In this document: positions 1-45,258 of the stretch, one piece after another
How positions within the stretch are numbered: position 1 is the stretch's first letter
Layout of the letters: each line of letters starts with the position of its first letter
DNA from: a virus
Virus record (IMG/VR): IMGVR_UViG_3300017708_000989
Coordinates: 1 to 45,258 of that record
Direction: 5' to 3' (one strand)
Length of the DNA stretch: 45,258 nucleotides
The notes under the pieces: generated by a model
Databases searched by the model: none
Told to the model about the DNA's origin: nothing
What the model saw: only the letters and a program-made list of their open reading frames with translations
Made by a program: the position numbers and the translations under genes

Positions 1-3000
1 ACGAAAGCTGTAATGTTTCCTGTAGCTGTAATTGCCCCCGAAACTGCCCATGTTCCAGAATAACTTCCATTTAAACTTAGAGCAGGAGTTGTTGTTCCAC
101 TTGATACACTTATACCATTTGATGTGGTTACATTTGTAACTGTACCTGTATTTGCTGTTGCACCTGCAGTTATACCATTTAGTTTATTAAATAAAGCGGT
201 TGTAAAGTTCTTTTGTGTTAATCCATTATCACCAACACCTGGTACAGTTGGATAATTTGGTGTTTGGAATGATCCGTCTGCTCTTAAAAATCCAGTAGTT
301 CCTCCAGGGAATCCAGATAGAGCAGTAATAGTAAAACTTGAACTTGAATATGTTGTATTTGTAGCATTAATGTTAATAGTATTTCCGACCCTTGTTACTG
401 AAGCCGAACCACTATCTGTAAAACTTAATGTTTGCCCATTGCTTACAGTACCAGTTCCAGCTGTATCTTCTGCCGAAACTAGGAATGCATAATTATTCGC
501 ACTTGCTGATATACCATCTAGTTTGGTCTTTAATGCAGTTGTAAAGTTCTTTTGTGATAATCCTCCATCACCAACACTGTATCTTGTGTCTACAGTCTTA
601 ATTGTAACTTTGTTATTTGAAACTACGGTTTCAACGTTATTAGCACTTGCAGCTTCTCCATTTCCACCTGTTGCTGTAGATCCTTTACCTTCTATATCAA
701 ATGTTTCTCCAGAAGATATAGTGTTGGCTGATCCACTATCACCTGCAATATTAAATGAATAGTTATTTGCGTCTGTTGCACCTGAATATCCAAGACTAGC
801 TAAAGTGATTGCATTGCTATTAGATATAGAAGTAACATGACCTCGAGCATCTACTGTAATAGCTGGAACTGTGTGTTGTGCTCCATAACTACCAGCACTT
901 GCTCCTGAGTTATCATGTTGGATTGTAATTGTATCACCAGATCCAGATGTAGATAAATCATTTCCAGCTGTTATTGTAACCGTATCATTGTTGGAACTAG
1001 CTGCAATATTACCTGAATCGGTATTAAATGTTTTATAGAATGTCTGTGATGAACCTTTATCTGTGTTTATAACACTAATATCAATATCATTACCACTTAA
1101 AGCACCAGTTATATTAATACCAGAACCATCTGTAAAGTGTAACCTTCTAGATGAACTTAGATCTATATTAGATCCAGTATCAACTGCTACACTTGGTGTT
1201 CCTAAAGTAGCTTCACTTAATATTAATGAACCATCTGCTTCCCATCTATCTGTTGCAAAGTTATATACAATAGAATGTGAACCAGTTACGTTTGATGCAT
1301 TGTTCGAGTGCGTGCCTACGCCCGAGAAGCTTCTTGTTTCTAAACCAAAACCACCTGTAGTTGGTTCTGTATTTGAAGCTCCCATTAATACTAATGTATC
1401 ATCTATTTCTAATGTAGATGTATTAATAGTTGTTTGTGTTCCGTTAACATCTAAGTTACCAGTAATTGTTAAGTTACCACCAACTGTTACGTTATTTGGT
1501 AATCCAACTGTAACTGTTCCTGCATTTTCTACTATATCTACTTCACCTGAAGTACCAGCAAATGTTAATGTTCCACCTAATGCGACCGGACTTGTGTTTG
1601 AACCATCGCTAACTGTAATACTTGAATTAGCTAATTTAGCATTAGCAATACTACCAGCTAGTTTATCATTAGATATAGAACCTGCTAACATGCTATTTTC
1701 TACTGAACCAGCTTGAATAGTTGCTGTTAATGTAGCATCTGTTAAATTAGTTAATGTTGCTGTTCCACCTAAATCTCCAGCTAATGTAATAGTTGGATCT
1801 GCTGATAAAGCAAAGTCAAAGTTTTGAGCTGTTGCATCCCATGTTACATCAATACCTGTTTCAGTATTATTTGAAACTAATTCTTTAGCATTATAGAATG
1901 TAACTATATCTGCAGTGTTTGAAGCATTAGAATCATCTAATCCTTGTAGCTGCCATGCTCTTGCTTCTTTGTTTCCAGTGACTTGAGTTTCATTAAATTG
2001 TATTCTTACATCTTTACCTGAACCAACTCTTCGACCTTCTAGACCAAATTGGTTAACAGCTGCTGAGCTATCGTTGGCTGTAAGTGTTAAGAATGCTGTA
2101 TCAAATGTTAATTCACCACCACCGGATCCAACCAATAAAGAACCTTGTCTTATATCTAAAGTAGAACCTGATGGGAATGAAAATGTTTTAGCATTACTAA
2201 AATTAATATTACCATTAATGGTTTGTGTTGTGCCTTTTGTTAGCATCAATCTAGCATCTACGTCAGTATGTAATTCTGCGATTGCAGTACTTACTGTCGA
2301 TGCTGTAGTTCCAAATGCTCCTGCTGTAATTGTACCAAGTTTGGTATTAATTGTAGCTATGTCTGTATCATTAGAAACTATTTCTGTGTGTAGTTCATTA
2401 ACTGCACCTCTTAATGAAGTTGCTGATGTATCTAGAGAAGCTGTACCAATTTCTGTTTTTAAAGAGTTTGTAGCATTTACTAAGTCTGTTCTATTTGATA
2501 TACCAGAAGCTAATGAACCGATTGTACCAATATCATCTTGTACTTCGTTAATAGCATCAACTAAGTTTGTAGATATAATTTGTACTGCATCGTTTGCAGC
2601 TAATGGGGTATTAAATTCTATTAATCTTCCAAATGTTTGATCTTCATTTGTTATATCCCCGTGTTCAGAACCCGCAATAGTATCTGTTCCGCCATCAACT
2701 TTAATCTGTGTCGAAGCATTAAATGAACCAGTTGTAGTTTTTAATCTAAGTAATGTTGCTGAACAATCTAAAATTGTTCCCGAGAAAGTAGCACTAGCTA
2801 AGTTTGTGCCTTGATATGCAACTGCGCCTTCTTCAAAATCTGATACATCTGGGCCTCCAGTAAGTGTAACTGATCCAGCATGATTTGGTACGTGGAATCC
2901 AGTAGTAGATGTAACGTCTTGTGTATATTCTGTTGAACCAACTTTAACTCTAACTTCTGCTTTCTTATATGACTCTCCAACTAATCCTCTGATAGCTGAT

Positions 3001-3410
3001 CCTGCAATAGTGTGTGAACCTGCTGTTAATGTAGAACTAGAACTAAATGTTCCACTGGAGTTCTTTACAAGAATTTTAGTAGTAGAAGCACTTACGATAG
3101 TAGCAGAATATCCTCCACTCTGTGTAATTGCTGCGCCTGCTGCAAATCCTGATCCAACTGTTGGACTTCCAGTTAAAAGAATATAACCACCAGTATTATC
3201 AATTGTCTCGTCAGGTTTATATTCAAATCTTGTACTTGTAGGAGAAACTAAATAATCACCAGCTGAAGCTGTATGTGTAAAAATCTTATCAGCTATATCT
3301 GAATCTAGTAGTTTCTTATCTCCCAACCCAAAAGAAATCTCGTTAGACTTTTGTCTTAATTCCTCTATGGAACTTGATTTAAATATTCTGGTTTCGTTAT
3401 TTTCCGCCAT
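1..3410 (-). CDS. Large tail fibre / virion structural protein (C-terminus outside window)
   Basis: An open frame runs on the minus strand from ATG at 3410 to the window edge, giving 1136 residues without a stop. It is very rich in Thr, Ser, Asn, Gly and Ala, has no cysteine-rich or enzyme motif, and reads as repetitive beta-structure typical of phage fibres. A mid-protein segment with 'LDVNGTQTTINTSTLEIDD' (about residues 630-655) is the kind of repeat found in cyanophage and pelagiphage fibre proteins. Two in-frame copies of a QKNFTTAL-centred repeat lie near the visible end. The start codon overlaps the stop of the upstream small gene (TAATG), so translation is probably coupled. Position after the baseplate wedge genes fits a fibre attached to the baseplate. 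Host-receptor binding is inferred; no T4 gene number can be assigned. Confidence 0.8.
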   Translation of the reverse strand, partial: MAENNETRIFKSSSIEELRQKSNEISFGLGDKKLLDSDIADKIFTHTASAGDYLVSPTSTRFEYKPDETIDNTGGYILLTGSPTVGSGFAAGAAITQSGGYSATIVSASTTKILVKNSSGTFSSSSTLTAGSHTIAGSAIRGLVGESYKKAEVRVKVGSTEYTQDVTSTTGFHVPNHAGSVTLTGGPDVSDFEEGAVAYQGTNLASATFSGTILDCSATLLRLKTTTGSFNASTQIKVDGGTDTIAGSEHGDITNEDQTFGRLIEFNTPLAANDAVQIISTNLVDAINEVQDDIGTIGSLASGISNRTDLVNATNSLKTEIGTASLDTSATSLRGAVNELHTEIVSNDTDIATINTKLGTITAGAFGTTASTVSTAIAELHTDVDARLMLTKGTTQTINGNINFSNAKTFSFPSGSTLDIRQGSLLVGSGGGELTFDTAFLTLTANDSSAAVNQFGLEGRRVGSGKDVRIQFNETQVTGNKEARAWQLQGLDDSNASNTADIVTFYNAKELVSNNTETGIDVTWDATAQNFDFALSADPTITLAGDLGGTATLTNLTDATLTATIQAGSVENSMLAGSISNDKLAGSIANAKLANSSITVSDGSNTSPVALGGTLTFAGTSGEVDIVENAGTVTVGLPNNVTVGGNLTITGNLDVNGTQTTINTSTLEIDDTLVLMGASNTEPTTGGFGLETRSFSGVGTHSNNASNVTGSHSIVYNFATDRWEADGSLILSEATLGTPSVAVDTGSNIDLSSSRRLHFTDGSGINITGALSGNDIDISVINTDKGSSQTFYKTFNTDSGNIAASSNNDTVTITAGNDLSTSGSGDTITIQHDNSGASAGSYGAQHTVPAITVDARGHVTSISNSNAITLASLGYSGATDANNYSFNIAGDSGSANTISSGETFDIEGKGSTATGGNGEAASANNVETVVSNNKVTIKTVDTRYSVGDGGLSQKNFTTALKTKLDGISASANNYAFLVSAEDTAGTGTVSNGQTLSFTDSGSASVTRVGNTININATNTTYSSSSFTITALSGFPGGTTGFLRADGSFQTPNYPTVPGVGDNGLTQKNFTTALFNKLNGITAGATANTGTVTNVTTSNGISVSSGTTTPALSLNGSYSGTWAVSGAITATGNITAF
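172..577 (-). repeat. Two in-frame copies of a fibre repeat 113 codons apart
   Basis: Positions 172-238 and 511-577 encode near-identical segments on the minus strand (GDxGLxQKNFTTALxxKLxGI). They are offset by 339 bases, exactly 113 codons, so they are protein repeats rather than a nucleotide mobile element. They probably mark successive fibre modules and are possible crossover points for receptor-domain exchange. Confidence 0.7.
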
Positions 3411-3613
3411 TATTCTTTACCTAATTTTTTAACTAAAGCTTGTAATTCTTTAATATCATTTTTAATCTGTGTAAGTTCTTCATCTTTAGATTTCATAGCA
3501 CTAATTTGAGCTCTTCGATTTAATAGAGCAGATGTATTAGTATTTATAACTGCTTGAGAAGTAGTATCTTTAACTAAATCTGGATTGTCTTGAACTTTTT
3601 TCTTTCTTGGCAT
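3410..3613 (-). CDS. Small coiled-coil protein upstream of fibre
   Basis: 67 residues. The N-terminus is basic (MPRKKKVQ), followed by a charged heptad-like helix (KDEELTQIKNDIKELQALVKKLG) over the last 25 residues, which suggests a coiled coil. It lies between the DUF4815-like gene and the fibre and overlaps the fibre start by one base. I do not recognise a family. The position suggests a small structural or fibre-chaperone protein made with the fibre, but that is inference. Confidence 0.65.
   Translation of the reverse strand: MPRKKKVQDNPDLVKDTTSQAVINTNTSALLNRRAQISAMKSKDEELTQIKNDIKELQALVKKLGKE
3541..3548 (-). promoter_or_regulatory. Possible late promoter inside the small coiled-coil gene
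   Basis: A perfect TATAAATA lies on the minus strand, predicting a start near 3535 and a leader of about 125 bases before the fibre gene. It also encodes Val-Ile-Asn-Thr in the coiled-coil gene, so chance or codon constraint cannot be excluded. Confidence 0.4.
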
Positions 3614-3621
3614 AATTTATC

Positions 3622-6600
3622 CTATGTTGCTGCTATAGCCCTAAAGTCTTTTATTGTTGGTACAGTAGAAGTATTTGTAGATCTTAATACAATCTTAAAT
3701 TGCATTGAACCAAAGCTTACATTAGCTCCTAAAGGATCTATGTCATATTGTACTTCTTCAAATACAGATGGGTTATCATTAATTCCAATGGATGCAGTTG
3801 GTGTTGCTAAAGTAAAGGTTGTATCATTCATATCTGCTTGAGAACCTGATGTTAATACTCTAAAGTATAAATCTATGTTAGCAGCTGCTGGTCTATTAAC
3901 ATCCATAAAGACTGTTATAACATCTGCATCATCTGCTAATTCTACTGTTTTAGTAATATATCTAGCAAAGTTATTTCCACCTGTTGCTGCAGTTTCTGAA
4001 GCAGAACCGTTGTTGATTCTATTTTGAACAGTAACTACAGAAGATCTATTTAAATCTACTATTGGTGATACGTTAGTGCTACTTGTACTAAATGCACATC
4101 TTAATGAATAACCTTTATTATTACTTTGTAATGATTCGTTATCAGCATTAGCTATTAATCTTGGTGCTGCAAATATAACGTTTCTTCCTGGTAATATTTC
4201 GAATTCAGTTTGTGCTTGATATGGGGTTTCTGATCCAGATATAGATTTACCAGAATAAGTTGTAGCAAAGAATCTTAGCTGTGTATTTGGTAAAGTTAAA
4301 TTCTGAAGATAGTTATTCATAACATCCATGTGTCTATTTTCAGTAGATGTTACTGATGTTCCACCACCTGAACCAATACCTGCAGCACTGTTTGTTGATA
4401 CGTCTGAACCACCAGCTGTAAATGTATATGAATCCATATCTACAACTGTCACCGTTCTTTGTCCATTTATATTAGCAGCATCTATTCCATTAAATGTTGT
4501 AGCTCCTGCAAATGTGATTTTAGAACTATTATTAGGTAAACCATGGTTTGGATGATTCACTGTAATAACCCCAGAGTTTTGTGTAGTTGTAAATGGATTA
4601 CCTGGAAGTTTTCTAACTGGTAATACATCATTTACTAATGTCATTTCACCTGAAGTACTAAAGACTGCTGAGTTTAATTTAAACTTAAGATCTTTAGATT
4701 GTTCTGGAGTCCAAGTAGAAGCATTAGCAGAAGTAAAGAATACTCCGTTATAAGGCTGCTTAGTAATTCTGAATGTAGTATTTGTTACATCAAATTTACC
4801 CATTTCTGCAATCCAAACATTATAATCATCACATTGTGAAGTAAGTACGATGGCATATTCGTGGTCTTGTTCTAAATATACTGGATGATCGAATGCAAAG
4901 TTTGTTGCTGAAGCCGCTGTTGCTGATATATTAACTGAACCCGGTGCTAATACTTTATCTGCTCCTGGTACAATTCTTTGTGTTGGTGAACCATTTTCCA
5001 TTTCTCTGATTGTTAATCTAACTGGAATGTTTTCAGCATTTTTACTCTGGAAGAATATATCTACACTTGTTGTAAATGTTCCACCTTCTTCTGTAATTAG
5101 AATTGATTCTGCTATCGGATCAACCCATTCTACTTTTTCTGAAACGTCTGTTTCTACGATTGTTCTAGCATCATTTAATTCCTGAGTTGATAACTGAGGA
5201 ACTTTAGTTGATGTAATAGTTGATTGTTTAGATTCTAATAATCCTCTTGCTTGATATTGTGTTTCTGCAGAAGATGTTCCTGCTGAAATTGTATTAGTAG
5301 CAGAATCTGTTATTCTAAATTCTCTTGAACCTGTTTTAAATCTTAACGCTGAGTTGTTTGGTATAATGATTGAACCAGCTAAGTTACCACTTGCATCTGT
5401 TTCTAATGTACCTGATCCTGAATCTGGGTGAGATGTTACATCTTTATGGTCTACGATATTTGATCTTGTAGCAAATTCAACAAAAGCTTTTTCTTTTGCA
5501 TATGCAGTAACATCCGCTCCATCAAAGAAGACAAAATGTTTAGTAAGTGGTTTTAACATTGAAGCTGTAAAGAATATCTCTCTTGATCTCATGAAAGGTA
5601 TAAAGTTAATCTCTACCACTCTTTCACCTGATTCTCTTCTTACTGTATCAAAACTAACATCTCTTCTTATACCAGATCTTGCCTGATTAGAAGTTGTAGT
5701 GGTTGTGGTTGTTGTAGTCTCTTTAATGTTTTCACCGTTTGGTCCACCACCAGGAATACGTTCTCTTTGGAATGTTTCTTGTACGTCTTGTCCTGACCAG
5801 TTTGTTTCCCATTCGTTCCAAACTGTACCTAATATACCTTGCTCATCAGCCATTTTAATAAACTGATCATATTGAGATGTATCATCAATAAGAACAGATG
5901 GTCTTTGATCAACTTCTTTCCATTCATCTGAATCTGGAGAAAGTCTAACTACGCCATCCCACGAGAATACATTATATGGGTTAACATTTATAAAGGAACT
6001 TGCGTATGGTTGATCTATAATAGTTGTATTTGAAGCTATCGGTAAATGAGCTAAAGATGAGCTAACTACTACTGAACCTGAATCACCAGATTTTCTAATT
6101 AGGTTAACACTTCTTTCATCAAACTTAGGTCTAAGTAATCCATTATTTTTATCAATTGACACCTGGTAATCATTATTAACTGTATCACCAACACTGTGTC
6201 CACGGAATGGATCAACTAAGAATCCATTTTTAAATCTACTTAATCCAGCTGAATCTACTATATGAGCATCTGATGCACTTTGTTCTAATAAAGATAATGA
6301 AACATAATATTCTAAGTTTTTAATTCTTTTATCTAAACCACCTATATCTCTCATTGTATAACGTTTGTTATCAAGCATCTTAGGTTTAATATCGCTTAAA
6401 GAAAATACATATGGCTCTAGATGTAAATCATAAATTGCCATTGAATCATCTGGTGTTTCTGGTGCAGAAGGAATATCTCCTGGAACCCCTTTTTCAACTA
6501 AGAATTCACCTGATCTATTTACGTATAATTTATCAATACGTTTCATATAATAAGTTATATCAGAAGTTGATGTGTGGTTTGGATGTGGGGCAGAAGTTAA

Positions 6601-8910
6601 ATTAGATCCAGTAGATGTAAAGTTTGAACCATTATTATCTAATCTTGGTCTAAAATCTAAACAATCTCTAAGTTGTAATTCCCCATTTACTCCTGTGAAT
6701 GTTCCAATTGTATCATAATCAGCTGATGGATAAGAATCTACTGAGAAATATTTTCCTGAACCGTGTGTATAGTAATCAAATTTAACTACACATGTTCCAG
6801 TTGGGGTCGGGAATCCAGGTTTAAGAACTACTTTACCAATTCCATAGTAGTTATCTCTTTGTCCGTTATCTAATGTAAATCTTTCTGTGACATCAACATT
6901 GTTTCCATCTTTAATATCTACTATTCGAATAATATCTGCTTTAGCTAATCCTATTTCTCCTGAACCTACTGTATTAGATACTGTAGCATCATTTACTCTT
7001 GTCTTAGTAATAGCAGCTTCATTTCTTTGTACTGTTGCAATTAATTCTATAGATGTAGAAGCTGGAACACCTTGAACTGTTAATGATTGGTTACCTTGAG
7101 CTGAATATGTATAAGAACCAGATCCATCTAATTTCATAAATGAAGCACCGTTAGCAGCTATAATATTGTTTGTATTATCTACAAATGCATTTGGTGATGT
7201 AACTGTAAATGTAACATTTCCTGATCCATCTGAAGTAACTTTAAATCCTTGTTTTGTTCTAAAGATAGTATCATTATTTGGTAATTGTTTTATAGCATCA
7301 AATGGTAATTTATATACCAATGAACTAAGACCAGAATCAAATAATAATGCATCTGAATTAGCTCCTGGCTGTGGTGATGGACCGACTGAACCTGCTTTGT
7401 TAATTAAATCTGCTGTAAATGCTAGAGGTGAATCTGCTTGAGATACTGATCTTGTTGAGTTAAAAGTATTTCCACCTGTCATTGCTATATCAAAAAGATA
7501 TAATGCTGCATAACCTGTAGATCCAGCTCCAACTATTTCCATACCTCTTGCACGTGCTGTACCGATATTAGTTCCAGCTTGATTCTTTAAGAACATTTCT
7601 CCAAAGTTATTAATGTCTGGAAGACCAGCAACTGTATCTAATTTTAATCTAACATAGTTACCTAATCTAATTTGAGTTGTAGCATTGTTAACTGTATTTG
7701 TTGCGTCTGCGCCTCTTGGCTTTTCTACTTTAACATATTTTGTTGCAAGGTTTTCGTTTCTGAAACCTTTTACATAAGCTACTGATGGTTCTACACCAAC
7801 TGCTAATCTTGCTTGTCCGAATGTTGTACCAGCTGAATTACTTCCTGCATCTCCATCTGCTACGATTTGTGTATTTGTTTTATATCCAAAGTTAGATCCA
7901 GTATCTAAGTATTCTCTAATATTTAATTCGTATGGTGATACTGTGTAGTTTCCTGATTCTTCGAATGTTCTTCTTGCTAACCTTCTTCCTAAAGCAGCAT
8001 CATTATTTTTATCTGTCTTATCAAATTGTACTTTTCCTAATTCAACTGTAACTAATGGGATATAATCTGCTGTTGACCTAGACGCAATTGCTAATGGTTC
8101 TTTTATTAAAGTAGTTGAGATTTGATATCTGTTTGCGCCTGGTGCTGCAAAGTTTGGTGTTCCAGTAGCATTATCTACTAATGCTGAATGTCCTGATGTG
8201 TCTGAAGATACTAAATTTTCTGTGACTGATAAACCAATAATATAACTTGGAGTATTTGTATACTTATCTAATATTAAAGATCCTGCTTCTACATAAACAA
8301 AAGTACCAGCTATAAAGTAAACACCTTGTTCAATATTCACAATTGAACCTTTTCCTGTAGGTGTATCAGATGAAGCAACTAGCTCACCATATCTAACTGT
8401 ACCTGAAACAGTTGACGAATTGGAAACTATTTCCTCATCAGCTGCAAAGGTTTGTACTGTTCTACTTCCTGTTGCACCACCTGCATTTTCATATTTAATG
8501 TATAATGTATTTGGGTTTGATGCATCTGTTTTTGTTGCAAAGCCAATAACCTTAGCCGTGACTTGGTTACCAGTATTACCATATCCTGTGATTGTTGACC
8601 CTAAAAGATCAGAAAGATAATCATCACTATTTAAACTACCACCAACACTGTGTGTGAAAGAAGATTTTAATTTAATAAAATCATATTCTACATTAATACT
8701 AACCTTACCGCCTAATACTCTTGAACCATCTTTAAATGCGTATTGGCCGTATCGATCTATTTGTGCTTGTAAAGCAGTTTGTAATTGGGTAAGCTCTCTG
8801 GCTTGTACCGCATATCCAGGACGGAATAATACCCTATGATAATTTTTAGTTTCGTCGAAATCATCATAGTACGGTTGGATGTTATAGTTTCTAACTTTGC
8901 TTGTTGCCAT
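3622..8910 (-). CDS. Giant DUF4815-like virion structural protein
   Basis: 1762 residues, the largest gene in the window. The N-terminus (NYNIQPYYDDFDETKNYHRV, then PGYAVQARELTQLQTALQ) is the hallmark of the DUF4815-type structural protein of marine T4-like phages, where it sits beside the baseplate wedge genes. The middle holds a run of ten threonines (about 5690-5720) that looks like a flexible linker; the C-terminal half is beta-rich and Ser/Thr/Asn-rich. In T4 the place after gp8 is taken by gp9, gp10 and gp11, so this protein may replace their baseplate-periphery and fibre-attachment role; that is inference from order. A late promoter and an AGG ribosome site lie just upstream. Confidence 0.75.
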   Translation of the reverse strand: MATSKVRNYNIQPYYDDFDETKNYHRVLFRPGYAVQARELTQLQTALQAQIDRYGQYAFKDGSRVLGGKVSINVEYDFIKLKSSFTHSVGGSLNSDDYLSDLLGSTITGYGNTGNQVTAKVIGFATKTDASNPNTLYIKYENAGGATGSRTVQTFAADEEIVSNSSTVSGTVRYGELVASSDTPTGKGSIVNIEQGVYFIAGTFVYVEAGSLILDKYTNTPSYIIGLSVTENLVSSDTSGHSALVDNATGTPNFAAPGANRYQISTTLIKEPLAIASRSTADYIPLVTVELGKVQFDKTDKNNDAALGRRLARRTFEESGNYTVSPYELNIREYLDTGSNFGYKTNTQIVADGDAGSNSAGTTFGQARLAVGVEPSVAYVKGFRNENLATKYVKVEKPRGADATNTVNNATTQIRLGNYVRLKLDTVAGLPDINNFGEMFLKNQAGTNIGTARARGMEIVGAGSTGYAALYLFDIAMTGGNTFNSTRSVSQADSPLAFTADLINKAGSVGPSPQPGANSDALLFDSGLSSLVYKLPFDAIKQLPNNDTIFRTKQGFKVTSDGSGNVTFTVTSPNAFVDNTNNIIAANGASFMKLDGSGSYTYSAQGNQSLTVQGVPASTSIELIATVQRNEAAITKTRVNDATVSNTVGSGEIGLAKADIIRIVDIKDGNNVDVTERFTLDNGQRDNYYGIGKVVLKPGFPTPTGTCVVKFDYYTHGSGKYFSVDSYPSADYDTIGTFTGVNGELQLRDCLDFRPRLDNNGSNFTSTGSNLTSAPHPNHTSTSDITYYMKRIDKLYVNRSGEFLVEKGVPGDIPSAPETPDDSMAIYDLHLEPYVFSLSDIKPKMLDNKRYTMRDIGGLDKRIKNLEYYVSLSLLEQSASDAHIVDSAGLSRFKNGFLVDPFRGHSVGDTVNNDYQVSIDKNNGLLRPKFDERSVNLIRKSGDSGSVVVSSSLAHLPIASNTTIIDQPYASSFINVNPYNVFSWDGVVRLSPDSDEWKEVDQRPSVLIDDTSQYDQFIKMADEQGILGTVWNEWETNWSGQDVQETFQRERIPGGGPNGENIKETTTTTTTTTSNQARSGIRRDVSFDTVRRESGERVVEINFIPFMRSREIFFTASMLKPLTKHFVFFDGADVTAYAKEKAFVEFATRSNIVDHKDVTSHPDSGSGTLETDASGNLAGSIIIPNNSALRFKTGSREFRITDSATNTISAGTSSAETQYQARGLLESKQSTITSTKVPQLSTQELNDARTIVETDVSEKVEWVDPIAESILITEEGGTFTTSVDIFFQSKNAENIPVRLTIREMENGSPTQRIVPGADKVLAPGSVNISATAASATNFAFDHPVYLEQDHEYAIVLTSQCDDYNVWIAEMGKFDVTNTTFRITKQPYNGVFFTSANASTWTPEQSKDLKFKLNSAVFSTSGEMTLVNDVLPVRKLPGNPFTTTQNSGVITVNHPNHGLPNNSSKITFAGATTFNGIDAANINGQRTVTVVDMDSYTFTAGGSDVSTNSAAGIGSGGGTSVTSTENRHMDVMNNYLQNLTLPNTQLRFFATTYSGKSISGSETPYQAQTEFEILPGRNVIFAAPRLIANADNESLQSNNKGYSLRCAFSTSSTNVSPIVDLNRSSVVTVQNRINNGSASETAATGGNNFARYITKTVELADDADVITVFMDVNRPAAANIDLYFRVLTSGSQADMNDTTFTLATPTASIGINDNPSVFEEVQYDIDPLGANVSFGSMQFKIVLRSTNTSTVPTIKDFRAIAAT

Positions 8911-8924
8911 ATTTTTTACCTATT

Positions 8925-8937
8925 TCTAATATTTATA
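8925..8937 (-). promoter_or_regulatory. T4-type late promoter for the DUF4815-like gene
   Basis: A perfect TATAAATA lies at 8937-8930 on the minus strand, with a predicted start at about 8924. The short leader carries AATAGG before ATG 8910. The promoter lies in the 28-base gap after gp8. Confidence 0.7.
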
Positions 8938-8938
8938 A

Positions 8939-10519
8939 TTAGAATTCAATTATAACTTTTATATCTTCAATCTGTGTGGTTGATCTATTGATTGGGTTTC
9001 TATTCTCTAAGAATAGCATTTCTCCGGATCCTCTATTAACCTCACCGGATACGACTGCGTTTGAACTCTTTGTTGCAACCGCCGTGCTACTTGTTTGTCC
9101 AGTTACGGTTTCACTATTTTGGAAAACCCCATATCCTGTTTTACTATTTTGTGTGTAATAAATTTTAGTTCCATCTATTCTAACTACATAAGCTTGTGCA
9201 CCAGATGTTCCTCCAACTATTAATTCATCAACAGTAAAAGAAGCTGCAGAAGCTGCAAAATCTAAATAGTCCATAGCTTGAAGTGTTGATGCAGTAGAAA
9301 TAGTAGTACCACCAGCATTAGTTGGGTTTTTAATTAAAGAGATTTGTCTGAAATCATTTCCAGTTGTTAAGTCTGCGCCTGCTCCACCTGAACCAGATAA
9401 TTGTGTATTCACTCCTACGAAGAATCCACCTAGTTCTGATACTGGGTCTACACCATGACCATTTACTGGTGAGATTGTAGCATTAGCTACCGCTGAACCT
9501 GTAGAGAAACTTATATCTGCAAAAGTATAATCATCTCCTTTGTTAGCAAGAGTAATACTAGATACACTTTGTGTTGAACCAGAACCACTCATTGTAATAT
9601 TACTTGCTCCGACTGAAGCACCTGTACCATTACCAGTAATAGTCACTGTAGGTTTAGCAGAATAATCTCCACCACCTGCACTAACTTCGATTCTTTCTAT
9701 TCCACCTGCTCTTGCAACGTCTCTTGAAGCTTTTTGGTTTAAGTATTGTGCATAATCTCCTTCTGATAAAGCTGCTTCTGCTGCTGAATCTGAAGCATAT
9801 GCAAAGGTTAATATAACAGCATCTGAAATACTTTGTGCTGCTGAAAGAGTAAGCTTAGAACCTGCAATAGCCGAAACTGTTGGTGATCCGGAGATTCCTG
9901 TACCTGATACTGTCATTCCAGTATGTATTTTAGAATTAATTTCTGATAGAATAACTGTTGTGCTAGAAGAAACTGCCCCTGCTACTGTTCCTTGGCCACC
10001 AAGGGAAACGGTCTTGACTGGCATGTAAGAAGTAGTAAGAAATTTCTCTGAATCTGCAACTGTTAATGTATACATATATTTCCATGTATAACCATCTGAT
10101 TCTGCTGTTGGAGCAGTTAATGTTTGAGTTGGTTGAACAGTAGAAGCAGTTGCTGGTGCAATAATACACTTATAAACTTTAAATTCTGATGTAATTACAT
10201 AGAATGCTTTATCAAAGATTGCTCCATCGTTACTATCCCAAGCGTAATAAACTGTTCCAGTAGTCCAAGTATGTCTTGGAATGATGTGGGTAACATCAGT
10301 AGATGATATTTTTTGCATAGCCATAAACTGTGCTCTTGCTTCTCCTACATCATCTATATGATCGTTTGGGGTAAATGGTGTTGTATCAGTTGTATCTGAT
10401 GTTGTTAAAGACCATACATCTGGTTTACCAATAGCTACATATACACTATTTGCTCCTATATCTTCTTTAAAATTCTCAGCATTAACTGTTCTGAATTTTG
10501 ATGTGACTATTGCTGTCAT
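8939..10519 (-). CDS. 8: Baseplate wedge protein gp8
   Basis: 526 residues. Landmarks shared with T4 gp8 occur in order: TAIVTSKFRT at the N-terminus, HIIPRHTW, DGYTWKYMYTL (T4 DGYVWEYLF), FRQISLIKNP, and GEMLFLENRNPI followed by a C-terminal IKVIIEF. T4 gp8 has 334 residues. The extra length here is a Ser/Gly/Ala-rich beta insertion between the Trp-Lys-Tyr motif and the FRQIS motif. The protein joins gp6, gp7 and gp53 in the baseplate wedge. It has its own late promoter and an AGAGGA ribosome site. Confidence 0.93.
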   Translation of the reverse strand: MTAIVTSKFRTVNAENFKEDIGANSVYVAIGKPDVWSLTTSDTTDTTPFTPNDHIDDVGEARAQFMAMQKISSTDVTHIIPRHTWTTGTVYYAWDSNDGAIFDKAFYVITSEFKVYKCIIAPATASTVQPTQTLTAPTAESDGYTWKYMYTLTVADSEKFLTTSYMPVKTVSLGGQGTVAGAVSSSTTVILSEINSKIHTGMTVSGTGISGSPTVSAIAGSKLTLSAAQSISDAVILTFAYASDSAAEAALSEGDYAQYLNQKASRDVARAGGIERIEVSAGGGDYSAKPTVTITGNGTGASVGASNITMSGSGSTQSVSSITLANKGDDYTFADISFSTGSAVANATISPVNGHGVDPVSELGGFFVGVNTQLSGSGGAGADLTTGNDFRQISLIKNPTNAGGTTISTASTLQAMDYLDFAASAASFTVDELIVGGTSGAQAYVVRIDGTKIYYTQNSKTGYGVFQNSETVTGQTSSTAVATKSSNAVVSGEVNRGSGEMLFLENRNPINRSTTQIEDIKVIIEF

Positions 10520-10531
10520 TTTTCGTTTCCT

Positions 10532-12910
10532 CTAATCTATATGAACAAAACTGTTCACGTTATATCTATTTATACTAGTTGAACCCATGTTTTGTATTTG
10601 TGTGGATCCAAAATGTTCTAATTTACCATTCTGATCGTATAACCTTGCCGTTGTATCAAACGGGGCTTTAAGCTCGAATGGATTCGTTTCATCAAGTGTT
10701 TCACTTCGGTCATCTTTATGATTTAAGTATAATATTAATATATTTGTTAAATCTTTTGCACGAAGTTCATTATGAACTTGACTTCCTAATCTAATTTGTG
10801 GCTCATTAACATAACCTTGTCCAGCCTGTGGAAGAGTGAATCCACTTATGTTTTTATTACCATCTAAAGTTAATGTTGCAACTGCTTGTACGTTTGTACC
10901 TAATAAATTACCTTCAGAATCTTTTGCTGTTGGTGCATCTATTATAAGTGTAGGAGCTACTCTATAATTCTTAGGTTCACTTTCAATTATATTTATAGTC
11001 GCTATTTTACCTACGTTTGAATTGCCTGAAGGTGTTAAGAATATAGTAGAAAAACCTGAGCCTCTATCTGAAATTGTTACACCATCGACTCTTCCCTTAG
11101 AATCAATAGTAAGAGAAACAGTTGGATTATTCATATTACTACCAGTACCATTAATTGTTATACTTGGGGCAGATGAATATCCAAATCCAGGTTCTGATAT
11201 TGATACTGTATCAACCATTCCATCTGTTTTTGTAAATGTTGCTGTAGCTGTTATACCCTGGAATTTATGTACTGCTCCTACACCTAATCCTGTTAAACTA
11301 ATAACTGATCCACCTACTGTAGCAGATAAGGTTATAGCATTACCAGCTTTGGTTTTAACAAAATAAGTTGTTCCAGCTGTTAAACCTGCTATTGCTGTTC
11401 CATCGGTTGTATATGTTAGTTGATCGTTTACCTGGAATACTGCTGCTTGTGGAGCAGTTAATGTTATAGTATTAGCTGATGTACTCACTATAGATGAACT
11501 TGATCCGTCAAATATATGTAGTTCTGGTGCAGCGATTGTTGCAGTTGGTGCTTGGAAATCTCTTCCCCCATCTCCAAGATTAATAGCATTTATAGATCCA
11601 AATCCATCTGTACTAACTACAGCACCTGCAGGATTTGTTTTTCCACTAGCTCCATCTGAGAATGTAATTGCTGGATTTGCTATGTATCCACTTCCAGGTT
11701 CTGTAATACTTGAAGCAGTTATAACCCCATTCTTTAATGAGGTAGAAAGTGTAGCACTTTGGTGTATATCTGCTGTGACTTGTGGTGTAAATGCCGAAGC
11801 AAACATTTCTACTAATAATGGAACATCTTCAACACCAATTACTCCTGGTTGTACTCCTGGCATTGCAGAAAATAATCTGGCCAAAGTACTTAACATCTTT
11901 TTGTTGTTTACTGTTCCAACATTAACAAAATTTAATAGTAGTAAAATCTCTCCAAAGAATTTAAATCCAGCTGGGTGAACTAATCTTGTAAAAGCATCAG
12001 CCCAATCAGAAACGTTTTTACCAGTTTTAATTAAGTAACTAAATTTTTGATATCTTAAACTATCTTGTATTTTAATACTATCTGATAGGAATCCTTTATT
12101 TGATAAGAAAGCTTCTGACCCTTGGTCCCAAACACCAGATGAAGGTATAAGTGTTTTGTCGTAAGGTCTTTCTACTTCTACCACTTCATTAAATAATAAT
12201 CTAAAGAATATTTCTATACTATCACTTGAACCTCTTACTTTATAAAAGTCAATTATATTTTTATATAGATTTCTTTTGTTAACTGTTACGTCTCTAGGAA
12301 TAGCAGCTGCTATTTCTTTCTGCATAAATTCTAAATAATTAGCAGCATTACCATCTATATCCATAGCTTCTTCAATTGTATTCATAACATTCGAAGGTCC
12401 TGGACCAACCCAGTTTTTAACCACTGTAGTTAATGTTGCTGTTTTAGAATTATGAGAAGTTAAACCTGTTACGGTATATGTTTTACCTATCTCTGATACT
12501 TCGTTAGCTAATGTTCCAGGTAAGTCATTACCATTGGTTATAGCTACGTTAATCGCGTCTAAGCTAATAGTTGTTTTGGTCCCATCTGTATCAGTGATAA
12601 TTAATGTAGATTCAGCGCCTGTTTCGTCTGTAAAGAATTCGTCATTCTCGTTCTTTGGATCTGATATTCTAAATACTGCTTTATCATCTAATACAACGTC
12701 TGTAAATGTTTTAGTTTGAGAATATATAAACTCCTCTAAATTCATAAACGTATAATATGATTTCATTAAAGCTTCAAGCTTAGAAGCATTTTCCAATATA
12801 TGTTGTGGAACTAATTGCTTAAAGTTAATATGCTCTTTTGTTTTCTTCTTAGAAGACGCTACGGTTTCTACGTATCCCGGAGAGCTATATTCTGAATCGT
12901 GTGATGGCAT
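10532..12910 (-). CDS. 7: Baseplate wedge protein, gp7-like
   Basis: 792 residues between gp6 and gp8, the place of gene 7 in T4. The N-terminal third (YYTFMNLEEFIY; later FYKVRGSSDSIEIFFRLLFN) resembles the helical N-terminal module of marine T4-like gp7 or wedge proteins. The rest is repetitive beta-structure with recurrent SEPGxGY / GSGFSTI-type turns. T4 gp7 has 1032 residues, so this is short, and the assignment rests largely on order. The start overlaps the gp6 stop (TAATG). Its last codons contain the late promoter of gp8. Confidence 0.65.
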   Translation of the reverse strand: MPSHDSEYSSPGYVETVASSKKKTKEHINFKQLVPQHILENASKLEALMKSYYTFMNLEEFIYSQTKTFTDVVLDDKAVFRISDPKNENDEFFTDETGAESTLIITDTDGTKTTISLDAINVAITNGNDLPGTLANEVSEIGKTYTVTGLTSHNSKTATLTTVVKNWVGPGPSNVMNTIEEAMDIDGNAANYLEFMQKEIAAAIPRDVTVNKRNLYKNIIDFYKVRGSSDSIEIFFRLLFNEVVEVERPYDKTLIPSSGVWDQGSEAFLSNKGFLSDSIKIQDSLRYQKFSYLIKTGKNVSDWADAFTRLVHPAGFKFFGEILLLLNFVNVGTVNNKKMLSTLARLFSAMPGVQPGVIGVEDVPLLVEMFASAFTPQVTADIHQSATLSTSLKNGVITASSITEPGSGYIANPAITFSDGASGKTNPAGAVVSTDGFGSINAINLGDGGRDFQAPTATIAAPELHIFDGSSSSIVSTSANTITLTAPQAAVFQVNDQLTYTTDGTAIAGLTAGTTYFVKTKAGNAITLSATVGGSVISLTGLGVGAVHKFQGITATATFTKTDGMVDTVSISEPGFGYSSAPSITINGTGSNMNNPTVSLTIDSKGRVDGVTISDRGSGFSTIFLTPSGNSNVGKIATINIIESEPKNYRVAPTLIIDAPTAKDSEGNLLGTNVQAVATLTLDGNKNISGFTLPQAGQGYVNEPQIRLGSQVHNELRAKDLTNILILYLNHKDDRSETLDETNPFELKAPFDTTARLYDQNGKLEHFGSTQIQNMGSTSINRYNVNSFVHID
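10562..10574 (-). promoter_or_regulatory. T4-type late promoter for gp8, inside the gp7-like gene
   Basis: TATAAATA at 10574-10567 is followed by GATAT, predicting an A start at 10561 and a 42-base leader with AGAGGA before gp8. The same bases encode Ser-Ile-Asn-Arg-Tyr at the end of the gp7-like protein. Confidence 0.7.
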
Positions 12911-14760
12911 TATTTAAGTCTTGGTGTAGTTGTATATGTGATTGAACCAGCTGATCCACTTACTGATATTGTATCAACTTCAGGTGTAATTGTTACCCTT
13001 TGTTGGTCGATTGAAAGTAATTGATCTCTTTTAGGTGCTAAGTCTAATGAATTAGGTACCACCGATATTCGAATAGTTGTATTAGTAGATGGTGCAAAAC
13101 TATTTAAAGTAATAGTTCCTTTATCAACATCTATTTCACCTGCTGATGGAATTACTGTTACGTTAGCACCGGATACGACTTTATAAACTATAACTGTTCT
13201 TTTTGTTGAACCTGAAATAGGTACATCTCCAAAGAAATGATCTTCTGTATCACCTGAAATTTTAAATGCAGTAGAAGATAATATGTGTTTTGTAGAATCT
13301 CCTGACTGATAAAATGGTGAAGTAAAAGTTAAATTGAAATTATTTGTAGATTGATTTGTAGTTGCCGCTACGTTTTGGAACATACGAGGTCTTACTGTAC
13401 TATTCTGAATCGAAGGATCTGCATTATCAATACTTTTTAATAATTGTGAATGTCTGAATACACCATCGAATTTGTTTAAGTTATTAAAATTATAATCACT
13501 GATTGTATCTCTTACAACAGACTGTAAATCTGAACTAGATCTATCTGTAAGGTTTGGATTATATTTAAAGAATACATCTAACTCTAAATAAGTAAAATTA
13601 GGATCTAAAATTTCTGGAGTAATACTAACTACGTTCTTACCTTTTAAAATTGTATCTTTAATTTCTGATTTCTCTGTATCAGTTAATACAGTAGATGTAA
13701 GAGGTTTAATAGCTATATAAGCCTTACCATAATCAGGTGGATCGTTATCTTCACCACCCCAAGTTGATATAGAATCTATATTTGTAAATGATTTTTTAAT
13801 AATAGCAGAATAGTCATCAGATGTAACCGCTCTGTTTTGCGATGTAAATGTTAATGGTGCATTGAATCGAATACTTTCTGTTGTTTCTGAATCAACACCA
13901 CCTGCTGCAGCTGATACGGTTGTTACCGCAATATTACTAAATCCACCAATGTTATCTACTTTAGTAAATGTATTAGCATTGTTTGCATCTTTACCGTTTG
14001 TGAATATATAATCTAAAGTAACAATGTTATTATTAATAGGCTTATATCCTGTTACGCCATCACCAAAATATATTTCAAAGAATTCATTAGAATTTTCTTG
14101 TAAGTAATATGTCTTTGTTTCTGAATTAACATTCTTTAATGATTCGAACTGTGTATAAATGTCAAATGCTGTACTCTCTTCGTTATCTTGTACACGAACT
14201 CTAAGAGTAGAAGTATCTGCGTCTTTATCTGATATCTGGAATTTCTGATTCTCTATATCATTATCAACTCTATATTTTAAAGTTTTGAATGTTCCTTCTG
14301 CTATAGAAATATTTGAAAATGTAAATGTATTATCTGAAATAGTTGCTGTGTGATTATCTAAAACAACAAATTGGAATTCTTCTCCACCAACTAATGTATT
14401 AAATTTTGTTCCTCTTGAAAGTGTAAGGGTTGTAGGAACACTGCTTTCTTCTGCCACATTAACAACTATATTTACAGTTGCTCTTGCAGATAATATAGAT
14501 CTTGGAATATAACCTAATAGTTTAGCACGGGTAACAACGTTACCTCTTATTTGTGCTGAATCTAAGAATGCTTCATTTAAACTAAAGTGTGCATTCATTG
14601 CATTATAATGTGTATTATATGCTAGAACATCTAGTAATACACTCATGCCTGATCCATCAAAGTCATAGTCATTAAACTCTGATTGTGTCTTTAAGAAATT
14701 CTTTAGATTTGTTTTAATCTGATCGAAATCTAATTCTGTGACTTTTAAATTTGTTGCCAT
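12910..14760 (-). CDS. 6: Baseplate wedge protein gp6
   Basis: 616 residues (T4 gp6 has 660). The N-terminus matches the gp6 pattern: FDQIKTNLKNFLKTQSEFND, then DYDFDGSGMSVLLDVLAYNT, NEAFLDSAQIRGNVV and AKLLGYIPRS. T4 has LDYDFEGSRLNVLCDLLAYNT and NGYLPTS at the same places. gp6 forms the continuous inter-wedge ring of the baseplate. The ribosome site AAGG lies before ATG 14760, and the gene follows gp25 by one base. Confidence 0.93.
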   Translation of the reverse strand: MATNLKVTELDFDQIKTNLKNFLKTQSEFNDYDFDGSGMSVLLDVLAYNTHYNAMNAHFSLNEAFLDSAQIRGNVVTRAKLLGYIPRSILSARATVNIVVNVAEESSVPTTLTLSRGTKFNTLVGGEEFQFVVLDNHTATISDNTFTFSNISIAEGTFKTLKYRVDNDIENQKFQISDKDADTSTLRVRVQDNEESTAFDIYTQFESLKNVNSETKTYYLQENSNEFFEIYFGDGVTGYKPINNNIVTLDYIFTNGKDANNANTFTKVDNIGGFSNIAVTTVSAAAGGVDSETTESIRFNAPLTFTSQNRAVTSDDYSAIIKKSFTNIDSISTWGGEDNDPPDYGKAYIAIKPLTSTVLTDTEKSEIKDTILKGKNVVSITPEILDPNFTYLELDVFFKYNPNLTDRSSSDLQSVVRDTISDYNFNNLNKFDGVFRHSQLLKSIDNADPSIQNSTVRPRMFQNVAATTNQSTNNFNLTFTSPFYQSGDSTKHILSSTAFKISGDTEDHFFGDVPISGSTKRTVIVYKVVSGANVTVIPSAGEIDVDKGTITLNSFAPSTNTTIRISVVPNSLDLAPKRDQLLSIDQQRVTITPEVDTISVSGSAGSITYTTTPRLK

Positions 14761-14761
14761 T

Positions 14762-15220
14762 TTATCTTAACCTTCTTAGTAATATCTCTACAGTATCATC
14801 TGTATCATTTTCTTTTATTAAAAACTTAACAGTCAACCTGTAAGCATTTTGATCCGATAGATCTTTTAGCCCTATGGATAATACCTTTACCCTTGGCTCA
14901 TAATCTCTTAGAACTCTTTTTACATTTTCTTTTATAGCTATTTTTGTAATAGAATCTGCTGGTTCAAATAATAAACCTCTTAAATTAGCTCCAAGCTGTG
15001 GTTGAAACGGTCTTTCGAATGCATTTGTTATTAATAAGTTCTTAACAGCATTCTTTACCGCATTATCATCCTTTAACACGTTAATGTCTTTTCGTATAGG
15101 ATGTATTAATAAAGAAAGATCTAAATCTCTATGACCTTTATTTTTACTAACTACACTAGACTTCTTTTCAGTGGTTATTGACCAATCGGATTGTATTAAA
15201 GGTGATGTTTGTGTTGTCAT
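14762..15220 (-). CDS. 25: Baseplate wedge protein gp25
   Basis: 152 residues (T4 132). It contains the GPW/gp25 domain: DAVKNAVKNLLITNAFERPF, then QPQLGANLRGLLFEP, then a C-terminal RDYEPRVKVLSIG strand region. gp25 is the sheath-initiating wedge component conserved in contractile injection systems. ATG 15220 sits exactly where a transcript from the adjacent late promoter should begin, so the message is predicted to be leaderless; no ribosome-binding site is visible. Confidence 0.93.
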   Translation of the reverse strand: MTTQTSPLIQSDWSITTEKKSSVVSKNKGHRDLDLSLLIHPIRKDINVLKDDNAVKNAVKNLLITNAFERPFQPQLGANLRGLLFEPADSITKIAIKENVKRVLRDYEPRVKVLSIGLKDLSDQNAYRLTVKFLIKENDTDDTVEILLRRLR

Positions 15221-15233
15221 ATATCTATTTATA
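15221..15233 (-). promoter_or_regulatory. Late promoter placing +1 on the gp25 start codon
   Basis: On the minus strand the sequence reads TATAAATA (15233-15226), GATAT (15225-15221), ATG (15220). In T4 late promoters the TATAAATA box ends at about -6, so +1 falls on the A of ATG. An identical arrangement occurs at 38446-38458. Confidence 0.75.
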
Positions 15234-15238
15234 CGTTA

Positions 15239-16090
15239 TTAAGCGATTCTTTCTTTTCTTTGTTCAACTAATAATTTAGCTGCAGTAGCTAGGTCATCTG
15301 CATCAGAATATTCCGGTCCAAGTGCTTCTTTTGCTTGGGTATATTTTAATTCTAATATTTGACCTTCTGTTCTAAATGCGAAATATACATACGTGTTTAA
15401 GAAATGTGCTTTATCTTCTTGATGTTTTGCAAAGTCATAATGTCTCCACTTAAGATCATCAAATGTACTTCCACCTAACTCAGAAAGCTGTATATAAAGC
15501 TCGTTCTTGGTTAACTCATAATATCTGTCTTTTAAATATGCATTGATACCCTCTAGAGCATTTGTCTTTGACATAATCTGACCATCTGCGAGCATTATTG
15601 CATGTCTTATTACTTTTAAATTTAATTCATCTTTATCTGGTTCAATAACTGGTTTTGGTTCTGGTTTCTTTGGTTCTTCTTCTGGGACTTTAGATTCTGC
15701 TGGAACTACAGTTGCAACTCCATCAATTGTTTCTACGTTTGGCATCGTGCTACATATAGATGAAGCATCAATACTCGGAGGAAAAGAATCTAATCCTAAT
15801 CCGCTTATTAAACTATCTAAGTCTGGAACTGCTGATCCCATACTTGCTTTTAGTTCTGCAATCTTTGTAGCTAATCCAGATGCAGATGTTATATCACCAA
15901 GTTTTAATAAATCACCTTGTAAGCTAGGAACTTCTGGTAAGACAGGAACGAAAGAACTAAGATCAGCTTTTAGTTCATCTACTTTGCTTTGCATAGAAGC
16001 TAAACCATCTTTACCCTGTTCTAAAAGAGTGTCAAGTTCTTTTTGTTTATCCTTTACGCCTTTTAGTAATGTATTTTCTGAACAACTCAT
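15239..16090 (-). CDS. Unknown baseplate-region protein
   Basis: 283 residues. The N-terminal third looks helical and coiled (KGVKDKQKELDTLLEQGKDG). A Pro/Glu/Lys-rich linker (about residues 133-150, EEEPKKPEPKPVIEP) leads to a helical, aromatic C-terminal domain with GGSTFDDLKWRHYDFAKHQ. It lies between gp5 and gp25, two bases after gp5, and is therefore probably a hub or wedge accessory protein. No T4 homologue can be named from the sequence. Confidence 0.7.
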   Translation of the reverse strand: MSCSENTLLKGVKDKQKELDTLLEQGKDGLASMQSKVDELKADLSSFVPVLPEVPSLQGDLLKLGDITSASGLATKIAELKASMGSAVPDLDSLISGLGLDSFPPSIDASSICSTMPNVETIDGVATVVPAESKVPEEEPKKPEPKPVIEPDKDELNLKVIRHAIMLADGQIMSKTNALEGINAYLKDRYYELTKNELYIQLSELGGSTFDDLKWRHYDFAKHQEDKAHFLNTYVYFAFRTEGQILELKYTQAKEALGPEYSDADDLATAAKLLVEQRKERIA

Positions 16091-16092
16091 AA

Positions 16093-17445
16093 TTATGTTC
16101 CGTCAGTAGGTGGTTGAGTTTCAGCTGTAGCTGGGTTTGGAGAACTTGCTCCGCCAGTTCCAGGAACCTCTACGTGTGTATGTTGTGTTTGTGTTATATT
16201 ATTAACTGTTATCTCACCAGCATCGTACACGAGCGCTGCAGTAGCGCACGTAAGCGTATGCGTACCATCTATATCTTCTGTTAAGTTTCCAGTAGTACCA
16301 AACTTCATATTGCCACCTGAAGCAACTGCAAAGTCACTTACTGAACTCTGAGAATATTTACCACCGGCAAATAAGGATATATTATTGTAAGCTGTATTAG
16401 AATAGTTATTTGTTGTATTAATAACATAATCATTTCCAATAGTAGTTAATGCATCGTTTGTTATATTTAAATTTAAATCATTTAATACTGTAAGGTTATC
16501 ATTAATACCAATATTAGTACTTCTATTTCTTTGTATCTCTGTTTCGTAATTACCACCAATCTTAACTTGTTTACTTCCTTTCACGTTTATGGTATAATCT
16601 TTTTCTACTTCTAAATGATAATTACCGTATACTAGTTGACGGACATCACCATCAACAGTCATATTCATATTACCTTTTATGTGAATATTTTTATTATTTA
16701 AAATAACTTCATAATCATCACCGATTATTTTTACCTGTCTTGTTCCATCGTTATAAATTTCTTCGTATGAACCAGATGCGTGTTGTTTATTTAATCTTAA
16801 ATTTCCTGGAGTATCATCTATTTCAAATACATGTCCAGATTCTGTTTCATTTACTTTATTATATGGATATTCTGGAACATGGTCATTTAAAGCAGATAAT
16901 TGGTTCCAAGTACTTTCTGCATAATAGCTATCTGCTTGATCCGGAGCAACTGTTGAAACCTTTGGTGGTACTGCAGTTTTTACTGGGTCAACCGTTGTTC
17001 CTTGCTTTCTGGATTGAAATGATTCCCCAGTTTTATAAGTACTTTTTCTTGCTGATCTATTAACATCACTCTGGTCTACATATTCACCACGAGGAAAAGA
17101 ACGAGAACTAAACCCTAAATTAGTATCTCTTGCTGAACTTTTAGAGGCTATACTTCCCATAATAATAGGATCTTGAGCACTCGGTCCGTCTCTAAAGAAT
17201 CCAACTACCCATGAACCTTCCATTAACCCATGCGGGGTATCACCTATTCCTGAGGTACCACTCGCTGTTGTTGGCATCATAACTGTTGCCCATGGAAGAT
17301 CTTCTGTTGGTAATATTCCTTTATCATCTGTATGGAATCCAAAACACCGGACTCTACACCTATTCATTTCTTCAGGATCTTTTCTATCTTCGATCACACC
17401 TGTGAACCATGCAAAGGCTCCATCTATAAACATATCATTACGCAT
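16093..17445 (-). CDS. 5: Baseplate hub / spike protein gp5, without lysozyme domain
   Basis: About 450 residues. The N-terminal OB-fold has the T4 gp5 pattern (AWFTGVIEDRKDPEEMNRCR, LPWATVMMPT, SGIGDTPHGLMEGSWVVGFF, PIIMGSI). This passes directly to the C-terminal region (YPYNKVNETESGHVFEIDDT, then GSYEEIYNDGTR) and to valine/glycine octad-like repeats of the needle beta-helix. The T4 lysozyme domain that separates these two parts (T4 gp5 has 575 residues) is absent. I prefer ATG 17445 because GAGG lies eight bases upstream; a GTG at 17451 is in frame. The extreme C-terminus is Pro/Thr-rich. Confidence 0.9.
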   Translation of the reverse strand: MRNDMFIDGAFAWFTGVIEDRKDPEEMNRCRVRCFGFHTDDKGILPTEDLPWATVMMPTTASGTSGIGDTPHGLMEGSWVVGFFRDGPSAQDPIIMGSIASKSSARDTNLGFSSRSFPRGEYVDQSDVNRSARKSTYKTGESFQSRKQGTTVDPVKTAVPPKVSTVAPDQADSYYAESTWNQLSALNDHVPEYPYNKVNETESGHVFEIDDTPGNLRLNKQHASGSYEEIYNDGTRQVKIIGDDYEVILNNKNIHIKGNMNMTVDGDVRQLVYGNYHLEVEKDYTINVKGSKQVKIGGNYETEIQRNRSTNIGINDNLTVLNDLNLNITNDALTTIGNDYVINTTNNYSNTAYNNISLFAGGKYSQSSVSDFAVASGGNMKFGTTGNLTEDIDGTHTLTCATAALVYDAGEITVNNITQTQHTHVEVPGTGGASSPNPATAETQPPTDGT

Positions 17446-18751
17446 CAACACTTACCTCACTTGAATCTCTTTGGATTGTTACTTTCATTTTATAATAATC
17501 ATCGAATGTATGAACTACCCTTGTAACTAAGTAATCACTTGAATTATATTTATCAATCATCACTGGAGGTAGTTCTGCAGCTTCTACTGTTGTTGGTTTT
17601 ACAGTTTTCATACTTACCTTTGAACCAACCTGTAATCCAAAGTCTCCATTCAATGCAATTAAATGTGTATTAAACCCCATTGTGTGTAAATGCGATTCTG
17701 ATTTTAATATAGTAGTATAAGCTGGGTTATGATAATTAGAATGATCTGAAAAGGCTTTAGTATTTAATGATATAAAATAATTCTTTCCTTCTCTTAAATC
17801 AGATAGCTTTCTATCTAAGACCTTATGTTCATCACTAAATGGTTTATTTGAATTTATTTTTTTAGGATTAGATGAATCGTAATTAAAGAAAGTTTTTTCG
17901 TATTTCTTATTTGATATATCTAGAGAGTGAAGCGTGGCCGCGTACGCACCCGCACCAATATCATTTAACTTACCCATACCTAATTCACTTCCAAAAGCTT
18001 CTATTCTTTGTCTTAGTTCATCATAAGCACCCGATGTTCCAATGTCATGGTCGAAGTATGGTATAAAATCATATTCCTCGTATGCATCTCCTGCATATAA
18101 ATTTTCTAAGGAATTAAATTGTAATCCATCTTGAATAGTATCATAAAAGAAATATGGAGTACCATTATCATATGCATTTTTTAATAACCAATTAATAGCT
18201 TGTATTGGTCTTATTGTTGGATATACACCTTTAATAATATCTTTTGTGTCAAGGTTAAATGTAGCTTTCTTTACTTTTAAATCTTTTGTACATATATCTT
18301 TAACTAACTTACCTATTGAACCTTGAAATGATCTTTGCAATACTTTTGCCTGATTATTATATAACTGTTCTGATACTATTCTAAATTTATAGTATTGTTT
18401 ACCTGGACCAGATCTTACAAAATTAAATACCTCTGCAATAAATACGGTTATATCTAATTTAGAAATTGTTTCTTTAGTTCCACCAATTGGGGTTCTTTTT
18501 ATTCTAATCTCTATCTTTTCATTGCCACATATTTTTTGTTCTTCATAAAAGTTAGCAGCATCTTGTATAAAGATTACTCCTTCTATAAAAGGATGATTAA
18601 GATCTTCTATTATTTCTATCTTTTGAATAAAAGATTTTATATCAACAACATTACCTGCATTATTGTGGAACTTTACATGTTCTATTAAATAGGAATCTGG
18701 GGATACTATCCCGTCAGCACCTTCAACAGCTCTACTACTTGTACTAGACAT
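17438..18751 (-). CDS. Baseplate hub protein, gp27-like
   Basis: 437 residues. It sits immediately upstream of gp5 and overlaps it, as expected for the partner that forms the hub cylinder on which the gp5 spike stands. Features include an N-terminal beta-rich region (IQKIEIIEDLNHPFIEGVIF), a central GSIGKLVKDICTKDLK segment, and a C-terminal DYLVTRVVHTFDDYYKMKVT typical of gp27/gpD-type hub proteins. T4 gp27 has 391 residues. Direct similarity to T4 gp27 is weak by eye, so the name rests on order and pattern. Confidence 0.6.
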   Translation of the reverse strand: MSSTSSRAVEGADGIVSPDSYLIEHVKFHNNAGNVVDIKSFIQKIEIIEDLNHPFIEGVIFIQDAANFYEEQKICGNEKIEIRIKRTPIGGTKETISKLDITVFIAEVFNFVRSGPGKQYYKFRIVSEQLYNNQAKVLQRSFQGSIGKLVKDICTKDLKVKKATFNLDTKDIIKGVYPTIRPIQAINWLLKNAYDNGTPYFFYDTIQDGLQFNSLENLYAGDAYEEYDFIPYFDHDIGTSGAYDELRQRIEAFGSELGMGKLNDIGAGAYAATLHSLDISNKKYEKTFFNYDSSNPKKINSNKPFSDEHKVLDRKLSDLREGKNYFISLNTKAFSDHSNYHNPAYTTILKSESHLHTMGFNTHLIALNGDFGLQVGSKVSMKTVKPTTVEAAELPPVMIDKYNSSDYLVTRVVHTFDDYYKMKVTIQRDSSEVSVDA

Positions 18752-19583
18752 TTAATATTCTCTCAAACTCATCTGCAAATCTATCAATATATTGCGGGTC
18801 AACTACTCTTATTCTGGATCTTTTCTCGTTTAATTCATTTACATATGAACGGTTTGTTTGAAAAGATAAAGTACCAGCTGCTTCTCCACCTTGTATAAAT
18901 TCACCATTCGTTTGATATCTTTTTTCTTTATCTCCAGTTGTAAAATAGTGGTGCGGAGCTTCCGCATATTTGAATGCTTGATATGTACCAACGGAATCTC
19001 CAGATGTAGCACCAACTAATAACTCGGTACCTCCAGATATAGCATTTGGATCTCCAAGTGGTGCATTAGAATTTACCTCCTGGATTATTAGTTGATTCAT
19101 GTCAACATTCTTTTTTGTAAGTTTACCACTAAACCCAGAGATAGAACCATTAACGGTTTCACCTAAGGTAAATGCTCCATCTGAAACATTAGGTACTGAT
19201 CCAGCTAAACTATCTTCAAATTTAGTTATAATACCATCTGTGTTTCGAATAATACTTGGATTAGTTGTAATAGCATATCCTTCATATTCTGTAGCTATAT
19301 AATCAAATAAGTCTTCTTGACTCATTGGCCATGCACGCATACCATCATGTAATATATCATTTACAATAAAGAATGTCCAATAGTAATTTGGATTGTCATA
19401 TAACCTTTGTGATGTTACATCAGGTCTTTCCCCGTTTTTAATTTCATAGAATGTATATGCAGAAGAATTGTCTATGAAATCTCGTAAAGGTCTTACACTT
19501 CGATATATGTTAACTACATTTGTTATAACTCCATTTCTTTCGAAGTCATATTGTACTTTAGGAAACTGTTTAAAAAATGCCAT
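18744..19583 (-). CDS. 53: Baseplate wedge protein gp53
   Basis: 279 residues (T4 196). N-terminal matches to T4 gp53 include the NIYRSVRPLRDFIDN region and ERPDVTSQRLYDNPNYYWTF (T4 RPEELANAIYGNPQLYWVLL), with YFTTGDKEKRY later (T4 YDKGDKARKYPQ). About 80 extra residues form a Gly/Ser-rich beta insertion in the middle. gp53 completes the wedge and controls wedge association. AGAGGT precedes the start; the end overlaps the hub gene by eight bases. Confidence 0.9.
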   Translation of the reverse strand: MAFFKQFPKVQYDFERNGVITNVVNIYRSVRPLRDFIDNSSAYTFYEIKNGERPDVTSQRLYDNPNYYWTFFIVNDILHDGMRAWPMSQEDLFDYIATEYEGYAITTNPSIIRNTDGIITKFEDSLAGSVPNVSDGAFTLGETVNGSISGFSGKLTKKNVDMNQLIIQEVNSNAPLGDPNAISGGTELLVGATSGDSVGTYQAFKYAEAPHHYFTTGDKEKRYQTNGEFIQGGEAAGTLSFQTNRSYVNELNEKRSRIRVVDPQYIDRFADEFERILNV

Positions 19584-19592
19584 AATTTACCT

Positions 19593-20408
19593 CTATGAAG
19601 ATTTACCACCAGAAGAATCTGCTTGATAAGATCCTGGTCTACTATAATCATAACTTGGATCCGATTCTGAAGTACTCTCTGTATATACGTCGTGTCTTGT
19701 AAGTTGTTTTGTTTCTGAAAAGCTTAATGATAATTCTATTGCTGTTGGTTGTCCATCTATAAAGAATGAATTACCTTCTGGATTCATTGTTGCTCCAACA
19801 CCAGTTAAATAACAATCGTGAATCATTGGCATGTATTTGTTTTCTTCTTCACCAATAAAGAATTGTATTTTAAATTTAGGTGGATACTTTAAAGAGAATA
19901 AACCTTCCTTCTTAGGATATAGGTATTTTCTAAAGAAGTTTTCTATACGTCTAGATTCTTCTGCTTCTTCTTTTGATTCAGGTACCATTTTAAATGTGAA
20001 TTCAAACTCTCTTAATGATACGCCTTCGAATGCTAATGCTGTTTGTGGGTTAAATGCTACACCTTGTTGCATTGCTGCTTTTGCGCTTAGACCACCAGCA
20101 TCACCAGTTATACCTTCAATAGCTTTTAAACTCATAACTGTAGCATCTGCAGTTCCCATACCCTCAAGTGCTGTTTTTCCTGACTTTAAATTAGCTGATA
20201 CAGTATTAGCAGCTGTTAATGCTCCTAAATCTACACCGGTATATGAAGCTCCGTCTTTGACAGCAAAGCTTGATGGTATGAACATATGGATTCTACTTAT
20301 CTCTGTTGGATCTGGTTTATGCTCACCTGTAAGAGAAAAACCGATGTGTGGCATATTATTGTCCGCATCTGCGCGTAATGATCTTGGGAAAGTTAATATT
20401 GAAGCCAT
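19593..20408 (-). CDS. Baseplate tail-tube cap protein, gp48-like
   Basis: 271 residues. The C-terminal part (FKIQFFIGEEENKYMPMIHD, YLTGVGATMNPEG, and ELSLSFSETKQLTRHDV) matches the tube-cap proteins of marine T4-like phages, which combine a tail-tube fold with an N-terminal extension. T4 gp48 has 364 residues and gp54 has 320, so this could be either; gp48 is preferred because the plus-strand tube-fold protein at 21497 is a candidate for the other. It is the first gene of the leftward baseplate unit and has a late promoter about 35 bases upstream. Confidence 0.65.
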   Translation of the reverse strand: MASILTFPRSLRADADNNMPHIGFSLTGEHKPDPTEISRIHMFIPSSFAVKDGASYTGVDLGALTAANTVSANLKSGKTALEGMGTADATVMSLKAIEGITGDAGGLSAKAAMQQGVAFNPQTALAFEGVSLREFEFTFKMVPESKEEAEESRRIENFFRKYLYPKKEGLFSLKYPPKFKIQFFIGEEENKYMPMIHDCYLTGVGATMNPEGNSFFIDGQPTAIELSLSFSETKQLTRHDVYTESTSESDPSYDYSRPGSYQADSSGGKSS

Positions 20409-20420
20409 ATAAATACCTGT
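20408..20420 (+). promoter_or_regulatory. Late promoter for the rightward unit (gp4)
   Basis: TATAAATA at 20408-20415 gives a predicted start at 20421 and a 29-base leader before gp4. Its box overlaps the start codon region of the opposing tail-cap gene. Confidence 0.7.
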
Positions 20421-20437
20421 ATAAAATTATTAATTAT

Positions 20438-20450
20438 AGGTTTATTTATA
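20438..20450 (-). promoter_or_regulatory. Late promoter for the leftward baseplate unit
   Basis: TATAAATA at 20450-20443 on the minus strand gives a predicted start at 20437 and a 29-base leader before ATG 20408. It faces back across the rightward promoter, so the two transcripts overlap at their 5' ends. Confidence 0.7.
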
Positions 20451-20902
20451 TGAGTTACAAAGGCAAATACACAATTAAAAACAAATCTAAATATGCAGGG
20501 GATTCTAATAAGGTTGTATATCGATCTTTATGGGAAAGACAAGCATTTAGATGGTGCGAAGATAACCCAAATATCAAATTTTGGAATAGCGAAGAAGTAG
20601 TTATACCTTATAAATGGCAGGTTGATGGAAGATTACACAGATATTATGTTGATTTATTAATAGAAATGAAGAATGGTGATGTATATCTTGTAGAAATTAA
20701 ACCTAAAAAAGATACAGTTCCACCTAAAGCAAAAAGAAAAACAAAGAAACATCTAAGGGAAGTAACAACATTTATTAAAAATACAGATAAATGGAACGCA
20801 GCTAACCAATTTGCTGAAAAGAAAGGGTGGAAATTTCAAGTATGGACAGAAGATACTTTAAAGAATTTAGGTATCAAACTACTATCAGGAAAGCATAAAT
20901 AG
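20450..20902 (+). CDS. 4: Head completion protein gp4
   Basis: 150 residues from ATG 20450. Motifs match the gp4/TnsA-like nuclease fold: VVYRSLWERQAFRWCEDNPN, WNSEEVVIPY, DGRLHRYYVDLLIEM, VYLVEIKPKKDT and WNAANQFAEKKGWKF. Putative catalytic residues are the Glu of WERQ, the Asp of YYVDL and the Glu-x-Lys of VEIKPK. T4 gp4 (150 residues) acts after DNA packaging so that tails can join heads. I chose this start rather than the in-frame ATG at 20348 because it lies beyond both promoters, has AGG nine bases upstream, and gives the family length. Confidence 0.9.
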   Translation: MSYKGKYTIKNKSKYAGDSNKVVYRSLWERQAFRWCEDNPNIKFWNSEEVVIPYKWQVDGRLHRYYVDLLIEMKNGDVYLVEIKPKKDTVPPKAKRKTKKHLREVTTFIKNTDKWNAANQFAEKKGWKFQVWTEDTLKNLGIKLLSGKHK

Positions 20903-20906
20903 TACT
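20894..20906 (+). promoter_or_regulatory. Near-consensus late promoter at the gp4 stop
   Basis: CATAAATA (20894-20901) is followed by GTACT and then ATG 20907, the same box-to-ATG spacing as the leaderless promoters at 15221 and 38446. The first base departs from TATAAATA, and the box overlaps the last codons and stop of gp4. Confidence 0.4.
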
Positions 20907-21494
20907 ATGGCAAGTTTATTTGATACTTTACAAGCTCAAGCGTTCCGTGCAGGTGTCACGGCTAGAACCAATGCTAGTAAAAAGTGGTTCGCTGCTAATG
21001 TTAAAAAATTAGGACAGGTAAATCGTACATCTTTATTGAAAGATGATGCTTTAGAACCAACAGCAAGAAATATTGCCGGTAATATGTACATGTATTTTTA
21101 CGATCCAAAATATAAAGACGAACTACCATACTATGATAGGTTTCCATTAACTATAATGGTTGAGCCTGCAAAGGGTGGATTTTATGGATTAAATCTACAT
21201 TATCTAAAGCCAACAATACGTGCAGCTTTCCTAGATGAATTAATGAAAACAGCGCCACAAAAGATTACAGATAGAAGTAGAATTAGAGCAAGATATAAAT
21301 TGTTAGCAAGCAGTAAAAAATATAAAGAGTTTAAACCTTGTTTTAAACATTATTTAACAGAACATATTAAGTCTAAATTAGTTAGAGTACCTATGTCTGA
21401 ATGGGAAGTAGCTATATTCTTACCGACAGAACAATTTAAGAAGAAAGGTAAAGCTGCAGTTTGGGCTGATTCAAATAAAATAGCCAGGAGCTAA
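20907..21494 (+). CDS. Conserved protein of the head/tail completion cluster, function unknown
   Basis: 195 residues, basic. The centre holds a conserved-looking motif (MYMYFYDPKYKDELPYYDRF, then GGFYGLNLHYLKPTIRA) that recurs in marine T4-like genomes; the C-terminal half is Lys-rich. T4 has genes 3 and 2 beside gene 4 (tail completion and DNA-end protection), so one of those roles is possible, but I cannot show homology. The only Shine-Dalgarno-like sequence (AGGAAAG) is 13 bases from the start, so coupling to gp4 or leaderless initiation from the adjacent CATAAATA box is likely. Confidence 0.75.
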   Translation: MASLFDTLQAQAFRAGVTARTNASKKWFAANVKKLGQVNRTSLLKDDALEPTARNIAGNMYMYFYDPKYKDELPYYDRFPLTIMVEPAKGGFYGLNLHYLKPTIRAAFLDELMKTAPQKITDRSRIRARYKLLASSKKYKEFKPCFKHYLTEHIKSKLVRVPMSEWEVAIFLPTEQFKKKGKAAVWADSNKIARS

Positions 21495-21496
21495 GA

Positions 21497-22132
21497 ATGA
21501 ATATAGATAATTTAAAATCGACAATAGCAAAGAAAGGTGGATTAGCTCCGTCAAATAGATTCAATGTTATATTTGCACCACCTGCAGTTTCTTTGTTAAA
21601 CCTAAATGTAGAAAATATAATCGGGTCAGTTATTTCAGGTAACTTTAATGCTGGTAATTTATTAAACGACCCAAGAGATATATCCATACTTTGTAAATCA
21701 GTTACATTACCAGGAAGAACACTTTCTACATTCGAACATGACCACGACAGACAACAAAACAAATACCCATATACATTTATCGATGAGGATGTAACAATGA
21801 CATTCCATCTAACAAATGATTATTATATGAGAAATATGCTTGAGCAATGGCAGTCAGGCATATTTAATACCGAATCATATGTCGCAGGATTTAAAAATGA
21901 TTATTCTGTGGACGTGATAATCCAGCAATTAAACCAGAAGAATATTCCGGTTTATGGGGTTAAGTTAGAAAAAGCTTATCCAGTTTCTTATGAATCGATA
22001 ACTTTAGATAACAGCTCTGAAAATGCTGTAAATGAAATGAGCGTAACTTTTGCTTACAATAAATTTGTACCTGAAGGACCATTAAGTTCTACAGGCTCAG
22101 CAATAAGAAGCGCAATTGATAGTATACTATAG
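21497..22132 (+). CDS. Tail-tube-fold protein (gp54- or gp19-like)
   Basis: 211 residues. The pattern is that of contractile tail tube proteins: N-terminal SNRFNVIFAPPAV, a ISILCKSVTLPGRTLST strand ('CKxxTLPG'), DEDVTMTFHLTNDYYMRNML with EQWQ, and a C-terminal YPVSYESITLDNSSENA followed by NEMSVTFAYNKF. T4 gp19 has 163 residues and gp54 has 320. With gp26/gp51 just downstream and the tube cap nearby, a baseplate tube-initiator role (gp54) is plausible; a second tube paralogue is the alternative. AGGAGCTAAGA precedes the ATG. Confidence 0.7.
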   Translation: MNIDNLKSTIAKKGGLAPSNRFNVIFAPPAVSLLNLNVENIIGSVISGNFNAGNLLNDPRDISILCKSVTLPGRTLSTFEHDHDRQQNKYPYTFIDEDVTMTFHLTNDYYMRNMLEQWQSGIFNTESYVAGFKNDYSVDVIIQQLNQKNIPVYGVKLEKAYPVSYESITLDNSSENAVNEMSVTFAYNKFVPEGPLSSTGSAIRSAIDSIL

Positions 22133-22145
22133 GAGATAAAATATT

Positions 22146-22856
22146 ATGGCTTTGCCAGTAGTGAAAGGCTCTCGTTATACGACGATATTACCGTCGACCG
22201 GAGCCGAAATTGAATACAGACCTTATAATGTAGGGGAAGAAAAGTTATTAATGGTAGCTTTAGAATCGAAAGATCAAAGTATGATTATTCGAACATTGAG
22301 AGATGTTATGGAAGGATGCATATATGATACAGTAGATTTTAGTAAGTTTACTATTTTTGATTTTGAAAAATTATTCTTAGCTTTACGTGCTAAGTCTGTA
22401 GGTGAGATCGTTGATTTAGAACTTAAGTGTCAAGAGAAAGAGTGTAATTCAGTCACTCCAGTATCTGTAAACTTAGAAGAAATAAATTTATCGGATCTTC
22501 CAGAAAGTAACACTATTATCATAGATAATGATATAGGCGTTACGCTTAGATATCCTGGAATCCAGGATGTAGAAAAATATGATGAAGAGCATCTTCAGAA
22601 ACCTGAAGGCGCATTTGATATGGTTATTGATTGTATTGATACAATATTTGATGAAGAAGGTGTTTATAATTGTAAAGATGAACCAAGAGAATCGGTTGAA
22701 GGATTTCTGAATAATTTAAGTTCAGCACAATTCAAAAAGATTTCTTCTTTTTTTGAAAAGACACCAACTTTGACTCACAACATAGAGTATAAATGTGTTA
22801 AGTGTGGTAAAGAAAACGACATAGAACTAAAAGGTCTACAAAGTTTTTTTACCTAG
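22146..22856 (+). CDS. 26: Baseplate hub assembly protein gp26 (T4_baseplate family)
   Basis: 236 residues. The sequence IEYRPYNVGEEKLLMVALES, then FEKLFLALRAKSVGEIVDLE, is the recognisable core of the gp26/T4_baseplate family of marine T4-like phages (T4 gp26 has 208 residues). Four cysteines in two pairs, C-x4-C (about residue 98) and C-x2-C near the C-terminus (CVKCG), could bind zinc. The gene ends in a T7 run followed by ACC TAG; a -1 shift there would fuse it to the gp51-like frame. AGGAGA lies upstream of the start. It acts as a tail-assembly chaperone or hub factor, not necessarily in the mature virion. Confidence 0.88.
   Translation: MALPVVKGSRYTTILPSTGAEIEYRPYNVGEEKLLMVALESKDQSMIIRTLRDVMEGCIYDTVDFSKFTIFDFEKLFLALRAKSVGEIVDLELKCQEKECNSVTPVSVNLEEINLSDLPESNTIIIDNDIGVTLRYPGIQDVEKYDEEHLQKPEGAFDMVIDCIDTIFDEEGVYNCKDEPRESVEGFLNNLSSAQFKKISSFFEKTPTLTHNIEYKCVKCGKENDIELKGLQSFFT
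22844..22850 (+). promoter_or_regulatory. Putative -1 ribosomal frameshift site (T_TTT_TTT)
   Basis: The last gp26 codons read AGT TTT TTT ACC TAG, giving a T TTT TTT slippery heptamer one codon before the stop. Slipping back one base continues TAC CTA GGC into a 65-codon open frame. A weak hairpin (TAGTCT 22870-22875 / AGACTA 22890-22895) lies 20 bases downstream and could act as a stimulator. Confidence 0.75.
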
Positions 22857-23047
22857 GCCTCTCGCATGATAGTCTAGTTAACCATTACAAGACTAATTTT
22901 GCAATGATGCAACACCACGGTTATTCGTTAACCGAACTTGAAGGTATGGTGCCATGGGAGAGGGAAATTTATATTGCTCTCCTGCAAGATCATATCAAGA
23001 AGGAGAACGAAAGAGTGCAGCAACAGAATGCAAAAATGAGGAAATAG
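22850..23047 (+). CDS. 51: gp51-like hub assembly segment, expressed by -1 frameshift from gp26
   Basis: 65 codons ending in TAG at 23045-23047, with no start codon near its beginning. The encoded sequence (SHDSLVNHYKTNFAMMQHHG, YSLTELEGMVPWEREIYIAL) is the characteristic gp51-like motif set of marine T4-like phages. Through the slippery site at 22844 it would give a fusion of about 300 residues: 235 from gp26 plus 65 here. This parallels the G/GT and Mu/P2 tail-chaperone frameshifts. Two internal ATGs at about 22907 have no ribosome site, so frameshifting is the better explanation. Confidence 0.8.
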   Translation, partial: YLGLSHDSLVNHYKTNFAMMQHHGYSLTELEGMVPWEREIYIALLQDHIKKENERVQQQNAKMRK

Positions 23048-23049
23048 AA

Positions 23050-23433
23050 ATGAATCAACCAACAGGACAGTTTCATGGTGACATGGACAGAAATGAAGTT
23101 GAAATAGATCTTAAAAAGTTTATGGCTATGGTCACCGAGATTGGTGAATTGAAACAAGAAATATTTGAATTAACAACAAACGATAGAAAAAACCCATGGC
23201 AAAAATGGGTGTTTGCAGCTAAGACATTAGACGCATGGAGAATTATTCCAAGAGCATTCTTGGGTATTTACATGTATCTTTTATATTACGCTACATTCTG
23301 GTTTATGGAACTACCAGAACCAACATTAGAACAATCTGGTCTTATCAGTATCTTAGTAGGTGCAGGTGCGGCATGGTTTGGTCTATATGTAAATTCAGCA
23401 GCTAAAGAACACGGGGATAGTAATCCTAACTAA
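23050..23433 (+). CDS. Small two-helix membrane protein, possible holin
   Basis: 127 residues from ATG 23050, three bases after the gp51 stop. The N-terminal half is soluble and charged (NEVEIDLKKFMAMVTEIGEL). Two hydrophobic segments follow, at about residues 73-92 (FLGIYMYLLYYATFWFM) and 100-122 (LISILVGAGAAWFGLYVNSA), with a short charged tail. This layout resembles phage holins of the GTA-holin type, but a membrane-associated tail-assembly role is equally open given its place between gp51 and the tape measure. A longer frame from 22954 overlaps gp51 and is unlikely. Confidence 0.7.
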   Translation: MNQPTGQFHGDMDRNEVEIDLKKFMAMVTEIGELKQEIFELTTNDRKNPWQKWVFAAKTLDAWRIIPRAFLGIYMYLLYYATFWFMELPEPTLEQSGLISILVGAGAAWFGLYVNSAAKEHGDSNPN

Positions 23434-23443
23434 GAGAAAGTAA

Positions 23444-25237
23444 ATGGCAGACGACGATAAAAAGAATCCGGCACCACCACAAAAGCCCATAGAAAAAAGA
23501 AAGGAAAAGAAACCAGCGGTTGATCCTACTGTAGGCAATATTGATAAAGGTGTCCAAGATGCAAATAAAAACTTGGATGCTCTTATCCAAAGAAGTGGAC
23601 AGGTTTCTAATAGAGCAGAACAAAGAGCGGATTTATTATTACAGGCTGCCGATGCCCAGAAGAAGATAGACGAATTAGCTGAAAGTGGCAGAGCTAAAGA
23701 TGCTGCAGATATGCAGAAAGCTTTGGATGAAACATCTAAATTATTAAAAGGTTCTAAAAATGATATAGCTATAGGAAATAGGTTAGCTGAATTAGCTCAG
23801 ATAAACTCTAATACTTCTGACCTAATAGAAAAATATGGTTCAAAAGAAGAACAAGAATCTAAAGAAAACTTATCTGGCATAAATGGTATTATAACAAAGC
23901 TAGATGACCAAAAGAAAGCTTTAGAAGATGATACTTTAAATCAGGATTTAGGTAGACAACTTAAAAAGCTTGGTGGGGTATTCGGCCAATTTTCTACAAA
24001 AGAAACAAAAGAGCTACAGAAAGCTTATGATGATGCTAATGCACAACTAGAAGATGCTATAGCTAAAGGCGATGAGTCAGCCGCGGCAGCTGCAAGAGAA
24101 CAAATTGAAGCTATTAGTAAAGGCGCAGAATCAGAAGAGAATCGTAGAGAAGCTCAAAAGTTAAACGAAGAAGCTAACTCTAGATTATTGCAGATTGCTA
24201 ATGGTATGGAAAACATGGGCGATAAGATCGATGGTGCTGTTATGGCTGGTGCTAAAGGCGCTGGATTCTTAGCAGGATTAACTGGGCTAGCCTTATTGTT
24301 TATCGACCCAGAAACATTCCAGGCAGTTATGACAAGTATTATAGAAAAAGCTTCTATAGTATTTGATACAATCTATGCATTAGTAAGTGGAGATTTTGAT
24401 AGAGCTGGTACATTATTTAGCGAGAATATGGGATTATTCGGAAGTTTACTCGGTGGTATAATGCTATTATTTGCAGGTAAATTAATTAAACTTCTTGGTA
24501 CTGCATTAAAAATTGCTAGAGGATTCAGGATCTTTATGATGGGAACATTTATCCCAACATTGATTGGAATGTTTAGTGCTATGATTACTGCTTTAACCCC
24601 AATTGTAATTGCAATGGCTCCGATATTAGTTCCAGTACTAGCTATTATGGCATTAGTCGGTGGTCTTTATCTTGGATTTAAGAAGCTGCAAGAATCGTTA
24701 GGGCCAGGTGCAAGTATAATGGATACGTTAAAAGTTGGAATGTTATATTTTATAGATTTCTTATCGATGATTGTAAATGGTATTACATATATCCCGAGAA
24801 AATTAATAGGATTCTTAGGCAAGCGAGCAGCTAAATGGATATTAGGTGATGACTTTGATACATCGGCATTAGATGCTATATCTGAAGGATTAGATACCGG
24901 AAGAGGTGCAAGAGCAGCTGCAGAAATAAAAGCTAAGAATGAAGCTGCTGCAGCAGAAGAAGCAGCCAAATCACCAGAAGAAGAATTTGTTCCTACTACC
25001 ATGACCGAAGAAGAATTAATGGCTCAGGTAAATGCTAAAACCACTATTGATGGTGCAGCTATATCACAAAGCTCTGCAGACTTACAAGCTGATCAACAAA
25101 CAGCATCAAATAATGTAAGTGTTTCAACCGTTACATCAACTCCAACAACAACAAACAATCAGGTAATTCAATCGAATGTTACCCATATGCTACCTTCTGC
25201 AGCTTCAGCAGTACTAGGTGGCGCTTCCAGCAGATAA
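23444..25237 (+). CDS. Tail tape-measure / hub protein, gp29-like
   Basis: 597 residues, almost the length of T4 gp29 (590), which sets T4 tail length. The first 240 residues are Lys/Glu/Ala-rich helix with coiled-coil character (QRADLLLQAADAQKKIDELA). The middle (about 260-420) is hydrophobic with several potential membrane segments, as expected for a tape measure that enters the host membrane. The C-terminus is Ala/Glu- then Thr/Asn-rich. Similarity to gp29 is by architecture, length and position rather than by clear motif. A bidirectional terminator follows directly. Confidence 0.65.
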   Translation: MADDDKKNPAPPQKPIEKRKEKKPAVDPTVGNIDKGVQDANKNLDALIQRSGQVSNRAEQRADLLLQAADAQKKIDELAESGRAKDAADMQKALDETSKLLKGSKNDIAIGNRLAELAQINSNTSDLIEKYGSKEEQESKENLSGINGIITKLDDQKKALEDDTLNQDLGRQLKKLGGVFGQFSTKETKELQKAYDDANAQLEDAIAKGDESAAAAAREQIEAISKGAESEENRREAQKLNEEANSRLLQIANGMENMGDKIDGAVMAGAKGAGFLAGLTGLALLFIDPETFQAVMTSIIEKASIVFDTIYALVSGDFDRAGTLFSENMGLFGSLLGGIMLLFAGKLIKLLGTALKIARGFRIFMMGTFIPTLIGMFSAMITALTPIVIAMAPILVPVLAIMALVGGLYLGFKKLQESLGPGASIMDTLKVGMLYFIDFLSMIVNGITYIPRKLIGFLGKRAAKWILGDDFDTSALDAISEGLDTGRGARAAAEIKAKNEAAAAEEAAKSPEEEFVPTTMTEEELMAQVNAKTTIDGAAISQSSADLQADQQTASNNVSVSTVTSTPTTTNNQVIQSNVTHMLPSAASAVLGGASSR

Positions 25238-25239
25238 AA

Positions 25240-25274
25240 AAAAGGCCAAGAATCCTATAGGACCTTGACCTTTT
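25240..25274. terminator. Terminator between the convergent tape-measure and gp32 genes
   Basis: AAAAGGCCAAG (25240-25250) pairs with CTTGACCTTTT (25264-25274), ten of eleven pairs, around a 13-base loop that itself contains TCCTATAGGA. Read leftwards the hairpin ends in an eight-T run, so it is a strong intrinsic terminator for gp32. Read rightwards it has only TTTT and would be weaker for the tape measure. Confidence 0.8.
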
Positions 25275-25279
25275 CCGAC

Positions 25280-25312
25280 CTGTAGTATTGAATACGTTAG
25301 ATTGTACTACAG
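25280..25312. other. Second hairpin in the same intergenic gap
   Basis: CTGTAGTA (25280-25287) and TACTACAG (25305-25312) form a perfect 8-base stem with a 17-base loop, just downstream of gp32. No T-tract follows on either strand. It may protect the gp32 mRNA 3' end. Confidence 0.5.
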
Positions 25313-25322
25313 ACCAACTAGC

Positions 25323-26252
25323 TTAACTCTCGTTCGCTAATTTGTTAAAGTAACTTAATGTATCATCCTCATCCGAAGAAGATTCCTCACCGGCGGGTAA
25401 TGATGGCTCAGGATCTGATGTCCCGACATTAAAGTTATTAGTAGTTTCCATCGTAGGAACAGGCGCAGTGGACATTGCTGCCATATCCGCACTGATCCCA
25501 GCGTCGACACCCAATACTCTATTAAGTTTAGCTTTAAGTTCATCATAACTTTTGTATTGTTTTGGATCTGTGAACTCACCTAATGAATATAGTTTCCCAT
25601 AAACATCTTGTAGTTGAGCTTCATCTCCATCATACAAAGGAGCAGGGGCTGAGAATTCTGATTTATCATAATTAACCCATCCGTCGACTTTTCTAATTTT
25701 AATTTTAAAGTCTGCACCTTCCCAGAAGTCATATGGATTTACAGGTGATTCATCGGCATATTGTGGTTGCATAGCATCCATAATTTTGTCGAAGATTCTT
25801 TTACCAAATTGGTAAAGTTTTACCTGCCCATTATTCTGTGGGTTTTCAGGATCGTTAATTACGAGAATGTTGGAAACATAATGTAACCTTCTTTTTCTTT
25901 CTCTCGCCAAAGCTTTATCCTCGTCTCTACCAGTATTCCAAAGAACCGTATTCGACTCTGATACAGGATCAGGTTGATTTATAGAGGTTAAAGATTTTTC
26001 AATATACCATTGACCGTTAGGACCTTTGAATCCGTGGTCCCAGTATCTTACCCAAGGAAGATCTTCACCTTCTTTGGCAGGTAAGAATCTGATTACCGCG
26101 TAACCGTTTCCTGCTTTGTCTCTAGTAGGTTTCCAAAGTCTGTTATCTTCATAAGAAGTATTCTCAGCTTTTGGGGTGGATACAGCTTCTGCTGCTTTTA
26201 CGAGTTTGTCGATAGACGAGCCTCGTGCGCTCTTTAAGTTTTCAAATGACAT
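25323..26252 (-). CDS. 32: Single-stranded DNA-binding protein gp32
   Basis: 309 residues (T4 301). The OB-fold core is clear: YAVIRFLPAKEGEDLPWVRY, ILVINDPENPQNNGQVKLYQ, then FGKRIFDKIMDAM, matching T4 [29 protein letters not shown]. The N-terminal basic region and the acidic C-terminal tail (EESSSDEDDTLSYFNKL), which in T4 recruits replication partners, are present. The T4 zinc site (His plus three Cys) is missing: the corresponding stretch has no cysteine. It binds ssDNA at the fork and works with the adjacent gp59. A sigma70-like promoter lies within the end of gp59, and a strong terminator follows. Confidence 0.95.
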   Translation of the reverse strand: MSFENLKSARGSSIDKLVKAAEAVSTPKAENTSYEDNRLWKPTRDKAGNGYAVIRFLPAKEGEDLPWVRYWDHGFKGPNGQWYIEKSLTSINQPDPVSESNTVLWNTGRDEDKALARERKRRLHYVSNILVINDPENPQNNGQVKLYQFGKRIFDKIMDAMQPQYADESPVNPYDFWEGADFKIKIRKVDGWVNYDKSEFSAPAPLYDGDEAQLQDVYGKLYSLGEFTDPKQYKSYDELKAKLNRVLGVDAGISADMAAMSTAPVPTMETTNNFNVGTSDPEPSLPAGEESSSDEDDTLSYFNKLANES

Positions 26253-26315
26253 TTTTATTCTCCATGTACACTGTATTAATTGAATTATCCACTTTATTCA
26301 TAATATAATGAGTAT

Positions 26316-26344
26316 ATTATACCACACTCCTATGGTTTTGTAAA
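26316..26344 (-). promoter_or_regulatory. Early-type promoter for gp32
   Basis: TTTACA (26344-26339), a 17-base spacer ending TGG, and TATAAT (26321-26316). The -35 box overlaps the last codons of gp59. The leader to gp32 is about 55 bases. Confidence 0.8.
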
Positions 26345-26920
26345 CCCTTTTTTGATTATGTCTACACATTTAATCTTATTAAAGTCTACAAAAGGTTTAT
26401 ATTTCATAATCTTTCTAGAGATATCTGGCCAAATAATTGTCTCAGTTATCTTCTTTCCTTCACGGTCCATAAACCCTAATATTGAATCCAGAATAACAAC
26501 AGTCTCTAAACTAATCTCTTCTCTCATCAATAATTTTATTATCAATGGATGGGTTTGTTTTGCTTCAAAGAAGCTATCAAACTCTTTATCCATATCTACT
26601 AAACTATTTATATCTTTTTGAAACTCACGATGTATGCTCTCGCGAACTCTCATATGTTCTTTAAAGTTAGTTTCACCACCTTCATTTAACATATCACCAA
26701 CATAGCTTACCCCGTTTTTAAAGTTTGCTATATAATATTGTAACAATTTATCATCATAGTTCTTAGCTAGTTTGGCAAAGAAGTATTTATCTTTCCTTGC
26801 AAAGAATGATTTAGATGATACGTTGGATTTAAAATTATACTTAACTGCATCATAGCTGTCTTGTTCGAAATGCAACTTAAGTGCATTGTACATACTATAT
26901 GCATCAAAGGGTTGCATCAT
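26330..26920 (-). CDS. 59: Helicase loader gp59
   Basis: 196 residues (T4 217). Matches to T4 gp59 include DAYSMYNALKLHFEQDSYDA, VKYNFK, then FFARKDKYFFAKLAKNY (T4 KRRDKYFFQKLSEKY) and a C-terminal SLETVVILDSILGFMDRE (T4 SFETFILLDSFLNIID). It loads the gp41 helicase on gp32-coated forks. It lies directly upstream of gp32, as in T4, and overlaps gp33 by ATGA. Confidence 0.9.
   Translation of the reverse strand: MMQPFDAYSMYNALKLHFEQDSYDAVKYNFKSNVSSKSFFARKDKYFFAKLAKNYDDKLLQYYIANFKNGVSYVGDMLNEGGETNFKEHMRVRESIHREFQKDINSLVDMDKEFDSFFEAKQTHPLIIKLLMREEISLETVVILDSILGFMDREGKKITETIIWPDISRKIMKYKPFVDFNKIKCVDIIKKGFTKP
26605..26612 (-). promoter_or_regulatory. Possible late promoter inside gp59, upstream of gp32
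   Basis: A perfect minus-strand TATAAATA lies within the gp59 coding sequence, about 350 bases before gp32. T4 gene 32 is also served by promoters within its upstream genes, which makes this plausible, but a chance match in AT-rich coding DNA cannot be excluded. Confidence 0.35.
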
Positions 26921-27156
26921 ACTGGTAATGTATTTCCCTTCTTTTCTTTGATTAGGTTTAATCCTTGTGCTTCTGCAGTAACTTTTTCTTTTAAAGAATC
27001 AGATAGAAGTTTCTTTATATTGCTATAATCCATTCCTCTTTTCTCTATGATAAAATTCATTGCATCCATATATGACATATTATTTTTAGCAACCAGAGTT
27101 TCTACTCCTGCACTAAATCTTTTCTTAGTCATAATCTTTTCTTCTAATATATCCAT
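26917..27156 (-). CDS. 33: Late transcription co-activator gp33
   Basis: 79 residues. The pattern FSAGVETLVAKNNMSYMDAM, then IKKLLSDSLKEKVTAEAQGL and NLIKEKKGNTLPV, matches the short gp33 proteins of marine T4-like phages, with the hydrophobic C-terminal motif that contacts the sliding clamp. In T4, gp33 (112 residues) binds the RNA polymerase flap and connects the gp55 sigma to gp45 for late transcription. The many TATAAATA promoters here are its expected targets; gp55 and gp45 are outside the window. ATG 27156 is used here; an in-frame ATG at 27132 is possible. Confidence 0.75.
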   Translation of the reverse strand: MDILEEKIMTKKRFSAGVETLVAKNNMSYMDAMNFIIEKRGMDYSNIKKLLSDSLKEKVTAEAQGLNLIKEKKGNTLPV

Positions 27157-28337
27157 TATATTACTCTCATTAAAATACAGTCCTTATTGATTCGGCCTGT
27201 TGGTTCATAAATCTTTGTAGTTAGTTCTTTCCAAATTTTCTTTATTTGAAATTCTGTTTTGTTTAGTATCTGCGGAAGTATCTGTTCTGGCTTTCTAAGT
27301 TTAGTTACTTTACTTAGTTTAGGATCAAAGTTCTTTAATGTAGATCCAACAACCTCGAAGCCTGATCCATTCTCTGTAAAGAATTCTGTTAGTTTACCTT
27401 GTTTGGTATTATAAATCCATAGTTTAGTCTTACCTGGTATCAATACAGGATCGATAGATGTTAGTTTAGAGTTAAGATCTTCTTTCATATAGTTTAACTT
27501 AGATACTTGTTTATCGTTGCTCTTAGGCACACGTACACGCGCCTTACGCGTCGCTTTAAAGCTATCTTTAAGTTTATCTAGGTCAGAAAATATAGATTCG
27601 TATACGTTGAGCATTTTCTTCTTATTGCCTTTTGTTACATGACTATATGCTTCTACACAATCAGGACATGTTTTATCATACGCTTCTTTTAATTCTAAAT
27701 AACCTGATTCTATCATACTATGAAAAATAGGAATAGCATTACCTTTTAATCCAAAGTTTTTAAATAAAGAAAATGCTGGAAAATCTATCTTATAAATTCC
27801 ATCCATCCACTTATCAACTACAAGAAGGTCAAACTCTGCATATATTGTATCTAATACTTTTGCTCTAGTTCTTTCCTGTATACTAGGCATTTTAGGTTTT
27901 TCTTTTACTGCTTCTATTCTTTGCTCTTCTAATAGTGAAGCTTCTGCAAATAAATCTGCTGCTATCTGTGCTGTACTTTCGAGAAGGGGTGCTGAGAATT
28001 TATATCCTCTTGACCAGACAATAGCCATATTTCCAATTCGTCTAATCTTCCAATCAGGTAAACGTAAAAAGATTTTAATCTTATCATCATCCCAACCTTC
28101 GACATCTTTCAGATAATCTATAGCAAAGGGAACATAATCTTTATTATCATAAAAGTAATTATACCATCTTGTGGCACTAGACCATATTGGTCCTACTTTT
28201 CCATTTTCTTGTTCTAATGCTATAGCTTCTTGGTCTTCGTCTGTAAATAAAGGCTCAGGACCCATCATTTTAGCATCGAGTGAAACCCGATCCTTTCTCA
28301 TTGCTATACGTTTTTTGTTTATCTTTTTAAGTGCCAT
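27156..28337 (-). CDS. Conserved unknown protein upstream of gp33
   Basis: 393 residues, Lys-rich and mostly helical. It contains RWYNYFYDNKDYVPFAIDYL and ARVRVPKSNDKQVSKLNYMK segments and one CPDC pair (TCPDCVEAYS). No enzyme motif is visible. Its end overlaps the gp33 start, so it belongs to the gp33-gp59-gp32 unit, and a role in replication or late transcription is a fair guess. A short GC-rich patch occurs at 27527-27555. Confidence 0.75.
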   Translation of the reverse strand: MALKKINKKRIAMRKDRVSLDAKMMGPEPLFTDEDQEAIALEQENGKVGPIWSSATRWYNYFYDNKDYVPFAIDYLKDVEGWDDDKIKIFLRLPDWKIRRIGNMAIVWSRGYKFSAPLLESTAQIAADLFAEASLLEEQRIEAVKEKPKMPSIQERTRAKVLDTIYAEFDLLVVDKWMDGIYKIDFPAFSLFKNFGLKGNAIPIFHSMIESGYLELKEAYDKTCPDCVEAYSHVTKGNKKKMLNVYESIFSDLDKLKDSFKATRKARVRVPKSNDKQVSKLNYMKEDLNSKLTSIDPVLIPGKTKLWIYNTKQGKLTEFFTENGSGFEVVGSTLKNFDPKLSKVTKLRKPEQILPQILNKTEFQIKKIWKELTTKIYEPTGRINKDCILMRVI

Positions 28338-28409
28338 AATTTTAAGGTGGGGCAGAGGTCACGTTCTGAATGATAAGGAGTTAAAGATTGTGACGTACCC
28401 CGAAATTGT

Positions 28410-28766
28410 TTATCTCCTCATCCTTGCTATATCTTTAGCATGTTCCTTATCGGATTCGAAGATTGGTACTGCATTTGATTTATGCATTGTAGCAATACCA
28501 ACTAATTTTCTTTCTCCTGTATATTGGAGTGATTCTTTTTTACCCATAGAATGTTTTACTTTAGAGATTCTTTCTAAGAATTCTTTCTTTTCTTGTTCTC
28601 TACGTTCGGCAGCTTCCATTGCTGCTTTTGCTCTAATCGGATCGATCTTCATAGGTGTAAATGTTCTTGGTGATTTTCTTTTAACAGGATTTGCCGCGTG
28701 GTTTTTTCTTTTCTTTCCTGTCGGTCCATATCTAAGTGAACCCATGTAAAAACTTGTTGTACCCAT
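28410..28766 (-). CDS. Small basic protein, unknown
   Basis: 118 residues. The N-terminal half is very basic (GKKRKNHAANPVKRKSPR) and the centre is a charged helix (AMEAAERREQEKKEFLERI). Nucleic-acid or ribosome contact is possible, without motif support. ATG 28766 lies seven bases after a TATAAT box, so the transcript is nearly leaderless; an in-frame ATG seven codons later has no ribosome site either. Confidence 0.65.
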   Translation of the reverse strand: MGTTSFYMGSLRYGPTGKKRKNHAANPVKRKSPRTFTPMKIDPIRAKAAMEAAERREQEKKEFLERISKVKHSMGKKESLQYTGERKLVGIATMHKSNAVPIFESDKEHAKDIARMRR

Positions 28767-28773
28767 AATATAT

Positions 28774-28802
28774 ATTATACCATAATTTCTAAGAGATGTA
28801 AA
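28774..28802 (-). promoter_or_regulatory. Early-type promoter, nearly leaderless
   Basis: TTTACA (28802-28797), 17-base spacer ending TGG, TATAAT (28779-28774), then seven bases to ATG 28766. GGGG directly precedes the -35 box. Confidence 0.8.
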
Positions 28803-28806
28803 CCCC

Positions 28807-29079
28807 TTATTGTGAATGTTTAACGTATTGATCTATAAGGTCTTGTCCTCTTAATTCGACACCCATCATAATTACGCCACCATCGGATAATGTTCTACGA
28901 ATACTTCCGTCGTTATAACATAGATCAGTTACCCTTTTATCATCTTCAGTATCCTGAGGTCTAGTATCATACCACATTGAATCTAAACTGTGGTTGTGTA
29001 AAGATTTTACACCTTTTGCCCATTCTTCAGCTTCTATTTTAAGTCTTTGCTGTTCGACTCTATCTTCATATTGTGTCAT
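28807..29079 (-). CDS. Unknown small protein
   Basis: 90 residues, acidic, with an N-terminal charged helix (YEDRVEQQRLKIEAEEWAKG) and a C-terminal GGVIMMGVELRGQDLIDQYV. No family recognised. The start overlaps the stop of the 56-residue gene by ATGA, so it is translated as part of the same early unit. Confidence 0.65.
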   Translation of the reverse strand: MTQYEDRVEQQRLKIEAEEWAKGVKSLHNHSLDSMWYDTRPQDTEDDKRVTDLCYNDGSIRRTLSDGGVIMMGVELRGQDLIDQYVKHSQ

Positions 29080-29246
29080 TTTTGTAATTTCGCCTCCACG
29101 ATTTCTTTAACTGTTTTTTCGTTATACCATATTCCATGAAATATCTGATGTGAACCATTATCCCATTCGACTATATATCTTTTATATCCAAAAGGTCTAT
29201 CATAGAATATTCTAACCCCTCCGTAACCTGCTATTAATACCCTCAT
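29076..29246 (-). CDS. Unknown 56-residue protein
   Basis: 56 codons from ATG 29246 (TAATG overlap with the gene upstream) to TGA overlapping the next ATG. It contains VRIFYDRPFGYKRYIVEWDN and a short C-terminal helix (NEKTVKEIVEAKL). The tight start and stop overlaps on both sides are the main evidence that it is real. Function unknown. Confidence 0.65.
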   Translation of the reverse strand: MRVLIAGYGGVRIFYDRPFGYKRYIVEWDNGSHQIFHGIWYNEKTVKEIVEAKLQK

Positions 29247-29563
29247 TAGTAATCTCCATCTGCCGATCTATTGGCATTGTATGCATCCATATAAGAGCTG
29301 TTTTCTATAAATGAAGAAACTTCTTTATCAGAGTAATACATATTCTCTGGTGAAAAACATTCTAAAGAGCTAGCAGTTTGTTTGCCAGCTTTTTTGACTG
29401 ACCTAGTTAGCTTCTTATGAAGTTTCATTTCTTCTTTGATTTTAGCTTTACGCTCGTCGAGTTTACGAACTGTTTCTTGGAATTCTAGTTCTTCGACTGT
29501 TGTGTTTAGTTTTTTAGCTTTGGCTTTAAGTGCCGCTTGTTTGATTAGATCTAATCTATTCAT
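29246..29563 (-). CDS. Unknown small helical protein
   Basis: 105 residues. The first 60 are Lys/Glu-rich helix (KAKAKKLNTTVEELEFQETV), then a Ser/Tyr-rich acidic tail. It is the first gene after an early promoter with a long leader and a good AAGGAG ribosome site. Function unknown; its gene position is typical of host-takeover proteins. Confidence 0.65.
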   Translation of the reverse strand: MNRLDLIKQAALKAKAKKLNTTVEELEFQETVRKLDERKAKIKEEMKLHKKLTRSVKKAGKQTASSLECFSPENMYYSDKEVSSFIENSSYMDAYNANRSADGDY

Positions 29564-29597
29564 ATTAACTCCTTATTAATATTATTTTATGGGGTGT

Positions 29598-29626
29598 ATT
29601 ATACCACAATTTAAGATGTTTGTAAA
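29598..29626 (-). promoter_or_regulatory. Early-type promoter with leader and Shine-Dalgarno
   Basis: TTTACA (29626-29621), 17-base spacer ending TGG, TATAAT (29603-29598). The leader of about 30 bases contains AATAAGGAGTTAATATG. The -35 box overlaps the 3' end of the upstream gene. Confidence 0.8.
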
Positions 29627-29880
29627 CCCCTAATTTCATTTAATTTCAAAATAACTTCCTCGTCAGTCAGATGTCCTATAACATCATTTGTAATAGGTGT
29701 AGAATAACAAAGAGCACCCGAGCTGTCCAGGACTGCGAGTTCCCAAAGCCCGCTTTTAAATCCATAAGATCCCTTATGACGGATAACGGAAGCACCGTAT
29801 CCATTAGGAAATTTATAAATTCTTTGCGTGCCGCCATTAACATTGTTATTCTCTATTAAATACCTCGACTGACCAATCAT
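29611..29880 (-). CDS. Unknown small protein
   Basis: 89 residues with an antiparallel-strand look (YKFPNGYGASVIRHKGSYGF, LWELAVLD) and a C-terminal helix (TDEEVILKLNEIRGL). Start overlaps the preceding stop (TAATG). Function unknown. Confidence 0.65.
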   Translation of the reverse strand: MIGQSRYLIENNNVNGGTQRIYKFPNGYGASVIRHKGSYGFKSGLWELAVLDSSGALCYSTPITNDVIGHLTDEEVILKLNEIRGLQTS

Positions 29881-30074
29881 TAAAGTATCTCTCCTTCTAT
29901 TAAATTTGTATCATCAAATCCACCACCAAACGGGGCAGATTCTAACCTAGTGACACAACATTGATTGTCGTATCTTTTCCTTTGTACTCCTTGCACATAT
30001 CCTGCGAGTGACTTTGCAGCCTTCTCGTCTTTAGCATATATGTAGGATTCAGTTGTAATTAAATATCTTTCCAT
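29880..30074 (-). CDS. Unknown 64-residue protein
   Basis: From ATG 30074, chosen because AAGGAGAAGATA lies immediately upstream; a longer frame to 30266 overlaps the neighbouring gene and lacks such a site. The sequence YIYAKDEKAAKSLAGYVQGV followed by QRKRYDNQCCVTRLESAPFG suggests a small alpha/beta domain. Function unknown. Confidence 0.6.
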   Translation of the reverse strand: MERYLITTESYIYAKDEKAAKSLAGYVQGVQRKRYDNQCCVTRLESAPFGGGFDDTNLIEGEIL

Positions 30075-30084
30075 TATCTTCTCC

Positions 30085-30387
30085 TTATCTTTCGTAGATA
30101 TAAACATCCATATGAGTTGCGTGCCTAAGGGGAAGAGACTGATCATATCCCCTATCGTGTCTACCATCGGAACGAGCATTAATAGTTCTAGGACCACGCC
30201 CTTGGCACTTAACATAGAACTGACGGTACGGACTCCCATACCCGTCTTTTTGCTGACGGGAACCATACCTATAATGTCTTAATTCTTTATTCATTATTTT
30301 AACTGCTTTACGAATATTTTCTAATTCGAGCATATCACCTGCACTTTGAGTGTGTGCAGTAAACACGTAATTTTTAGAGTCTCTCAT
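30085..30387 (-). CDS. Unknown 100-residue protein
   Basis: From ATG 30387 (TAATG overlap with the upstream stop, GGAGG nine bases before). The N-terminal helix (AGDMLELENIRKAVKIMNKE) leads to a basic, Arg/Gly/Tyr-rich C-terminal half (GRGPRTINARSDGRHDRGYD) that could contact nucleic acid. Function unknown. Confidence 0.6.
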   Translation of the reverse strand: MRDSKNYVFTAHTQSAGDMLELENIRKAVKIMNKELRHYRYGSRQQKDGYGSPYRQFYVKCQGRGPRTINARSDGRHDRGYDQSLPLRHATHMDVYIYER

Positions 30388-30887
30388 TATACCACCTCCA
30401 CTTGGCCGCATGTATCGAACCAGTTTTTAAGGTCTGATTCGCCATCGCAAATATCGCCATCGCGCATTAGGTAAGATGCAGAATAATCTTTTCTTTCGCT
30501 TTCTGGCATCATAGTCCAAGACTCAGTCTTTTCCAGAATCTCAGATCTCATCCAACCATCTTCACGGTTATCGATAACCCTAAGAGCAACAGGTTGCTTA
30601 GCATCAAGGTTAATCTGGATTGGAGAATCCCAATCTTCACAGACCTTTTCTGTGCTAGGAACAACAGAATAATCTAGGATATATTCTTTAGACCCATAGT
30701 TAGAGTATTCAATAATATCTCTAAGTTGGTTAACAACTTCCTGCGTAACAGCAGGAGCTTTGAAGTTAGGAACTACGTAAGTAGAACCACCTTTAAATTT
30801 CCAATATTGTGGACATTCGCCGTTGCCATCCCAGTCGTGGGCACCGTAATTTTCTTTATACTGGGTGTGAATAACTAATTTGTTCAT
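30387..30887 (-). CDS. Unknown phage protein, probable early gene
   Basis: 166 residues from ATG 30887, which follows AAGGAG and an early promoter. It begins MNKLVIHTQYKENYGAHDWD, and has aromatic and acidic stretches plus a C-terminal DGESDLKNWFDTCGQVEVV. It resembles conserved unknown phage proteins; I cannot assign a function. Its leader is almost identical to that of the 31-residue gene at 31530. Confidence 0.65.
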   Translation of the reverse strand: MNKLVIHTQYKENYGAHDWDGNGECPQYWKFKGGSTYVVPNFKAPAVTQEVVNQLRDIIEYSNYGSKEYILDYSVVPSTEKVCEDWDSPIQINLDAKQPVALRVIDNREDGWMRSEILEKTESWTMMPESERKDYSASYLMRDGDICDGESDLKNWFDTCGQVEVV

Positions 30888-30931
30888 ATTTAACTCCTTA
30901 TTTTTAAATATTATAGGTGTATTATACCGTA
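30885..30931 (-). repeat. Promoter/leader cassette, copy 1
   Basis: The 47 bases from TACGG through TATAAT, the leader and AAGGAGTTAAATATG are repeated at 31528-31574 with one mismatch. The two copies serve unrelated genes. Confidence 0.85.
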
Positions 30932-30949
30932 TTTTGGGTCCTTTGTAAA
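30921..30949 (-). promoter_or_regulatory. Early-type promoter
   Basis: TTTACA (30949-30944), 17-base spacer ending CGG, TATAAT (30926-30921), preceded by GGGG. It serves the 166-residue gene. Confidence 0.8.
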
Positions 30950-30994
30950 CCCCTTTTTCGTCACAATTTCGTAACAATTCGTAACAAAAGGCAA

Positions 30995-31435
30995 TTAAAA
31001 ATTACCCTTTGCTACTTGAACACATACGAGATCTCTTCGTCTCCACATAGCTACGACCTGATCTCTATCATCGAATACCATATCTGGTTTCCAATCGTTT
31101 GCTATAAGAGCATCCAAAACTTCTTCTTTGAACATATCATCCGATCTAAAGTCACCATCTGGTCTTAAGAAAAGATGTTGGAATTGTACCCCCGCTGCTT
31201 TCAATTGAGCTTCAGTAACTTCTCTATGTCTTTCGTTTCTAGCTGAAACAACCACTATCTCGTGACCCGCTTCTGCCATAGCTAATGCTATATCTACCAC
31301 AGGTTGGTTTGGAGAATCACCCTCCATAACCTTTGGGTCCATAAAACTGTCCCAGTCTTTTGAAGGACCAGATACGAAATGTCTTCTATGTTCGACATCC
31401 ATAAGTGTTCCGTCTACGTCAAATATTAATTTCAT
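30995..31435 (-). CDS. Polynucleotide 3'-phosphatase-like HAD protein
   Basis: 146 residues. It begins MKLIFDVDGTLMDVEHRRHF (HAD motif I, Asp6 and Asp8), then IVVVSARNERHREVT (motif II) and KPDMVFDDRDQVVAMWRRRD (motif IV) with CVQVAKGNF at the end. These match the C-terminal phosphatase domain of T4 polynucleotide kinase (VIFDVDGTL, IVVVSGRE, LAIDDRTQVVEMWRR, CWQVASGDF). The N-terminal P-loop kinase domain of T4 Pnk is absent, so only 3'-phosphate removal from DNA or RNA ends (or a nucleotidase role) is predicted. The start overlaps the stop of a 31-residue peptide gene. Confidence 0.85.
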   Translation of the reverse strand: MKLIFDVDGTLMDVEHRRHFVSGPSKDWDSFMDPKVMEGDSPNQPVVDIALAMAEAGHEIVVVSARNERHREVTEAQLKAAGVQFQHLFLRPDGDFRSDDMFKEEVLDALIANDWKPDMVFDDRDQVVAMWRRRDLVCVQVAKGNF

Positions 31436-31530
31436 TATGATATCACCTTAATTATAATTGGAAGAATAAACAATAAACATGCTTGTAGAAAGTCTGTATC
31501 TAAAAGCCCGTGTTTTTGTAATGTTTTCAT
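31435..31530 (-). CDS. 31-residue membrane micropeptide
   Basis: From ATG 31530 to TAA overlapping the phosphatase start. The last half is a single hydrophobic segment (FLQACLLFILPIIIKVIS). It has its own promoter and a perfect AAGGAG ribosome site, which argues that it is translated. It may also serve as a leader peptide that couples translation of the phosphatase. A longer in-frame start at 31632 runs through the promoter and is unlikely. Confidence 0.55.
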   Translation of the reverse strand: MKTLQKHGLLDTDFLQACLLFILPIIIKVIS

Positions 31531-31574
31531 ATTTAACTCCTTATTTTTAAATATTATGGGTGTATTATACCGTA
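31528..31574 (-). repeat. Promoter/leader cassette, copy 2
   Basis: One mismatch in 47 bases to 30885-30931, covering the -10 box, leader, ribosome site and start codon. Confidence 0.85.
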
Positions 31575-31592
31575 AAAAAAGGGGTTTGTAAA
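31564..31592 (-). promoter_or_regulatory. Early-type promoter with a perfect inverted repeat over the -35 box
   Basis: TTTACA (31592-31587), 17-base spacer ending CGG, TATAAT (31569-31564). The -35 region forms GGGGTTT-AC-AAACCCC (31581-31596), a perfect 7-2-7 inverted repeat that could bind a dimeric repressor. Confidence 0.8.
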
Positions 31593-31625
31593 CCCCTAAT
31601 TTGAAAAGTTCACGTAATTGTGACG

Positions 31626-32027
31626 TTACCAAGCATCTAGATTAGATATTATGTATGCATTGTTAATAACTGCAGTAACCAACAGAGCATTGGTGATTGT
31701 CATCTGTTGGGAATTTATGTTATCTACTGTAAGTGGACCAAGAACACCTTTATGTAATGTCAATTTTATAAGAGAAGGATCAGGTCCAATAAGGGGATTT
31801 CTTTCCCTAATTTGTGGGTGTTTTATACCATGGTGGGTAACAAGTACATCCAGGATATTTAGAGCCCAAAAGATTTTAATCTGTTCGTCCGTCGGTGCCT
31901 GGTATTGGGGTATATATGGTAACTTTTTCCTTTTTTCCCTTAACTTGTATTCTATCGATTTCACGGACTGCTGTTGATAAACCTGCTTGATAAGTGTAGG
32001 ATGATAACAACAAGTCCACCCCATCAT
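31626..32027 (-). CDS. Small membrane protein overlapping the cyclase gene
   Basis: The frame ends at 31626; about 84 residues lie beyond the cyclase stop. They contain FWALNILDVLVTHHGIKHPQ, RNPLIGPDPSLIKLTLHKG and a C-terminal TNALLVTAVINNAYIISN, suggesting two or three membrane helices with an 'ELNPL'-like loop as in DUF5658-type proteins. The start is uncertain: tandem ATGs at 32027/32024 would overlap the cyclase coding sequence by about 150 bases in another frame (133 residues), while a GTG at about 31962 would shorten it. It is the last gene of the late operon and may partner the cyclase. Confidence 0.5.
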   Translation of the reverse strand: MMGWTCCYHPTLIKQVYQQQSVKSIEYKLREKRKKLPYIPQYQAPTDEQIKIFWALNILDVLVTHHGIKHPQIRERNPLIGPDPSLIKLTLHKGVLGPLTVDNINSQQMTITNALLVTAVINNAYIISNLDAW

Positions 32028-33732
32028 AATTTCTTGTTTGTCCCTCGAGTCTAGCACCGAGATTGACTGCGTCTCCAATAACGGAGTAATCAAATCGTGA
32101 TTCTGATCCCATATTGCCAACGATGCAGTCACCTGTATTGATACCAATCCCAACGCCAATAGTAGGTAAACCTTTTTCTTCCAATTCCTTTTGTAATTCT
32201 TTTCCCGCATCAAGTATCTCCATTGCAGTTATAACCGCCTTATTTGCATGATCTGGACAATCGAGGGGAGCATTCCAGAAAGCCATTATACAATCCCCCA
32301 TATACTTATCTATAGTTCCTCCATGCTTCAATATAATTTTGGTCATGGTATCTAAGTAATAATTAATTAAATCAACTAATCCTTCTGGATCGTCATTCTC
32401 TTTATATGCTTCTGATATAGGTGTAAATCCTATTATATCCATAAACATAAATGTCATTTCTTTTCTTTCTCCCCCTAATACCATTAGTTCTGGATTCTTA
32501 ACTAATTGATTAACTAGATCAGGAGAAAGATATGTGCTGAATTGTCCTTTTATTTGTTGTCTTAGTTTGAATTGTATATAAAAATTATTGAACGCGCTTG
32601 AAGCGAAAGAAAGTATATATACTATTATAGAATAGGATAGATCAAGGAGTATCCCACTTGAGGTCCAGAAGTACCAGACTAAAGCACAGTAGGCAGAGAC
32701 AACGCCGAAGAAGGCTACAGCACCAATCCACACAGAAAGGTAGTATATCGATGCCACAATCATCAATGACCCAATTACCATTAAACCTAACTCTAGAAGA
32801 TCAGCCCATTGAGGACGAGATATGCTTGTCCCATCCATTATTGTTTGAAGAGCAGAAGCCTGAAGTTGATGAGCAGAAAACAAACCCTGAGGTGTGGGTA
32901 TTTGAGAAGCAAGGCCACTTGCTGTTAGACCGACCAGGACTGTTTGACCTTCCAGATTAGGTAATACATCTTTTCCATATTCATATTCAGTATGGGTATA
33001 ATTAGTATTTAACCATATAGAACTATTATAATCTGTTTTAATAGGATCGTATGGTGGAATCATTACATCTTTTATACCATCATAGTCGGCTTTTAAGCTA
33101 TATGACTTTTTATCTTGTAATACTCTTATGATTTCTAAAGGCATTGCTGGATATAACTGTCCGTTTATTTGGGACAATAAAGGAATCCGTCTTGTTATAT
33201 TATCTACTTCTTTACCTGCATTTATTAATCCTACACCCCATGCAGCATCTTCTAATTCTTTTATATTCGTAACTAATCCTTTATATTTAGGAACAAAGTC
33301 ATACGCGTCACCCTCACCGAGCGTGGCCGTACCCACGTACGGGGCTGTGTCCGAGCGCCCTCGCGAAGAAGCATCCTGTGCTAATATAATACCATTATTG
33401 TTTACCCAAGAGATAAATACTTCGTCACCACCAAACCTATCTGCTTCTGGAAACATAATAGTAAATGCTATCATGCCAGCATTTGCGTTTCTTAAGTCTG
33501 ATATTAATTGTGCGTAGGTATGTCTTGGAAAGGGATATTGCCCATAGACAGATAATGTTTCTTCTCCGAGTGATAGTAGAACAACATCGGATTCCTTGTC
33601 GGGTAAGCTCTTAATATATTGATCGAATGTGTTTAATCTTATTTGTTCTACTAAAACTGGGTCTAAAATTCTTACGCCCAAAAGTGCAATACAAAGTGCA
33701 ATACTTGTCCAAATCGTTGTTATATATTTCAT
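31876..33732 (-). CDS. CHASE2-domain class III adenylate/guanylate cyclase
   Basis: 618 residues. An N-terminal membrane helix (about 7-25) is followed by a periplasmic CHASE2 sensor domain (to about 300; LNTFDQYIKSLPDKESDVVL, YPFPRHTYAQLISDLRNANA), three membrane helices (about 310-405) and a cytoplasmic class III cyclase domain (424-605). Catalytic residues are present: metal Asp432 (FMFMDIIGFT) and Asp480 (DKYMGDC), Lys476, and transition-state Asn557 and Arg561 (VIGDAVNLGARLEG). The second purine-selecting position is Ser550, where bacterial adenylate cyclases usually have Thr or Asp, so ATP is more likely than GTP but not certain. It would make cAMP in response to a periplasmic signal. 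It follows the second curlin gene by 22 bases. A GC-rich patch lies at 33301-33372. Confidence 0.93.
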   Translation of the reverse strand: MKYITTIWTSIALCIALLGVRILDPVLVEQIRLNTFDQYIKSLPDKESDVVLLSLGEETLSVYGQYPFPRHTYAQLISDLRNANAGMIAFTIMFPEADRFGGDEVFISWVNNNGIILAQDASSRGRSDTAPYVGTATLGEGDAYDFVPKYKGLVTNIKELEDAAWGVGLINAGKEVDNITRRIPLLSQINGQLYPAMPLEIIRVLQDKKSYSLKADYDGIKDVMIPPYDPIKTDYNSSIWLNTNYTHTEYEYGKDVLPNLEGQTVLVGLTASGLASQIPTPQGLFSAHQLQASALQTIMDGTSISRPQWADLLELGLMVIGSLMIVASIYYLSVWIGAVAFFGVVSAYCALVWYFWTSSGILLDLSYSIIVYILSFASSAFNNFYIQFKLRQQIKGQFSTYLSPDLVNQLVKNPELMVLGGERKEMTFMFMDIIGFTPISEAYKENDDPEGLVDLINYYLDTMTKIILKHGGTIDKYMGDCIMAFWNAPLDCPDHANKAVITAMEILDAGKELQKELEEKGLPTIGVGIGINTGDCIVGNMGSESRFDYSVIGDAVNLGARLEGQTRNYDGVDLLLSSYTYQAGLSTAVREIDRIQVKGKKEKVTIYTPIPGTDGRTD

Positions 33733-33754
33733 AAAAGTGTTATACTATGCAATA

Positions 33755-34567
33755 CTAATTCTGTGTTACTGATATACTACAACCACCAACTGTCACGCAA
33801 TTTTGGGATAACGTATATGATTGAGTTGTACTACCTGATTGTGTTAAAGATAAATCTGTTGGTTGTGATCCTAATAAATTTACTGTTGCTGTATGAGCCC
33901 CGTCATTTTTCTGTACAACGTTAACTTCATTACCATGCGAATTTCTAATTGTAAGAGTAAATGATTTGTTTCCATTTTGCATTTGTTTAACATATACATC
34001 ATTATTATCAGTGTATATATTTGCTAGAATAGAATGGGATATAGTATTTGAATCCATCTTTTGGCTTCCCTTAAATTCGTTATTGTCCCCGTGAATATCT
34101 AATCTGACAAAATTTCCACCTGGCTCTGTCCCGTCATAATTCCAGTTTGGTGTAGTACTATTGTTGTTTTCATATCCTTGTCCGAAGACGACTTTATTAT
34201 CATCACCCCAAACGTGGAATTGGAAATCATTAGCATTACAACTAGAAGTAGAACATTTTTGTCTTACATCTATCTCATTACGTAATCCATCTAAATCCCC
34301 ACCCCAGCTATAACCAGAACCCCATGCGTCAGTATATCCAAAATACATATTGTTTCCTGATTGTAAAAGATTTACAGTATTATTATTATGGTCAAAGGAG
34401 AATCTTGCATGGGTTTCATACCCGATTTGTTCTATACTCAGGTTAAAGTTATCACTAGAACTAACTTGGTCTATTTCTACGTGATTGTGCTCATCACCCG
34501 CCTTGACGTATGATGATAACGATAGACTGACCATCGCCAACAGTAATAAGGTTTTCTTTACCTTCAT
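33755..34567 (-). CDS. Secreted curlin-like protein 2
   Basis: 270 residues with a signal peptide (MKVKKTLLLLAMVSLSLSS, cleavage near YVKA). The mature part is Asn/Gln/Ser/Gly-rich with repeated 'N-x-V-x-(x)-Q-x-x-x-N' units (NNTVNLLQSGNNMYFG, NEVNVVQKNDGAHTATVNLL, LSLTQSGSTTQSYTLSQ), the pattern of CsgA/CsgB curlin repeats. Four cysteines occur in two pairs (CSTSSC; CVTVGGC), unusual for curlin. It is predicted to pass through the neighbouring CsgG pore and form amyloid outside the cell. It overlaps the FecR gene by 74 bases in another frame. Confidence 0.75.
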   Translation of the reverse strand: MKVKKTLLLLAMVSLSLSSYVKAGDEHNHVEIDQVSSSDNFNLSIEQIGYETHARFSFDHNNNTVNLLQSGNNMYFGYTDAWGSGYSWGGDLDGLRNEIDVRQKCSTSSCNANDFQFHVWGDDNKVVFGQGYENNNSTTPNWNYDGTEPGGNFVRLDIHGDNNEFKGSQKMDSNTISHSILANIYTDNNDVYVKQMQNGNKSFTLTIRNSHGNEVNVVQKNDGAHTATVNLLGSQPTDLSLTQSGSTTQSYTLSQNCVTVGGCSISVTQN

Positions 34568-35639
34568 TCTCGCTCCTTAATGTTGTATTACTATCTATAG
34601 GAATTTTAACTGATATAATTCCATTTACTTCTCTATAGAACCATATTTGACCCATACCTTGATCTATAATAGTATTATATTGTGTATCTTTATCAAATCC
34701 TACGGTTGTACCTTGAATATCAGCTGTACCTGATCCTGCAGATTGAGCTGATTGAGTACTACGTTTTAATATATTAACTTCTTCAATTGTAACTAATACA
34801 TCCTGTAGAAAATCTACGTCGAGTAAATCCATATCTAGTTCGGTATACTCGAGGTCTTCTTCTTCCCAGTCTTCTTTTAATAAGTCCTGGTCAAGTTCTG
34901 TAAAATCTAGAAGAGAAGTTGAACTATCTGAACTAGAACTTTCTTCTTCTACCGCCTCTGTAATTTTTGGAGGTGGTGCTACGATAAACATATTGTCTAT
35001 CATATTTAAATTTATATTATCTAAAACTACGGGTTGTGTAGGTATTCTATCAAAGCTTGATACCATTGTTGCTTGGTATGCTTCGGTCAGTGATACCGTA
35101 CCGCCTTCATTTGTTACTGTGATTGCACCAGAAGGAGAACAATCTCCATCTATTGTACATTCTGTTTCCGGAAGAAGTATAACTAAACTTCTACCTAACT
35201 CATCCACAGTAGTAGTAAAATCTGTTCCCCTAACTGCAATAGTAGCTGTAGGGGTTGTTATTACTATATTCTCTTTTGGTACTAATCCTAATCCACCTGT
35301 AGCAAATCTTGCTGTACCAGATACAAACTTCATACCCAAAGAATTATTTTGAGTATTGTTTGGATCAAAATAATATTTAGTTAGTACAACCTCTGTATGT
35401 TCTACTAATCTTAATACTGTATCATCTAAGAAAGTTAATTTAATACGACCTTTGGCCGTTTCAATAGCATCCATTTGCTGGACACCTAATCCAAGTTCAG
35501 TGGTAAAACTCTCACCTTCGCGAGTGATTCCACCACTGCCCTTGTGTTCTGTTATATCGCCAATATTATCAGCAAAAGCGAAAGAACTAAAGACTAGACT
35601 AGTCGCCAGTATCTTTTTGCTTAATATCAATAATTGCAT
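34494..35639 (-). CDS. Exported FecR-domain protein
   Basis: About 381 residues from ATG 35639, which gives a typical signal peptide (MQLLILSKKILATSLVFSSF then AFA); an in-frame ATG at 35660 is possible. The FecR domain follows: GVQQMDAIETAKGRIKLTFL, DDTVLRL, and IVITTPTATIAVRGTDFTTT, the last being the family signature. The middle is strongly acidic (DWEEEDLEYTELDMDLLDVD) and the C-terminus is beta-rich. There is no membrane helix, so this is not an anti-sigma factor of the FecR type but a periplasmic or surface protein. FecR-domain proteins are often found next to CHASE2 cyclases in bacteria, which suggests that it may deliver a signal to the cyclase. Confidence 0.85.
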   Translation of the reverse strand: MQLLILSKKILATSLVFSSFAFADNIGDITEHKGSGGITREGESFTTELGLGVQQMDAIETAKGRIKLTFLDDTVLRLVEHTEVVLTKYYFDPNNTQNNSLGMKFVSGTARFATGGLGLVPKENIVITTPTATIAVRGTDFTTTVDELGRSLVILLPETECTIDGDCSPSGAITVTNEGGTVSLTEAYQATMVSSFDRIPTQPVVLDNINLNMIDNMFIVAPPPKITEAVEEESSSSDSSTSLLDFTELDQDLLKEDWEEEDLEYTELDMDLLDVDFLQDVLVTIEEVNILKRSTQSAQSAGSGTADIQGTTVGFDKDTQYNTIIDQGMGQIWFYREVNGIISVKIPIDSNTTLRSENEGKENLITVGDGQSIVIIIRQGG

Positions 35640-36327
35640 TTTCTGAATCAAAGTCTGCACTTATAACTCCGTAACATCCAGTCACGCCTGTTGGGCATGT
35701 ACCTGAAGATTGTAATATATCAACGTCACCATTAGAACCTATATATTCCATAGTGATTGAATTATATGCACCATCGGATTGAGTTGTTAAGAAGTTATTT
35801 GAACTTCCTATAACATCAACGTTCCAAGTTGCATCATCATTTTCAATATCAATATTCCAAACGTTTGAACTACCAGTAATATCTAAATCAAAATCCAATC
35901 TTTCAGCTGAGGCTGCATAACCCCAATCTATATCGAATGTATTTGAACTACCAGTAATGTCTACATCTAATACTGAACTATCAGCACTTCCACCATAACC
36001 TACGTTCCAATCCCAGATATTACTATTACCTGTAAATTTTAAATCTACATCAGTACTATCAAATAAGGTTGGTCCGAAGACTTGGTTTAGGTTACCGATC
36101 ATATCAATATCCATCGTTACGGTATTACCGGTTAGTGTCCAATCACTAGCACAAGCACCAGATGAGATAGTTCCACAAATTTTATTACCATAACCTATTT
36201 GGTCAATGTATAATTTAAGTGTGTCACCAGCCTGGTCAAGCTTGACTTCGTTATCGTTTGTTCCGGCAAATAAAACCACAGGGCATAATATAAACAAAAA
36301 TGCGATATATCTTTTTAACATTTTCAT
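35599..36327 (-). CDS. Secreted curlin-like protein 1
   Basis: 242 residues with a signal peptide (MLKRYIAFLFILCPVVLFA). The mature protein contains at least four related units of about 20-25 residues built around 'DITGSSNxFDID' (LKFTGNSNIWDWNVGYG, VDITGSSNTFDIDWGYA, LDITGSSNVWNIDIEN, VDVIGSSNNFLTTQ). It starts with a curlin-type NEVKLDQAGDTLKLYIDQIG. It is strongly acidic and Asp/Asn/Ser-rich. A secreted beta-solenoid or amyloid subunit is predicted, exported by CsgG. The start overlaps the CsgG stop (ATGA); the alternative ATG at 36321 has GAGG upstream. The end overlaps the FecR gene. Confidence 0.75.
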   Translation of the reverse strand: MKMLKRYIAFLFILCPVVLFAGTNDNEVKLDQAGDTLKLYIDQIGYGNKICGTISSGACASDWTLTGNTVTMDIDMIGNLNQVFGPTLFDSTDVDLKFTGNSNIWDWNVGYGGSADSSVLDVDITGSSNTFDIDWGYAASAERLDFDLDITGSSNVWNIDIENDDATWNVDVIGSSNNFLTTQSDGAYNSITMEYIGSNGDVDILQSSGTCPTGVTGCYGVISADFDSENAIIDIKQKDTGD

Positions 36328-37289
36328 CCTCTTATTTCCTCTATATTATCAGGAGTAGGAACTTCTTCAGGAATTTCAGATGGTTCAGTATAGATAATTT
36401 CAGCATCGTCGATAATTTCCCCAACTTTACCTTCTATCATTTTATTTACTGGCCAATTGATTTCCCAGAATCCTCGTTCATCGCCCTGATATATTAATTC
36501 CAACACAGCTGCTTCAATAGTTGAGCGAAGCGACCGTGTCACTGATTCGTTCTCTGTCATCCCATCTTCAATCTCTATTAGTTGGGTGTCCATATCAACG
36601 AATTTAAATACATCGTAACCATCCGCGATCGATAGGATAGTTTTTGATGCTTGGACATTAAGCAGAATCTCTCCTGTTAATGTACTCACTGCTCGGAGGG
36701 AAACAGTAACTATATCTCTTCGGTATTGTTGTGAGTAACCAATGCCAAGAGTTCTAGCTCCCACTCCTCCTGTCTCAATATTGGTATCGAAACCTATGAT
36801 ACCTCCTTCAAGAATTATTCCAGCGAACAATAATGGGGCTAGACCTGTTTTATCTTCTCCATCAGTGTTATACTGTTCTCTAGTAGTACGAACAATTTGT
36901 CGTTCACGAGTAAGGTGATCTAATCCTACTCTTTCTACCACTCTAAACCATGTACCTTCACCGGCACTTTTCAATGCATCAATTAGCATTGTTTCACCAC
37001 CTTGAGAAACGGCAGTACTAAACATTGCTGCATTTCCTTTTTGTTTTCTTTGTCCAGTTTTATCTGTATATTGATATACAGCTACAACGACTGGATTTTC
37101 TGGTGATGGTAAATTTCTTAGCTCTTCATATGTAGGCATTCGGACCACTTCTGGGTCTTCTACACATGCTAGATTTAAATTGGGATTACAATTCTTTGCA
37201 TCTAATCCATTAACTGGTACAATAGAAGCACAGCTACTAACAAGCAGCGCGAGTAATGATAATAAGAATAAGTTTCTAACCTGTTCCAT
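36324..37289 (-). CDS. csgG: Curli secretion channel CsgG
   Basis: About 321 residues from ATG 37289, giving a lipoprotein signal peptide with lipobox LVSSC. Matches to E. coli CsgG run along the whole length: PSPENPVVVAVYQYTDKTGQ, NAAMFSTAVSQGGETMLIDA, WFRVVERVGLDHLTRERQIV, GIILEGGIIGFDTNIETGGV, GARTLGIGYSQQYRRDIVTV, LRAVSTLTGEILLNVQASKT, and the helical DERGFWEIN region. CsgG is a nonameric outer-membrane pore that secretes curlin. The constriction-loop Phe is kept (MFSTAV), while the Tyr and Asn partners of the E. coli constriction appear changed. The C-terminal extension is acidic. It overlaps csgF upstream and curlin downstream. Confidence 0.95.
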   Translation of the reverse strand: MEQVRNLFLLSLLALLVSSCASIVPVNGLDAKNCNPNLNLACVEDPEVVRMPTYEELRNLPSPENPVVVAVYQYTDKTGQRKQKGNAAMFSTAVSQGGETMLIDALKSAGEGTWFRVVERVGLDHLTRERQIVRTTREQYNTDGEDKTGLAPLLFAGIILEGGIIGFDTNIETGGVGARTLGIGYSQQYRRDIVTVSLRAVSTLTGEILLNVQASKTILSIADGYDVFKFVDMDTQLIEIEDGMTENESVTRSLRSTIEAAVLELIYQGDERGFWEINWPVNKMIEGKVGEIIDDAEIIYTEPSEIPEEVPTPDNIEEIRG

Positions 37290-37845
37290 TTCCAGCTGTT
37301 CCTGCACCAATTGGTATTACTATTTGAGTTTCTGATCCATCTTCTGCAATGATTGTCATAACAATAACCTGATCACCTTGGGTACATGCCCAGAGTGATT
37401 CATCACAGATTGTTTTTTGATAGGTAATCGTATTACCTTCTAATACAAAACTACCGAATGTTGTTTCTGTACATGTTCCAGCAGCTACTGCCTCGACTGT
37501 ACAGGTTTCAAATAGTTTTTCTACTAGCTGTTTAGATAATTGTGCGTATATTCTACTTTCTAAGTTACGCATAAACTTAGCAAGAGTTGTATTCTCTGCG
37601 TCTCTTTCAGCTTGTTTTAAAGCTGCTTCTAAATCTTTTGCAATAGCATCTCTTCTGGATTTCTCTTGGTTCTCAACAGTTAAATAGTGAGCTGAGGTAC
37701 CAATACCAGAGAATGATGGGTTTTTAAATTCATGTACTAATTCATCAGCATTTATATTTGGTGATAAACTGATTATGGATAATAAAAAGATAGTTATTAA
37801 TGCTCCAATCTCTATCTTATCTTTTATTTTATCGATTCTCTTCAT
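37276..37845 (-). CDS. csgF: Curli assembly factor CsgF
   Basis: 189 residues. A basic N-terminus and hydrophobic segment (ALITIFLLSIISLSPNINA) form a signal peptide, then DELVHEFKNPSFSGIGTSAH, the CsgF signature (E. coli FQFRNPNFGG) that inserts into the CsgG channel. A helix of about 60 residues follows (LEAALKQAERDAENTTLAKF), then a beta C-terminus (FGSFVLEGNTITYQKT, VIVMTIIAEDGSETQIVIPI) as in CsgF. Four cysteines in the insertion (CTVEAVAAGTC; CDESLWAC) are not found in E. coli CsgF. It precedes and overlaps csgG, matching the bacterial csgFG order. Confidence 0.85.
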   Translation of the reverse strand: MKRIDKIKDKIEIGALITIFLLSIISLSPNINADELVHEFKNPSFSGIGTSAHYLTVENQEKSRRDAIAKDLEAALKQAERDAENTTLAKFMRNLESRIYAQLSKQLVEKLFETCTVEAVAAGTCTETTFGSFVLEGNTITYQKTICDESLWACTQGDQVIVMTIIAEDGSETQIVIPIGAGTAGNGTG

Positions 37846-38152
37846 TCCGTTTCTCCTCGAGAGCTTCTTTTTCTTCTATATCTTCTAGAAATTTCTGCCT
37901 CTCCCTGTACTCTAATACAACATTTACTTTTTGTTGTAATCTTATCATATCCTGATCAAGCATCCTTACCTGATCAATTAACCTGATTAGTTGCATGTGC
38001 ATCTTTTCAATCTCAGGCTCTAATTCATTGGAAATAAATTGCCAAACATAATATATAAAATACCCCATTCCAACCGCAAGAACGATTGGAAATCCATAAT
38101 CATTTATTAACTGCACTATTGTAGGGTCATTACTTATTGCAATCTCGTCCAT
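37829..38152 (-). CDS. Small membrane/coiled-coil protein B
   Basis: 107 residues. One membrane helix near the N-terminus (YGFPIVLAVGMGYFIYYVWQF), followed by a long charged coiled coil (EIEKMHMQLIRLIDQVRMLD to the end). AAGGAG precedes the ATG. It pairs with the similar gene upstream. Similar one-helix proteins in phages are often called YvrJ- or BhlA-like holins; here it could equally anchor the curli apparatus. Function unproven. Confidence 0.65.
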   Translation of the reverse strand: MDEIAISNDPTIVQLINDYGFPIVLAVGMGYFIYYVWQFISNELEPEIEKMHMQLIRLIDQVRMLDQDMIRLQQKVNVVLEYRERQKFLEDIEEKEALEEKRNEENR

Positions 38153-38445
38153 TAATCTCTCCTTGCGTCTATTTTACCATCTTCAACGAAGTTACTAGCT
38201 CTAGCAACCCGTTCGATAGGTGGAGTAAGCTCTAATGCACTACTTACTAATAAATCTATCTTAATCATTTCGTTATTCATAGTACTCACCCTTGTTTCTA
38301 AACTTTTGCAAAACATTGTAAGAGTAGATATTGAATCAACCAAACCACCTAATATCTGTTTTAATATTAGGAATATAAAATAACCCATTAATAATGCACC
38401 TGCGACGGGCGCACCTACTTCCATAATCAGTTCAAATATTTCCAT
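38152..38445 (-). CDS. Small membrane/coiled-coil protein A, first gene of the curli operon
   Basis: 97 residues from ATG 38445, chosen because it lies at the predicted +1 of the late promoter; the longer frame to 38493 runs through the promoter. One membrane helix (VGAPVAGALLMGYFIFLILK) precedes an amphipathic coiled coil (LETRVSTMNNEMIKIDLLVS). The short tail is charged (DGKIDARRD). It shares the design of its downstream neighbour. A holin or membrane-organising role is possible. Confidence 0.7.
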   Translation of the reverse strand: MEIFELIMEVGAPVAGALLMGYFIFLILKQILGGLVDSISTLTMFCKSLETRVSTMNNEMIKIDLLVSSALELTPPIERVARASNFVEDGKIDARRD

Positions 38446-38458
38446 ATATCTATTTATA
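38446..38458 (-). promoter_or_regulatory. Late promoter of the curli-cyclase operon, +1 on the start codon
   Basis: TATAAATA (38458-38451), GATAT (38450-38446), ATG (38445): the same 16 bases as at gp25. All genes from here to 31626 overlap or are separated by at most 22 bases, and no other strong promoter is evident, so a single late transcript is likely. Confidence 0.75.
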
Positions 38459-38470
38459 TAACTTGAGGTG

Positions 38471-38788
38471 CTAGAATGAGATACTAACGCCACAACCGCA
38501 GGAAGCGGTTTCTTTAGGATTGATTATCTTAAATGATTTGTTTAGACCTTCGTGGACAAAATCGATGATTGCCTCGTCTAAAAGAGGAAGAGAATCCTCA
38601 TCTATTACTATTTGAAATTTTCCGTAATCTAGGATATGATCCGAGCTATGAACTGTATCAGCGAAATCGAAAATATACTTAAAACCAGTACACCCACCAC
38701 CAGTAACGCCAACTCGTATAGTATCGTTAGCATTATCCTGCGTTTGGCTAATCGCCTGATTGATCGCAGCATCAGTTAGGTCTAACAT
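38471..38788 (-). CDS. iscA: IscA/HesB-type Fe-S carrier protein
   Basis: 105 residues (E. coli IscA 107). It has the A-type carrier cysteines at 33, 97 and 99 (RVGVTGGGCTGFKY; SCGCGVSISF), with the family spacing of 64 between the first two. It would receive or transfer Fe-S clusters to target proteins. It could equally be an ErpA-type carrier. It overlaps iscU by 17 bases. Confidence 0.92.
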   Translation of the reverse strand: MLDLTDAAINQAISQTQDNANDTIRVGVTGGGCTGFKYIFDFADTVHSSDHILDYGKFQIVIDEDSLPLLDEAIIDFVHEGLNKSFKIINPKETASCGCGVSISF

Positions 38789-39212
38789 CTGGAGGGTTAT
38801 TATGTTTACGATGTGCTTGTTTCTTTTCCCAATCTTTTATAGCAGTTTGAATTGTTTCTTCTGCTAAGACAGAACAATGGAGTTTAATTGGAGGTAATTC
38901 AAGAGCTTCTGCAATTTCTTTATCTTTAATTTGTTTTGCTTGTTCAAGTGTTTTACCTTTAAGCATTTCAACAAACATTGTTGATGAAGCAATTGCACTT
39001 CCGCATCCATAGGTTTTAAATTTGACATCGAGTATTTCATCCGTGTCTGGGTTTAATTTTAGATCCAACTTCATAACATCGCCACAAGCTGGAGCACCTG
39101 CTAAACCTGTTACTACATTTGGATCTTTAGGATCGAACCTACCAACACCATGTTTGGCAGGATTCTTTAGTACATCTTCGAATCGATCTACTACCTTACT
39201 TGAGTAAGCCAT
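38772..39212 (-). CDS. iscU: IscU Fe-S cluster scaffold
   Basis: 146 residues (E. coli IscU 128). The three cluster ligands are Cys43 (GAPACGDVM, with Asp45), Cys70 (KTYGCGSAIASS) and Cys113 (LHCSVLAEE); the chaperone-recognition motif LPPIK is at 106-110. All essential residues of a working scaffold are present. The cysteine desulphurase IscS and the chaperones are not in the window, so host partners would be used. It sits two bases after a small virion-like gene, downstream of lysozyme, so it is probably made late. The C-terminal tail (HRKHNNPPDVRPN) is longer than usual. Confidence 0.95.
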   Translation of the reverse strand: MAYSSKVVDRFEDVLKNPAKHGVGRFDPKDPNVVTGLAGAPACGDVMKLDLKLNPDTDEILDVKFKTYGCGSAIASSTMFVEMLKGKTLEQAKQIKDKEIAEALELPPIKLHCSVLAEETIQTAIKDWEKKQAHRKHNNPPDVRPN

Positions 39213-39214
39213 TT

Positions 39215-39466
39215 TTAGTTAGCAAATGCTACGCTTACTGCTAATGATGTTGCAACGCCTGTCAATGTATCAGTTGGGGCTTTTGCTATATAAGCTATTT
39301 CTCCAGCTGCCAATGTAACTGTAGCGATTGTAGTTCCACCAGCATTTTTCTGTGTGATAACTTGTACAGATGTTTTGTTATTTAGTACTCTTACTAATTT
39401 AGCAAAACCTACGTTAGATGCTGAGCTTAAATTGACTTCAGCTGCATTTAATCTTAGTACTGACAT
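39215..39466 (-). CDS. Small beta-rich protein, possibly virion-associated
   Basis: 83 residues, rich in Ala, Val, Thr and Asn, with alternating strands (VRVLNNKTSVQVITQK, GGTTIATVTLAAGEIAYIAK). Similar short proteins occur near structural genes in marine T4-like phages. A decoration role is possible. One base separates it from lysozyme. Confidence 0.6.
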   Translation of the reverse strand: MSVLRLNAAEVNLSSASNVGFAKLVRVLNNKTSVQVITQKNAGGTTIATVTLAAGEIAYIAKAPTDTLTGVATSLAVSVAFAN

Positions 39467-39467
39467 T

Positions 39468-39908
39468 TTATATTTCCTCTAATCTTGACATTAATCGTTC
39501 TGCTCGATTTGTCACTTGTTTATACCATCTGGAATCTCTTCCTTCCGCAGCGGCTGTTTTCCAATCCCCACATTTAAGTGCGGAATTATGTTTGTTAAAT
39601 TTACTTAACCTTGTTCTACCCATATTAAACATCATGTTAGCTATTACTTGTTTAGCTTCTTCAGGATATCCATCCCAGCCTTCATGTAATATTTTACAAT
39701 CATTTATTACTGTTTCGACATCTTTTTCAAAACATTCGACAACACGTTCTTCTGAGACTGGAGTGCCGACCGGAGCCCCCAATTCTGGGTCTCCTTCGAT
39801 AACCAAATGCCCGATCCCAAATGTAGCATAACCAAGGTGGTCATTATATATTTCATTTACTTGTCCCTCATCTATAATTAATTGTTCTCTCAATTTTTCA
39901 ATATTCAT
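39468..39908 (-). CDS. T4-type lysozyme (endolysin)
   Basis: 146 residues (T4 lysozyme 164). The catalytic triad is at Glu14, Asp23 and Thr29 (IIDEGQVNEIYNDHLGYATF, then GIGHLV), exactly the spacing of T4 Glu11, Asp20 and Thr26. NMMFNMGRTRLSKFNKHNSA and GRDSRWYKQVTNRAERLMSR follow as in the family. It cleaves peptidoglycan. I chose ATG 39908 because AGAGGA lies upstream and no signal peptide is seen; an upstream ATG at 39938 lies inside the promoter. It could be the lysis enzyme or supply the activity missing from gp5. Confidence 0.93.
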   Translation of the reverse strand: MNIEKLREQLIIDEGQVNEIYNDHLGYATFGIGHLVIEGDPELGAPVGTPVSEERVVECFEKDVETVINDCKILHEGWDGYPEEAKQVIANMMFNMGRTRLSKFNKHNSALKCGDWKTAAAEGRDSRWYKQVTNRAERLMSRLEEI

Positions 39909-39932
39909 TTTTAATTCCTCTCTGAGTCTTAT

Positions 39933-39945
39933 ACCCATATTTATA
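39933..39945 (-). promoter_or_regulatory. Late promoter for the lysozyme-iscU-iscA unit
   Basis: TATAAATA (39945-39938) predicts a start at 39932 and a 24-base leader with AGAGGA before the lysozyme ATG. It overlaps the end of the fibre-like gene. Confidence 0.7.
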
Positions 39946-40735
39946 ACATTAATGGGCCTCTACCCGCGTATAGCTGAACAAACTTACTTGAAGAGGTCGA
40001 GCTATATGTAACGCTATCTGAAACAAAGCTAACAGTAAAACTAAAAGTGTGATCCACATTGTCAAATCCACTGTTAAAATTCCCACCTGATTGCCAACCT
40101 GGACCTTCTACGAACCATTTAAATGGAACATATCCACTTGTTGGAATTAGATAGTTAGTACCAGAAACTTTTCTTGCTCGTGAGTTAGTGTATGGCATTG
40201 ATCCTGAAATTGCAGTGTTCTGAGTATTTCCTGGCCAACCTTTAGGTTGATATGTGTAATTTCCAGAATTTACTTTGGCGAATACTAGTCCAGTAGTAGT
40301 ATATTTCACATTGATATTTCCAGTAAACCCTGTATAAGGTATATAAGAGGTATAGGTTGTTGCCATAGCTGCAGTGGTTCCACCATAATAAACAGCCTCA
40401 ATCCTACTATTTGCTGTATCGTTTTTAAATGCCATTTGGCAAAAAGCTTGGGCTGTTCCAAAACTATTGTTTGCAACACTATCAGTATTGAAAGTATCCC
40501 AAGAGCTTAGACCGAAGAAAGAATCTAGAGAAGTATGTTCACCATTTCTAAATTCCCCAATAGCAATAGTAGAATTATTACCAGTACTAATACCATCTGC
40601 TCCTGCATAGGTTGTATCAGGAGCTGCCATACCTCTAACATCTGCATCATTCATACTTACTGTTGTGTTAGCTGTTCCACCCACTTTTACGTGGATTTCA
40701 TTCATATCGATATTAGATATATCTAGTCTTGCCAT
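39941..40735 (-). CDS. Fibre- or adhesin-like structural protein
   Basis: 264 residues, rich in Thr, Ser, Asn, Gly and Tyr. The N-terminus (ISNIDMNEIHVKVGGTANTT) and an 'IGEFRNG' motif near residue 60 resemble small phage tail proteins in which a GEFR-type motif follows a short collar. The rest is beta-rich with no signal peptide and one cysteine. A virion or tail-fibre accessory role is likely from composition and position. Confidence 0.6.
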   Translation of the reverse strand: MARLDISNIDMNEIHVKVGGTANTTVSMNDADVRGMAAPDTTYAGADGISTGNNSTIAIGEFRNGEHTSLDSFFGLSSWDTFNTDSVANNSFGTAQAFCQMAFKNDTANSRIEAVYYGGTTAAMATTYTSYIPYTGFTGNINVKYTTTGLVFAKVNSGNYTYQPKGWPGNTQNTAISGSMPYTNSRARKVSGTNYLIPTSGYVPFKWFVEGPGWQSGGNFNSGFDNVDHTFSFTVSFVSDSVTYSSTSSSKFVQLYAGRGPLML

Positions 40736-40998
40736 TACTTAACTATATTCGAGATTAACTCTTCGAATTCCTCTACTTTTTCTACCCTATTTGGCCAAAG
40801 TATATATTCCTTTTCTGGGTTCATCTTCAAATTGCTAAGCAATGGTAATATAGCATTATATAATTTATTTAATTTGTCTTCGGTTTCTTCTACTTTAGAT
40901 GAAGTTGTTTGTAGCTTAGTAGTTGTTTTTTGTACAGCCTCTAGCTCAGATTCATCTACCGCAGTAAAACCAAAATCGAATTTTTCTATATCTATCAT
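40735..40998 (-). CDS. Small coiled-coil protein, conserved type
   Basis: 87 residues. A Lys/Glu/Thr-rich coiled coil (about 20-50) is followed by LKMNPEKEYILWPNRVEKVE, a motif set I associate with a small conserved protein of marine T4-like phages of unknown role. Start overlaps the upstream stop (ATGA). A near-consensus CATAAATA (41026-41033) lies upstream. Confidence 0.65.
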   Translation of the reverse strand: MIDIEKFDFGFTAVDESELEAVQKTTTKLQTTSSKVEETEDKLNKLYNAILPLLSNLKMNPEKEYILWPNRVEKVEEFEELISNIVK

Positions 40999-41222
40999 GT
41001 TCCTAGTGTATCCTCTATATGGTTATATTTATGCTTTCTAGGTATTTGTTTTGACTTATCTTTATGTACTTGTGTGACAGAATGTTTTGGTTGTGCTTTT
41101 CTAGCTTTAGCTACAGGTTTAGGCTTACCAAAAATCTTTTCCCAATTATCAGAATATAGTTGATCGTTTTGTGAATCACGGCGTCCTGATCCTTTACCAC
41201 CATGCCAGTTAGACTTCTTCAC
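40995..41222 (-). CDS. Small basic protein
   Basis: 75 residues from GTG 41222. The N-terminal WHGGKGSGRRDSQND motif and a Lys/His-rich C-terminal half suggest nucleic-acid binding. No family can be named. Overlaps its neighbours by 4 and 14 bases. Confidence 0.6.
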   Translation of the reverse strand: MKKSNWHGGKGSGRRDSQNDQLYSDNWEKIFGKPKPVAKARKAQPKHSVTQVHKDKSKQIPRKHKYNHIEDTLGT

Positions 41223-41427
41223 CCTTCGGTACCATAACTATTTTTATCCCTCTACGGACTAATTCATTTCTAATTTTTTGTTTTCTCTTAGGAGTTGTAT
41301 TGCTATTATTTAATGCTTCAAATAATTCTGTTTTAGAAATATTTTTTATATAATAATTTCTTGTAGTAGCTTTTGGTTCTCCCCTTAATCTTACTGTTTC
41401 GCTTGGTTTAAATTTTGTTGGCATCAT
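41209..41427 (-). CDS. Small basic protein
   Basis: 72 residues (71 from the second of two tandem ATGs). Lys/Arg-rich with TPKRKQKIRNELVRRGIKIV at the C-terminus. GGTGA precedes the start, which overlaps the stop of the HAD gene. Function unknown. Confidence 0.6.
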   Translation of the reverse strand: MMPTKFKPSETVRLRGEPKATTRNYYIKNISKTELFEALNNSNTTPKRKQKIRNELVRRGIKIVMVPKGEEV

Positions 41428-42020
41428 CTCACCTTTTTAATTTGACCTTTGTCATTCGCTAGCCAGGCTTCAAACTCTATGTCGTTATAATCATCTTTGA
41501 GGGATAATAAAGCTTTTAAATTACTTTTATCATCATCAAATAACCTAATTCTGCTGTATTCGTTTGTGTCTAGAAATTGTTTGAATACTTGTGCTTTGGC
41601 TTCAGCACTTGATTTCATACCTAGATTACCTGCTCGAATAATATGTGATCTATCTATATCTATTCCATGAGATCTAAATGTATCAAGGAATAATTTCTTA
41701 TCATCCATATCTGCTCTTGCAGTTACTATTATTACTTTCGATCCTGATTTAACAGCATTTTTCAGAATCGCTTTAAACTTAGCGATCATCTTACCGATTG
41801 GAACCGCAGTTTGTTGGAATAACTTTGCTGATTTAAATTCCCCAAAGTCAAACTCCTCGCCTTTACCTAACTTGTAGGTATTAAATTGTTGAGGGGTTAA
41901 TGTTTTACCAGAAGGCATTACCTTTACTCTGGCTTTTGTTTTGAACATAGTATCGTCTATGTCAAAGATTGTTAAACCTTTGTTCTTAGCTTCTGATATG
42001 TATGCTCTAAAATTTTCCAT
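41424..42020 (-). CDS. HAD-superfamily phosphatase
   Basis: 198 residues. HAD motif I is FDIDDTMF (Asp20, Asp22), motif II VIIVTARADMDDKK, and motif IV RLFDDDKSNLKAL. An insertion between motif I and II (about 25-85) forms a cap. Substrate cannot be told from sequence; nucleotide or nucleic-acid 5'/3'-end phosphatases are the usual phage forms. It is distinct from the Pnk-like protein at 30995. ATG 42020 lies eight bases after a TATAAT box. Confidence 0.8.
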   Translation of the reverse strand: MENFRAYISEAKNKGLTIFDIDDTMFKTKARVKVMPSGKTLTPQQFNTYKLGKGEEFDFGEFKSAKLFQQTAVPIGKMIAKFKAILKNAVKSGSKVIIVTARADMDDKKLFLDTFRSHGIDIDRSHIIRAGNLGMKSSAEAKAQVFKQFLDTNEYSRIRLFDDDKSNLKALLSLKDDYNDIEFEAWLANDKGQIKKVR

Positions 42021-42028
42021 AATAGTGT

Positions 42029-42057
42029 ATTATACCACATTTTGTGCAGTATGTAAA
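42029..42057 (-). promoter_or_regulatory. Early-type promoter, nearly leaderless
   Basis: TTTACA (42057-42052), 17-base spacer ending TGG, TATAAT (42034-42029), then eight bases to ATG 42020. Confidence 0.8.
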
Positions 42058-42063
42058 CACTAT

Positions 42064-42273
42064 TTATGAGAAATATTTTCTTATCGTTTCGATTTTATCG
42101 TCTGCTTCAGCTATTTTTGCAATTTCTATTTCTATTGCTTCTACTATACCTGGATGTTCTCCAATCCCTGCTGGATTAGTTTTATAAACTTCCACGTTGG
42201 CTACTGCTATTGCAATCTCGCCTTCTAGTTTTTTAATTAAAGCTTCGCATAAAGGTCCTGAATATCCTGCCAT
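42064..42273 (-). CDS. Small conserved phage protein
   Basis: 69 residues from ATG 42273, four bases after the peroxiredoxin stop. The sequence ANVEVYKTNPAGIGEHPGIV and a flanking helix on each side resemble a small conserved protein of marine T4-like phages. Helical hairpin predicted; function unknown. Confidence 0.65.
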   Translation of the reverse strand: MAGYSGPLCEALIKKLEGEIAIAVANVEVYKTNPAGIGEHPGIVEAIEIEIAKIAEADDKIETIRKYFS

Positions 42274-42277
42274 TTTT

Positions 42278-42784
42278 TTATACCACGAAATCGTCACCCG
42301 GATTCCACGAGCAACCTGTTAATCCACCGGCTTTAAGTCCTTGTAAAGTCCTTAAAATCTCATCTGCATTTCTACCCGTATCTAATGCATTTACTGATAC
42401 GTGTTGTATTTTATCTTCAGGGTCAACAATAAATGTTGCTCTTAAAGAAGCGAGTGCACCAAAGTCTACAATACCTAATTCATGGGATAGTTTTAATCCA
42501 CAATCTGCTAGTAAAGTATGTCTGATGTTTCCTAATGTTTCTGGTAAAGATTCTTTCCAAGCTTTTTTACAAAACTCATTATCTCCACTAAATCCTACCA
42601 CTTGAGCTTCACCTAATAATTTATCCATTGCAACAATCTCTGTTGGGCAAATAAAAGTAAAGTCTTTAGGATAGAAATAAAATACTCTCCATCCACTATA
42701 GTCCATTGAATTTCTAACAACCAATTCTTCTCCCTCTACTCCATTCATATGGAATGTAGGAAATGATTCATTTACGCCTATCAT
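42278..42784 (-). CDS. Peroxiredoxin (AhpC/TSA family)
   Basis: 168 residues. The peroxidatic Cys46 sits in FYPKDFTFICPTE, the 2-Cys Prx/AhpC motif with Pro39 and Thr43. A second, probably resolving, Cys158 is in GCSWNPGDDF near the C-terminus. It would reduce hydrogen peroxide or organic peroxides with host thioredoxin or AhpF-type reductant. The start overlaps the stop of the nuclease gene (ATGA). A phage copy may protect the infected cell against oxidative damage. Confidence 0.93.
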   Translation of the reverse strand: MIGVNESFPTFHMNGVEGEELVVRNSMDYSGWRVFYFYPKDFTFICPTEIVAMDKLLGEAQVVGFSGDNEFCKKAWKESLPETLGNIRHTLLADCGLKLSHELGIVDFGALASLRATFIVDPEDKIQHVSVNALDTGRNADEILRTLQGLKAGGLTGCSWNPGDDFVV

Positions 42785-43440
42785 TTGTTTTTTCTCCTAT
42801 TATATTCTGTTATAGTTTCTATTAATTTTTTATCCCAGTTATCTCTATGTTCAATAAAGATCTGAGCGCCTTCATCCCCAGCAATAGCAACCACTAGATT
42901 AGTAATTGGCATGCCAGTTCTTTCTTCCCACATAATTGCATATGCAGAAGCTTGCATAAAATAGTTTTCACACCATTCTTTCTTTTTATATTTCTTGGAT
43001 GTTTTCCAATCAATAATGCTAAGCTTACCATCCCAAACTCCTACACAATCTACTGTACCAGCTAATCCTAAATGTTTAGAAAATAACCGTGCTTCAACTG
43101 CATGGATTTTAGTTAGGTTCTGATCTATAATAGGTTGTATATCTTTAAAATTAGATAATGCAATCAAATTATCCTGATCAAATTCTTTTCCCACGATATA
43201 TTTTTCTATCATATCGTGTACTTTTGTTCCTCTTGTAGCTGCTTGGGTTGATATACGATTAGCTTCTTCATTGCCAACCCTTTTACGCCAAGCCATTATA
43301 GCTTCTTTATTTAAAATCGATAATACAGTAGTAACTGAATAGTATTTATTACCTTCAGGATCTGTATAATATCTTCCAGACTTTTTTGTATGTTGTTCTA
43401 AGTCTGATAAAAACTTAATTGGTTCGTATGGTATACTCAT
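42781..43440 (-). CDS. PD-(D/E)XK exonuclease-like protein
   Basis: 219 residues from ATG 43440, which overlaps the lipoprotein stop; five more codons are possible upstream. The Cas4/RecB-type signature is visible: His75 in GTKVHDMIEKY, Glu117, Asp131 (GLAGTVDCVG), Asp144-Trp-Lys146 (KLSIIDWKTSK) and Gln163-Ala-x-x-Tyr (FMQASAYA). It is predicted to degrade DNA ends, perhaps host DNA, or to act in recombination. No Fe-S cysteine cluster of Cas4 type is seen. Confidence 0.88.
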   Translation of the reverse strand: MSIPYEPIKFLSDLEQHTKKSGRYYTDPEGNKYYSVTTVLSILNKEAIMAWRKRVGNEEANRISTQAATRGTKVHDMIEKYIVGKEFDQDNLIALSNFKDIQPIIDQNLTKIHAVEARLFSKHLGLAGTVDCVGVWDGKLSIIDWKTSKKYKKKEWCENYFMQASAYAIMWEERTGMPITNLVVAIAGDEGAQIFIEHRDNWDKKLIETITEYNRRKNK

Positions 43441-43664
43441 GCTATCATCATGCAATCCATCCAGACTTCACCATCATGATGTAGCCACGGTTCACACATA
43501 TCCCATTTTTCACCTGGGGTTCTTTCCTTTGGTGGATCAACTGTTTCCTCTGGTTCACATAAATGTGATTTATCTTTCTCATTAAAACAAAGTCCAGGTA
43601 ATATCTCTACTGTAGAGCAGCTAACACTACCAACTATTATCAACAATAGGCTCAGCTTTTTCAT
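43437..43664 (-). CDS. Small lipoprotein
   Basis: 75 residues from ATG 43664. A signal peptide ends in the lipobox VGSVSC at the N-terminus; the mature part has four more cysteines (LCF, LCEP, DMCEP, DCMM) and is Pro/Glu-rich. Possible roles are an outer-membrane spanin or a superinfection-exclusion lipoprotein; the sequence does not decide. It overlaps both neighbours. Confidence 0.7.
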   Translation of the reverse strand: MKKLSLLLIIVGSVSCSTVEILPGLCFNEKDKSHLCEPEETVDPPKERTPGEKWDMCEPWLHHDGEVWMDCMMIA

Positions 43665-43887
43665 AATCAAATCCTCTATTTGTAGCGCACGGATCTACGC
43701 CTTTCCCAACATATCTGAATCCCTTTTGAACTGTAGAAGGTGCTACGTTATCTAAATATCTATCTACGTACCAACCTCTTTGTTCACAATAAAATTCAAC
43801 CTCTTCGTAAGTACCGTGGCAATATTCTTGGAAGTGTCCTAACTCATTAAATACTACGGCATATTCTATATGACTTATATCGCTCAT
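43627..43887 (-). CDS. Unknown small protein
   Basis: 86 residues, acidic and aromatic (YEEVEFYCEQRGWYVDRYLD), three cysteines, no membrane segment. Start overlaps the previous stop (ATGA). Function unknown. Confidence 0.6.
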   Translation of the reverse strand: MSDISHIEYAVVFNELGHFQEYCHGTYEEVEFYCEQRGWYVDRYLDNVAPSTVQKGFRYVGKGVDPCATNRGFDYEKAEPIVDNSW

Positions 43888-44135
43888 TTCGTGTTTATTA
43901 AATGTCTATCTTTAGGAGGCATTCCGGATTGAATTCTTTGTTGAACTTCTTTCCATCCATCTCCCGCTTTTGTTAATACTGAACCATCTTTGTTAGTAAT
44001 TAAATTATGTTTAGCTGTTGATATAACTTGTTGCATATTAGGATTGTCTTTTTTAAACTGTTCCATCTCAGCTATGGTCATTATATATTCTTTTACTTCG
44101 CCTGTATCGTTATTTTTAAAATCATACGTTGGCAT
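43884..44135 (-). CDS. Small FmdB-like phage protein without zinc ribbon
   Basis: 83 residues beginning MPTYDFKNNDTGEVKEYIMT, as in FmdB-like small phage proteins, then EMEQFKKDNPNMQQVISTAK and DGWKEVQQRIQ. The cysteines of true FmdB zinc ribbons are absent. Function unknown. Confidence 0.65.
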   Translation of the reverse strand: MPTYDFKNNDTGEVKEYIMTIAEMEQFKKDNPNMQQVISTAKHNLITNKDGSVLTKAGDGWKEVQQRIQSGMPPKDRHLINTK

Positions 44136-44742
44136 TTGCTGCCTCCCAATTTTGACCTACCCAGTCTAATTTATTGTAAGCTTTTTCATAAGCTTTAGGA
44201 TTAAACCATTCTGGTTGTTTTCTTTTAGTCCATACCATTGGCATATATGCTAATTTAGTATGGTAATAATTCTGGTAAGATTCTACTGCACATTCTGTAA
44301 TACAATCTGGAAATGCTTTCATTGCTAATGCAAACGGTGTAAGCTTTTTCATAGGTATATTATCTGGTAATCTTTCCAAAGGTTCTCTTAGTCTTGTGTC
44401 TGTTACATGGACTTTATCATATCTATACGTGTATTCGTCGCATAGAGCAACAAAGTGTTTATAGTGCCAACGATAATTATGTGCAGACTGTAATGTCCAA
44501 GTTGTGCATGGGTGATACATGTGAACAGCTTTATATAAAATGTCTTCCCGATCATCTTCGAAAATCCATTTCTTAACCATTGTTTTTCCTGACTTAGATG
44601 GACCACGTGTTTCTGTGGCATCTAACATTCGGTGTGCTGTTGATAACATTTGTGCTGATTCTAAAATCATCTTCACAACATGTTTATCGCATTGTTCCTG
44701 TGCTGCAATGACAGGATCGTGATTGAGTACAAAAATATTCAT
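44122..44742 (-). CDS. Conserved phage protein, function unknown
   Basis: 206 residues. The N-terminal MNIFVLNHDPVIAAQEQCDK followed by HVVKMILESAQMLSTAHRML is a widespread phage protein signature with conserved Asp, Cys-Asp-Lys-His and Glu. YHPCTTWTLQSAHNYRWHYK and WFNPKAYEKAY follow. It looks like an enzyme but I cannot name one. ATG 44742 lies seven bases after a TATAAT box. Confidence 0.7.
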   Translation of the reverse strand: MNIFVLNHDPVIAAQEQCDKHVVKMILESAQMLSTAHRMLDATETRGPSKSGKTMVKKWIFEDDREDILYKAVHMYHPCTTWTLQSAHNYRWHYKHFVALCDEYTYRYDKVHVTDTRLREPLERLPDNIPMKKLTPFALAMKAFPDCITECAVESYQNYYHTKLAYMPMVWTKRKQPEWFNPKAYEKAYNKLDWVGQNWEAANANV

Positions 44743-44749
44743 AATGTAT

Positions 44750-44778
44750 ATTATACCATAGTTTAGGTTATTTGTAAA
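44750..44778 (-). promoter_or_regulatory. Early-type promoter, nearly leaderless
   Basis: TTTACA (44778-44773), 17-base spacer ending TGG, TATAAT (44755-44750), then seven bases to ATG 44742. GGG precedes the -35 box. Confidence 0.8.
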
Positions 44779-44781
44779 CCC

Positions 44782-45069
44782 TTATATCAATTCAATTAAT
44801 GTTCTAAGTAATAAAGCTACTCCAATACCATTTAAAAGTATGAGAGCTCTATCTTTCCATAATAATCCTACAATTAACCAGCCAGTGACTCCAACCATTG
44901 ACATAATTAAATCATAGAATTGTAAACCTTCTACCCCACGTATTGACATACCGATTAGTATAAAAAAGGATGCTGTCCATTTAACATACCAATCTGCTGT
45001 GTATTTTGGGGTTGCTGATTTATAAATTCTATTTGAATTTTCTAATTCTTTTGGATCAAATTTAGCCAT
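44782..45069 (-). CDS. Small membrane protein
   Basis: 95 residues with three hydrophobic segments (ASFFILIGMSIRGV, LIMSMVGVTGWLIVGLLW, LILLNGIGVALLLRTLIELI) after a polar N-terminus (KFDPKELENSNRIYKSATPK). Conserved type in marine T4-like phages, as far as I can judge. Role unknown. Confidence 0.65.
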   Translation of the reverse strand: MAKFDPKELENSNRIYKSATPKYTADWYVKWTASFFILIGMSIRGVEGLQFYDLIMSMVGVTGWLIVGLLWKDRALILLNGIGVALLLRTLIELI

Positions 45070-45258
45070 TTAATTGTATTAACTCGTCGACCCAGTTTTC
45101 TGCTGCATTTTCTGCGTACTGTTCTGAGTGTTCATATAAAGCCCTACGCTCTACCATTTTACCGCCTTCATAAAATTCTACATAGAATCCTTCGTATGAT
45201 CGGTATACTTTTGATTTTCTAGCACCTCTTTGATAGGTATGTAATTCTGTTGCTGTTG
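45062..45258 (-). CDS. Unknown phage protein (N-terminus outside window)
   Basis: The last 65 codons run from the right window edge to TAA 45062-45064, overlapping the next ATG by eight bases. The sequence YRSYEGFYVEFYEGGKMVER, then EHSEQYAENAAENWVDELIQ, resembles a conserved small protein of marine T4-like phages. Function unknown. Confidence 0.6.
   Translation of the reverse strand, partial: TATELHTYQRGARKSKVYRSYEGFYVEFYEGGKMVERRALYEHSEQYAENAAENWVDELIQLNG

Follow-up and report, generated by a model that had tools for sequence, protein, structure and literature searches.

The gene at positions 22146-23047 of the viral record IMGVR_UViG_3300017708_000989 (45,258 nt, the whole of which is referred to here as the window), from a marine T4-like phage, very probably encodes two tail assembly chaperones, a short form (TAC-N) and a long form (TAC-NC) related by programmed -1 frameshifting, a reading to which we assign a probability of about 0.93 from sequence and its comparison. 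The short product is a gp26-type protein of 236 aa (22146-22856, + strand) that matches PF12322 (E=2.5e-59) and PHROG 150 (E=2e-62), and its gene ends, by direct reading of the sequence, in AGT TTT TTT ACC TAG. The slippery heptamer T TTT TTT (U UUU UUU in RNA) lies at 22844-22850 on the + strand and is separated by a single codon from the 0-frame stop TAG at 22854-22856. Starting at the heptamer, the -1 frame of the same strand holds 65 sense codons (22850-23044, YLGLSHDSLVNHYKTNFAMMQHHGYSLTELEGMVPWEREIY...MRK) before a TAG stop at 23045-23047; this extension (22850-23047), which would form the C-terminal part of the fusion, is a gp51 homologue matching PHROG 634, 'baseplate hub assembly catalyst' (E=2e-28). 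Both parts of the window gene therefore match the T4 gp26/gp51 protein family by sequence. The gp51 tail also aligns with the final 50 positions of PHROG 150 (E=5e-6), because that family includes proteins, T4 gp51 among them, in which both parts are joined in a single frame. The layout is of the TAC type, with two overlapping frames at a -1 offset, the second of which reads without a stop from the slip site through the whole of the downstream domain, and the junction peptide expected from a -1 slip is LQSFFYLGLSHD. The earlier note on this DNA had described the same gp26 end and the same 65-codon gp51 frame at -1, both of which were confirmed by direct sequence and translation, and had predicted a 236-residue gp26 and a fusion of about 300 residues, for which the computed lengths are 236 and 300.

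From this layout, together with its conservation and the selection acting on the -1 frame, we infer the occurrence and efficiency of slippage and the role of the products as chaperones. Most ribosomes would halt at the TAG at 22854 and release the 236-residue gp26 as the short form, and a minority would shift back by one base at U UUU UUU (22844-22850), enter the gp51 frame and produce the 300-residue long form. The lambda G/GT analogy suggests that the short form would coat the tape measure protein, that the long form would use its gp51 tail to recruit tube subunits, and that neither form would remain in the finished virion. The heptamer at the gp26/gp51 junction is more than a chance occurrence. 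The window contains four T7 runs, and two heptamers of the T6 or A6 type close to the 3′ terminus of ORFs that encode 100 aa or more. The second of these, AAAAAAC in the minus-strand ORF 42781-43455, was rejected as a candidate, because there the ORF simply overlaps a peroxiredoxin gene that has an ATG start. That a phage genome carries such a peroxiredoxin-like gene (AhpC/TSA, E=3e-19; 42278-42784, minus strand) is an observation in its own right.

The heptamer and the frame offset are conserved across relatives, as read in loci that were retrieved by similarity to gp26 or gp51, a procedure that favours conserved copies. At the 104 viral contig loci read at the junction, gp51 lies in the -1 frame wherever both parts are present, and this offset holds even where gp26 identity is only 32-45%. 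T TTT TTN is found at the junction in 224 of 224 frameshift-type loci, the last base being T in 119, C in 102, G in two and A in one. Outside this count are the Ackermannviridae, phages with split genes and two records that carry indels, one in the T run of IME-SM1 and one in gp26 of locus L168. The 224 loci form 57 clusters below 70% identity and 28 below 50%; since some records occur twice among the loci, 57 clusters is the fairer number. The 0-frame stop follows 0-2 codons after the heptamer in 222 of the 224 loci, and the extension measures 56-69 aa across frameshift-type loci. Annotated phages with T TTT TT[T/C/G] at the junction belong to Kyanoviridae, Straboviridae (Schizotequatrovirus and Cinqassovirus), Emdodecavirus and Pootjesviridae, and Menderavirus YB07 and cyanophage BUCT-ZZ01 likewise carry the heptamer there. 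As the earlier note had proposed that the T7 site be compared in related phages, this comparison bears directly on its claim: the heptamer is kept and gp51 is in the -1 frame in all frameshift-type relatives.

Codon usage is unlikely to account for the pattern. Pairs of phenylalanine codons were written as xxT TTT TTN at the junction in 57 of 57 clusters versus 7 of 60 internal pairs in the same genes (p = 9e-26), a test in which the clusters are interrelated and were counted because they bear the heptamer, with no other junction type occurring outside the named groups. Under each gene's own codon usage, the third-base pattern at the junction has a log10 P of -31, the clusters again not being fully independent. 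Heptamers internal to gp26-type genes are accordingly uncommon in relatives, and the window gene has one, an in-frame T TTT TTT at 22748-22754 (SSFFEK) whose -1 frame closes within a few codons.

The -1 frame is also under purifying selection in the part that precedes any start codon: for the stretch from the heptamer to the first ATG, pN/pS was 0.15 when read in the -1 frame and 1.8 when read in the 0 frame. In the window, the -1 open stretch begins at 22811, upstream of the heptamer, and contains no ATG, GTG or TTG either upstream of the heptamer or before extension codon 19, which bears out the earlier statement that the gp51 frame has no start codon at its beginning; the first -1-frame starts are the ATGATG at 22904-22909. 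Among relatives, 47 of 57 clusters have their first -1-frame ATG, GTG or TTG four or more codons beyond the heptamer, and in nine a -1 stop directly precedes this first possible start.

These data bear on the possibility that gp51 is a separate small gene, started at the ATG at 22904 or 22907 and translationally coupled to gp26 termination, with no fusion being made. The in-frame ATGATG at 22904-22909 would provide for such a start, and gp51 is annotated in this way in the records of P-SSM2, Mosig, HTVC008M and Vibrio phages, as in most public records. However, the annotated starts vary in place and cut off the conserved beginning of the extension, the 18 codons ahead of the ATG are those under -1-frame purifying selection, and a separate gene would leave the conservation of the heptamer without reason. 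Moreover, no gp51 is annotated in Ah1 and S-PRM1 although the -1 frame is intact in both, and the gp51 of T4-type phages is a full-length, in-frame long form. We thus consider a separate gp51 in place of the fusion to be improbable. The -1-frame ATG at codon 20 is nevertheless invariant in the window's group, and a separate product of about 46 residues may be made in addition. The earlier note had held that relatives with an in-frame or independently started gp51 and an unconserved slippery run would speak against frameshifting; in the comparison the claim passed, and many relatives were found to have no usable separate gp51 start.

Programmed frameshifting by the ribosome is further to be weighed against two explanations that place the offset elsewhere. 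A run of seven T can in principle promote slippage of RNA polymerase, and the T7 run could in that case yield a mixed mRNA from which the fusion is translated with no ribosomal slip. Yet 24 of 57 clusters have T TTT TTC, TTA or TTG at the site and hence a six-base run only, and conservation tracks a codon-phased heptamer with a close stop, as expected for ribosomal -1 slippage, so that transcriptional slippage appears less probable still than a separate gp51. An error in sequencing or assembly of the homopolymer, gp26 and gp51 being in truth one continuous gene, has in its favour that such errors do occur. The Stenotrophomonas phage IME-SM1 copy, for instance, has a T run one base shorter than that of the almost identical YB07 and locus L257, so that its site is broken, and the missing base is probably a sequencing error. 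But the same offset and heptamer recur, with a last base that differs between them, at 224 loci drawn from independent isolates as well as metagenomes, and by this comparison homopolymer error is refuted as the cause of the offset; we accord it practically no weight. The -1 frameshift reading of gp26/gp51 is thus supported, with the frameshifting event as its predicted component.

Sequences flanking the slip site were inspected for signals that might stimulate frameshifting. A Shine-Dalgarno-like purine run, AAAAGG, is present at 22829-22834 (+ strand), 9 nt upstream of the heptamer, and 52 of 57 clusters have AGG or GGG at 8-9 nt before their heptamer. A purine run upstream of a slip site resembles the arrangement in E. 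coli dnaX; here it is suggestive only, because a conserved glycine codon explains part of the signal. Downstream, a candidate compound RNA hairpin spans 22857-22910 (+ strand), beginning 6 nt after the heptamer, with an inner stem formed by 22870-22878 and 22887-22895. Its minimum free energy is -12.7 kcal/mol, with a modest z of -2.0, and across the window's group 83.5% of the inner stem is paired and three of its pairs covary. Sequences of the P-SSM2 type and S-H34 likewise show clear hairpins at a distance of about 6 nt after the heptamer. Against randomisation of synonymous codons, the downstream region on average folds more strongly, with a z of about -1.7 compared with -0.7 for a control region, and the effect is lineage-specific. 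RNAalifold found no consensus structure downstream of the site, with two pairs only, and therefore no universal stimulatory structure is claimed; a search of the slip site against Rfam gave no match above chance. Downstream RNA structure is accordingly put forward as a weakly supported candidate stimulator.

The predicted fold and the gene neighbourhood may fit the proposed function. An AlphaFold2 model of gp26, built from an alignment of the window protein with viral contig proteins, has a mean pLDDT of 91.7. Compared with solved structures, it matched the HK97 tail assembly chaperone 2OB9 (probability 0.84, E 0.4) and Rbstp2171, 3FGX (probability 0.72, E 1.7), the only PDB matches with a probability above 0.5 among the 50 listed, over 52-61 aligned columns. 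Both structures have been grouped with tail assembly chaperones (PMC9603447). As E-values of 0.4 and 1.7 are weak, the match to an HK97-type fold is support rather than proof, and the modelled fold of gp26 weakly resembles that of solved tail assembly chaperones. Among predicted viral proteins, the model matched baseplate hub proteins of the gp26 type from further T4-like and Ackermannviridae-like phages, and a sequence search of solved structures returned nothing relevant. In the gene order, gp26/gp51 is preceded by a gene for a tail-tube-fold protein of the gp19/gp54 type (21497-22132, + strand; PF06841, E=1.1e-7; PHROG 45 tail tube, E=9e-37) and followed by genes for a 127-aa protein and a 597-aa protein (23444-25237, + strand). 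The latter has no Pfam or PHROG match; by position alone it is a candidate tape measure protein, on which the chaperones would be expected to act. HTVC008M and phiM12 have proteins at the equivalent place that carry a tape measure annotation, their sequence similarity to the 597-aa protein being weak.

The idea of a frameshift in this gene pair is not new. The gp26/gp51 tail assembly chaperones of T4-like phages have already been identified by Vladimirov, Gautam and Davidson (2022, Virology 566:9-15), as cited in PMC10885494 and PMC12846349, and poly-T slippery signals in the TAC-N genes of T4-like phages are mentioned in PMC12846349 with reference to the same work. The window locus is a well-supported further case of a frameshift known in many tailed phages. 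P-SSM2, S-SM1, HTVC008M and Mosig have the same heptamer type, the same -1 frame and similar neighbours as the window, differing in that their records annotate two genes, with inconsistent gp51 starts. The TAC locus of Vandenendeviridae also combines a -1 frameshift on a T run with a TAC-N gene and an under-annotated downstream frame, in another phage family and on a shorter T run (GTTTTT) than that of the window (PMC12846349).

Lambda gpG/gpGT resembles the window gene in its placement just before the tape measure region, which in the window is a candidate one, and differs in its slippery site, reportedly G GGA AAG as against T TTT TTT. The lambda gpG/gpGT frameshift and its conservation among tail genes are said to have been described by Levin in 1993 and by Xu, Hendrix and Duda in 2004. 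The likeness to lambda G/GT-type chaperones drawn in the earlier note is apt, as the products match TAC-N and TAC-NC and T4 encodes the same two as separate paralogous genes. Its remark that the gp51 frame is easily missed also holds, the Ah1 and S-PRM1 records leaving the gp51 extension unannotated. More generally, the gp51 of cyanophages, pelagiphages and their relatives is almost certainly the C-terminal portion of a protein made by frameshifting, which corrects a recurrent annotation error whereby it has been given ad hoc starts or missed.

In a 2010 review of T4 tail assembly, gp26 and gp51 appear as hub assembly chaperones, and gp51 is described as essential and of unknown function (PMC3004832). 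Our comparison supports the view that the two proteins, long listed as hub or hub assembly proteins whose role was unclear, are the short and long tail assembly chaperones. T4 gp26 and gp51 both match PF12322 (8.8e-64 and 3.9e-52, respectively) and are, by this similarity, paralogues encoded by neighbouring, divergently transcribed genes. Like the products of the window gene they are a shorter and a longer form with matching end points: when aligned, T4 gp26 ends three residues past the junction FF, and gp51 continues through the tail in frame. T4 thus makes both forms from two divergent genes without a slippery site, whereas the window has a single gene with a -1 heptamer. A pair of PF12322 genes, the first short and the second long and in frame, was found in T4, RB49, Aeromonas 25, Acj9, KP27 and CP220, and one in the other 22 of the 28 records tested; the heptamer-carrying and Ackermannviridae records tested each have one such gene, as does the window record. 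The heptamer is absent from the junction in every one of the split genes. The contrast between one gene with the heptamer and two genes without is simple and testable.

In a tree of the core domain, the split gp26 and gp51 of Straboviridae group together with support of 83/78, which is not strong, and the frameshift genes of Ah1 and Vibrio phages adjoin them (89/75). Such a grouping is in keeping with a single duplication of a frameshift-type ancestor; the tree does not place CP220 firmly. A frameshifted single gene may be ancestral across T4-type, Ackermannviridae-type and rhizobial phages and have been duplicated, losing the heptamer, to give two genes in the Straboviridae branch that holds T4, possibly again in Campylobacter phages; we regard this scenario as an even bet. 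If it is true, the gp26/gp51 family would offer a natural series for tracing the loss of a recoding signal after gene duplication. In Campylobacter phage CP220, the short and long PF12322 genes lie more than 8 kb apart and the long one has the gp51 tail, an arrangement that may be independent of that in T4.

Five phages of the Ackermannviridae or alike also have a gp51-like tail in the -1 frame, at weaker junctions: CTTTTTC in Vibrio phage 207E48.1, ATTTTC in rabagast, GTTTTC in 3M, CTTTTC in D531 and GTTTTTC in VAP7. Rabagast and 3M have no ATG at the junction, and their tails are unannotated, but in the three Vibrio phages among the five an ATG overlaps the stop, so that the mechanism in this group may be mixed.

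Follow-up and report, generated by a model that had tools for sequence, protein, structure and literature searches.

What might a phage gain from carrying a curli-type secretion system and a nucleotide cyclase in one operon? The question is raised by a window of 45,258 nucleotides, the whole stretch of DNA analyzed here, from a marine T4-like phage. Using ORF calls, DNA and Pfam profiles, we find a minus-strand cassette that runs from position 38445 to 31626 with the order tmA, tmB, CsgF, CsgG, curlin-like 1, FecR, curlin-like 2, CHASE2 cyclase and a ninth ORF. The genes are tightly packed: neighbors touch or overlap, the sole exception being a 22-nt gap ahead of the cyclase. An initial sequence-only reading of the window had described a packed cluster of nine genes, and the same three sources confirm that the cluster is real and packed in this way. 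The two small membrane proteins at its start prove to be paralogues, and the ninth ORF is without a conserved start codon. In the account that we tentatively favor, at somewhat less than an even chance, the cassette would be a late-transcribed minimal type VIII (curli-type) secretion system equipped to sense the envelope, in which curlin export is watched by FecR and the CHASE2 cyclase.

Conservation of the cassette across phage loci

The profiles and the related loci establish the identities of the genes and their conserved order. The full series of eight genes ahead of the ninth ORF is kept in 86 of the 163 locus entries (duplicates were not merged by contig, so that a contig with two loci is counted twice, and L001 is part of the window). 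Protein comparisons used representatives at 85% identity, which amounted to 46 of 108 cyclases, 43 of 108 FecR proteins, 38 of 121 curlin-like 1 proteins and 17 of 23 curlin-like 2 proteins; the last sample is small because starts were not found for most, the window's own included, and the tail of the window's curlin-like 2 was seen.

The same order, for which a search in related genomes had been suggested, is found in complete related phages, including the isolates HTVC008M and Melnitz. These two share the eight-gene order, with cyclase identities of 43.6% and 34.4% respectively, but the ninth ORF is absent by profile and there is no exact late promoter box within 70 nt upstream of the first gene. 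The isolate Mosig gave no CsgG match and no cyclase match. Because the order recurs in HTVC008M, Melnitz and many contigs, a chimeric assembly is unlikely.

The cassette is already known, and the possible novelty raised by the sequence-only reading falls away: the same order has been described in SAR11 phages (PMC9599517, mSystems 2022), where a type VIII secretion system (T8SS) module is found in podo- and myophages, with HTVC008M as a cultured example. Like the cassette here, the published module has one or two small genes followed by CsgF, CsgG, curlin, FecR, curlin and adenylate cyclase. However, its small genes are called histidine kinases, and the excerpts of that paper hold no mention of "chase", of a promoter or of C-terminal features. 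CsgF and CsgG in phages have also been reported by PMC7029224 and PMC9004378.

Curlin genes lie upstream of the cyclase in 113 of 127 cyclase entries, and 9 more entries are at contig ends. Five related loci (L038, L039, L065, L080 and L081) have a cyclase without upstream curli or FecR genes; in these the cyclase is apparently intact, the ninth ORF is retained, and Fe-S-assembly-like genes were recognized upstream by reading in four of the five. The proposed link between cyclase and curli is thus usual but not strict, and the five loci therefore lower our confidence in the favored account, including the FecR link and the reading of FecR as a physical link. Minor variants were also seen: FecR occupies two frames in one locus (L105), and other genes follow the second curlin in another (L099).

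Transcription signals

A T4-type late promoter box (TATAAATA) lies at 38451..38458 on the minus strand, 13 nt upstream of the tmA ATG. At the operon end, a scan for terminator-like sites found a terminator-like stem-loop with a T tail (31580..31597, minus strand); the region has 6 such sites versus 3.4 expected. Among 95 distinct loci, each with a different 300-nt sequence at the first gene, the box is exact ahead of that gene in 64, placed at -13 nt from the ATG in 42 of these; it has one mismatch in 13 further loci and is missing in 18. No exact box was found at six internal genes (0/586), and 20 of 88 loci have one near curlin-like 2. Across the whole window the box is at chance level, with 10 copies found versus 9.61 expected; a window-wide excess was rejected, and the conserved feature is its place only. 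These observations strongly suggest that the cassette is expressed late as one unit, in agreement with the earlier claim of one probable late operon in which a curli-type pore and its likely substrates are combined with a CHASE2 cyclase. The T4-type late promoter upstream of the first gene is a point added here beyond the published descriptions.

The pore, the curlin-like proteins and the small membrane proteins

As had been claimed, CsgG and CsgF are recognizable. The CsgG pore lipoprotein (36324..37289, minus strand; ATG at 37289, longest ORF from 37310) matches PF03783 at 3.9e-48 and solved CsgG chains at 1.6e-48. CsgF (37276..37845, minus strand) matches PF10614 at 5.7e-10, with 39.9 bits versus a cut-off of 25.8, and had no match to solved structures at E<=1. 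Curlin-like protein 1 (35599..36327, minus strand) has a signal-peptide-like N-terminus and scores 16.3 bits against Curlin_rpt in Pfam, under the curated cut-off of 20.7; among its relatives, 22 of 38 match Curlin_rpt at E<=0.1 (best 8.6e-6). Curlin-like protein 2 (33755..34567, minus strand) has no curlin match in Pfam, and phage-derived profiles place the two proteins in one family. Curlin repeats in the phage proteins are degenerate. Curlin-like 1 is predicted to form a beta-solenoid (pLDDT 85.8), and the model aligns with CsgA (8c50_A) at Z 16.6 and rmsd 8.8 over 192 residues, tied with the unrelated SufB/SufD beta-helices. Foldseek returned no match for the curlin model at E<=0.001; absence from such lists excludes nothing. 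Compared with the curli system of E. coli, the phage shares CsgG and CsgF homologues and curlin-like proteins, but CsgE, CsgC and CsgD had no Pfam match among the phage cassette proteins scanned, and the phage adds FecR and a cyclase.

The small protein tmA (97 aa; 38152..38445, minus strand; phrog_18771) has an N-terminal membrane helix and a coiled coil, and tmB (107 aa; 37829..38152, minus strand) is its paralogue. The label "histidine kinase", given to these genes by position from the excerpts of PMC9599517, is unsupported: both proteins are short, and the 25 Pfam families matched at E<=0.1 by the 54 members scanned (of 71 representatives) include no kinase domain, HisKA and HATPase among those lacking. 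Weak matches to a holin family (phrog_4898) were found at E<=0.01 in 12 of the 54 members, the best at 1.1e-4. Together with the late promoter, these matches are consistent with the CsgG-CsgF pore being a pinholin- or secretin-like device for timing lysis, with the small membrane proteins possibly as holin-like partners, and a lysis-timing role has been proposed for Melnitz (PMC9004378). As excerpted, however, that proposal assumes that fibre genes are absent, whereas curlin-like genes flank FecR in Melnitz. CsgG is still close to solved CsgG, and exported curlins and a cyclase would be superfluous for such a role, which we consider unlikely.

The FecR protein and its curlin-type tail

The FecR-domain protein (34494..35639, minus strand; longest ORF from 35660) matches the signalling domain PF04773 at 3.7e-10 (40.5 bits), and the fold of the domain aligns with that of the PupR signalling domain at Z 15.1 and rmsd 2.5 over 135 residues. 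Its N-terminus is short and signal-peptide-like, with no 19-residue window above 1.6. The N-terminal cytoplasmic anti-sigma part is absent, and no anti-sigma or sigma match was found among the ten cassette proteins scanned. These features bear on a different reading, proposed in PMC7029224 and PMC9599517, in which the pore would mainly admit larger molecules such as cofactors or siderophores and FecR would be an iron-linked regulator. The lack of a match to the CsgE gate among the cassette proteins would suit an uptake pore. However, a FecR that begins like a signal peptide, in a cassette where no sigma factor is seen, argues for another role, and in the loci read the relatives pair with CHASE2 proteins and not with iron transport; we hold uptake to be quite unlikely as the main function.

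FecR ends in a curlin-type C-terminal tail. Such a tail is present in 43 of 43 phage FecR representatives, which is one inherited feature kept by shared ancestry and not 43 events, as against 13 of 859 other viral frames and 1 of 21 bacterial FecRs. FecR-curlin homology by profile is not significant (probability 6%), and shuffles equaled or exceeded the real score in 54 of 100 cases for the N-terminal part, 24 of 100 for the C-terminal part and 8 of 100 for the tail. With a position-specific tail score, 4 of 885 control frames did as well as the median FecR and 21 of 885 as well as the lowest-scoring FecR; after shuffling, FecR tails still attained their own original score in 651 of 8600 trials. 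The likeness between the FecR tail and curlin thus appears moderate by score, and it is a lead, not proof. The curlin-type tail is itself an addition to the published descriptions.

The CHASE2 adenylate cyclase and its bacterial relatives

The class III CHASE2-adenylate cyclase (31876..33732, minus strand) matches PF05226 at 1.4e-33 (117 bits) and PF00211 at 4.4e-19 (69.2 bits), both above cut-off; PF00211 is the Guanylate_cyc family, and the cyclase matches solved adenylate cyclases too. Among the 46 representative phage cyclases, D432, K476, D480 and R561 are kept in all, and D548 and N557 in 45, which bears out the complete set of catalytic residues reported earlier. We take these six positions to have metal, substrate and transition-state roles. 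Both residues presumed to select the substrate, K476 and D548, are adenylate-type; the alternative "cAMP or cGMP" can be narrowed, and the enzyme should make cAMP.

Among the best 80 of at least 541 related bacterial cyclase loci, 21 have FecR genes nearby (11 within 600 bp) and 59 are without FecR, many loci being cut by contig ends; the phage CsgF, CsgG and curlin profiles matched none of the 80. Neither FecR nor a CHASE2 cyclase was found in five alphaproteobacterial curli loci, a sixth below the cut-off being excluded. The CHASE2 sensor on the phage cyclase, and the proximity of its bacterial relatives to FecR genes, are points added here. Three marine bacterial loci (L187, L194 and L211) resemble the phage cassette in having a CHASE2 cyclase and a FecR domain near an exporter of surface-type proteins. 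They differ in using type I secretion instead of CsgG (exporter genes were scanned in L211, and an HlyD fusion is present in all three) and in encoding cNMP-binding proteins, which seven phage records lack. Additionally, the Burkholderia BiofilmReg operon (PMC5192318) has an exported FecR adjoining a CHASE2 sensor and is linked to biofilm, but its output is a histidine kinase, its FecR carries LysM, and the excerpts describe no curli.

Cyclic AMP in the probable hosts

In the probable SAR11 family, the cAMP receptor domain PF00027 is present in 9 of 147 genomes and absent in 138, and a class III cyclase is present in 3 of 147. This rarity in the probable host family is a further point added here. 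Because the family so rarely has the receptor domain or a class III cyclase, control by the phage through CRP is unlikely for the window's putative host, and the usual route for the cAMP control of host metabolism once envisaged loses its footing. A cyclase that raises cAMP to steer host transcription via a CRP-type regulator, independently of curli, would be in keeping with the adenylate-type residues, with the five loci whose cyclase has no upstream curli genes and with the nine genomes that do have the domain. The 138 genomes without it, and its absence from all seven phage records (0/7, some of them fragments), stand against this reading, which we judge very unlikely. Two further groups, G276 (family and order being the same 18 genomes, 0 with PF00027) and the family G015 (32 of 32 with PF00027), were dropped as host evidence, not being identified as SAR11. 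Interference with cyclic-nucleotide immunity of a Pycsar-like kind, with curli genes traveling along by chance, is highly improbable: matches of the catalytic domain to PycC models reach 5.6e-25 and the same five loci would fit, but the match spans the generic class III catalytic domain, and the CHASE2 sensor and the usual curli link are a misfit.

A proposed secretion system that senses the envelope

In the favored account of a secretion system with a built-in sensor, CsgG and CsgF would form an outer-membrane pore, and the two exported beta-solenoid curlin-like proteins would cross it to form assemblies on the infected cell. In the periplasm FecR, with its PupR-like signalling fold and curlin-type last strand, could contact either curlin or the pore and relay the state of its partner to the CHASE2 domain of the adenylate cyclase in the inner membrane, and the enzyme would then produce cAMP. 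Since the probable host family rarely has the canonical receptor, cAMP may act by a non-canonical receptor or otherwise. Fibre export, contact between FecR and CHASE2, the synthesis of cAMP and any consequence it may have are inferences that draw on several lines: the profiles, the conserved order, the late promoter, the catalytic residues, the bacterial FecR neighbors and the FecR tail, together with the Burkholderia biofilm operon that pairs FecR with a CHASE2 kinase (PMC5192318) and a Sinorhizobium cyclase without CHASE2 that is said to produce cAMP constitutively (PMC5498481). Counting against a sensor are the lone-cyclase loci, the 59 of 80 bacterial loci without FecR (best 80 of at least 541), the non-significant FecR-curlin profile, the degenerate curlin repeats, the lack of a Foldseek match, the unmatched CsgE and the report, in the excerpts of PMC9004378, that clumping was not seen in Melnitz cultures. 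Aggregation, superinfection exclusion and altered envelope permeability, roles put forward in the sequence-only reading, would be conceivable consequences of such a cassette.

We regard as doubtful the narrower claim that FecR is the physical link, a surface-signalling domain with an acquired curlin-type last strand that senses curlin export or the condition of the fibres from within the periplasm, with the CHASE2 cyclase turning this into a cAMP signal. If it is true, infected cells would acquire from the phage a new second-messenger circuit that acts on an unfamiliar receptor; most of the likely hosts otherwise neither make nor bind such a cAMP signal. A working cassette would give infected free-living cells surface fibres and a second messenger that is nearly lacking in the host family. 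The CHASE2 input, FecR-curlin binding by the tail and a cAMP binder in such a host are all directly testable.

A ninth ORF at the end of the cassette

The cassette closes with a DUF5658-like ORF (31626..31931, minus strand) that matches PF18902 at 5.1e-4, below the cut-off, and is without a clear start; its frame is open up to 32213. It may be a frameshift extension of the cyclase, but synonymous conservation is not raised at the cyclase end, and no in-frame fusion was found in the tails of 46 cyclases. Among the 110 entries that offer 400 nt or more, 76 have the ORF downstream of the cyclase, and its frame is +1 relative to the cyclase here and in 79 of 79 loci.

The late operon and its reading

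Using the ORFs and DNA of the window, we confirmed that the late-type operon claimed by the sequence-only reading is real: it occupies 38445 to 31626 of the minus strand and encodes tmA, tmB, CsgF, CsgG, curlin-like 1, FecR, curlin-like 2, the CHASE2 cyclase, and a ninth ORF, packed so that neighbours overlap or lie at most 22 nt apart. CsgG, CsgF, FecR, CHASE2, and the cyclase domain all score above their Pfam cut-offs. The cassette is already in print and the system is known. PMC9599517 describes the cassette order, FecR and cyclase included, for both podo- and myophages, and viral curli proteins at 65 stations together with metatranscriptome signals. CsgF/G were reported in pelagimyophages, with "sibling capture" proposed (PMC7029224), and a lysis role was proposed elsewhere with no clumping seen (PMC9004378). 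A term search of the accessible text of a 2025 pelagiphage transcriptome paper gave no mention of HTVC008M, a SAR11 phage isolate, or of curli. Among the papers listed by a wider literature search, titles and opening lines of abstracts pointed to no other paper on this enzyme besides PMC9599517. Neither the CHASE2 identity, nor the FecR tail, nor the missing receptor described below was found stated in the accessible portion of the open-licence PMC literature. The best explanation of the operon is late export of curlin-like fibres monitored by a FecR-CHASE2 sensor: the fibres would be exported late, and the sensor would watch their export.

Both curlin-like proteins belong to one family by phage-derived profiles; Pfam Curlin_rpt is below cut-off for the window curlin-like protein and reaches 8.6e-6 in one relative. 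The predicted model of curlin-like 1 is all-beta (pLDDT 85.8) and, when re-compared with the Foldseek candidates, places CsgA (8c50_A) third (Z 16.6, rmsd 8.8, 192 residues), level with the beta-helices of SufB/SufD. The first two genes, tmA and tmB, encode paralogues with a weak likeness to holins. According to PMC9599517, CsgF is preceded by one or two "histidine kinases". Position suggests that they correspond to tmA and tmB, in which case the label is unsupported: the 25 Pfam families matched by 54 members of the tmA/tmB family include no kinase domain. The ninth ORF (31626-32213) is in the +1 frame relative to the cyclase end in 79/79 loci; its frame stays open over 96 codons or more before the cyclase stop and has no conserved start codon. 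A frameshift or an unusual start is possible.

The window, a virus record of 45,258 nt, derives from a T4-like phage, with baseplate wedge, tail, end-protector, and gp32-type genes recognised. Its host is itself inferred. Among the matches listed for the gp6-type baseplate protein, the nearest isolates are Mosig and HTVC008M (SAR11) and Melnitz (OM43), all at ~40% identity. For the gp32-type protein, Melnitz ranks first (53.9%), with a cyanophage close to it. Two Fe-S cluster assembly genes, one IscA-like by reading and one NifU-like (phrog_8429), lie directly upstream of the operon at 38471-39212.

Conservation of the cassette

The sequence-only reading proposed looking for the cassette order elsewhere, and the whole order, tm-tm-csgF-csgG-curlin-fecR-curlin-cyclase, is present in 86 of 163 entries. 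These entries comprise the best 80 of 155 IMG/VR loci around the cyclase and the best 80 of 106 around CsgG (one locus common to both), with HTVC008M, Melnitz, and the window. A further 67 entries have a partial order ended by contig edges. On inspection of the remaining ten, three stop ~150-165 nt past the last gene, one (L105) has FecR split over two frames, one (L099) has the second curlin followed by other genes, and five (L038, L039, L065, L080, L081) have a cyclase without any curli or FecR gene upstream. In four of these five lone-cyclase loci the cyclase lies beside genes that read as Fe-S-assembly-like, and all five retain the ninth ORF. Overall, a curlin gene precedes the cyclase in 113 of 127 cyclase entries and does not in 5; the other 9 lie at a contig edge. 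Mosig, in the phage collection searched, has no CsgG match and no cyclase match. The cassette is an accessory element, and the cyclase can occur independently of curli. We also noted that OR851715.1 (Salmonella phage S.Kent 1-2-1), an unannotated "phage" record of 1.5 kb, codes for CsgG and may be bacterial DNA deposited as phage.

Expression signals

The T4-type late promoter box TATAAATA is not enriched over the window (10 observed vs 9.61 expected). An exact copy precedes the first gene in 64 of 95 distinct loci and a copy with a single mismatch in 13 others; at six internal genes the box was found in 0/586 cases. It also lies near the frame start of the second curlin gene in 20 of 88 distinct loci, so that some phages may have an additional late start there. 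Of the 64 exact boxes, 42, the one in the window (38451-38458) among them, start exactly 13 nt upstream of the ATG. The late box of T4 occupies roughly -13 to -6, so transcription would start at the start codon; a leaderless late mRNA is possible. The 3′ end of the operon carries a terminator-like stem.

FecR and its curlin-type tail

The predicted FecR model (pLDDT 74.3) resembles the PupR periplasmic signalling domain (Z 15.1, 135 residues, rmsd 2.5). Its residues 23-122 also match the "cell surface anchoring domain" 5ix9 (Z 10.7, 73/76 residues, rmsd 2.2), which we take to be the retention domain of a giant ice-binding adhesin. The FecR C-terminus resembles that of a curlin: all 43 representative phage FecRs carry the motif [IVL]x[IVLF]xQ in their last 14 residues, as do 38/38 first and 15/17 second curlins. 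The motif occurs in 0/204 other cassette proteins and 13/859 further viral frames; in bacteria it is present in 1 of the 21 FecRs encoded at cyclase loci and in 5 of the 10 curlin-like frames next to CsgG. A FecR-curlin profile comparison gave no significant likeness, and a position-specific test of the FecR tail had a moderate outcome. As a lead from these sequences, FecR may dock on curlin or the pore. As the lone cyclases show, the sensor can dispense with FecR in some phages, which counts against strict coupling.

Cyclase product and receptor

Residues D432, K476, D480, and R561 are conserved in 46/46 representative phage cyclases, including the lone L039, L065, and L081, and D548 and N557 in 45/46; the domain can be aligned with solved adenylate cyclases. 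On what we take to be their usual reading, the residues at these positions point to cAMP as the putative product.

A SAR11 16S probe matches 2 of 372 alphaproteobacterial genomes, and both matched loci contain SSU rRNA and match all four probes tried. Within 147 genomes from the family of these two, part of a larger group, 9 have a cNMP-binding domain, 3 a class III cyclase (2 above cut-off), and none a class I cyclase. The cNMP-binding domain is likewise found in none of 7 phage records, some of which, like the window, are fragmentary. Given this scarcity, cAMP action via CRP is unlikely if the host is in this family, and the cAMP control of host metabolism put forward from sequence finds no support.

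Bacterial relatives of the cyclase

Among the best 80 of at least 541 bacterial cyclase relatives, mostly Proteobacteria by title, phage profiles found no curli genes in reach of the cyclase. A FecR gene is present in 21 of these 80 loci (within 600 bp in 11) and absent from 59. There are published precedents: the Burkholderia BiofilmReg operon combines FecR and a histidine kinase that has CHASE2 (PMC5192318), and in Sinorhizobium a cyclase lacking CHASE2 is reported to synthesise cAMP constitutively (PMC5498481). Neither FecR nor the CHASE2 cyclase occurs in the 5 alphaproteobacterial CsgF loci read, in agreement with the accessible text of PMC9599517, which gives both as absent from bacterial T8SS operons. 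On our reading, FecR and CHASE2 form an envelope-sensing pair of older origin, which the phage cassette joins to curli.

At three marine bacterial loci of low G+C content (L187, L194, L211), the cyclase sits between a cNMP-binding-HlyD fusion and one or two small cNMP-binding proteins. An RTX-FecR protein is encoded ~6 kb off, and L211 additionally has recognisable type I exporter genes. A cAMP-gated type I exporter is possible in these loci, and L201 resembles them by gene sizes. In the family of the bacterial genome G015, 32/32 genomes have cNMP-binding domains, many with one in a ~570-590 aa frame and smaller ones ~4 kb off, spaced as in L211.
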